Assembly (NCBI GenBank): GCA_903859715.1
Contig: CAIONS010000037.1
Span: 1-39,421, forward strand
Origin: an uncultured Opitutia bacterium
GTDB lineage: Bacteria > Verrucomicrobiota > Verrucomicrobiia > Opitutales > Opitutaceae
Direction: 5' to 3'
DNA length: 39,421 bases
Shown here piece after piece: positions 1-39,421 of this stretch. Each line of letters begins with the position of its first letter. The stretch's first letter is position 1. The notes beneath the pieces were generated by a model. It saw only the letters and a list, made by a program, of their open reading frames with translations, did not search any database and was not told the origin of the DNA. Made by a program: the position numbers and the translations under genes.

Positions 1-211
1 GCACCGCGCGGCCCCGATTGACGCCGCCACCTCGAGTGCGTATGGAAGCCTGACCCTCCGGGAAGCCTTAGGGCCCGCCACCGACCGCCAAAAAAGGTGA
101 ACCTTTACAGAAACAATCCTCGACACGCCTTCTCATGGAAGTCGCTACAGCCAACGCGCTTCGCGCGTGGCTGATCTCGAACGTTGGCCTACCTATGACG
201 TTGAGCGGAAA
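1..211. other. Intergenic leader with no recognised gene
   Basis: I see no convincing coding region here. The only structure is a short hairpin at about 96-109 (AAAGGT/ACCTTT with a 2-base loop), which lacks a U-tract. A GTG at 167 is in frame with the MazG-like gene and could extend it by 15 residues, but the extension has no ribosome binding site and does not look like the family's N-terminus. Confidence 0.4.
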
Positions 212-568
212 ATGAAACGTTCGGCTTCATCTGATTTAGCCCAGTTGACCGCACGCGCCCGGCAGATCCGGAAGCTTTATGCAGAACTGGAAACCCGGCG
301 GAATGGGCGGCCTTGGACGCGCGCCGAGCTTGCGCAGGGTTTCGTCGGCGATGTCGGCGACCTCATGAAACTCGTGATGGCGAAGGAGGGTCTGCGACCG
401 GCCAAGGACCTCGATGCCGCCCTTGCCCATGAACTTGCCGACTGCCTCTGGTGCGTCCTCGTGCTGGCGGACGCCTACGACATCGATCTCGGGTCAGCCT
501 TCGACCGCACCATGGCCGGTCTGGAGCGGAAGCTCACGATCAAGCCCCGGGCCAAGTCGCGCCGTTGA
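212..568 (+). CDS. MazG-like nucleotide pyrophosphohydrolase family protein
   Basis: This is a small all-alpha protein of 118 residues of the MazG-like superfamily, whose members hydrolyse (d)NTPs to monophosphate and pyrophosphate with Mg2+. The first metal-binding helix reads GFVGDVGDLMKLV in place of the classical EExxE. The second carries the family ExxD in HELADCLW. The C-terminal helix FDRTMAGLERKL is typical of the family. I chose the ATG at 212 because the sequence from KRSASSDLAQL onward matches the usual N-terminal helix; a GTG at 167 is the alternative. The substrate cannot be read from the sequence, and house-cleaning of non-canonical nucleotides is only an inference. It stands alone on the plus strand, convergent with the next gene across an inverted-repeat element. 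Confidence 0.75.
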   Translation: MKRSASSDLAQLTARARQIRKLYAELETRRNGRPWTRAELAQGFVGDVGDLMKLVMAKEGLRPAKDLDAALAHELADCLWCVLVLADAYDIDLGSAFDRTMAGLERKLTIKPRAKSRR

Positions 569-569
569 A

Positions 570-704
570 GGTGGGCGGGCACGTCCCGTGCCCGCATTCG
601 TTGGCTATAGCAGCCATTTCGACACCGCTACTCGCGGGATCACCCTCACCCATGCGGGCCCGGGATCCTTCGGCCTCGCTCAGGACAGGCTGTGCCCGCC
701 CACC
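570..704. repeat. Inverted-repeat intergenic element between convergent genes
   Basis: The arm GGTGGGCGGGCAC at 570-582 is matched by its exact reverse complement at 692-704. The first arm can alternatively pair locally, because GCGGGCAC (575-582) and GTGCCCGC (588-595) form an 8-bp hairpin with a 5-base loop two bases after the MazG-like stop codon. The element fills the space between two convergent genes, so it could terminate transcription from both sides, although no U-tract is present. The 135-bp size with 13-bp terminal inverted repeats would also fit a small non-autonomous repeat; no target duplication is obvious. Confidence 0.6.
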
Positions 705-716
705 CTCCGCAATCCG

Positions 717-1646
717 TCACGGCGCCACGTCGAACCAGAACGGCACGAACGTCTCGTGGCCGGCGAGGTTGACCTGCGCCCAGATCACGTAGGTCCCGGC
801 GCGCGGGATCGTGATCTTGAAATTCAGCACGGGGTGCACCGCGTCCGGCGGCTGCGTCACATCGAGCTCCATCGGGTGGATGTGTGCGAACCCGCTCCGC
901 GCCGCATCGAAGGCCACGAGGTGTGCAAACGCCCCCATCACCAGCTGCATCGGCACGGCGCCCCCTTTTTCGTTGGTGATTGAGAACTTCAGGTCCGCGG
1001 TCTGGCCCGCGCGCACCGGCAGCACCGCCGGAGTCAGCGCGAAATCAAAGCCCGCCTGTTCCGCCGTCCATGACTTGGTGAGAAACGATACCGACGGCCC
1101 CGCCTCGCCTTTGCCCAGCACGCTCAGCTCCGCGTTCGCATACAGGCTGCGCGCCGTCGCCGCCGGCGTGAAGTCGGCGAACACCCGGTACTCGCCGCCG
1201 CGTCGCGGCGTAAACGTGAAGGTCCAGTCGCCCGGCGTCTTCGCCGGCTCCGGATGCACGTGCTGATAATCCTCCAGCGACGGATCGATGATCAGCAGGT
1301 GCAGAAGCTTCGTGTTCGAGACGAGCAGGTCTTCCGGCGCGATGGGTTTGCCGCTGGCCGTCCGCAGCGTGAGCGTGGCGTGCACGTCCCGCCCCGCCGC
1401 TGGCGGCGCATCCGTCACGAGCGTCATCGTCACCGGCGAGGCGACGGCGACGACCGGGATGAACTGCGGGTTGAGCGGATCGCAGAAATCGATCGGGTTC
1501 TTCGCCGTCACCCGGAAATCCATGTGGCTCAGGTTCGTGCCGGTGGGCAGCCAGCGGAACGTGAGGAAAATCCCGGCCGCCACGAGCGTGATGAGCCCGA
1601 CTTGGCGCCACTGGGTCGGGGTAAGGTCGGTGCGAGCGGGATTCAT
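717..1646 (-). CDS. Membrane-anchored protein with two His-containing beta domains, linked to copper/oxidase locus
   Basis: The protein has 309 residues with one N-terminal membrane segment (about 15-32) and an extracytoplasmic remainder. Two regions resemble each other: LLIIDPSLEDYQHVHPE followed by a GGEYRVFADF strand, and LVAFDAARSGFAHIHPME followed by an AGTYVIWAQV strand. Each carries an HxHPE/HxHPM motif, suggesting a duplicated immunoglobulin-like fold with a possible metal site. Similar proteins accompany copper or cytochrome oxidase genes, but I do not recognise a named family member. It lies downstream of the SCO1-like gene on the same strand, separated by a repeat-rich spacer of about 190 bp. 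A role in periplasmic copper handling is inferred from context and the paired HxH motifs. Confidence 0.65.
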   Translation of the reverse strand: MNPARTDLTPTQWRQVGLITLVAAGIFLTFRWLPTGTNLSHMDFRVTAKNPIDFCDPLNPQFIPVVAVASPVTMTLVTDAPPAAGRDVHATLTLRTASGKPIAPEDLLVSNTKLLHLLIIDPSLEDYQHVHPEPAKTPGDWTFTFTPRRGGEYRVFADFTPAATARSLYANAELSVLGKGEAGPSVSFLTKSWTAEQAGFDFALTPAVLPVRAGQTADLKFSITNEKGGAVPMQLVMGAFAHLVAFDAARSGFAHIHPMELDVTQPPDAVHPVLNFKITIPRAGTYVIWAQVNLAGHETFVPFWFDVAP

Positions 1647-1659
1647 GGCGGCGGCAGAA

Positions 1660-1834
1660 GCTCGAAGGTTGAAGTTCGAAAGCCGAATGCAGGTAAAATT
1701 CTAAGGTAGAAATCCGAAAGAGTGACCAAACGACTGAAACGGGCCAACTTCGGGTTCTGGATTTCGGGTTTTGGGTTTCGAACTTTGAACTTCGGATTCC
1801 TTATTTCGGATTTCGAGTTTCGAGCTTTGAGCTT
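1660..1834. repeat. Degenerate short-repeat tract (TTCGGATTTCGAG type) forming two inverted arms
   Basis: The spacer is built from variants of a 7-9-base unit such as TTCGGATTTCGAGTTTCGAG. On the left arm (about 1667-1720) the units read as the purine-rich complement (GCTCGAAGG, AAGTTCGAAAGCCGAA, AATCCGAAAG). On the right arm (about 1746-1833) they read in the opposite sense (ATTTCGGGTTTTGGGTTTCG, TTCGAACTTTGAACTTCGG). The arms are imperfect inverted copies around a unique centre. No coding potential is credible. Confidence 0.7.
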
Positions 1835-2731
1835 TTACCGTTTCATCTTCGCCACAAAGTCCGCCGGCTCCCACACGCTGCCGTCGGCGCGGTGGATGAT
1901 GCGGCCGTTTTCATCGATCAGCAGCGTGCTGAGCGTGTGCTTGAGCAGATTGCCGTCGAACTCCGCGATGATGCCGAACTGCGTGAGCAGGTCCTTGATC
2001 GCGCTGTCAGGACCGGTCAGGAACGAGAAGTTCGCGGTGTCGATCCCGCGAACCGCGGCGTACTCCTTCAGGACCGCCGGCGAGTCGTAGGCCGGGTCGA
2101 GCGTGATGGAAACGAGCTCGAGGTTCTTCACCCCGGCCTCGCGCGCCAGTTTCTGCGTCGCCATCATCTTCAGCGTCGAGGCCGGACACATCGTGGCGAC
2201 CGGGCAGCGGGAAAAGATGAAGTTCAGCATGATCTGCTTGCCATGGAACCGCACGCTCTGCACCACGCGGCCTTCCTGGTCGTACAGCGCAAAGTCCGGG
2301 ATTTTCTCGCCGACCTCGCGGTAGGCGCCGTTGCCACGGATGAGCGTATCCTGACGTAGTGCGCCGGCCTGTGCGGCAATGGTCGCCGCGGCGGATTTAT
2401 CGTCGGGCCAGATTTTCTCCAAGTGCCAGGCGCCTTTGTCACTCGGAATCACTTCGGCGCGAATACGCTGGCCGGGCTTGGCAGCCGCGGCGTCGGTCGC
2501 GGACACGGCAAACTCCATCGTCATCGCCGGCATCAAGCCCTTGATCTCGTCGTGCTGGACGACGAGCACCTTGCGCGCGATATCGGCCGAGATGACTTCG
2601 CCGGTCAGCGGATAACGTTTCTCCTCCGGAACCGCGGCCGCAGCCGATGCGTTCGTCCCGCCCGAACGGCTGCAGCCGGCGGCGCTCAGCAGCGCCAGCG
2701 CACCCGCAGCCAGGAGGGCATAAGATTTCAT
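1835..2731 (-). CDS. SCO1/SenC family copper chaperone with N-terminal CusF-like domain (lipoprotein)
   Basis: The precursor has 298 residues. It starts with a lipoprotein signal (lipobox LSAAGC, Cys20), so it should sit on the periplasmic face of a membrane. Residues about 40-108 resemble the copper-binding CusF fold: His60, Met70 and Met72 align with CusF His36/Met47/Met49, while CusF Trp44 appears replaced by Met67. Residues about 140-298 are a thioredoxin-like SCO1/SenC domain, which delivers copper to the CuA site of oxidase subunit II. Its cysteines are Cys176 and Cys182 in a CX5C spacing rather than the usual CX3C, with the conserved His at 265. I chose the ATG at 2731 because it begins the lipoprotein signal. 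It is divergent from ctaA and close to ctaC. Confidence 0.88.
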   Translation of the reverse strand: MKSYALLAAGALALLSAAGCSRSGGTNASAAAAVPEEKRYPLTGEVISADIARKVLVVQHDEIKGLMPAMTMEFAVSATDAAAAKPGQRIRAEVIPSDKGAWHLEKIWPDDKSAAATIAAQAGALRQDTLIRGNGAYREVGEKIPDFALYDQEGRVVQSVRFHGKQIMLNFIFSRCPVATMCPASTLKMMATQKLAREAGVKNLELVSITLDPAYDSPAVLKEYAAVRGIDTANFSFLTGPDSAIKDLLTQFGIIAEFDGNLLKHTLSTLLIDENGRIIHRADGSVWEPADFVAKMKR

Positions 2732-2817
2732 GACACTACGGATTCGCCGCCGGATAACATTGTCAAAGGGTTTGCGGACGAAGGCAGAGCCCCTTCTGCT
2801 CACAAATCACTCCGCTC

Positions 2818-3801
2818 ATGGCCTCCTCGCCTCCCACGGTCCGCACCTCCCTCCACAAACCCGCCCTCGCGCTCTTCGCGGCGCTGGGCACGGCGTGGGT
2901 CTTCGTGCTGGTGATGCTGGGGGCGTTCACCACCAGCATCGGCGCGGGCATGGTGTTTGCCGACTGGCCGTTGTCCAACGGCTCGCTGAACCCCCACGGC
3001 TGGCTGACCAATATTGCGATGTTCGCCGAGCATTCGCACCGGCTGAGCGCCGGCCTGATGAGCACGGTCACGATCATTCTCGCGGCGTGGCTGTGGCTGA
3101 CCGAGGAGCGCGCCTGGCTGCGCAAGCTCGCCCTCTTCGCCGTCGGCCTCGTGCTGGTCCAGGCGCTCGTCGGCGGCCTGCGTGTGCTGCTCGACCATCT
3201 TCAGGTGGAAATGGTCGATACGAGCATGGGCCGACTGTTTGCCATGCTCCATGCCGTGCTGGCCCAGTTGTTCATCTGCACGCTCATCGCCATCACGACG
3301 GCCTGCTCCAAGGCTTGGATCAATCGAAGCGGCCCGGCGGTCGGCCGCGGCGTGCGCCGGCTCGGCGTGCTGGCGTGCACGCTGCTATTCGTCCAACTCG
3401 CGATCGCCGCGGTGATGCGCCACAGCTTCGCCGGCCTGGCGATCCCGACCTTTCCCGCCTCGAATTTCGACGGCAGCCTGCTGCCTGAGGCGTGGAATTT
3501 CCGCGTCGGGATTCATTTCGCGCACCGCGTGATGGCCGGCGTGCTGTGCTTCGCGCTGCCGTGGTTTGCGTTCAGCCTGCGCGGCGATCGCGGCGCCTCG
3601 CCCGCCATGCGGCTCGGCGCCATCGGGCTCCTCGTGCTGCTGGCCGGGCAGATCTTCCTCGGCGCCCAGATCATCTGGACCTATCGCGCGGCGTACGTGA
3701 CCACCGGCCATGTGCTGGTCGGCGCACTCACGCTAGCGACCACCTTCTGGCTGACGTGGCTCGCGCACCGGGACGTCGTCGAGGGCAATCCCGTCGCATG
3801 A
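2818..3801 (+). CDS. ctaA: Heme A synthase CtaA (COX15/CtaA family)
   Basis: This polytopic membrane protein of 327 residues has about eight membrane segments, the size and layout of CtaA. The enzyme oxidises the C8 methyl of heme O to give heme A for the aa3/caa3 oxidase. The paired-helix histidines are visible: EHSHR in the first half, MLHAV before the mid-protein loop, FAHRVMAG and TTGHVLVGA in the second half. Its stop overlaps the ctaB start (ATGA), so the two are translationally coupled. The divergent SCO1 gene starts 86 bp away, and promoters for both directions must lie in that gap. Confidence 0.93.
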   Translation: MASSPPTVRTSLHKPALALFAALGTAWVFVLVMLGAFTTSIGAGMVFADWPLSNGSLNPHGWLTNIAMFAEHSHRLSAGLMSTVTIILAAWLWLTEERAWLRKLALFAVGLVLVQALVGGLRVLLDHLQVEMVDTSMGRLFAMLHAVLAQLFICTLIAITTACSKAWINRSGPAVGRGVRRLGVLACTLLFVQLAIAAVMRHSFAGLAIPTFPASNFDGSLLPEAWNFRVGIHFAHRVMAGVLCFALPWFAFSLRGDRGASPAMRLGAIGLLVLLAGQIFLGAQIIWTYRAAYVTTGHVLVGALTLATTFWLTWLAHRDVVEGNPVA

Positions 3802-4688
3802 ACGCCGAACCCACGGTCGCACCGGCGAAGTTCGGCGACTATCTTGAGCTGACGAAACCGCGCCTGAGCCTGCTGTCCGTGCTGACCGCGCTCGCCGGCT
3901 ACTATGCGGCGCGACCGGCACCGGACGGCTGGAAACTGGGCGCCATGCTGACCGGCACAATGCTCGCCGCCGGTGGCGTCGCGTCGCTGAACCAGTGGAT
4001 GGAACGCGACACCGACGCGCGCATGTCGCGCACCGCCGACCGGCCGATCCCGTCGGGCAAGGTGCCGGATGGCTCCGCGTTTGTGCTGGGCATCCTGATG
4101 TGCATCGCGGCGCTCTTCCTGTTGTTCGCGAAGGTCAACCCGCTCGCCGCGCTCTTCACGCTGCTGACCATCGTCTCCTATCTCTGCTGGTACACGCCCG
4201 CCAAGCGCTGGTCGCGGTGGTCGACCGAAATCGGCGCGCTGGCCGGGGCGTTCCCCCCGCTCATCGGCTGGGCCGGCGGTGAGGGACGCGTGTCGGCACT
4301 CGGGTGGATTCTCTTCGGAATCCTGTTCCTCTGGCAGATCCCGCATTTCATGGCCGTCGCGTGGACCTACCGCCGGGATTATTCGGCCGTGGATTTCCCG
4401 ATGCTGCCAGTGCGCGATGAGTCCGGCGCCTGGGTGGCGGGCTGGTCCTTCGCCAACACGCTGTTCCTGCTCGTCGTGAGCGTGCTGCCCACGGTACTCG
4501 GGCTGGCCACGCTTTATTATGCGGTCGCCGCCGTGGCCGGTGGGCTCTGGTTCCTGTGGCGCGCCGCCCTGTTCCTGCGCCCGGCCGGACGCGACGCCGC
4601 CGCGCGCAAACTCTTCCTTACGTCCATCGCCTATCTGCCGCTGGTGCTCATCGCCCTCGTGGCCGACCGCCTCATTTCCGCGCCATGA
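3798..4688 (+). CDS. ctaB: Protoheme IX farnesyltransferase CtaB (heme O synthase)
   Basis: This is a UbiA-superfamily prenyltransferase of 296 residues with about nine membrane helices. It transfers a farnesyl group to the heme B vinyl side chain to make heme O, the substrate of CtaA. The first Asp-rich prenyl-diphosphate site is NQWMERDTDARMSRT (from Asn65), followed by the family signature DRPIPSGKV. The second is YRRDYSAVDFPMLPV. I placed the start at the ATG overlapping the ctaA stop, which gives the usual N-terminus ending in ELTKPRLSLL; longer upstream reading would only be ctaA in another frame. It overlaps the next gene by ATGA as well. Confidence 0.94.
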   Translation: MNAEPTVAPAKFGDYLELTKPRLSLLSVLTALAGYYAARPAPDGWKLGAMLTGTMLAAGGVASLNQWMERDTDARMSRTADRPIPSGKVPDGSAFVLGILMCIAALFLLFAKVNPLAALFTLLTIVSYLCWYTPAKRWSRWSTEIGALAGAFPPLIGWAGGEGRVSALGWILFGILFLWQIPHFMAVAWTYRRDYSAVDFPMLPVRDESGAWVAGWSFANTLFLLVVSVLPTVLGLATLYYAVAAVAGGLWFLWRAALFLRPAGRDAAARKLFLTSIAYLPLVLIALVADRLISAP

Positions 4689-5143
4689 CCATCAATGACA
4701 TCCCCGCGCTCAACGCGACGCTCAACGCCATTGCCACCGTGCTGCTCACGATTGGCTTCGTCCTGATCAAACAGGACAAACGCGAAGCCCATCGCAAGGT
4801 GATGTTCACCGCCTGCATCGTCTCGGCCGTTTTTCTCATCGGCTATCTCACGCACAAAACCCTCAAGGGCATTGCCGCGCATAGCACGGGTCAGGCGATT
4901 CACACCCAGTTCGGCGGCGAGGGCGCCATCCGCATCGTCTATTATGTGATGCTGATCTCTCACGTGATCCTCGCGATCAGCATCGCCTACCTCGTCCCGC
5001 GCACGTTCTCCTTCGCGATCAAGGGCGACTTCGAACGCCACAAAGCCTGGGCGAAATTCACCTTTCCCATCTGGTATTACGTCTCGGTGACGGGCGTGCT
5101 GGTCTATTTCTTCCTCTACCAGTGGTGGCCCGCGGCGCACTGA
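4685..5143 (+). CDS. ctaM: DUF420 membrane protein, CtaM-like oxidase assembly factor
   Basis: The protein has 152 residues with four membrane segments and the DUF420 features NATLNAIATVLL, HRKVMFTACI, GYLTHK and a conserved membrane HVILA. In Bacillus subtilis the DUF420 protein CtaM (YozB) is needed for activity of the caa3 oxidase. The start ATG overlaps the ctaB stop, so ctaA-ctaB-ctaM form one translationally coupled unit. I assign the same role here from family and context; the exact biochemical step is not established by the sequence. Confidence 0.8.
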   Translation: MTINDIPALNATLNAIATVLLTIGFVLIKQDKREAHRKVMFTACIVSAVFLIGYLTHKTLKGIAAHSTGQAIHTQFGGEGAIRIVYYVMLISHVILAISIAYLVPRTFSFAIKGDFERHKAWAKFTFPIWYYVSVTGVLVYFFLYQWWPAAH

Positions 5144-5190
5144 GCGTGGAACTAAAACAGGCGCCCGCGCCGTTGCGCGAAGAGCGGACG

Positions 5191-5216
5191 CAAAAAAGCC
5201 GGGCCGCAGCCCGGCT
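5191..5216 (-). terminator. Intrinsic terminator of the azurin-like gene
   Basis: A perfect 8-bp stem AGCCGGGC/GCCCGGCT (5197-5204 and 5209-5216) with loop CGCA is followed, reading the minus strand, by a run of six T. It lies just after the azurin-like stop codon. On the plus strand no U-tract follows, so it ends mainly the minus-strand transcript. Confidence 0.85.
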
Positions 5217-5245
5217 TACTGATCTGTCGAAGATTGAACCGCTGC

Positions 5246-5728
5246 TTACTTGACCGTCAGCACGCCTTTCATCCCAACCTGGAAATGGGCCGGGAAGCTG
5301 CAGAGAAACGGGTAGTCGCCGGGCGTCGTAGGGGCGGTGAACGTAACTTCGCCGGACTTGCGGGGCCCGAGCAGGTCGATGTGCGCCAGAACCTGGTCCG
5401 CCAGTGCCGCCGGGAAGAAATTCGTGGCCTTCGCCGCGCTCGCGGCCTTGTCGAAGGCTTCCACATCGCTGCCGGCCTTCAGGAGGATCCAGTTATGGCC
5501 CATGACTTCCATCGGCTGGGTGCCGATATTGGTCAGAATCACTGTGATCTGCTCACCGGGCTTGGCCTCGATGGCCGTGAGGCTGTATTTCATGGTGTCG
5601 CCCGCCGTGATTTCGACCGTGCGGGGCCCGGCCGGGGCCGCCGCGGTCGGGGCGGAAGTGTCCTTCTGGCCGCAGCCGGAAGTAACAAGGGCAATCAATG
5701 CGGTGGCAATCAGGAGACGGGTTTTCAT
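5246..5728 (-). CDS. Azurin-like type 1 copper lipoprotein
   Basis: The precursor has 160 residues with a lipoprotein signal (LVTSGCG, Cys19), a short Ala/Pro linker and a cupredoxin domain of azurin type. The type 1 copper ligands are clear: His78 in MGHNW, then Cys143, His148 and Met153 in CSFPAHFQVGM. The domain length and the FPAALADQV segment before the last strands also match azurin. Type 1 copper proteins carry single electrons in the periplasm. Its position between the heme A genes and ctaC suggests it may be an electron donor to the caa3 oxidase or be coexpressed with it; this is inference. The gene is transcribed against the cta genes and has its own terminator. Confidence 0.9.
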   Translation of the reverse strand: MKTRLLIATALIALVTSGCGQKDTSAPTAAAPAGPRTVEITAGDTMKYSLTAIEAKPGEQITVILTNIGTQPMEVMGHNWILLKAGSDVEAFDKAASAAKATNFFPAALADQVLAHIDLLGPRKSGEVTFTAPTTPGDYPFLCSFPAHFQVGMKGVLTVK

Positions 5729-5960
5729 GGCGAAGGGAGTATCCAGCGCCGGCCCGCCGGATGCAACCGTCAACCGCACAAATGCCGGCCGCCTAATGCC
5801 CGACCCCACGGCGGATAATAACTCATGCCAGCAAAAACTTCCGCACCGACGACGCCGGAAATTTAAGAGAGGAATATGGCTTGAAATGGCCGGAGGTTCG
5901 CGGACTCTTTTCCGATTGGCATTTTCCCGCCATCCTTTCCTTTTTCCACGACTGTCATCC
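5729..5960. other. Divergent intergenic region, azurin-like gene / ctaC
   Basis: This 232-bp gap separates two outward-facing genes and must hold promoters for both. On the minus strand TTGCAT, 17 bp, GATACT lies only 9 bp before the azurin-like ATG, a weak candidate that would give a nearly leaderless message. On the plus strand I see no convincing -35/-10 pair before ctaC. The last 40 bp before ctaC are strikingly pyrimidine-rich and contain no Shine-Dalgarno sequence. Confidence 0.35.
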
Positions 5961-7244
5961 ATGCGTTTGAACTCCCTGCTCTCCACCTCCGCCCGCTGGG
6001 GCCGCGCCGCGCTCGCCTTCGGCGGCACCGTGCTTCTCACGGGCTGTGATCTCAATTTCTGGCGGATGGATGGACACCAGTCCACCATCGTGGTCGACGG
6101 CCCCGTCGCCGTGTCGCAGCGCGAGCTGTTCTACGTCACCTGCTGGGTGACGCTGGTCATTTTCCTGATCGTCGGCTCCGTCCTCGCCTACGCGACGCTG
6201 AAATTCCGTGCGCGCTCCACCGATGAGGAAAACGCCGTGCCGCCGGAGCAGGGCCACGGCAACCCGATGATCGAACTCAGCCTCATCGGCGCCTCGGTCC
6301 TCGCCCTCGTCATCATCGCGATCCCCACCCTCAAGGGCATCTGGTACACCCACGATGTCCCCGAGGCCGACAAGGCCAACGCCTACGAGGTCAATGCCGT
6401 GGGCCAGCAATGGTGGTTCCGCTTCGAGTATCCCAACGAACAAATCAAGGATGTCGGCCAGCTGGTCACCAGCAACGAGCTCGTGATTCCCGCCGGCCGG
6501 CCCGTCCACATCAACCTGCGCTCCCTGGACGTCATCCACGGCTTCTGGATTCCGAAGCTGGCCGGCAAGGTGGACATGATCCCCAACCGCGGCAATTTCC
6601 TTTGGGTGCAGGCGGACCAGCCCGGCTATTTCTGGGGCCAGTGCGCCCAGTATTGCGGCGATTCGCACGCCGTCATGCGCTTCCGCGTGATCGCCCTCGG
6701 GCCGAAGGAATTCAACGACTGGCTCAACCGCCAGATGGAGCCCGCCCGCTCCGTCAAGGCCCAGCCTGACCTGCCCAAGGTCCAGCTCGCCTCCTACCGC
6801 ACCGAGTTCAAGCGGAACGAGAAGGGCTGGTCGGACAAATTTGAGCTGAGCCCGCTCGACAGCTGGCGCGCCCAGCAGGAGCCCGATCCGAAGCACGAGG
6901 ACGTCGCCCTCATCCTCAAGGGTCGCGCGACTTTCCAGGCCAAGACCTGCGTGAACTGCCACACCATCCGTGGCAATGAAGGCATGGGCGTCACCGCGCC
7001 GAACCTGACGCACGTCGGCTCCCGCACCACGATCGCCGCCGGCCTGCTGGAAAACAATCCCGAGCAACTCGCCCGCTGGCTCCGTCATCCCGACGAGGTC
7101 AAGCCCGGCAACAAGATGTACCATGGCATCGGCGGCATGGCCGGTTACATGAAGAAGGACGACAACGGCCGCGAAGTGCCGAACATCGTCCTCACCGAAT
7201 CCGATATCAGCGCCCTGGTCGCCTACCTCAGCAGTCTCAAATAA
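5961..7244 (+). CDS. ctaC: Cytochrome c oxidase subunit II with fused cytochrome c domain (caa3 type)
   Basis: The precursor has 427 residues with a lipoprotein signal (LLTGCD, Cys29) and two membrane helices (about 54-80 and 97-121). These are followed by a CuA cupredoxin domain and a C-terminal cytochrome c domain. CuA ligands are His193, Cys228, Cys232, His236 and Met239. The residue between the cysteines that contributes its backbone carbonyl is Gln230, where most A-type enzymes have Glu. The heme c site is CVNCH (Cys330, Cys333, His334), and the axial Met probably lies in GNKMYHGIGGM. The protein accepts electrons from cytochrome c or an equivalent donor and passes them to subunit I. It heads ctaC-D-E-F with 8-11-bp gaps. 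Confidence 0.95.
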   Translation: MRLNSLLSTSARWGRAALAFGGTVLLTGCDLNFWRMDGHQSTIVVDGPVAVSQRELFYVTCWVTLVIFLIVGSVLAYATLKFRARSTDEENAVPPEQGHGNPMIELSLIGASVLALVIIAIPTLKGIWYTHDVPEADKANAYEVNAVGQQWWFRFEYPNEQIKDVGQLVTSNELVIPAGRPVHINLRSLDVIHGFWIPKLAGKVDMIPNRGNFLWVQADQPGYFWGQCAQYCGDSHAVMRFRVIALGPKEFNDWLNRQMEPARSVKAQPDLPKVQLASYRTEFKRNEKGWSDKFELSPLDSWRAQQEPDPKHEDVALILKGRATFQAKTCVNCHTIRGNEGMGVTAPNLTHVGSRTTIAAGLLENNPEQLARWLRHPDEVKPGNKMYHGIGGMAGYMKKDDNGREVPNIVLTESDISALVAYLSSLK

Positions 7245-7253
7245 TTTTCCTCC

Positions 7254-9191
7254 ATGGACGCCACCGTCAAATCCCACTTCACGACCAAAGAGGAGCACGC
7301 TCCCGCCAAGCCCCTCATTTTCTGGCGCCCGACCGCCAAGACCGGCCTCATCAGCTGGCTCACCACCGTCGACCACAAGAAGATCGGCTTCATGTACGGC
7401 CTCTTCGCGCTGTTCTTCCTGCTGATCGGCGGCTGCGAAGCCCTGCTGATCCGCCTCCAGCTCATGGTGCCGAACAACACGCTGCTGACCGCGCAGCAGT
7501 ACAACACGATGTTCACGATGCACGGGACGACGATGATCTTCCTCGCCGTCATGCCGCTCGGCGCCGCGTTCTTCAACATCATCATGCCGCTGCAGATCGG
7601 TGCGCGCGACGTCGCCTTTCCCCGGCTAAACGCCTTCTCCCTGTGGACGTTTGTCGCCGGCGCCATCATCCTCAACGTCGGCTGGTTCCTGCCCGACGGA
7701 GCGCCCGATGCCGGCTGGGTCGGCTACGCGCCGCTGACCTCGAAGGCTTTCAACCCGACCCACGCGACTGACTTCTGGGTGCTCGGCCTGCAGCTGCTCG
7801 GCGTGGCCTCCATCGCCGCCGCGCTGAACTTCATCGTGACCATCATCAACCTGCGCGCGCCCGGCATGACGATGATGCGCCTCCCGGTCTTCACCTGGAT
7901 GACCCTGGTCACCTCCTTCCTCATCGTCCTCTCCTTCCCCGCGATCACGATCGCGCTGGTCGAGGTCATGATGGACCGCCAGTTCGGCACGAACTTCTTT
8001 GAGGTCTCCAACGGCGGCATGCCGATCCTCTGGCAGCATCTCTTCTGGATCTTCGGGCACCCCGAGGTCTACATCCTGATCCTGCCCGCGATGGGCATCA
8101 TCTCGGAAATCCTGCCGACGTTCTCGCGCAAGCCCCTCTTCGGCTACCCGATCATCGTGTTCTCCGGCGCCGCCATCGGCTTCCTCGGTTTCACCGTCTG
8201 GAGCCACCACATGTTCACCACCGGCATGGGCACGGTGGCGACCGCGGCCTTCTCGCTCGCGACAATGGCGATCGCGGTGCCGACCGGCGTGAAGATCTTC
8301 AACTGGATCGGCACCCTCTGGGGCGGCCACCTGAAGATGCGCACGCCGATGATGTTCGCCCTCGGCTTCATCTGGATGTTCATGATCGGCGGATTCTCCG
8401 GCGTCATGCACGCAGCCGCGCCGGCCGATGCCCAGCAGCACGACAGCTACTTCGTCATCGCCCACTTCCACTACGTCCTGATCGGCGGATCGATCTTCGC
8501 GCTGCTCGCCGGCATCCAGTACTGGTTCCCCCTCGTCGTCGGCCGCGTGGTCAGCGACTTCTGGGGCAAGCTCTCCTTCTGGGTCATCTTTGTCGGCTTC
8601 AACATCACGTTCTTCCCGATGCATTTCCTCGGCCTGAACGGCATGCCCCGCCGCACGTTCACCTACGACGCCAACATGGGTTGGAACACCGCCAACTACA
8701 TCGCGACCATCGGCGCCCTCATCCTTGGCACCGGCATCGGGATCTATTTCACGGTCATGATCTACACGTTCTTCAAGGGCCAGAAGGCCTCGCGTGACGA
8801 GTGGGACGGCCGCACGCTCGAGTGGTCCCTGCCCAATCCTCCGCCGGAGTATAATTTCCGCGTCATCCCGACGGTCCACGCCCGCGATGCCTTCTGGTAC
8901 GAGAAGTATCACCAGGAAGAAATCGCCAGGGAGAATGCCGAGCACGCCAAGGAGGACGAGGCCCACGGCGGCATTCACATGCCGTTCTCCTCGATCTATC
9001 CGCTGGTGGCCAGCTGCGGCGCCCTGATCGGCGGCTTCGGCGCCGTCTATCACAACCTCATCCTCGCGCTGGTCGGCGGCAGCATCCTGCTCGCCGGAAT
9101 CTACCTCTGGTCCATGGAAGGCGCCGAGGGCTATCACCTCCACCTTGATGCCGACGGCAACCCGGTCGAGGACACGCACGCCAAGCATTAA
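7254..9191 (+). CDS. ctaD: Cytochrome c oxidase subunit I (caa3 type)
   Basis: This catalytic subunit of 645 residues has a 12-helix heme-copper core plus about two extra C-terminal membrane helices, as in many caa3 enzymes. Low-spin heme a ligands are His90 and His406. CuB ligands are His269, His318 and His319, and the high-spin heme ligand is His404. GHPEVYILILP supplies the D-channel Glu271 and the cross-linked Tyr273, marking an A1-type oxidase. It reduces O2 to water and pumps protons. The upstream sequence AATTTTCCTCC before the ATG contains no Shine-Dalgarno motif. Confidence 0.96.
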   Translation: MDATVKSHFTTKEEHAPAKPLIFWRPTAKTGLISWLTTVDHKKIGFMYGLFALFFLLIGGCEALLIRLQLMVPNNTLLTAQQYNTMFTMHGTTMIFLAVMPLGAAFFNIIMPLQIGARDVAFPRLNAFSLWTFVAGAIILNVGWFLPDGAPDAGWVGYAPLTSKAFNPTHATDFWVLGLQLLGVASIAAALNFIVTIINLRAPGMTMMRLPVFTWMTLVTSFLIVLSFPAITIALVEVMMDRQFGTNFFEVSNGGMPILWQHLFWIFGHPEVYILILPAMGIISEILPTFSRKPLFGYPIIVFSGAAIGFLGFTVWSHHMFTTGMGTVATAAFSLATMAIAVPTGVKIFNWIGTLWGGHLKMRTPMMFALGFIWMFMIGGFSGVMHAAAPADAQQHDSYFVIAHFHYVLIGGSIFALLAGIQYWFPLVVGRVVSDFWGKLSFWVIFVGFNITFFPMHFLGLNGMPRRTFTYDANMGWNTANYIATIGALILGTGIGIYFTVMIYTFFKGQKASRDEWDGRTLEWSLPNPPPEYNFRVIPTVHARDAFWYEKYHQEEIARENAEHAKEDEAHGGIHMPFSSIYPLVASCGALIGGFGAVYHNLILALVGGSILLAGIYLWSMEGAEGYHLHLDADGNPVEDTHAKH

Positions 9192-9202
9192 TCCCTTTTC
9201 AC

Positions 9203-10042
9203 ATGAGTAGCTCTGCCAGCGCCATCGATCACCATCACGATCACACGACCACGACGGGCATCCCGAACAAGAAACTCCTCATGTGGGCGTTTCTGGCGTC
9301 GGACTGCATGTTCTTCGGTTCGCTGATCTCCACGCACCTCATCTACCGGCTGCACCCGCCCCCGGGAAATCCGTCGCCGCGCGACGTGTTCGACATTCCG
9401 CTCACGTCCTTCTCGACGTTCATCCTGCTGATGTCGTCGCTGATGATGGCGCTGGCGGTGAACGCCATCCAGAAGGGCAACCTCAAGAGCATGCGCTTCT
9501 CGCTGCTCACGACGATTTTCTTCGGGGCCATCTTCCTCGGCTGCCAGGTGTTCGAGTTCACGCACTTCATTTCCGAGAAGCACATGACGATCACCAACAG
9601 CATCCTCGGCACGACCTTCTTCACCCTGACCGGCACCCACGGCACCCACGTGGCGATCGGCGTGCTCTGGCTCATCATGATGTATGTGCGGTCGTTCAAG
9701 CCCGCTGACACCGGCACGCACCGCTTCTGGTTCTTCCGCAACCTGCTCCACGTCGCTGCCGTCGTCGGCCTGGTGTTGAGCTCCATGTTCACCGTGCTGG
9801 CCGTGGTCACGACGCTGGAAACCGGCGGGACCGTCGGCAGCTTCGCCAGCCACAACTTCGCCCTCGTCGCCGCCTTGGTCGTGACGCTCGTCGCAAGCGT
9901 GATCCTCGCCCGGCCCCGCGGCCCGGTGCAGTTCAGCGAGGTCAATGCCATCGATGTCGAGTCCATGGGCCTCTACTGGCACTTCGTCGACATCGTCTGG
10001 ATCGTGATCTTCACCGCCGTCTACCTGCTCGAATACCTCTGA
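9203..10042 (+). CDS. ctaE: Cytochrome c oxidase subunit III
   Basis: This membrane protein of 279 residues has seven predicted helices. Family marks are the HGTHVAIG segment, EFTHFISEKH before it, and the terminal helix beginning GLYWHFVDIVWIVIF. Subunit III stabilises the subunit I core and helps proton uptake. A His-rich cytoplasmic N-terminus (DHHHDHTTTT) precedes the first helix and could bind metal, but this is unproven. It lies 11 bp after ctaD and 8 bp before ctaF. Confidence 0.95.
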   Translation: MSSSASAIDHHHDHTTTTGIPNKKLLMWAFLASDCMFFGSLISTHLIYRLHPPPGNPSPRDVFDIPLTSFSTFILLMSSLMMALAVNAIQKGNLKSMRFSLLTTIFFGAIFLGCQVFEFTHFISEKHMTITNSILGTTFFTLTGTHGTHVAIGVLWLIMMYVRSFKPADTGTHRFWFFRNLLHVAAVVGLVLSSMFTVLAVVTTLETGGTVGSFASHNFALVAALVVTLVASVILARPRGPVQFSEVNAIDVESMGLYWHFVDIVWIVIFTAVYLLEYL

Positions 10043-10050
10043 TTTCCACC

Positions 10051-10428
10051 ATGAGTGACTCACCCGCCACTTCCGCCGCCGTTCCCGCCCCGCACGCCGA
10101 GGAGAGCAAGTTCCAGATCTATGTGCAGATCGCGATGCTCCTCGCCGTCATCACCGGCGTCGAGATCGCCGTCATCGGCCTGCCCTTCGCCAAATGGCTG
10201 CTCGTCACGACGCTCGTCATCCTCTCCACCGTGAAGTTCATGTACGTCATCTTCTTCTTCATGCACCTGCGCTGGGACAAGGCGTTCTGCACCATCCTGT
10301 TTTTCATCGGCCTCGTGATCGCCGGTGCCACCATGTGGGCGCTGCTCGAGCTGTTCGGCGTGCACGACAGCATCCCGCTGTCCTCGGTCGCCTTGGAAAC
10401 CGTCCGCCCCTTCGTTCAGCTCGGCTGA
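10051..10428 (+). CDS. ctaF: Cytochrome c oxidase subunit IV (prokaryotic COX4 type)
   Basis: This small protein of 125 residues has three membrane segments. The KFMYVIFFFMHLRWD stretch in the second helix and following loop is the hallmark of prokaryotic subunit IV. It is the last gene of ctaCDEF and is followed 28 bp later by a strong intrinsic terminator. The role is structural, supporting assembly or stability of the oxidase. Confidence 0.9.
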   Translation: MSDSPATSAAVPAPHAEESKFQIYVQIAMLLAVITGVEIAVIGLPFAKWLLVTTLVILSTVKFMYVIFFFMHLRWDKAFCTILFFIGLVIAGATMWALLELFGVHDSIPLSSVALETVRPFVQLG

Positions 10429-10456
10429 ACCGGCCTGCAACCTTCCCCTGGTCTTG

Positions 10457-10484
10457 AACGGCGGCCCTTTGGCCGCCGTTTTTC
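10457..10484 (+). terminator. Intrinsic terminator after ctaF, abutting ctaG
   Basis: A perfect 10-bp stem AACGGCGGCC/GGCCGCCGTT (10457-10466 and 10471-10480) with loop CTTT is followed by TTTC. It ends only about seven bases before the ctaG ATG, so transcripts reading through carry a stable hairpin just before the ctaG start. This probably lowers ctaG expression relative to the structural genes. Confidence 0.9.
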
Positions 10485-10490
10485 TTCCCC

Positions 10491-11291
10491 ATGATCGACT
10501 GGCGCCACTGGCACAATGAACCCTACCTCGTCGGCGGGCTCGTGCTGCTGGGCTGGCTCTGGGCGATGCTGGCCGGCCCGCTCCGCGCCCGGCTGGCTCC
10601 CGGCGCGCCGTTCCCGCGCCGGCAGGCGTGGTACTTTTATGCGTCGCTGGTTTTGTTCTACCTCTCGGTCGGCTCGCCCCTCGACCAGATCGGGGAGCGT
10701 TTCCTGTTCAGCGCGCATATGTTCCAACACCAGCTGCTGATGTATCCGGTGCCCGTGCTGTTCCTGTGCGGCCTGCCCGGCTGGATGGTCGACGCGACGC
10801 TCGATCGCCCGGGGCTTCGCGGGCCGCTGCGGCTCCTGCTGGGCCCGGTGGGTTGCGCGGCGGTCTCCACCCTGGTCATCAGCATCTGGCACGCACCCTC
10901 GCTCTACGAGTGGGCGCTGCAGGACAAGGTCGTGCACGTGTTCGAGCACCTTAATTTCTTTGCCGCCTCATTGCTGTTCTGGTGGCCAATGTTGAGCCCG
11001 TCGCGTGCTTTCCCGCCGCTCAGCTATGGCAGCCAGATGCTCTATCTTTTCTGCCTGGAAATCACCATGACGCCGGTGTTCGCGTACGTGACCTTCTCTC
11101 CGCAGGTGCTCTACCCCACCTACGAATATGCGCCGCGACTGCTGCGGGATTTCAGCGCCCTCGATGACCAGCTCCTCGCCGGGACGATGATGAAGCTCGT
11201 CAGCATGACCGTCTCGCTCATCGCCTTTGGCGTGAGTTTCTTCTGCTGGAGCCGGACACACCGCGATGGCGCGGTGGGCGGAAGCCGCTGA
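10491..11291 (+). CDS. ctaG: Cytochrome c oxidase assembly protein, caa3_CtaG family
   Basis: This polytopic protein of 266 residues has about seven membrane segments. Family features are the SVGSPLDQIGERFLFSAHM stretch with HMFQHQLLM following, the ISIWHAPSLYEWAL segment, and FEHLNFFAASLLFWW. Proteins of this family are required for assembly of active caa3 oxidase in Bacillus; they are distinct from the Cox11-type CtaG of proteobacteria. The histidines in the membrane segments are candidate copper ligands (inference). The start is fixed by the position just after the terminator; no Shine-Dalgarno sequence is present. Confidence 0.9.
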   Translation: MIDWRHWHNEPYLVGGLVLLGWLWAMLAGPLRARLAPGAPFPRRQAWYFYASLVLFYLSVGSPLDQIGERFLFSAHMFQHQLLMYPVPVLFLCGLPGWMVDATLDRPGLRGPLRLLLGPVGCAAVSTLVISIWHAPSLYEWALQDKVVHVFEHLNFFAASLLFWWPMLSPSRAFPPLSYGSQMLYLFCLEITMTPVFAYVTFSPQVLYPTYEYAPRLLRDFSALDDQLLAGTMMKLVSMTVSLIAFGVSFFCWSRTHRDGAVGGSR

Positions 11292-11312
11292 TTCCGACTG
11301 ATCGAAAGGCAG

Positions 11313-11381
11313 GGCGCGTTATCCCTAACGCGCCGCCTTCGGCTGCCGCGGGACACTCCGGCGGGGCCGGCGTGCCCCGCC
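11313..11381. repeat. Two tandem hairpins between convergent ctaG and FAD-protein gene
   Basis: The first hairpin pairs GGCGCGTTA (11313-11321) with TAACGCGCC (11326-11334), loop TCCC. The second pairs GGCGGGGC (11360-11367) with GCCCCGCC (11374-11381), loop CGGCGT. They sit between two convergent stop codons. Neither has a U-tract, so factor-independent termination is doubtful, but they may protect both 3' ends. Confidence 0.6.
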
Positions 11382-12773
11382 CTATAATTCGAGCAATCGT
11401 CCGGCGAGCGCCTTCGCTTGGGCGCGGATCTCCGGCACCGCCGTGCATTCCCAAAGCACGCCTTTGAGCGGCGCTCCCAGCGTAAACAGCCATCCCGCGG
11501 GACCGCCCTGCACGAGCACTTCCCCGGCCGGCGTCGCATCGATCCCCAAGGCCAGCGGATCATGGTCGATCAGGCCGCGCGCGAGCAGGTTGATCAGCAG
11601 CGGATGCTGGTATTTCGAATAGTCACTGCGCGGGCCGGTGCAGTTGATGATCTTCGCCACTTTCACGGTCTGCCACGTAGGGTGGCGCCGGAGCCGGAAA
11701 CGCGCCTCCACACCGTCGGACAGTTCGGTCATTTTTTCCAGCCGGCCGGCATAGAAATAAAGGCGGCCCGCGGCGCGCAGCGCCTCAATCTTCCCAGCGA
11801 CCACCGGCGCGAGCCGGTGGCGGTGTCCCTCCCAAAACGGTCGCACATGCCGCATGAAACGTCCCCGCTCCTCCCAGGACAACGCCGCCCATAACGCCGG
11901 GGTGCAACCCCGGATCGCATCAAGCACCGGCCGCCAGTCCACGCCAGCCGCCTGAGCGGAGCGCACTTCCGCCCGAATCCGGCGGAATAGCCCAAGAATG
12001 GTCGCGGGGGGATTTTCTGCTTCCAAGAACGGCCGGTAGGCGGGCGCGGGCCGATGGACCTGCGGCAGCAACCCGCGGCGCGACAACGCATGCACCGTAC
12101 CACGGTGACCTGCCGACTGCAGCTCCAGCACGATGTCCACGGCCGTCAGGCCTGCGCCGACAATCAGCACGTCCGACTCCGGCGGAATTCCGGCCAGGGC
12201 GCCGGCCCGCCACGGCACGTGCACATAACGTTGCGAGTGATAAATCGGTAAGGGCCGCCGGATCGGGTACTCGCCGGGCAGATTGCCCAGAGCGAGCACA
12301 ACGCGGTCGGCCGAAAAGGCCCGCCCATCGCCACAGCGCAACCGCACCGCGCCGGTCTCCGTCTCGAGGTCGATGACCTCCCCCTTGATTTCCTCATACC
12401 CGACGCCAGGAGCCGCCGCGGTCCGCGCCTCCACCAGCATCGCCCGGAGGTACTCGCCAAAAATCCAGCGCGGCAGGAAATCTCCCGGCTCCACGGCCGC
12501 CGGATAGCCGGGGGTTCCGGCCCGGGCCGCCACCCAGCGTTGAAAATGTCCGATGTCGTCCGGCAACGCGCCCATGCGGGCCGCCGGGACATTCAGGCGG
12601 TGCTCGTGGTTCTCCGTGCCATAGGCCACGCCACGGCCCACATCCGTCATGCGCTCGAACAGCAGCACGCGCAAGGGACTCCGCGCCTGGCGGAGCAGCT
12701 GGACCGCAACGAGAGTGCCGCTGCACCCACCGCCAACGATGGCGATGCTGCGTGGGACGTTAGGTTCGCTCAT
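11382..12773 (-). CDS. FAD/NAD(P)-binding protein (FAD_NAD_binding_9 type)
   Basis: The protein has 463 residues. It opens with a dinucleotide-binding motif, IAIVGGGCSGTLVAVQLL (about residues 10-27), followed by the FERMTDVGRGVAYGT segment characteristic of this flavoprotein group. A second nucleotide-binding motif, VLIVGAGLTAVDIVLELQ, lies near the middle. The layout is that of a two-dinucleotide flavin oxidoreductase or monooxygenase-like protein; some relatives are annotated as hydroxyacylglutathione hydrolase-like or lycopene-cyclase-like without firm evidence. The substrate is unknown. The ATG lies 13 bp after the 3' end of tRNA-Cys on the same strand, so the two may share one transcript. 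Confidence 0.8.
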   Translation of the reverse strand: MSEPNVPRSIAIVGGGCSGTLVAVQLLRQARSPLRVLLFERMTDVGRGVAYGTENHEHRLNVPAARMGALPDDIGHFQRWVAARAGTPGYPAAVEPGDFLPRWIFGEYLRAMLVEARTAAAPGVGYEEIKGEVIDLETETGAVRLRCGDGRAFSADRVVLALGNLPGEYPIRRPLPIYHSQRYVHVPWRAGALAGIPPESDVLIVGAGLTAVDIVLELQSAGHRGTVHALSRRGLLPQVHRPAPAYRPFLEAENPPATILGLFRRIRAEVRSAQAAGVDWRPVLDAIRGCTPALWAALSWEERGRFMRHVRPFWEGHRHRLAPVVAGKIEALRAAGRLYFYAGRLEKMTELSDGVEARFRLRRHPTWQTVKVAKIINCTGPRSDYSKYQHPLLINLLARGLIDHDPLALGIDATPAGEVLVQGGPAGWLFTLGAPLKGVLWECTAVPEIRAQAKALAGRLLEL

Positions 12774-12786
12774 GGCGTGAAGTTGA

Positions 12787-12861
12787 TGGAGGCGGGGGTT
12801 GGAATCGAACCAACTCGTACGGCTTTTGCAGAGCCGGGCCTTCCCACTTGGCGACCCCGCC
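12787..12861 (-). tRNA. tRNA-Cys (anticodon GCA)
   Basis: On the minus strand the acceptor GGCGGGG pairs with CCCCGCC, followed by discriminator T and an encoded CCA (12787-12789). The anticodon stem CGGCT/AGCCG closes the loop CTGCAAA, giving anticodon GCA. The T arm contains GGTTCGATTCC. U73 and GCA are the main cysteine identity elements. The gene lies on the same strand as the sulfur cluster that ends with cysK, and its 5' end follows a terminator-like structure by only about 20 bp. Confidence 0.96.
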
Positions 12862-12880
12862 GCTCAACCTGCGGAAAAGG

Positions 12881-12970
12881 AAAATAAAAATGCGATGTGA
12901 CCGGGCGGGGAATCAATGGACAACCCCAGGAGGGTTGCGATCGATTCCAGTGGCCTGGTCAACATCGCAT
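12881..12970 (-). terminator. Large three-tier hairpin with U-rich tail between cysK and tRNA-Cys
   Basis: On the minus strand the 5' arm ATGCGATGTTGACC (12957-12970) pairs with GGTCACATCGCAT (12890-12902) as 13 bp with one bulged T. Within it, GGAATC/GATTCC (12943-12948 and 12909-12914) form a second stem. CAACCC/GGGTTG (12932-12937 and 12921-12926) form a third, with a 5-base loop. TTTTTATTTTCC follows the 3' arm. This is a credible intrinsic terminator of the cysK transcript, but it is much larger than needed, so it could also be a structured RNA in its own right. Confidence 0.75.
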
Positions 12971-12974
12971 GAGA

Positions 12975-13070
12975 TCCGCCCGGCCTGAAGCACCGGGCGG
13001 AATCGCGTGGCTTAGAGAGGAGCCGGCCCGTTGCCGGGCCGGCCAAAGAACGAACGCGCCGCGGGGCGCG
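12975..13070. repeat. Three further hairpins in the cysK 3' region
   Basis: Three perfect stems follow one another: CGCGCC/GGCGCG (13055-13060 and 13065-13070), GCCGGCCCG/CGGGCCGGC (13022-13030 and 13035-13043), and TCCGCCCGG/CCGGGCGGA (12975-12983 and 12993-13001). None has a U-tract on either strand. With the larger structure next to them they fill nearly the whole gap between the cysK stop and tRNA-Cys. Confidence 0.65.
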
Positions 13071-13088
13071 GATGGCAAACTGCGCAGC

Positions 13089-14075
13089 TCAGGTGGCGAG
13101 CGCAGCCGGGATGAGGTCTTCCAGCGAATCACTCTCCGGGCTGATGTCGGCGAAGAGCCAGGTCGAGAGATAGCGTTCGCTGCTCGACGGGATGATGACG
13201 ACGATCTGCTTGCCCTTGTTTTCGGGCCGCTTCGACAGCTGGATGGCCGCCCAAACCGCCGCACCGGACGAGATACCGACCGGAATGCCGTCGAGCTGGT
13301 TGACCTGCTTGGAGATCGGGCCGGAATCGGCCTCCTTCACGCGGATGATCTCGTCGTAGATCTTCGTGTTGAGCACCGCGGGCACGAAACCGGCGCCGAT
13401 ACCTTGGAGCTTGTGCGGGCCGGGGGCGCCGCCGGAAAGCACCGGCGAGGCGTCAGGTTCCAGCGCGATGATTTTGACCGAGGGTTTCTTCGCTTTCAGC
13501 ACCTCGCCCACGCCGGTGATTGTGCCGCCCGTGCCGATGCCGGAGACGACGATGTCCACCTTGCCGTCAGTATCGCGCCAGATTTCCTCAGCGGTCGTCC
13601 GGCGGTGAATAGCGGGATTCGACGGGTTGGCGAACTGCTGGAGGATGACACTGTTCGGGATCTTGGACTGCAGTTCCTCGGCCTTCGCGATGGCGCCCTT
13701 CATGCCCTTCGGACCTTCCGTGAGCACAAGGCGGGCGCCCAGGATCTTGAGCAGTTTGCGGCGCTCGGTGCTCATCGTCTCGGGCATCGTCAGGATGAGC
13801 TTGAGGCCCTTCGCGGCGGCGACGAACGCCAGCGCGATGCCGGTGTTGCCGCTGGTCGGCTCGATCAGAATGGTCTGCGCGTTGATCTTTCCGCTCTTCA
13901 GCGCGTCATCAATCATCGCGAACCCGATGCGGTCCTTGACGCTGGAGAGCGGGTTGAAGAACTCGAGCTTGAGCAGGATTTCCGCCTGGGCGCCATGGGC
14001 GGCGGCGGTGCGGTTGAGGCGGACGAGCGGCGTGTTGCCGATGGTCTCGGTGATGTCGTTATAGATCTTGGACAT
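13089..14075 (-). CDS. cysK: Cysteine synthase A (O-acetylserine sulfhydrylase)
   Basis: This PLP enzyme of 328 residues converts O-acetylserine and sulfide to cysteine. The PLP lysine is in [11 protein letters not shown] (about residues 41-51). The substrate-carboxylate loop [12 protein letters not shown] and the phosphate-binding glycine loop [10 protein letters not shown] are intact. The C-terminal half has the [13 protein letters not shown] segment contributing the PLP N1 serine. The start ATG at 14075 gives the standard N-terminus ending [14 protein letters not shown]. It is the last gene of the sulfur cluster, 34 bp after cysA, and completes the path from sulfate uptake to cysteine, although no sulfate reduction genes lie in this window. 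Confidence 0.95.
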
Positions 14076-14109
14076 GGTGGTTCTGGGTTGAGTTTGAGTT
14101 GGGGGAAAA

Positions 14110-15165
14110 TCAGATGGCGTAATCGTCATCAAACGAGTGGCTCTGGCGCAAGCGCAGGCGGACGAGGTCGCCCACGCCCAGCCCGAGGGCCGTGAGCTCG
14201 GTGCGGGAAATCTCGGCCTCGACGTTCTCGCGGGTCTGAACGAGCTCGACGGACAGGCGCGCCTGCGGGCCGGCCACATGCACGTACCGGATGACGGCGA
14301 CCGCCCCGGCCGCGCCGGGCACGTCGGGAGCCAGCTCGATGTCATGTGGCCGCACGTAAACCACGCCGTTGGCGATCAGCGTGGCGGGCCGGCGCTGATG
14401 CGCGCCCACCTGTTCCGGCACCTGCCCGCGCAGCACATTCACGTTGCCGAGAAACTGATAAACAAAGGGGGAGGCAGGTTTGTCGTAGACCTCCTGCGGC
14501 GTACCCACCTGCTCCACCTTCGCCTGGTTCATGATCACCACCTCGTCCGCGATCTCGAGCGCCTCCTCCTGGTCGTGAGTGACAAACAGCGTGGTGAGCT
14601 GGATCTCATCATGGAAGCGCCGCAGCCAGCGGCGCAGTTCCTTGCGCACCTTGGCATCGAGCGCACCAAAGGGCTCATCGAGCAGCAGTACCTTGGGCTC
14701 GACGGCGAGAGCCCGGGCGAGCGCGACCCGCTGGCGCTGGCCACCCGAGAGCTGACTTGGATAGCGGGCGTCGAGACCCTCGAGCTGGACGAGCTTGAGC
14801 AGGCGGTGCACCCGGTCGGTGATCTCGGTCGCAGGCGGCCGGTCACGCCGCCGGCGCACCTTCAGACCGAAGGCGATGTTTTCGAGCACAGTCATGTGCC
14901 GGAACAGCGCGTAATGCTGAAAGACAAAGCCGACCTTGCGTTTTCCCGCGGGCACATGAGTCACATCCTCGCCATGAAACTGAATCTGCCCGCTGCCCGG
15001 ATCCGCGTGCTCAAGGCCGGCGATGATGCGTAGGAGCGTGGTCTTGCCCGACCCCGACGGGCCGAGGAGTGCCACGAGCTTTCCGCGCGGCACATTCAGG
15101 TCCACGCCGTCGAGCGCGGTGAAGGCGCCAAAGGTCTTGCGGATGTTGGAAGCGTGGATGCTCAT
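14110..15165 (-). CDS. cysA: Sulfate/thiosulfate ABC transporter ATP-binding protein CysA
   Basis: This ATPase of 351 residues powers sulfate import. Walker A is [12 protein letters not shown] (about 36-47), the ABC signature [15 protein letters not shown] and Walker [13 protein letters not shown]. The [12 protein letters not shown] segment is typical of the CysA group. The C-terminal third (from about 235) is the regulatory/TOBE-like region with [11 protein letters not shown] chose the ATG that gives [13 protein letters not shown]; a longer in-frame start would run into cysW. It lies 7 bp after cysW. Confidence 0.93.
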
Positions 15166-15172
15166 CGATAAA

Positions 15173-16054
15173 TCAGGCTCGGCGGCTCTGCGCATAGCGC
15201 CACTCGACGAAAGCTTTCAGCACCAGTGTGACGATGGCCAGTAACGCCAGCAACGAGGCCACGGCAAAAGCGGCGACGAAGTTGTACTCGTTGTAGAGAA
15301 TCTCGACGTGCAGCGGCATCGTGTTCGTCTCGCCGCGGATGTGTCCGCTCACGACGGACACCGCGCCAAACTCGCCCATGGCGCGGGCGTTGCACAGGAT
15401 GACGCCATAAAGCAGACCCCATTTGATGTTGGGCAGCGTCACCCGCCAGAATGTTTGCCAGCCATTCGCTCCGAGCGTGATGGCCGCATACTCCTCGTCG
15501 GCGCCCTGTGCCTGCATCAACGGGATGAGTTCGCGCGCCACAAACGGGAACGTCACGAACGTCGTGGCCAGGACAATGCCGGGCACGGCAAAGATGATCT
15601 TGATGTCGTGGTCCAGCAGCCACTCGCCGAACCAGCCCTGCAGGCCGAACACGAGGACGTAGATGAGACCGGAAATAACCGGGGAAACGGCAAAGGGCAG
15701 GTCGATCAGCGTCGTGAGCAGGCTCTTGCCGCGAAACTGGAACTTCGCGATCAGCCAGGCCGCCGCCACGCCAAAGACGATATTGGACGGCACGGCGATC
15801 ACGGCGGCCAGCAGGGTCAGCCGGATCGAGGCCAGGGCATCAAGATCGCGGAACGCCGCAAAGTACGCCCCGACCCCGCGGCGCAGCGCCTCGGTAAAAA
15901 CCGCCGCGAGCGGCAGCACGAGGAAGAAAAGCAGAAACAGCAGCGCCACCGCCGTCAGCGTCCAGCGCACCCAAGCTGGATCGTGCGTGGCGCGCGGCGT
16001 CGCCCCGGCCGGAGCCGGATGGACAACCAAGGTACTGGCGATCGTGGAGGCCAT
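15173..16054 (-). CDS. cysW: Sulfate ABC transporter permease CysW
   Basis: This permease of 293 residues has six membrane helices and the EAA loop region around [20 protein letters not shown], matching CysW. The [20 protein letters not shown] segment is the sulfate permease signature. The start ATG at 16054 lies 2 bp after the cysT stop, which supports coupled translation. It pairs with CysT in the membrane and with CysA in the cytoplasm. Confidence 0.93.
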
Positions 16055-16056
16055 GG

Positions 16057-16902
16057 TCAGATCCGGTGGTAGCGCCGGCTCCATTTCTGGAGCAGATTGA
16101 TGAGCAGCAGCATGGAAAACGACGCCACGAGCATCACCACCGCGATCGCGGTGGCGCCGCGGTAGTCGTATTGCTCGAGCTTCGTGATGATGAGCAGCGG
16201 CGTGATTTCGGTGCGCATCGGCATGTTGCCCGAGATGAAGACCACCGAACCGTATTCCCCGAGGGCCCGCGCGAAGGCGAGCGCGAAGCCGGTCAGCAAC
16301 GCGGGGAAGAGTTCAGGCAAAATCACGCGTGTGATCGTATCCCAGCGATTCGCCCCGAGGCTCGCGGCGGCCTCCTCGATCTCCGGTTCCAGCTCAAGCA
16401 AAACGGGCTGCAGGGTGCGGACCACAAAAGGCAGCCCGATGAAGGTCAGCGCCACGAACACGCCGATTTCCGTGAACGCGACCTTGATGCCATGCGGCTC
16501 AAGCCAGCGCCCCACCCAGCCGTTCTTCGAGTAGATGGCGGTGAGCGCGATGCCCGCGACCGCGGTCGGCAGCGCGAACGGCAGATCCACCAGCGCATCC
16601 ACAATGCGGCGGCCCGGAAACGAATAGCGGACCAGCACCCACGCCACAATGAGGCCGAAGAACATGTTCACCATCCCCGCCGCCAACGAAGCGAGGAAAC
16701 TCAGCCGGTAGGACGCCAGCACGCGGGGCGAGGCCACCGCCGTGACAAATTCATCCCAGCTCATGCCCGCGGTCTTCAGGAACGCCGCCGAGAGCGGGAT
16801 CAGCACAATCAGTCCCAGGTAGGCCAGCGTGAAGCCAAGCGACAGCCCGAATCCGGGCAGAACGCGGCGTGGGGTACGGGGTAAGGTGGCGGCAAGACTC
16901 AC
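16057..16902 (-). CDS. cysT: Sulfate ABC transporter permease CysT
   Basis: This permease of 281 residues has six membrane helices. Its EAA-loop region is [20 protein letters not shown], and the signature [22 protein letters not shown] is that of CysT/CysU. I placed the start at a GTG (16900-16902) that overlaps the stop of the upstream hydrolase as GTGA and gives [18 protein letters not shown]. An upstream ATG at 16962 would need a long overlap. The 4-base overlap couples it to the M14-like gene. Confidence 0.92.
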
Positions 16903-17705
16903 AGGTTGGCTCCTTGGGCGATAAATCCCCGGTACTCTGCCAAGACGGACTGCAGCGCGCAACAGGTTGCTTCGACTTGTTGTGTCATCGGCGCGGACGC
17001 CGGCGTTTCAAAAATGATCTCGAAGGGACGCGGCCGCTGGTCCGGCGGAGGCGCCAGGATGCCCGAGTAACAGTCGTCAATAAGTCCCTCCCGGGCTGCA
17101 AAGCCGTCGATGATCCCGCGCGGATCGACCGGGAGTACATGCGCGGAGGCACGGAGCGCGGGAGCGAGGAGATTTTCGTTCAGCACCCGGCCCTGCGTGT
17201 AGCCGTAGAGCCCGTCGCAGGTATCATCGGTGTGAAGCGCGATGACCCCGTCGAACTGTTGCGTGCGCAGTTCCTCCTCAAGGATCCTGATCTCGGGGAG
17301 CTCTGAGTCGCACCAGAACTCGCGGTTCAGGTCGAAACCGGCCCGGTTGTGCCGGGTGCCGTCCTCATAGCCGGTCGGATTGCACAGCGGATAGAGCAGG
17401 AGCTCGTAACCGGCGGCGGCCGCTGGCGCATCAACCAGACGCTTGAGCAGGCCTTGCAGCGCGAACGCTCCCGCCGGTTCGTCACCATGCACTAAAGCGA
17501 ATACGCCCAGCCGGATGGGCGGCATGCCGGTCGCCGGTCCGCGAAAGACAAACCGCGGCAGCTCGTAATGCTCCTCCGCCATCGCGAAGGATCCCGCCCG
17601 CGTCGCATTGATCACCGGGCAGGTTTCGGCCAGCACCTGAAACGATTCAACCAGCCGGCCCAGTTTGGACGAGCGAACCGTTTCAGATGAAGCGAGTGTG
17701 GCCAT
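16899..17705 (-). CDS. M14-family / succinylglutamate desuccinylase-like Zn hydrolase
   Basis: The protein has 268 residues with a zinc carboxypeptidase-type core. Zinc ligands are His73 and Glu76 in HGDEPAG and His158 in ALHTDDT. The substrate-binding Arg128 is in [10 protein letters not shown]. No signal peptide is visible, so it should be cytoplasmic. Relatives remove acyl or amino acid groups from small molecules or peptides. The gene is inserted between the sulfate-binding protein and CysT and overlaps CysT by four bases, so it is part of the operon. A role in freeing cysteine, or another sulfur compound, from a conjugate is possible but is only inference from position. Confidence 0.75.
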
Positions 17706-17710
17706 GACAA

Positions 17711-17746
17711 AGAAGCGACCCACCCGCCGTTGGCCGGGTGGGTCGC
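17711..17746 (-). terminator. Attenuating hairpin between sbp and the M14-like gene
   Basis: A perfect 12-bp stem GCGACCCACCCG/CGGGTGGGTCGC (17715-17726 and 17735-17746) with an 8-base loop lies just after the sulfate-binding-protein stop. On the minus strand it is followed by TTCTTTG, a weak U-tract. Such a partial terminator or 3'-end stabiliser would give more binding protein than permease, as is usual for ABC importers. Confidence 0.7.
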
Positions 17747-17752
17747 CATGGG

Positions 17753-18772
17753 CTATTTTTTCAGGTAGATCTGGTCAAAGATTCCGCCGTCGGCGAAGTG
17801 GGTCTTCTGCGCCTTGGTCCAGCCGCCGAACTCGGCGTCGATCGTCACCAACTGGAGCTGCGGAAAGATCTTCGCATACTTGGCGGAGGCCTTGGCCGAG
17901 CGCGGCCGGTAATAGTTGCGACCGGCGATATCCTGACCTTCGTCCGAGTAGAGATACTGGAGATAGGCTTTCGCAACGTCGGCGGTGCCTTTCCGGGCGG
18001 CCACTTTGTCCACCACCGTCACCGGCGGTTCGGCGAGAATACTGAGCGAGGGCACAACGATCTCAAAGTTGTCGGCGCCGAACTCCTTCAGGACGAGGAA
18101 GGCCTCATTTTCCCAGGTGATCGCCACATCGCCAATTTCCCGTTGGGCGAACGTGGTGGTCGAACCACGGGCCCCGGAATCGAGCACCGGCACGTTCTGG
18201 TAGAGAGTGGTGACGAAGGCTTTCGCCGCCGCATCGCTGCCCAGCTTGTGTTTGGCGTAGGCCCAGGCCGCGAGGTAGTTCCAGCGCGCGCCACCGGAAG
18301 TCTTCGGGTTGGGTGTGATCACACCCACACCCGGTTTCACGAGGTCATCCCAGTCCTTGATCGCCTTCGGGTTCCCTTTGCGGACGAGGAATACGATCGT
18401 GCTGGTGTAGGGCGTGGAGTTCTGCGGCAGGCGCTTTTGCCAGTCGGCAGGAATCAGCTTTGCGTTGGCATACAGCGCATCGATGTCCGCCGCGAGGGCC
18501 AGCGTGACAACGTCGGCCTGCAGGCCGTCGATCACACTGCGGGCCTGTTTGCCCGAGCCGCCGTGCGACTGTTTGATGACGACGTCATCACCGGTCTTCG
18601 CCTTCCAGTAAGAGGAGAAAACCTGGTTGAAATCGGCGTAGAGTTCGCGCGTCGGATCGTAGGAGACATTGAGCAACTCGATGGTTTTGCCGGATACCGT
18701 GGCGGCCAGCCCGGCACCCAGCAGGAGAAAAAACGGAATGAATTTCATGAGGTGATGGAGGAGGGTTTTCAT
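17753..18772 (-). CDS. sbp: Sulfate/thiosulfate-binding periplasmic protein
   Basis: This secreted protein of 339 residues has an N-terminal signal peptide (hydrophobic core [18 protein letters not shown]). The mature part starts [15 protein letters not shown], the family opening. Sulfate-contacting segments [37 protein letters not shown] and [19 protein letters not shown] are all present, as is the terminal GGIFDQIY. A second Met (18748) is an alternative start. It captures sulfate or thiosulfate for CysTWA. Confidence 0.94.
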
Positions 18773-18797
18773 GACGAAGGGTCGCGGTTTGCCCGGA

Positions 18798-20258
18798 TCA
18801 GAAGCCGACTTGGACCCGTGTCAGGATGGCCCGTTCGTCCGCCCCGATGAGGGTGTTGGTCGTTGATGTCGTACCGCTGGCGCGATCGAAGTTCGTCAGC
18901 ACGTAATCGAGATCAAAGCGGATCGTTTTGCTGAGATACCAGTTCAGGCCCAGGCCGTAGGCGGTTGCCCCACTGGCACTGGCGGCCGGATCGGACAACA
19001 GGGGGAAGGCGTCGCTGTCGATCTTCAAGCGATCCACGCGCGCTGCGATCTCCCAGGCACCCCACCCGCCCGAACCCGGCCTGAATGGAGACAACGGAAC
19101 GATGCCGTCGTACGAAGCCTTTTCCCCGGTCAGGAAATAACCCACACCGACCTGCCAGGCAGAGTTGCGCACATCGATCTTGCTGGTGCCCACGAGGGCC
19201 GTGACCGCCGAGGCGGTGTACTCAGTCTGGAGGGAAAGCGGCCCGACATAATAGTTGGCCTGCGGCGACACCCGCCAGGTCGTCCCGTACGGCGTGACCG
19301 TGCTGCGATACGTGAAGAAGGTCTGCTGCGAGTCGGTCTTGTAGCCGCTCGTCAGGCTGCTGCTCTTGTTGTGATCCCCCGCACTGCCGCCAAGACCGAA
19401 GCCCAGGCCTTTCAAAAGAGAATCTGCGTCGGCCAGAAAGGGGCGGAAGAAAATCCGGCCCACAAAGTCCTTGCCGTTGTCCGTTGCGACGTTGTTGGCG
19501 TAGGCGGCGTCAGCGCTGCCGTTCACCACGCCGGCGGAATAGGTGACCGCACCCTTGGACCATCCGCCTCCCGCCACCACGCCGACATCGCGCGACGGCA
19601 CGAGGTTGGTCGCCAGCGAGCGTTCGGGGAACAGGAGCACGGCGTCGTTTTGCAGCATCTCCAGGCCGATCGGTGACTTGAACTTGCCAAACTTGAGCTG
19701 GAAAGCCGGATCGAAGGCGATGTTGAGGCTGGCATCGTAGATCACCGGCGCATTCGAAACGCCGGTGCCGCCACCGCCGAATTCCGGCACGATCAGGAAA
19801 CTGTAGATCTTGTCGAAGCCGCCCTCAAAAATCAGGCGGGCCCGCCGCAGCACGAACGTGTCGTTGTTGGGAATGCCGTGGTCGTCCGTGTACCAGCGCG
19901 AATCCAGCTGCACGAGGCCGTGCAGCTTGATGAAATTGGCACTGTCGGCCGAGGCGAAGGTGAAGCCCGTGTTGTCGATGGTGATCTTCGGCGCAGACGC
20001 CGTCGCGGGAGTGGCCTCGACCGGCGCAGAAGCTGAAATCGGCGCGGCGGCGGATCCGGCCGCGGCCGCTCCCGGCTGACCTTGCGCGACTTTTTGCTCA
20101 AGGGCATTCAGCCGCTGCGCGAGCTGCTGCATCTCGGTGCGGATTTGCCGGATCTCATCGAGATCATTGGCGCGGGCCAGCGGCGACGCGCCCAGATAAA
20201 CGACTGCCAGCGCAGCCAACAGGGCCGGCCAACGGAGGAATGACAGGGTGGGATTCAT
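18798..20258 (-). CDS. OprO/OprP-like outer membrane porin with N-terminal coiled coil
   Basis: The precursor has 486 residues with a signal peptide (cleavage likely near SPLARA). A short coiled coil follows (about 33-60: [20 protein letters not shown]), then an Ala/Pro linker and a beta-barrel. The barrel segments [29 protein letters not shown], and a C-terminal Phe as the outer-membrane sorting residue match the phosphate-selective porin O/P family. Its place between YezD and Sbp suggests it admits sulfate or organosulfur anions rather than phosphate; this is inferred from context. The coiled coil may tether to peptidoglycan or mediate trimer contacts. Confidence 0.88.
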
Positions 20259-20391
20259 GACGAATCAGGTGTGGGTCTCTGGTCTCGCAACTGCTCCGAT
20301 GCCGGGTGAGTCGAGGGTGTTAGGGATTCGGTGGTGGAGCCTCCGGGCGGTGGCCGGTAGGCGGAAAGGGACGCAGCGATGCGGCGGACGT

Positions 20392-20583
20392 TCAGTCGGG
20401 CCGGCCGGACCGATCGGTCGCAGGCAGGCGGGTCTTCTCGGTGCGCTCGATCTGGGTGACGCGACCGTCGTGGACGACGAGCTGGACAACGCCGAACCGG
20501 AGGCTCTCGACTTTTTCCCGCACGAGCGCGATCCAGTCAGGGACGGAAGCTTGGACAGTCGTTTGATCAGTAGAGGTCGGCAT
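20392..20583 (-). CDS. yezD: YezD family small protein (DUF2292)
   Basis: This small soluble protein has 63 residues. The core LRFGVVQLVVHDGRVTQIERTEKTRL is characteristic of DUF2292/YezD (quoted only as the segment LRFGVVQLVVHDGRV at about 28-42 and QIERTEKTRL at about 44-53). In Bacillus subtilis yezD belongs to the sulfur-responsive CymR regulon, but its biochemical function is unknown. Here it is directly downstream of an Rrf2 regulator (12 bp) and upstream of the sulfate genes, the same association. The C-terminal extension PATDRSGRPD looks disordered. Confidence 0.88.
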   Translation of the reverse strand: MPTSTDQTTVQASVPDWIALVREKVESLRFGVVQLVVHDGRVTQIERTEKTRLPATDRSGRPD

Positions 20584-20595
20584 GACAGTCTGAGG

Positions 20596-21195
20596 TTAGA
20601 TGGTGTAGTCGCCCAGGAGCTGGTGCAGCACGCCCTCGGTCTCATCGAGGCGCATGGCACCGGTCCGGCCGGCGAGCTTGCGGGCGTGACGGGGAGAGAG
20701 GCGCGCCGACGTAATCGCACCCTCGGCCTCGGGGGAAAAGGGCAGCGGCACGTTGTCGCGGCGGAGCTTGCGCAGCGTGACTTCCACGACGTCCGCGAGC
20801 GTGTAGCGGTCGAGAATGCCGGCGATGGCGTTGCGGACATCCAGCATGAGCATCCGCAGGCCGCAGTGCGCCTCGTCGGGGCACGTGCATTTTTCGTAAG
20901 CACTCTGGCTGACGCAGCCGATGGGCGCGAGCGGACCGTCGATGAGCCGCACTACCTCTCCGATCGTGATACGCTTGGCAGGCTTGGCCAGGCGGTAGCC
21001 GCCAAACTTGCCCCGGGCACTCACGACGAGCCCCGCTTCCTTGAGCGCCTGCATAATTTGCTCCAGGAATTTGATCGGCAGCTGCTCCGTGTCGGCGAGT
21101 TCGGCGACCTGAACCAGCGACCGACCGACCTCGGCGGCAATGCCAAGATTGATGAGCGAGCGGAGGGCGTATTCGCCTTTTTTGGAGAGCTTCAT
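20596..21195 (-). CDS. Rrf2 family transcriptional regulator, CymR/IscR-like
   Basis: The protein has 199 residues with a winged helix-turn-helix (opening MKLSKKGEYALRSLINLG, recognition region LPIKFLEQIMQALKEAGLV, wing RGKFGGYRLAKP). Four cysteines, Cys94, Cys103, Cys105 and Cys111, lie in the region where IscR and NsrR bind an Fe-S cluster. The spacing differs from IscR (CX5CX5C). The C-terminus (about 150-199) is longer than in typical family members and has no recognised domain. It heads the sulfur cluster and probably senses cysteine, O-acetylserine or Fe-S status; the signal is unknown. Confidence 0.9.
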   Translation of the reverse strand: MKLSKKGEYALRSLINLGIAAEVGRSLVQVAELADTEQLPIKFLEQIMQALKEAGLVVSARGKFGGYRLAKPAKRITIGEVVRLIDGPLAPIGCVSQSAYEKCTCPDEAHCGLRMLMLDVRNAIAGILDRYTLADVVEVTLRKLRRDNVPLPFSPEAEGAITSARLSPRHARKLAGRTGAMRLDETEGVLHQLLGDYTI

Positions 21196-21207
21196 TTGAC
21201 GACTGAC

Positions 21208-21236
21208 TTAATCTACATTGATCTAGTATGAATTAA
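21208..21236. promoter_or_regulatory. Candidate Rrf2 operator, AT-rich imperfect dyad
   Basis: This AT-rich stretch just upstream of the Rrf2 start stands out from the GC-rich surroundings. It holds TTAAT (21208-21212) with its complement ATTAA (21232-21236), and an inner imperfect dyad CTACATTGATCTAG (21213-21226, 10 of 14 positions symmetric). Rrf2 proteins usually regulate their own promoter through imperfect AT-rich dyads, so this is the best candidate site. The two symmetries do not share a centre, so the exact operator is uncertain. Confidence 0.4.
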
Positions 21237-21296
21237 AGCAATCCCTTATTTCCAGAACCTTAAGCTATGACACAGAACATTGGCGACGGTCAGTTC

Positions 21297-21314
21297 TTGG
21301 AGCCGCGGCTCCAA
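21297..21314. repeat. Perfect 18-bp palindrome downstream of the MBL-fold gene
   Basis: TTGGAGCCGCGGCTCCAA is fully self-complementary and begins 8 bp after the hydrolase stop codon on the minus strand. Flanking CAGTT and CTG can extend the stem with a bulge. No U-tract follows, so it is a possible RNA 3' stabiliser or a protein-binding site rather than a clear terminator. Confidence 0.5.
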
Positions 21315-21321
21315 CTGCCGA

Positions 21322-22101
21322 TCAAATCGATAGCCGCAGCCCGTCGTAGGCGAACTTGATTCCGGTCGGCAAACCAACCTCATCCGGCCCGTGGTCGGTC
21401 AAATGGGTGAGATGCGTCAGCCAAGTTTGTCCGGCGCCGATGTGTTGCGCGGCCGCGATGGCCTCGGGAATGCTCATGTGCGACGGATGCGGCAGCGGCC
21501 GCAACCCATCCAGTACCACGGCCTCGGCTCCACGCGCCAGTGCGATGGCCTCGTCCGTGAGCCGCTTGCAGTCGGTGTAGTAGACAAACCTTTTCCCACT
21601 GCTTTTTTCCGTGAAGATCAGGCCGAGCGTGTTTGTGCCGCCATGCGGCAGCAGCGTGGACTGAATCGTGCCCTGAGGAAATTCCAGCAACGCCGGCATG
21701 AGCGTGAGTCTGAACGCCGCGTACCCCTTCGCCACTGGCCGGTCCGCGATCGCATAAGGGAAGACCGCCCTCACCCGCTCCATGCCCTCGTCCGTCGAAT
21801 GAACCGTGATCGCCTGTCCCTCAATCAGGTCACAGAACCGGCGCAGGTCATCCATGCCCGTGATATGGTCGGCGTGGCCGTGCGTCAGGATGAACACGTC
21901 GAGCTGACGAACCTGTTCCCGCACGCATTGCAGCCGGAATTCGGGCGCGGCGTCGACCTGCACGTGCAGCTCATCCATCACCACATGAATCGAGGTCCGG
22001 GTGCGGCGATTGCGCGGGTCAGCTGAAGTGCATACGGCGCAGTCGCAGCCAATCATCGGCACTCCCTGCGACGTGCCCGTGCCGAGAAAAACAACTTCCA
22101 T
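21322..22101 (-). CDS. PhnP-like metallo-beta-lactamase-fold hydrolase
   Basis: This 259-residue protein of the MBL-fold superfamily has the metal motif THGHADHITGMDDLR (HxHxDH), a further ligand in LLPHGG and an Asp in YYTDCKRL. The last His is probably in GQTWLTHLTH. The N-terminus FLGTGTSQGVPMIGCDCAVC carries the cysteine cluster seen in PhnP-like phosphodiesterases, which may bind a structural metal. PhnP hydrolyses cyclic phosphate esters; relatives outside phosphonate operons probably act on other phosphodiesters. I chose the ATG giving MEVVFLGTGTSQG. No other phosphonate genes are nearby. Confidence 0.85.
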   Translation of the reverse strand: MEVVFLGTGTSQGVPMIGCDCAVCTSADPRNRRTRTSIHVVMDELHVQVDAAPEFRLQCVREQVRQLDVFILTHGHADHITGMDDLRRFCDLIEGQAITVHSTDEGMERVRAVFPYAIADRPVAKGYAAFRLTLMPALLEFPQGTIQSTLLPHGGTNTLGLIFTEKSSGKRFVYYTDCKRLTDEAIALARGAEAVVLDGLRPLPHPSHMSIPEAIAAAQHIGAGQTWLTHLTHLTDHGPDEVGLPTGIKFAYDGLRLSI

Positions 22102-22104
22102 GGT

Positions 22105-22185
22105 GGTGCAACCACGGAACACGCAGAGTCCGGGGAAGGGAATTTAATTTTCACCGCGAAGAGCGCAAAAGTGCGCAAAGACCCG
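22105..22185. repeat. Purine-rich dispersed-repeat-like intergenic segment
   Basis: The gap between the ligase stop and the MBL-fold start contains ACCACGGAACACGCAGAG and CGCGAAGAGCGCAAAAG followed by TGCGCAAAGA. Both are runs of short related units (CGGAACACG, GCGAAGAGCGCAAA). They look like degenerate interspersed repeats rather than unique sequence. No gene is credible here. Confidence 0.4.
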
Positions 22186-22215
22186 GCGGCTTCGCCTACC
22201 CTCTAAGCCTGTCGC

Positions 22216-24081
22216 CTATAGCTTTCCCTTGATTGGCCTGACTCCGCTGGCGATCAGCTCCGAAACCATCGTGCGGTTATGCGGCTCGGCAAAGAATGCT
22301 GTCAGCGACGAAACCAGACCGGGATTGAGTCCATCCATTCCGGGACGGTTCGGGGAATCGCGCGGTACGCTTGCCGCCGTGAGCGCTTCCAGCCCGTCAA
22401 ATCTGCGCGCCAAGTCTTTCGCCGCGACCGCCCCAACCCGCGGAATCCCCAAGCCATAAATGAACCGCCACAACTCCGCCTGCTTGCTCCGCTCAATCGC
22501 CGCCAGCAGCCGGTCGGCGGATTTTCCCGTGCCCAGGCGCATGGCCGCGAGATCTTCCCGTCGCAAACGGTAAAGGCCCGGGATGCCCTTGATACCGCCG
22601 CGTGTGACGAGGGCATCGATCGTGGCCGGCCCAAGTCCCGTGATATTCACGCAGGCGGCCGATGCGAAATGCTGCAGCCGGCGCCGGACTTGCGCCGGAC
22701 ACTCTTCATTAGGGCAGCGCACCGCCGCTTCACCCGCGTCGCCGATGAGCGCAGTCTGGCAGGCGGGGCAGATCGTTGGAAAAACAAACGGCCGGCTGTC
22801 CGCCGGGCGCCGCGCCGCATTCACTCCCACAATCGCGGGGATAATCTCCCCTGCCTTTTCCACGTAAGCATAATCACCCACGCGAAGGTCCAGCCGGGCT
22901 ATTTCCTCCCGATTATGAAGCGAAGCCCGCGAAACGTTCGTTCCGCCAAGCTGCACGGGCGCAAACTCGGCCACGGGAGTAAGCACGCCCGTGCGTCCGA
23001 TCTGCAGGATAATCGCCTGCAGCCGGGTTTCGACGCGCTCGGGCGAAAACTTGTACGCCATCGCCCAGTGCGGCGCGTGATCGGATGCACCCAGCTCGCG
23101 CTGACCGGCGACCGAGTCGAGTTTCACGACCGCCCCGTCCACCGGAAACGCGAGTTTCGGACGGTCGCGATCAAACGCCTGCACCGCCGTCCACATTTCA
23201 TCCGCGCTTTGCGCCGTCCGGTATTTTTCCACGCCCGGCAGGCCCCATCGGCGCACGCAGCGGTGAAATTCCTGCTGCGATTCCGCCCGCATCGCCGCCG
23301 GTTCCCAGGCGCCCCACCCATAGAACACGGCCGAAAGCCCGCGCCCGGCCACTTCCTGCGGATCGAGCTGCTTGATCGTGCCCGCGGCCAGGTTGCGCGG
23401 ATGGGCGTAGGGCGCTTCGCCCTCGGCCTCGCGTTCGCGATTGATCCGGGCAAACTCGGCTAGCGGCAGATAGATTTCTCCGCGGAGTTCGATGAGGTCT
23501 GGAATCGGATTGGGTGAACCGTCGGATGCCGCGCGACGCAGCTCCCGCGGGAATGAGCGGATCGCGAGCACATTGGCCGTGACGTCGTCGCCTTCGCTGC
23601 CGTTGCCACGGGTGACGGCCCGGATGAGCGCTCCCTTTTCGTAAGTCACACTGATGGCCACGCCGTCAAACTTGGGCTCAACGACACACGTGACATCCTC
23701 ATGCCCGGCCTGCCGGACCAGCCGCGCATAAAACGCGCGCAGGTCGGTCTCGGAATAACTCTTCTCCAGGCTGAGCATCCGTTCGCGGTGGCGATAGACC
23801 GGGAATTTCCCCGTCCGGTCGTCGCCGACCGCATCGTCGGGCAAAGCCGCCTTCGCCAACGCGGGATATGCCCGCACCAGCTCCGCCAACTCGCGCTTCA
23901 GCCGGTCGTAGGCGGCATCCGTGATTTCAGGCGCGGCCTTCCGATAGTACAGTTCGTCGTGGTGGCTGAGCTCGGCCCGCAGCACTTCCATCCGATTCTG
24001 GGCCTGTTCTGAAGTGAGTCCCCGTAGCTCGGCCGAAAATGCCAGGATTAGCAGCAGCGACCCAAGCCACGCGTTTCTCAT
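22216..24081 (-). CDS. ligA: NAD-dependent DNA ligase lacking BRCT, with hydrophobic N-terminus
   Basis: The protein has 621 residues. Domain Ia (about 22-60, with HHDELYYRKAAPEITDAAYD) contacts NAD+. The nucleotidyltransferase domain has the catalytic Lys137 in VEPKFDG. An OB fold and a four-Cys zinc finger (CPACQ and later CPNEECP) follow, then helix-hairpin-helix repeats (FIYGLGIPRVGAVAA). It ends soon after the HhH region, so the usual C-terminal BRCT domain of about 80 residues is absent. The first about 22 residues (MRNAWLGSLLLILAFSAEL) look like a signal peptide or membrane anchor, though no clean AxA cleavage site follows. It seals 3'-OH/5'-phosphate nicks. E. coli LigB also has a signal-like N-terminus and no BRCT, so this may be a LigB-like second ligase or the only ligase. 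Confidence 0.9.
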   Translation of the reverse strand: MRNAWLGSLLLILAFSAELRGLTSEQAQNRMEVLRAELSHHDELYYRKAAPEITDAAYDRLKRELAELVRAYPALAKAALPDDAVGDDRTGKFPVYRHRERMLSLEKSYSETDLRAFYARLVRQAGHEDVTCVVEPKFDGVAISVTYEKGALIRAVTRGNGSEGDDVTANVLAIRSFPRELRRAASDGSPNPIPDLIELRGEIYLPLAEFARINREREAEGEAPYAHPRNLAAGTIKQLDPQEVAGRGLSAVFYGWGAWEPAAMRAESQQEFHRCVRRWGLPGVEKYRTAQSADEMWTAVQAFDRDRPKLAFPVDGAVVKLDSVAGQRELGASDHAPHWAMAYKFSPERVETRLQAIILQIGRTGVLTPVAEFAPVQLGGTNVSRASLHNREEIARLDLRVGDYAYVEKAGEIIPAIVGVNAARRPADSRPFVFPTICPACQTALIGDAGEAAVRCPNEECPAQVRRRLQHFASAACVNITGLGPATIDALVTRGGIKGIPGLYRLRREDLAAMRLGTGKSADRLLAAIERSKQAELWRFIYGLGIPRVGAVAAKDLARRFDGLEALTAASVPRDSPNRPGMDGLNPGLVSSLTAFFAEPHNRTMVSELIASGVRPIKGKL

Positions 24082-24383
24082 TCCGCGATCATAGCAGCCG
24101 TTCACTCACCGCCTAGCTGGCTGTTGGGACAGGCCGGCACGGAGAATAGTAACAACTCTGTTACTAAGGGCGCCTTTCTCCGGGGTACGCACCGGCAGAT
24201 GGTTTTGGTGACCCGCCAACCTTTTTTCCTCCTCCCGGTTTTAGCCAAGGCAACCGGTGAATCAATTATCCAGGCCAACTCTGAGGGCGGGGTGAAAGGT
24301 GGATCTGCTCAGGGTCACGTCAATCTGCCGTAGAGCTGCCATTGAAGAAGAACCCGAAGCATAAACCCCAGCCGGCCGCCCCG
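24082..24383. other. Divergent intergenic region, ligase / LMF-like gene
   Basis: About 300 bp separate two outward-facing genes. The main feature is the dyad at 24147-24166. A weaker hairpin at about 24201-24221 (TTGG/CCAA flanked by GG/CC) is followed by TTTTTT on the plus strand and could be an attenuator of the downstream transcript. No small open frame here looks real. Confidence 0.4.
24147..24166. promoter_or_regulatory. Perfect dyad, candidate operator
   Basis: TAGTAACA and its exact complement TGTTACTA are separated by ACTC, giving a 20-bp symmetric site in the divergent promoter region between the ligase and LMF-like genes. The size and spacing suit a dimeric repressor such as TetR or MarR types. 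No regulator gene lies adjacent. It could also form a small hairpin in RNA. Confidence 0.5.
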
Positions 24384-25964
24384 ATGGCCGTCAACCGCGC
24401 TCCGCCCGGCCGGTTGAAGGCGTTTTGCGCCATGGATGGCGATGCCACCTTTGTTTGGACGCGCTGGCTCATGCTGCGCGCGGTGGGGCTATTGTTCATC
24501 GTCATCTTTTGGGGCGTCATTGCGGATAGCCGGGCCTTGCTCGGGCCCGATGGCATCACGCCGGTGACGGAAACCCTCACTTCCCTGCGGCAGCAATTTT
24601 CCAATCCGCTCATGGCGTTCCTGGCCGCGCCGGGGCTGTTTTGGTTGAACGCGGGCTGGGGCATGATCGTGCTCCTGCAGTGGCTGGGCATGATGGCGGC
24701 CGTGGCCCTGACGTTGAACCTGTGGCCGCGGCTGGCGGCGTTCACCTGTTGGCTGATGTTTCTTTCGTTTACATCGTCGTCGCCGTTTTTTGCGCAGACC
24801 CAACCCGATCCACTCATGCTGGAGCTGGCCCTGCTCTGCATCCCGTTTGCCCCGGCAGGAGTGAGGCCGGGGCTGGCGGTGACATCCGGGCCGCGACCGC
24901 TGGTGGTGTTTGCGGTGCGCCTCATGTTGCTTCGCCTGATGCTGCAGGCCGGTTTGGCGAAATTCGTTTTCGGCGGAGCGATGTGGCACAATTTCACGGC
25001 GATGGACGTGATGTATGAGACCGCGCCGTTTCCCACGATCCTGGGCCACCTGCTACATCCCTGGCCGCACTGGTTTCACGCGATGGAAATCGGGGTCACG
25101 ATTTTGGCCGAAGGCGTGGCACCCTTCGCGATGGTTTTCGGCGGCCGGCGCGGACGCTGGTTTGCCTTCCTGTTCTGGGCCTTTTTCCAACTGGGCATCC
25201 AGTTCACCAACAATTTTGCCTGGCTCAATGTCGGGGCCATCGGGCTCGCGCTCATCCTGCTCGACGACCAGATGCTGGCGGGCGCGGCCCAACGCCTGCG
25301 ACTGAGCCGACTGGCTGCGGCAATGCGGGGAAAAATGGCGAGGATCGTGCCCGCGCGGCCCAAGCCCTGGGCGCTGTACAGCCTGCGCGTGGCGCTGGGC
25401 GTGCAGTTTTTCATGGCCCTGTGCTTTTATGTCGTCTCGCCCGTGCGCATCGCACCCGAGAGAATGCCGGCGGTCATCACGGAACCCATGAAGGCACTCG
25501 GGCCGTTTTATGGGGCCAATGCCTACACGCTGTTCGGGAGCCTGCCCCTGGTGCGCTACGAAGTGGAATTTCAGGGCTCCAATGACGGCGGTGAAACCTG
25601 GCGCACCTACGAGTTTCGCTATAAGATCCAGCAGCCCGACCGGATGAGCCCGTTCGTGGCGCCGTGGTATCCGCGCTTCGATGCCATCCTCCAGCACGTG
25701 CGCGTGGCCCACACGGCGCCCGAACTTTATCTGGCGACAGCCGAACGACTGCTCCAACGCAAACCGGCCGTGATGGAGCTCTTCAGGAACGACCCGTTTC
25801 CCGAGCGCTCGGCCACGGTCATCCGCATGGTGGACTATCGCTATCACTACACCGACCGGGCCACTTGGCTCGCGACCGGCCGCTACTGGGACAAAACCGT
25901 GATCGGCGACTGGCTGCCGATGATGTATCTCAACGCCCAGGGTGAAATCGTCACTGCACAATGA
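24384..25964 (+). CDS. Lipase maturation factor (LMF1/LMF2)-like membrane protein
   Basis: The protein has 526 residues. The N-terminal two thirds hold about eight to ten membrane segments (for example LRAVGLLFIVIFWGVI, WGMIVLLQWLGMMAAVAL, VGAIGLALILLD). The C-terminal part is soluble, with YEVEFQGSNDGGETWRTYEF and PRFDAILQHVRVAHTAPELY. This matches the lipase maturation factor family, whose eukaryotic members help fold dimeric lipases in the ER; bacterial function is unknown. An in-frame TTG at 24342 would add 14 residues; I prefer the ATG at 24384. The stop overlaps the next start (ATGA), so it is translationally coupled to the FGE-like lipoprotein. Confidence 0.8.
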   Translation: MAVNRAPPGRLKAFCAMDGDATFVWTRWLMLRAVGLLFIVIFWGVIADSRALLGPDGITPVTETLTSLRQQFSNPLMAFLAAPGLFWLNAGWGMIVLLQWLGMMAAVALTLNLWPRLAAFTCWLMFLSFTSSSPFFAQTQPDPLMLELALLCIPFAPAGVRPGLAVTSGPRPLVVFAVRLMLLRLMLQAGLAKFVFGGAMWHNFTAMDVMYETAPFPTILGHLLHPWPHWFHAMEIGVTILAEGVAPFAMVFGGRRGRWFAFLFWAFFQLGIQFTNNFAWLNVGAIGLALILLDDQMLAGAAQRLRLSRLAAAMRGKMARIVPARPKPWALYSLRVALGVQFFMALCFYVVSPVRIAPERMPAVITEPMKALGPFYGANAYTLFGSLPLVRYEVEFQGSNDGGETWRTYEFRYKIQQPDRMSPFVAPWYPRFDAILQHVRVAHTAPELYLATAERLLQRKPAVMELFRNDPFPERSATVIRMVDYRYHYTDRATWLATGRYWDKTVIGDWLPMMYLNAQGEIVTAQ

Positions 25965-26968
25965 ATAGCATGGGCCGACACTCTTTCCTTCCCGGCCTGT
26001 GGCTGACGGCCGTCTGGTTGCTGGCGGGCTGCGGACCCGAACCGGCGGCGCTGAAGATAAAGCTCGATCCGGCGCGCAGTCATTTTTCGCCGGCAATGCC
26101 GTTGAGCGGGCAGCCGCTCGTGATCAAGGATCTCGACCTGGCCCTGCAGCCGATCCCGGCCGGAAAGTTTCTCATGGGCAGTCCGGCCGGTGAAGCGGGC
26201 CACACGGCACTCGAAAGCCCGCAGACCCAGGTGACGATTTCCAAGTCTTTCTGGCTGGGTCGCACGCCGGTCACCGAGGCGCAATGGCAGGCGGTGATGG
26301 GCACGGACCTGACCGGGCAGGTGAAACGATATTTTCCCAACAACGAGCCCGCACGATTGCTCGCCGGCACGCAGGACGATGTGGCGATGTACTATGTAAG
26401 TTGGGATGATGCGGTGGCATTCTGCACAAAACTCAACAAACGCGCGCGGGCCGAGGGTTCACTGCCGGCGGGCTATGAATTCACGCTGCCGACCGAGGCC
26501 GAGTGGGAATATGCGTGTCGGGCGGGCACGACCACGGCGACCTATGCCGGGCCGATATTCTACGACGGGAGCAATAATGCCCCGATGCTCGATTCCATCG
26601 CGTGGTATGCGGGCAACAGCAGCATCGGCTATGAAGGCACGGGTTGGGACACGTCAGGCTGGGCCAACAAGCAATATCCCGGTGGCCAGGCCGGAACGCG
26701 GCGGGTGGGACAAAAACAAGCCAACGCCTGGGGACTGCAGGACACGCTGGGCAATGTTTACGAATGGTGCCTCGATTTTTCCAGCCCGGCATTGCCCGGT
26801 GGCAGCGTGGTGGATCCAACGGGCCCCGCCGCGGGACTGGATCGCATCATCCGCGGTGGGAGCTGGCACAGCGACGCGGTGTATTGCCGCGCGGCCTGCC
26901 GCAAATGGAACGGGCCGAGCAATGGACTGCCCTTTATCGGATTCCGGCTGGCGCTGGCGCCGCGTTGA
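25961..26968 (+). CDS. FGE-sulfatase-domain (SUMF1-like) lipoprotein
   Basis: The precursor has 335 residues with a lipoprotein signal (LLAGCG). A formylglycine-generating-enzyme-like domain follows: IPAGKFLMGSP at the start, VSWDDAVAFCTKLN, FTLPTEAEWEYACRAGT, NAWGLQDTLGNVYEWCLD, RIIRGGSW and the terminal GFRLAL. In catalytic FGE two cysteines (human Cys336 and Cys341) bind copper. Here the segment GGSWHSDAVYC keeps the second Cys but has Ser at the first, so formylglycine generation is unlikely. The fold is often reused for binding or other chemistry. It is coupled to the LMF-like protein and probably acts on the same exported substrate (inference). Confidence 0.85.
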   Translation: MNSMGRHSFLPGLWLTAVWLLAGCGPEPAALKIKLDPARSHFSPAMPLSGQPLVIKDLDLALQPIPAGKFLMGSPAGEAGHTALESPQTQVTISKSFWLGRTPVTEAQWQAVMGTDLTGQVKRYFPNNEPARLLAGTQDDVAMYYVSWDDAVAFCTKLNKRARAEGSLPAGYEFTLPTEAEWEYACRAGTTTATYAGPIFYDGSNNAPMLDSIAWYAGNSSIGYEGTGWDTSGWANKQYPGGQAGTRRVGQKQANAWGLQDTLGNVYEWCLDFSSPALPGGSVVDPTGPAAGLDRIIRGGSWHSDAVYCRAACRKWNGPSNGLPFIGFRLALAPR

Positions 26969-26980
26969 ACCACACGGCGC

Positions 26981-27014
26981 AAAAAAAAGGCGCCCCGCTC
27001 TCGCGGGACGCCTT
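26981..27014 (-). terminator. groEL terminator, possibly bidirectional
   Basis: AAGGCG and CCCGC pair with GCGGG and CGCCTT around one C/A mismatch and loop TCTC (26987-27014). On the minus strand eight T follow, giving a strong end to the dnaK-groES-groEL transcript. On the plus strand GGAATTTTT follows, so it may also end the FGE-like gene transcript. Confidence 0.88.
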
Positions 27015-27040
27015 GGAATTTTTCGGGAGGAAACCCGGGC

Positions 27041-28678
<1,638 letters not shown>

Positions 28679-28719
28679 GATAAATTCTGGATTGTGGTTT
28701 AAATTGAGGGAAGCGGGGT

Positions 28720-29016
28720 TCAGCCGATCACACCGATGATGTCGTCCTCGCGGACGACGGTGAATTTCTTGTCGCCGAGCTTAACCTCGGTGCCGCCGTA
28801 TTTGCTGATGAGCACGGTGTCGCCGACCTTCACTTCGAAGGGCGTGATCTTGCCGTTTTCATCCTTCTTGCCGGTGCCGAGGGCGATGACCTTGGCCTCC
28901 TGCGGCTTTTCTTTGGCGCTGTCCGGGATGATGATGCCTCCGCGGACCTGCTCTTTTTCCTCGATGTGCTCGACGAGAACACGATCACCGATGGGCTTGA
29001 TTTTGACGTTAGCCAT
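28720..29016 (-). CDS. groES: Co-chaperonin GroES (10 kDa)
   Basis: The protein has 98 residues and a complete family pattern: [18 protein letters not shown], the mobile loop [19 protein letters not shown], and [18 protein letters not shown]. It caps the GroEL cage. It lies 96 bp after dnaK, with a hairpin in between, and upstream of groEL. No Shine-Dalgarno sequence precedes the ATG. Confidence 0.98.
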
Positions 29017-29064
29017 ATATGTGGGTTTGGGTTGAAGGATGGTTTTTGTTTTATGGTTTTCAAC

Positions 29065-29100
29065 AAAGCGCGCCGGCCGCGTGGGACGCAGCAGGCGCGC
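29065..29100 (-). terminator. Hairpin between dnaK and groES
   Basis: GCGCGCC (29068-29074) pairs with GGCGCGC (29094-29100), with an inner GCGT/ACGC stem. On the minus strand it is followed by TTTGTTG, a weak U-tract. It may partly terminate the dnaK transcript or mark an RNA processing point before groESL. Confidence 0.55.
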
Positions 29101-29112
29101 AAAGGGTGAAAG

Positions 29113-31059
<1,947 letters not shown>

Positions 31060-31270
31060 AGAGATCATCCACTTAGCAATGCCCATGCCTGCCTTTGCTC
31101 GGTTTCTTTAGACGCTAATGGGAAGGCATTTAAAAGATTCCATGACTGATTCGAGCTCTCCAATCGCCACGATAACAGGCCACTTTGGCGCACCATCGCT
31201 GCGCATGCCGCCCATGTGGGACAGCGCTGGCACAGTTGAATTCCGGCGAGGACCTCCTACTCTCTCGGTC
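31060..31270. other. Divergent promoter region, dnaK / Lon-domain protein
   Basis: The region is 211 bp. A weak plus-strand candidate promoter is TTGAAT (31236-31241), 16 bp, TACTCT (31258-31263), eight bases before the ATG of the Lon-domain gene. An open frame continues upstream to 31118 but has no family similarity. On the minus strand AATCTTTTAAATG is the only AT-rich patch that could serve dnaK. Confidence 0.3.
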
Positions 31271-31954
31271 ATGGAGATGGAAATCACGCTGCCGGACGAA
31301 GTGCCGGTGATGACGTTGCCCAACATGACGTTCTTTCCGCAAGCTCTCCTCCCACTCCACATCTTTGAACCCCGTTACCGGCACATGCTGCGAGATGTCC
31401 TGGCCACCAACCGCCTGTTTGCGGTCACCGGCCTTAATCCCAAGCTCGTTGACCAGCCGGACCAGTTTGAGCCGCCCCATCGCATTGCCAGCATCGGCAT
31501 CGTCCGGGCCTGCCAGGAAAACGACAACGGCACGTCCAACCTTCTGCTTCAGGGACTTTGCCGGGTGGAGTTCCTGGAAATCCTCACGGACGAGCCCTAC
31601 CGGCGCGTCCGCATCCGCGCCCTGGCGAGCGAGCCCGTGGCCGACGCCGCTGGAAACATCCGCCTCCGCACCGAGCTCGCGCGGCTGATTGCGTTGAAGC
31701 AGAAATTCGGCGCGCCCGTGCCGGCCGAGATGGCGGAGTTTCTTCGGACCGTCGAGGATCCCGAGGTCTTTATCGACCTCGCCGCCTTCAGCCTGTGCGA
31801 GAACAGCGTGTTGAAACAGCGGCTCCTCGAGACGCTGAACGTGGGCCGCCGGCTCGAGCTTTTTTCCCGGCAGCTGCGCGCGGACATTGAGGCGATCCGG
31901 CTGCGCCAGAAACTCCAGGGCGGCCTCCCCGACGACCGCATCCTGGACAACTAA
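31271..31954 (+). CDS. Lon substrate-binding (LON) domain protein
   Basis: The protein has 227 residues. The N-terminal LON domain opens with VMTLPNMTFFPQALLPLHIF and EPRYRHMLRDVL, followed by IGIVRACQENDNGTSNLLLQG and a helical C-terminal half (SVLKQRLLETLNVGRRLELF). There is no ATPase or protease domain, so this is the stand-alone LON-domain type; its function is not established. I chose the ATG at 31271, which begins just before the domain; an upstream start at 31118 would add 51 residues without similarity. It is divergent from dnaK. Confidence 0.85.
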   Translation: MEMEITLPDEVPVMTLPNMTFFPQALLPLHIFEPRYRHMLRDVLATNRLFAVTGLNPKLVDQPDQFEPPHRIASIGIVRACQENDNGTSNLLLQGLCRVEFLEILTDEPYRRVRIRALASEPVADAAGNIRLRTELARLIALKQKFGAPVPAEMAEFLRTVEDPEVFIDLAAFSLCENSVLKQRLLETLNVGRRLELFSRQLRADIEAIRLRQKLQGGLPDDRILDN

Positions 31955-31984
31955 AATCCCCGCCGCGGCGAACCGGGCGGGGAT
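31953..31984 (-). terminator. Terminator of tRNA-Thr
   Basis: ATCCCCGCC (31956-31964) pairs perfectly with GGCGGGGAT (31976-31984) around an 11-base loop. On the minus strand TTTAG follows the stem, just after the tRNA 3' end. The same hairpin lies directly after the Lon-domain stop on the plus strand, so it may serve both convergent transcripts. Confidence 0.6.
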
Positions 31985-31989
31985 CGAAA

Positions 31990-32065
31990 TGGAGCCGAGC
32001 ATCGGATTTGAACCGACGACCCACGCTTTACGAAAGCGTTGCTCTACCAACTGAGCTAGCTCGGC
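31990..32065 (-). tRNA. tRNA-Thr (anticodon CGT)
   Basis: On the minus strand acceptor GCCGAGC pairs with GCTCGGC, followed by discriminator T and encoded CCA (31990-31992). The D arm has AGCTCAGTTGGTAGAGC. The anticodon stem ACGCT/AGCGT closes loop TTCGTAA, giving anticodon CGT, which reads ACG threonine codons. The T arm has GGTTCAAATCC. Confidence 0.96.
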
Positions 32066-32074
32066 AAAAGGGAT

Positions 32075-32128
32075 CGTTCCCGAGGGAACGAGGGGCGGGA
32101 TTTACGGGTTGCGAGGGAGCAGTGACAA
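32075..32128 (-). promoter_or_regulatory. Candidate tRNA-Thr promoter with adjacent hairpin
   Basis: On the minus strand TTGTCA (32123-32128) is followed after 17 bp by GTAAAT (32100-32105), or after 18 bp by TAAATC. This would start transcription about 25-30 bp upstream of the tRNA. A hairpin CGTTCCC/GGGAACG (32075-32081 and 32084-32090) lies between the promoter and the tRNA, followed by a few T; it may end the arabinofuranosidase transcript. Confidence 0.35.
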
Positions 32129-32141
32129 GCGAAAACACTTC

Positions 32142-34064
32142 TCACCCCTGAGTCTGCAACTGAAGCACCGTGATCGAATAAGCGGGAAAGGTATGGTCGA
32201 AGGTCTGGCTCAAGCCGGTGAGGTTGGTCTCGGTGGGGATGATTTTCTCGGGTTCCGGCAGGGAATTCACGTCGGAGGGCTGGCCGGTCAGCACGGTTTG
32301 CTGACCGGCGGAAGCGACTGACTTCGTCCCTGCGATTTCGATTCGGACGGTGCGGGGCACGCCGAGGCTGTTGACGACCTTGAGATAGAGCGCGCCGGTC
32401 CGGGTGGCGCGGGTCACGCTGGTGAAAAGGCCCGGAGCCACGTCGGGCGTGGCGGCAACGACCACGTCGCCGCGGTGCGCGTTGAAGACCTTTTGGGCAT
32501 GGTACGACGGTGAGCCGTAGCTCGTGAGCGCGTCGTAGCCGATCAGGTTGGTCGGCCATTGTGCGGCCTTCGGGTTCACGTTCACCAGCAATGGCGCGTA
32601 GGCCTGCATGATGATGAGGTCGGAGTTGCGCTCCATCGCGGTCATCCAGGCCGCGTCGCCCAGTGCCGCGTTCAGGGTCGGCGTGGGCGAGCCTTCCATG
32701 GTCGCCCATTCTCCGACAAAGATCTTAGGGCCCTTGCGGTCAGTCCGGTCGTAGTGATGAACGTCCGCATAAAACTCGGCCGCGTGGCGGTAATAGTGAT
32801 CGTCGAGCACGTCCGGCGTGCGGCTCGTGACCGGATGCGTCGCGATCAATTGCAGCGACGGATAGCGGGCTTTGATCGCATCGTAGAATTGCGCGAAGCG
32901 GCCGTCATACTCCCAGCCGTCCTTCCAATCCTCGTTGCCGATCTCGACGTAGGTCAGTCGGAAGGGCGCCGGATGCCCGTCCCGGGCGCGGCGGGCGCCC
33001 CAAGTCGTTGTGACGTCACCCGTGACATACTCGATCTCATCGAGCGCGTCCTGCACGTAGGGCTGCAGGTCCGGCCCCGGCTTGATGTACCCGCTCTTGA
33101 GCGTAAGGCCCGCAAAGACGCCGAGCACGGGCTCCATGTTCAAGTCCTCGCACCAGTGGAAAAATTCCAACAGCCCCAGCCCGTCGGATGAGCGATAACC
33201 CCAGGGACCCATGTGACCGGGACGCGTGCGGAGATCGCCAAGGGTCTTCTTCCAGTCGAAGCGCTCGGACACCGAATCGCCCTCGAGATAGTTGCCGCCC
33301 GGAAACCGCAGGAACGCCGGGTGCAGGTCGGCCAGCTTCTGCATCAGGTCGGGACGGTTGCCGTTGGCCCGATCCTTCCATGTCGGAGGGAAGAGCGAAA
33401 CCAGGCTGAACCAGAAGGTACCGGGCTTGACCGTCGAAATCACGAAACGAGCTTGGGCGGTGGGCTTGAGGCCGGCCGCGGTGATCAAATCGGCCTCATA
33501 GCGATGCCATGTGCCGGGCCTGAGCATGATATCGGCCAGGGCGTAAATCGTGGCTCCGTCCGGGCTTTCGATGGACAAGGTCAGCGGCCCTCCGTGATCA
33601 CCGGAAATCCTAGCGAAGAAAGACGCATGATAAGTAGTCGCGGGCCTGACAGGGATGCCCCAGAAACCGTCGTTGGCGATGCCGGCGCGGCGGCTCTCCG
33701 TCGCGTCACGGGTTTCAAGCCGCAGACTCATCAGCAATTCGGGCGTGAAAATATACCCAAGATCCACCGCGAGGCCCGCCGTCGCAGCGCCGGTTGACAC
33801 GACGGACCAGTGCGGAGGGAGTTGCGAAGGCGGGACCGGTTGCTCCAGAAAAGCCCGATTGGCGACCAGCTCCGCATACAGCCCGCCATCGTACGCATGG
33901 TTGATCTCCTCGGTCATGAGACCGGCATGAAGCGGGCTGACCCGGGCGGTTATGTGTCCCACATCAATATGGAGCACAGGCATGGCCGCCGGTTCGGCGG
34001 CGCGGGAAAATCCTGTCAAACCACCAGCGAGAACGATCCAGACCAAGGGCCGAACAAGTTTCAT
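32142..34064 (-). CDS. Secreted GH51-type alpha-L-arabinofuranosidase
   Basis: The precursor has 640 residues with a signal peptide (LVWIVLAGGLTGFSRAAEP). A jelly-roll module (about 75-220) precedes the (beta/alpha)8 catalytic domain (about 240-500), and a beta-sandwich ends the protein. The acid/base is Glu378 in VEIGNED and the nucleophile Glu452 in FVGEWATMEG, matching family GH51. It removes arabinofuranosyl side chains from plant polysaccharides such as arabinoxylan or arabinan. I chose the ATG at 34064, which starts the signal peptide. No other polysaccharide genes are nearby; an esterase-like gene lies about 1.4 kb away. Confidence 0.9.
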   Translation of the reverse strand: MKLVRPLVWIVLAGGLTGFSRAAEPAAMPVLHIDVGHITARVSPLHAGLMTEEINHAYDGGLYAELVANRAFLEQPVPPSQLPPHWSVVSTGAATAGLAVDLGYIFTPELLMSLRLETRDATESRRAGIANDGFWGIPVRPATTYHASFFARISGDHGGPLTLSIESPDGATIYALADIMLRPGTWHRYEADLITAAGLKPTAQARFVISTVKPGTFWFSLVSLFPPTWKDRANGNRPDLMQKLADLHPAFLRFPGGNYLEGDSVSERFDWKKTLGDLRTRPGHMGPWGYRSSDGLGLLEFFHWCEDLNMEPVLGVFAGLTLKSGYIKPGPDLQPYVQDALDEIEYVTGDVTTTWGARRARDGHPAPFRLTYVEIGNEDWKDGWEYDGRFAQFYDAIKARYPSLQLIATHPVTSRTPDVLDDHYYRHAAEFYADVHHYDRTDRKGPKIFVGEWATMEGSPTPTLNAALGDAAWMTAMERNSDLIIMQAYAPLLVNVNPKAAQWPTNLIGYDALTSYGSPSYHAQKVFNAHRGDVVVAATPDVAPGLFTSVTRATRTGALYLKVVNSLGVPRTVRIEIAGTKSVASAGQQTVLTGQPSDVNSLPEPEKIIPTETNLTGLSQTFDHTFPAYSITVLQLQTQG

Positions 34065-34114
34065 GCGGAGAGGTAAGTTGAATTGTTCGCCGGCCAAAGA
34101 GTCGGCCGCCCTGT

Positions 34115-34834
34115 CTAGGGTGCAGCCTCGGGTGCCGCCAATCGGGAGGCGGCGCGGGGAAGGCCGCTCTGGAGGTTGGGCGGAAGATGGCCGACATCCC
34201 CCACCGCGAGCACCTTGAACGCGCCGGTGGGCGACACTTGGATGATCGTGAGACTGCAGTTCCCCACCGCCAGCCCAAGCCAGGCCTGCGGATCCACGCC
34301 CAGAGCCTTCATCACAAAATAGCGGATGACGTTGCCGTGGCAGACGATGATGTCGCTCTGCTCAGCGCCCTTGGCCGGGACAAACCAAGTCGCGAAGGCT
34401 TGGTTGAGCTGGGCCTCGGCCGCATCGAGTTCCGCGGGCGTCGCGCCCTTCATCGCCTCGATACGATGCGTGCGCGGCAGGCATTCGCGCAGCAGCGGTG
34501 TGGTCTGCAATTTGAGCTGGGGAAACGATTGGCCGATAACCTGCGCCGTCTGGCGGGCCCGGGTCATGGTGCTCGAAGTCAGCGAAGAAAACTCCACCGG
34601 CATGCCGCGAAGCCGGGCCGCAATCAACCTCGCCTGGGAAAACCCGAGCGGGGTCAGCCCGTTGATGACGTCCTCATCGCCCTGTGGCTTCAGGTCGTAC
34701 TCCCCATGACGAACCAGATAGATCGTCCGCTTAAACGCCGGCGGCTCCGCGGACGCGGCCCGCACGCCGATTGAAACCCAGGCAAGGACCAGGAAAACCG
34801 AAACCGCTCTCATCATCGGACAGGGTCGTTTCAT
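34115..34834 (-). CDS. Secreted histidine phosphatase (phosphoglycerate-mutase-like)
   Basis: The precursor has 239 residues with a signal peptide (VFLVLAWVSIGVRAASA). The catalytic signature is YLVRHGEYDL with phospho-histidine His43. The second active-site His is in IIVCHGNVIRYF, and SSTMTRARQTAQVI supplies the phosphate-binding Arg. The TPLLRECLPRTHRIEAM loop resembles the PGAM5/Sts group. The substrate is unknown. It lies 50 bp upstream of the arabinofuranosidase on the same strand and may be cotranscribed. Confidence 0.87.
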   Translation of the reverse strand: MKRPCPMMRAVSVFLVLAWVSIGVRAASAEPPAFKRTIYLVRHGEYDLKPQGDEDVINGLTPLGFSQARLIAARLRGMPVEFSSLTSSTMTRARQTAQVIGQSFPQLKLQTTPLLRECLPRTHRIEAMKGATPAELDAAEAQLNQAFATWFVPAKGAEQSDIIVCHGNVIRYFVMKALGVDPQAWLGLAVGNCSLTIIQVSPTGAFKVLAVGDVGHLPPNLQSGLPRAASRLAAPEAAP

Positions 34835-35081
34835 GGGTTTGGAGTGAACTCGCAGCCCGGTGTTTTCACCTCGGAACCGAAGTCTTTCAAGGCAGCTTTG
34901 CTAAATCAAAACGCAGCCGGTCCGCACGACGTAGGCTCAAAACCGAACGCAACGCCTGAGGAATCCTCCCCAGAGAAATCAAACGCGCACGAAATCCCGC
35001 CGCCCGATGTTTCACTTTGCTTCCGGCGAATTCCACCGCTAAACACGAGCCGTTGTCGCGTCTGACCGCAGCGACTTTGCC
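34835..35081. other. Divergent intergenic region, phosphatase / pseudopilin
   Basis: The region is 247 bp and must hold outward promoters. I see no credible gene, no strong dyad and no clear -35/-10 pair on either strand. Confidence 0.3.
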
Positions 35082-35435
35082 ATGAAGCCCACCCCCAGTT
35101 CTGCCCCCGGCTTCACGCTCGTCGAGCTCATGATCGTCGTCACCATCATCAGTTTGCTGGCGGCCATGGCGCTCCCGGCATTCCAGCGGATCCGGCAGTC
35201 TTCGCAGGACAAGGCGATCCTTAATAATGCCCGCCAACTCTCGTCTGCGTCGGACCAGTATTTTCTGGAGAGCGGCAACTCCACCGTGGCCATCGATGAC
35301 ATCGTCGGGCCGTCAAACTACGTGAAAGCCCTGAACCTGATCGCGAACGAAACCTACCCGGACAGCTTTACGCAGGGCACGACGATCACGATCAACGGCG
35401 TGGCGGGTATCCGTACCATCACCTACGGACCGTGA
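35082..35435 (+). CDS. Orphan type II secretion / type IV pilin-like prepilin
   Basis: The prepilin has 117 residues. A short polar leader (MKPTPSSAPG) is followed by the type III signal GFTLVELMIVV with the +5 Glu, which a prepilin peptidase would cut after Gly10. A hydrophobic helix (about 11-33) and a small globular part follow. The AILNNARQLSSASDQYFLESG segment resembles pseudopilins of PulG/GspG type. No secretion machinery genes are near. Its substrate complex is unknown; it may join a system encoded elsewhere. Confidence 0.88.
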   Translation: MKPTPSSAPGFTLVELMIVVTIISLLAAMALPAFQRIRQSSQDKAILNNARQLSSASDQYFLESGNSTVAIDDIVGPSNYVKALNLIANETYPDSFTQGTTITINGVAGIRTITYGP

Positions 35436-35468
35436 GACCGCGTCCGCTTCACGGGAGGCAAAGCGCCG

Positions 35469-37007
35469 TCACTTGAGCCGGATTTTCCCCACCCCGGGCG
35501 AAGCCCCGGCCGACCAGAGCCGCAGCCCGAGCTGGTTCAACGTACCAAACGAAAAAGACCTCCCGCTCGAATTGCCCTGGCCGGTAAATCCGCCGGCATC
35601 GAACCGCACGGTCTGCGCCAGTTCGCCGGGCGCGACAACTGCCCGGGCACTCCAGGTGTCTCCGGCCTCGATGGTGTCATTCGGGCCGGACGCCGACGCC
35701 GTCACTTCACAGCTTCCGCCTTCCGGCATGAGCAACTCCACTTCCAGCGAGCGGACCCCGGCCTTTTCCACCAAGGCACAGCCAGGCGACCGCAGCATGA
35801 GATCAAACACCGGCTCACCAGCCACCGGCGCCTTACCCGGCAGCAAACGAAGCCACCTCCGCCCTTCCCTGCCTGCGATGCCAACCTCCAGCCGGCCCGC
35901 GATCGGCAGGACTTCCGTTCTCCGCCACCGCCACTGGCTGAACCACGGGCTGATGCCGTACTCCGGAGTGTAAAGCTCACGCGTGAATCTTTCGGGTGGA
36001 GAATCAAGCTCCGCGCCAGCGACCACCACCGCCTCGGGAAAACTGCTGAGCACGCTTCCGTCCGGATAATGCGCCAAGGCCAGCACCTCCAGACGCCGGA
36101 CTCCCCGCCACAGCGGTATGACCACGGCAAAGTCCTCCCTGCCCGTCGCCGCAGTCTCATGCCAGAAGCCTCCCGGCGCGTGCGTGTCAGTGCCATAACT
36201 GAAATACACCTCCACCCGCACAGCGCCCGCCGCCATGCCGGTGACCTGCGCCGTTTCACCTGCATCGGTCACAGAAAATCTCGGCGCGGGCGGCAGTGCC
36301 GGCGCGTCCTTGAGGTAATGATCCAGCCAGTTCGACGCAGTGAGCAGGGTCTCCGGCCACAGGCCATGATTCTCATTGGGCCCGAGGAAGGTCCTTTTCT
36401 CCACCTGCACGTCATCGAACAGTTGCCGGGCCATGGGCAGGCAGCCGGAAAAATCGTTGGTCCCGTTCAGATAAAGCACGGGCCCGAGTTGCCGCGACCC
36501 GAAGTGCTCCGGCTGAAAGGCCGCAAACCAGGCCCGCTCGCCGGCCCGCGGTTCCACGGAGAAACCACAGCCAAAAACCGGGATCGCCGCCCGCACGCGC
36601 GGATCCTGCGCATTGAGCAGCCAAGTCACGATTCCGCCCCAGCTGATTCCGATCACCCCCAGCCGTTCGCCCTGCACTTCCGGACGGGCCGCGAGCAGGC
36701 TGAGTCCGCGCCGCGCCATCTGCACGCCATGAAGGATCCGCGCCCTTTCCAGTGGGACCGTGCGATCATCGATCCGGGGAATCACCGCGGGAAACACCGT
36801 CGTGACCTCGGCCGAACGCTCCGCCGTCGGTCCGAACCAGTCAAAGCTCAGCACGGCATAACCGCGCTGCGCAAAATGCCGGACCGTTTCCTCGCTCGCG
36901 GTCTGCAGTCCCCCGTGAATATGGAGCAACCCGGGCACAGCCTCCCCCGGCCCGTGCGGCAGACCCAGCACCGCATAGACCCACAGCGGCTCGAGGATGC
37001 GCTGCAC
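35469..37007 (-). pseudogene. Alpha/beta hydrolase (acetyl-xylan-esterase-like), N-terminally truncated
   Basis: The remaining 512 residues are intact and begin directly in the hydrolase core (PLWVYAVLGLP, oxyanion motif HIHGG). The nucleophile is Ser122 in GISWGG. The acid is probably the Asp in NGTNDFSG and the His is in ENHGLWPE. A beta-sandwich-rich C-terminal half follows (about 235-512). Relatives usually have an N-terminal segment before this point. Here the reading frame stops at a GTG at 37007, exactly where a histidine kinase begins on the other strand. The enzyme may still be made from that GTG, but it probably lost its 5' part and promoter in the same event that truncated the kinase. 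Confidence 0.65.
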
Positions 37008-38507
37008 CTAACGCAGGAGCGGCTGGAGGCGATTCTCGACCACAGTCCGGCGATGATCTACGTGAAGAACCTCGAGGGCCGGTATCTCCTGACCAACCGG
37101 CTGTTCAACGAGAAGTACCAGCATGGTGGCGCGAGCATGATCGGCATGATGATCCGGGATCTGGTCCCGCCGGCGGTGGCGGACCTGCGCGAGAGCCATG
37201 ACCGCCTCGTGGTGGAGAAGGGCGCGCCCATCACCATGGAGGAGCGGAGCGAAGAGAACGGCGTGATCAAGACCTACCTCGCCGTGAAATTCCCCCTCCG
37301 CGACGCGCACGGAAAGATCTACGCGATCGGCGGCGTCGACACGGACATCACGGAATACCAGCAGCTGCAGACGCAATTTGTGCAGGCGCAGAAGATGGAT
37401 GCGTTCGGCCAGCTGGCCGGTGGCATCGCGCACGATTTCAACAATATCCTGGCCGTGCTCATGATCCAGCTGAGCCTGCTGGCCACGGACACCACGCTGC
37501 CCGCGCCGACCGTGTCGAAACTGAAAGGCCTGGAAGACATCACCCAGAAGGCCGCGCGGCTCACGCGGCAGCTGCTGATGTTCAGCCGGCGCGAGGCGAT
37601 CGACATGCAGCCGATGGACCTGAACCAGGCGCTCGTCGAGGTGTTCAAGATGCTGGGCCGCATCCTGGGCGAACACATCGACCTGAAGTTCAACAACCGC
37701 GGGCTCCCGATGTGGATCAATGCCGACGCCGGCATGATGGAGCAGGTGGTCATGAACCTGTCGGTCAATGCGCGTGATGCCATGCCGAACGGCGGGCGGC
37801 TGGTGGTGGATACGGGCACGGTTGAATTTGATGACATCTCGGCGACCGAGGTCCGCCGGGCCGGGCGGTTTGTCTGCCTGACCGTGACCGACACCGGTCA
37901 CGGAATGGACGCCTACACCTTGAAGCGGATCTTCGAGCCGTTCTTCACGACCAAGGAAGTGGGCAAAGGCACGGGCCTGGGCTTGGCGACCGTTTATGGG
38001 ATCGTGAAGCAACACGGCGGGTGGGTGGAAGTGGAGAGCACCGTCGGCAAGGGGAGTGTGTTCCGCGTTTATCTTCCCGCTGTGGAGCGGCCGGCCGGAA
38101 GCCGGTCAGGTTTCGAGGTTCCGGAAGTCCGGGGAGGGCGGGAGCGGATCCTGATCGTCGAGGACGACGATGCCGTCCGGGAAATTTCCGCCCTCTGCCT
38201 CGAGCAGGTGGGCTACAACATCGTGGCGGTGCCGAACGCCATCGAAGGCCTGAAGCAGTGGCAGGAACAGGGGCAGCGGTTTGACCTGCTGATCACGGAC
38301 ATGGTGATGCCGGGCGGGATGAGCGGGTTGAAACTGGCCACCATGCTCAAGGAGATGAAAAGCACCCTCAAGGTGATCATCATCAGCGGCTATTCCCCGG
38401 AGGCCTCGGATTCTCGGACACCGTTCACCGAGATTGGCACGTATGTATCCAAGCCGATCGACCGCCTCACGCTGCTCAACACCGTCCGGCGCAGCCTGGA
38501 CGGGTAG
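36999..38507 (+). pseudogene. Hybrid sensor histidine kinase (PAS-HisKA-HATPase-REC), N-terminally truncated
   Basis: Recognisable protein starts abruptly with LHLTQERLEAILDHSPAM, the linker and first strand of a PAS domain. HisKA follows with phospho-acceptor His at 37431-37433 (GGIAHDFNN). The HATPase has its N box in MNLSVNARDAMPNGG and G boxes in DTGHGMD and GKGTGLGLATVYGI. The C-terminal receiver has its phospho-acceptor Asp at 38298-38300 (LLITDMVMPGG) and Lys in SKPID. No start codon precedes the PAS domain except within the antisense of the hydrolase, and the first internal ATG (37053) is inside the PAS core. The sensor part and promoter appear lost. The full-length form would be a two-component sensor of unknown signal. 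Confidence 0.75.
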
Positions 38508-38526
38508 CAGCGGTGATACCGCTGCT
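38506..38526. repeat. Hairpin overlapping the histidine kinase stop codon
   Basis: AGCAGCGGT (38506-38514) pairs perfectly with ACCGCTGCT (38518-38526) around GAT. It begins inside the TAG stop codon. No U-tract follows, so it is not a clear intrinsic terminator. Confidence 0.55.
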
Positions 38527-38773
38527 GGAGAAGGGAGCACGGAGAAAGGAGCAGGGAACAGAAACGCAAGATCAGGCGGCCAAGATCGTAGTAGCAGTCG
38601 ACGTAAGGAGGCTGGGCTTGGCGGGACGTTTCGCCGCCCAAACGTTACAATCCAAACGCGACCCGCTTAACTTCCTTCCCTCCTTGCATCTTTCGATCAA
38701 CCAAGTTCCCAGTGTTGCCTGTCTCCTGCCGGCGTGTTGAAACCATTGCCCGCAAAGTTGCCCAACCCCTACC
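38527..38773. other. Intergenic region, kinase / DUF2127 gene
   Basis: A purine-rich run (38527-38570) is followed by GTAGCAGTCGACGTAAGGAGG (in part, at about 38591-38611). A hairpin TTGGCGG/CCGCCCAA (38618-38624 and 38634-38641, one bulged C) comes next. This has the look of a dispersed intergenic element. No credible gene is present. Confidence 0.35.
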
Positions 38774-39277
38774 GTGATCTCCCGCACCGCATCCCGTACC
38801 CTGGTCAAGTCTGTGGCGATCTTCGAAGCCATCAAAGGGGGAATCGTGCTGCTGGCCGGGTTTGGCGTACTCTCGCTTTTGCACCGTGACCTGCGGGCGC
38901 TCGCCATGGCCCTGGTCGGCCGCCTGCACCTGAACCCGACCAAGCACTATGCCAGCGTCTTCGTGGAGGCGGCGTCACGGGTGACGGACAGCCGGCTCTG
39001 GTTCATTGCGGGGTTCGGCTTCGTCTATGCAGCGTTCCGGTTCACCGAGGCGTATGGCCTGTGGAAGGCCAAGGCCTGGGCTGAATGGCTTGCGCTGCTC
39101 AGCGGCGCGATTTACCTGCCCATCGAATTTTATGAACTGATGGATCGGTTTACATGGATCCGGATCGGCGCCTTTGCGGCCAACCTGGTCGTGGTGATCC
39201 TGATGGCCGTGGTGTTGTGGCAGAACAAGCAGCGTCGCAGCCCGGTGGAGCCGGCGCAGGGTCTTCCGGCGAAATGA
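38774..39277 (+). CDS. DUF2127 family membrane protein
   Basis: The protein has 167 residues with three or four membrane segments. DUF2127 marks are SVAIFEAIKGGIVLLAGFG at the start, RFTEAYGLWKAKAWAEWLA in the middle and the PIEFYELMDRFTWIRIG loop before the last helix. The start is a GTG at 38774 (ATCTCCCGC follows); no nearer ATG fits. Function is unknown for the family. Confidence 0.82.
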   Translation: MISRTASRTLVKSVAIFEAIKGGIVLLAGFGVLSLLHRDLRALAMALVGRLHLNPTKHYASVFVEAASRVTDSRLWFIAGFGFVYAAFRFTEAYGLWKAKAWAEWLALLSGAIYLPIEFYELMDRFTWIRIGAFAANLVVVILMAVVLWQNKQRRSPVEPAQGLPAK

Positions 39278-39304
39278 TCCCGGTGAGTGGATCCCTCTTT
39301 TCGG

Positions 39305-39421
39305 TCCATCCCTAGAGTCGGTCTGGGCGATTGGTTGATGTTGATACGACTGACGCTGGTTGTCCATCCCTGGCGGAGGGAAGGCCCGGCTCGGCGGGCC
39401 TGACCGGCGCCAGGGATGGAA
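39305..39421. repeat. Long nested inverted repeat at the window end
   Basis: TCCATCCCTGGCG (39363-39375) pairs perfectly with CGCCAGGGATGGA (39408-39420). Inside it AGGCCC (39382-39387) pairs with GGGCCT (39396-39401) around an 8-base loop. A further copy of TCCATCCCT lies at 39305-39313. The element reaches the window edge, so its full size is unknown. It could be a REP-like repeat, a site for a mobile element or a terminator lacking a visible U-tract. Confidence 0.65.

Follow-up and report, generated by a model that had tools for sequence, protein, structure and literature searches.

The gap between the cysteine synthase gene cysK and a neighboring tRNA-Cys gene would, in the reading that we prefer and to which we give a probability of about 0.5, carry an RNA stem-loop of a sulfur regulon (E2) that here also serves as the 5' arm of an intrinsic terminator gating the downstream genes. 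E2 is the stem-loop ACC-N-G-N4-C-N'-GGA, in which N and N' form the one free (middle) pair. The same stem-loop also stands at the head of sulfate-uptake operons across several families belonging to one class, so that neither an ordinary terminator nor a tRNA-specific switch describes E2 as well as a sulfur-control element, probably one not yet catalogued.

Gene setting and fold of the gap

The window (the whole stretch of DNA that was analyzed, 39,421 nucleotides) contains a sulfate-assimilation run with the one-strand order Rrf2, DUF2292/OscA-like, porin, sulfate-binding protein, AstE/AspA-like, cysT, cysW, cysA, cysK, gap, tRNA-Cys and NAD_binding_9. The cysK gene closes the cysT-cysW-cysA-cysK run. 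The adjacency of cysK and tRNA-Cys on one strand, as described in the first-pass annotation, was borne out: cysK ends at 13089 and tRNA-Cys(GCA) lies at 12861-12787, both on the minus strand. The features are as follows.

20596..21195, minus strand: Rrf2-family regulator (PF02082; best equivalog model CymR NF047409 at 88.7 bits, which fails the cut-off of 195)
20392..20583, minus strand: oscA-like small protein (DUF2292; PF10055, 59 bits)
20259..20391, minus strand: oscA-porin leader of the window genome
20339..20362, minus strand: E1 hairpin GCCTACCGGCCACCGCCCGGAGGC in this leader
20294..20307, minus strand: degenerate E2-like ACCCGGCATCGGAG in this leader, failing the strict pattern (by eye)
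18798..20258, minus strand: porin (Porin_O_P; PF07396, 136 bits)
17753..18772, minus strand: sulfate-binding protein (sbp; NF008022, 519 bits, cut-off 288)
17723-16899, minus strand: AstE/AspA-like gene, between sbp and cysT
16057..16962, minus strand: cysT, true start probably further in (TIGR02139, 425 bits, cut-off 246)
15173..16084, minus strand: cysW (TIGR02140, 418 bits, cut-off 329)
14110..15195, minus strand: cysA-like sulfate ABC ATPase (TIGR00968, 396 bits, cut-off 343)
13089..14078, minus strand: cysK, cysteine synthase A, ATG at about 14075 (TIGR01139, 446 bits, cut-off 351; PF00291)
13055..13070, minus strand: hairpin 1, terminator-like, then TTCGTTCTTT (fold and simple terminator scan)
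13021..13044, minus strand: hairpin 2, GGCCGGCCCG-GCAA-CGGGCCGGCU (fold)
12975..13001, minus strand: hairpin 3, TCCGCCCGG / CCGGGCGGA (fold)
12890..12970, minus strand: long three-tier hairpin with the shape of an intrinsic terminator (forced hairpin beside the U-tract, -45.1 kcal/mol)
12937..12968, minus strand: conserved small hairpin GCGAU-GUUGA-CCAG-GCCA-CUGG-AAUCG-AUCGC, an alternative to the long hairpin (covariance model, outer-stem swap test)
12946..12959, minus strand: E2 core ACCAGGCCACTGGA, 4-bp stem with tetraloop GCCA, in the 5' arm of the long hairpin (pattern and covariation)
12881..12890, minus strand: U-rich tail TTTTTATTTT, ending 19 nt before the tRNA
12787..12861, minus strand: second, divergent tRNA-Cys(GCA)
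11382..12773, minus strand: FAD/NAD(P)-binding protein (NAD_binding_9; PF13454, 134 bits)

The gap folds with a minimum free energy of -113.6 kcal/mol. Dinucleotide shuffles give -84.3 (sd 4.7), and not one of the 200 reaches so low a value (z = -6.25). The three GC-rich hairpins, the three-tier hairpin with a bulged 13-bp base and the U-rich tail are present where the first-pass annotation had placed them. In the base of the long hairpin, AUGCGAUGU, a bulged U and GACC face GGUC-ACAUCGCAU, giving 13 bp with one bulge; above it lie tiers of 3 bp and 9 bp, the second carrying an 8-bp tip. With TTTTTATTTT, the long hairpin has the GC stem and the immediate U-tract of an intrinsic terminator. A simple terminator scan reported hairpin 1 as its sole match (shuffles average 1.9), because the scan permits loops of 3-8.

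Several other identities for the gap were considered and rejected. The genome has no second full copy of the stretch (the best other match is 24 nt), which rules out a repeat or mobile hairpin. The 24-nt match, on contig C58 and within LESIGTLASGIAHD, raised the possibility of a HisKA gene relic; it fits the minus strand poorly and was taken as chance. An integron attC or REP-like site was dismissed for the absence of core sites (by eye) and of a second copy, and coding by the conserved strand was dismissed because the differences show no third-position bias (by eye). A cmscan of the whole window with Rfam 15 returned two tRNAs only at the gathering score, and at E<=10 the interval 12700-13200 gave the tRNA and four matches far below gathering.

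Some features of the surroundings deserve mention. The other tRNA-Cys(GCA) of the window genome (G000), at G000:C56:307981-308055, is 79% identical to the one beside the gap; genome G016 likewise has two tRNA-Cys types, one of them about 3 kb from its NAD_binding_9 gene. The OscA-like protein scores 36.8 bits against the OscA equivalog NF033785, below the cut-off of 85. Its AlphaFold model was poor (mean pLDDT 60) and was left unused, and a PDB sequence search gave no match at E<=1. The AstE/AspA-like gene lies inside the sulfate operon, and a similar protein stands behind oscA in a locus of another family (L333, by eye). An AT-rich stretch at about 21240-21196, just upstream of rrf2, is found at the same place in L237 and L243; the window and L237 share similar words in it (CAATGTAGATT), and it is a candidate rrf2 promoter or operator.

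The stem-loop behind cysK in relatives

A DNA search with the long hairpin over 252 genomes of the family found copies directly behind cysK in G005, G250, G065, G033, G135 and G094; two other matches (G034 and contig C58 of G000) were not cysK-downstream copies. A 44-position covariance model built from seven copies retrieved those seven and G249 with E-values of 2.3e-6 or better. It also matched nine more genomes at E 0.0013-0.0096, and cysK was absent from every one of the loci fetched from them. Across 135 cysK-downstream regions, a loose pattern added G181, G196 and G166, and the strict pattern added G020.

In all, E2 lies downstream of cysK in 12 of 135 cysK regions, window included (11 strict matches plus G249 with one deviating base), and 123 regions lack it. 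The shuffled expectation is 0.58 for the bare pattern and 0.3 for the paired pattern. The source of these 135 regions is the set of 252 family genomes, in which two cysK genes sometimes occur and many cysK genes were not fetched; one region (L019) holds just 35 nt past the stop. The element is strand-specific behind cysK (11 sense vs 0 antisense). Beyond the family, covariance model R1, which covers the cysK form of the element only, gave four weak matches in 288 genomes of the phylum (E 9e-4 to 3e-3), none beside cysK. The exact pattern occurred in 29 stretches of a contig collection: the two from Opitutaceae/Opitutae are cysK copies, and the other 27 were called chance by organism name.

In the sister species G005, hairpins 1-3 recur with changed letters and kept pairing, E2 is present, and tRNA-Cys lies about 125 nt further from cysK than in the window. 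Its hairpin at the position of hairpin 2 holds a full E2 core, ACCCGTCCACGGGA (L010, 51 nt past the cysK stop), so there are two E2 behind the G005 cysK. Other congeners whose cysK was read have a simple hairpin or nothing special there and no tRNA-Cys (by eye), and in the remaining relatives read the recognizable part of the long hairpin is its conserved part alone.

Among the genes beyond the element, NAD_binding_9 is enriched: 6/12 loci with E2 have it no more than 700 nt past the cysK stop, vs 3/123 without (one of the three matches the C-terminal part only; Fisher 9e-6, kinship ignored). Among the other E2-cysK neighbors are a TonB-type receptor in G249 and G250 and a rhodanese in G181 (by eye). 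The NAD_binding_9 gene behind the element in G033 (G033:C49:11769-13142) has one TGA and one TAG, indicating a pseudogene or an assembly error.

The long hairpin and the small hairpin within its 5' arm are not kept equally. The arms of the long hairpin pair better than shuffled sequences in five loci (z of -5.1 in G000, -2.2 in G065, -3.2 in G166, -2.2 in G135 and -1.6 in G181) and no better than shuffled in 6/11 (G005, G033, G250, G094, G249 and G196; z -0.35 to +0.74). Native arm pairs beat swapped arms modestly (94 of 5000 permutations), and letters are conserved more strongly in the 5' arm than in the 3' arm. Common to the copies is the small 5'-arm hairpin, an outer stem round CCNG-NNNN-CNGG with an A on either side. 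In 9/12 copies the outer stem keeps 4-5 of its 5 pairs without a shift in register (swap test, 145 of 20000). The first-pass annotation had looked to conservation and covariation of the stems; the E2 part shows both, and the arms of the long hairpin fall short in those six loci.

Near the U-tract, a competing hairpin uses the E2 strand in G000 (-45.1), G065 (-35.4) and G166 (-31.2, with a neighboring stem), and in part in G135 and G181. The strand that would act as sensor accordingly overlaps the terminator arm in the window, G065 and G166, partly in G135 and G181, and not in G005, G033, G094, G249 and G196. Where the six weak-arm loci have a U-tract, the hairpin forced beside it leaves E2 intact. 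Given these weak arms and the intact E2, the terminator half of the arrangement is not general.

Sulfate-operon leaders and covariation

A 15-mer pattern, ACCAGRCCACTGGAR, had 14 matches in the 252 genomes, compared with 7 for a reversed-pattern control. Six were cysK copies, three lay in porin leaders (between the Rrf2-oscA pair and the porin gene), one was a site in G158 and four were apparent chance. Because three matches fell between Rrf2-oscA and porin, the region behind rrf2 was read in 73 loci. The G158 site (L221, position 1750) is an E2-like core between a PALP-fold (cysteine synthase-like) gene and metN (by eye).

Of these 73 loci, 48 have an oscA-like gene by motif; the 25 left out include at least two with a strict E2 (L261 and L307). 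ACCNG-N4-CNGGA occurs within 160 nt of the oscA stop in 38/48 leaders, vs 0.15 in shuffled sequences. Three of the 38 matches had prompted the leader search and the other 35 are independent of that. All 38 are on the sense strand, with none antisense in the 48 leaders, and N and N' are complementary in every one (C-G 19, A-T 16, G-C 2, T-A 1). Twenty different tetraloops occur across 50 E2 matches from leaders and cysK regions. The gene after the leader is mostly a porin (by eye), and an ATG lies 28-37 nt past E2 in 31/38 leaders.

A second hairpin, E1 (ACCGx...x'CGG[AC]GG), is present in 29/48 leaders (shuffled 0.12), with x and x' paired in 26/28. The gap from E1 to E2 is 27-46 nt in 23 of the 24 leaders measured; the remaining one, with a gap of -16, is a single hairpin fitting both patterns. 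In the window's own oscA leader E1 is present and E2 is degenerate only. In 15/38 oscA leaders (e.g. L272, L274 and L286), an ATG 7-9 nt past E2 opens a short ORF. In these three the ORF ends within the porin start (ATGA), a sign that the two may be translated in a coupled way in that group. As a conserved feature the short upstream ORF was rejected, since its reading frames are not kept (by eye).

Rfam gave no match in 12 leader loci of the family at E<=0.5 or in five loci of other families at E<=1. A search of six genomes for further regulon members with YGACCNGNNNNCNGGARG gave 41 matches vs 21 for the reversed pattern. It found the G033 porin leader again, and of 13 matches inspected none lay in an evident sulfur leader and several lay within long ORFs.

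Inspection of the leaders by eye showed no terminator close to E2, and the element must therefore have a different output there. Stacked GC hairpins with a U-tract could simply end the cys operon, without any sensing, and we consider this unlikely. Hairpin 1 and the long hairpin are both terminator-like, and many relatives have a simple hairpin and a T-run behind cysK (by eye). A plain terminator, however, needs no conserved letters in one arm that are common to oscA leaders lacking a visible terminator. The earlier view that the gap holds more than a plain terminator gains support, because the inner small stem-loop shows conservation and covariation and is found again in the leaders of sulfate operons.

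Covariation was computed on 48 distinct E2 rows from alignment A3, whose 49 rows (37 leader and 12 cysK) include one duplicate. A3 omits L300, whose match is E1, and the first of the two G005 matches; alignment A2, which holds one antisense chance match, was not used. The middle pair is AU in 26 rows, CG in 18, GC in two, GU in one and UA in one. It is thus paired in 48/48 and changed on both sides in 21, and the covariation is 0.281 vs 0.060 shuffled (0 of 500). Three of the four E2 pairs are invariant and define the search, so the covariation rests on the middle pair and the outer stem. Copies within one genome can carry unlike middle pairs. For instance, G005 has A-T in the leader and C-G and G-C behind cysK, G033 has T-A and A-T, and G065 has C-G and G-U; in G135 and G166 both copies are A-T.

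A DUF2292 search covering 87 genomes from the order and 49 from the class yielded 28 loci, and it also matched Bacillus subtilis, one of 14 control genomes. A paired sense E2 lies within about 520 nt of DUF2292 in 19/28 loci, with none antisense; nine loci, the window among them, have no E2. Outside the family, E2 stands behind DUF2292 in 17/25 loci, in nine further families; of the 28 loci, L338 and L341 share one contig. Left out of the 25 are three loci of the family, namely the window and L318, which the 48 leaders already contain, and L316 from the same genus. In L332 and L339 the paired E2 hairpin occurs twice, and an E1-like hairpin precedes E2 in L320, L321, L323 and L324. We note that these counts come from related genomes, and the statistics therefore overstate independence (the Fisher test and the shuffles ignore kinship).

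E2 might instead be a DNA operator, for example for the Rrf2/CymR-like regulator of the same operon, with the RNA hairpin being only how a palindrome appears. The Rrf2 gene does head the operon, CCNG-N4-CNGG is a dyad, E2 is present at several sulfur loci and a dimeric repressor could likewise produce a palindrome. Nevertheless, we hold this to be distinctly improbable. The outer letters are asymmetric, an A flanking the stem at either end when one strand is read, and E2 is found on the sense strand only in all three sets (38 vs 0, 11 vs 0 and 19 vs 0). Copies in the same genome stay complementary even where their middle pairs differ, G-U being one of these. The leader site is internal to the operon, a short distance ahead of the following start codon. 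The asymmetric flanks, the single strand and the varied middle pairs therefore favor an RNA stem over a DNA site.

It is also decidedly unlikely that a small RNA is processed out of the cysK 3' UTR with the long hairpin as its stable 3' terminus or its seed region. The stronger conservation of the 5' arm and the terminator-like end would fit such an RNA, but the conserved letters make a hairpin stem that is also found far from cysK. We regard it as very improbable that control of the neighboring tRNA-Cys, T-box-like or by other tRNA feedback, is what the element evolved for. It adjoins tRNA-Cys in G000 and G005, and the E2 arm (TGGAATCGA) has 9 nt complementary to the T arm of this tRNA, but in 10/12 loci the nearest 700 nt hold no tRNA-Cys, G065, G166, G181, G196 and others no longer have the 9-nt match (by eye), and Rfam gave no T-box match. 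Control of tRNA-Cys had been the role first proposed for the gap. As a main role it is not supported, with tRNA-Cys within 700 nt in only 2/12 copies (G000 and its sister G005) and the tRNA being the second, divergent one. The idea of a regulatory role is partly supported and moves to the sulfur regulon, on the strength of E2 conservation, covariation and the leaders.

Proposed mechanism and comparison with known systems

E1 and E2 most likely constitute a new family of cis-regulatory RNA stem-loops, whose function we infer from sequence and gene context. We think that they control the sulfate-uptake operon, and that the cysK copy may put the genes beyond it under the same control. In the operon layout rrf2-oscA-(E1-E2)-porin-sbp-cysTWA, E2 is often the second of two hairpins. 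Since E2 here lies inside an intrinsic terminator, the two should exclude each other and could gate read-through. During passage of RNA polymerase, E2 would form first, with the outer GCGAU/AUCGC stem closing. We infer that E2 is then bound: a sulfur signal, either a protein or a metabolite, would hold it, the long hairpin would stay open and read-through would reach tRNA-Cys and the NAD_binding_9 gene. With no signal, the long hairpin would close and terminate transcription.

By its position, the OscA-like protein is the obvious candidate binder. A broader proposal, that E1-E2 is a new, class-wide type of sulfur-responsive leader RNA read by the DUF2292/OscA-like protein encoded directly upstream, is quite unlikely in our estimate. 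If true, the DUF2292/OscA-like family would gain an RNA-binding role and the cysK-tRNA-Cys gap would be a terminator gated by that same protein. A short stem-loop that keeps to one strand and is linked with both sulfate uptake and cysteine synthesis is a concrete target for reporter or pull-down work, and may reveal the function of DUF2292/OscA-like proteins. It is also an instance of a leader element that recurs after cysK and in some species is now part of a terminator.

CymR/Rrf2 operators are DNA sites of the cysteine regulon. The likeness lies in the cysteine regulon and in the Rrf2 gene of the operon; unlike these operators, E2 keeps to one strand and has the behavior of a stem in RNA. 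Of the half-site symmetry expected for Rrf2/CymR, the E2 core dyad is present, with asymmetric flanks and one orientation only.

The open-access literature, among the matches listed, holds no description of such an RNA, and most subscription papers lay outside that coverage. The main texts of PMC11109978 and PMC8632094 contain no Opitutus, Verrucomicrob, cysK, porin or DUF2292. The STAS riboswitch candidate of Streptomyces resembles our element in that a candidate RNA adjoins a gene whose domain is of the sulfate-transport type. It differs in its three-stem junction including the Shine-Dalgarno sequence (PMC11109978), and it belongs to another phylum.

ANTAR antiterminator targets (EutV/NasR/AmiR) likewise consist of two small hairpins in metabolic operon leaders that compete with a terminator (PMC3369931). 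Tandem hairpins are found here as well (E1 in 29/48 and E2 in 38/48 leaders, both measurable in 24). The hexaloops of ANTAR targets need A1 and G4 (PMC3369931); with the E2 loop read as GNNNNC, A1 occurs in 0/50 and G4 in 3/50 rows. The E1-E2 linker of 27-46 nt also differs from the 5-12 nt quoted for eut in that paper.

The HMP-PP (thiS motif) riboswitch is a terminator-embedded aptamer, with a conserved sensor strand within the terminator stem and mutually exclusive sensor and terminator shapes (PMC6478431). E2 would resemble it in a sensor strand within the terminator arm, mutually exclusive shapes and service to one pathway. It differs in sequence, structure and pathway, its ligand is hypothetical and its leader copies have no visible terminator.
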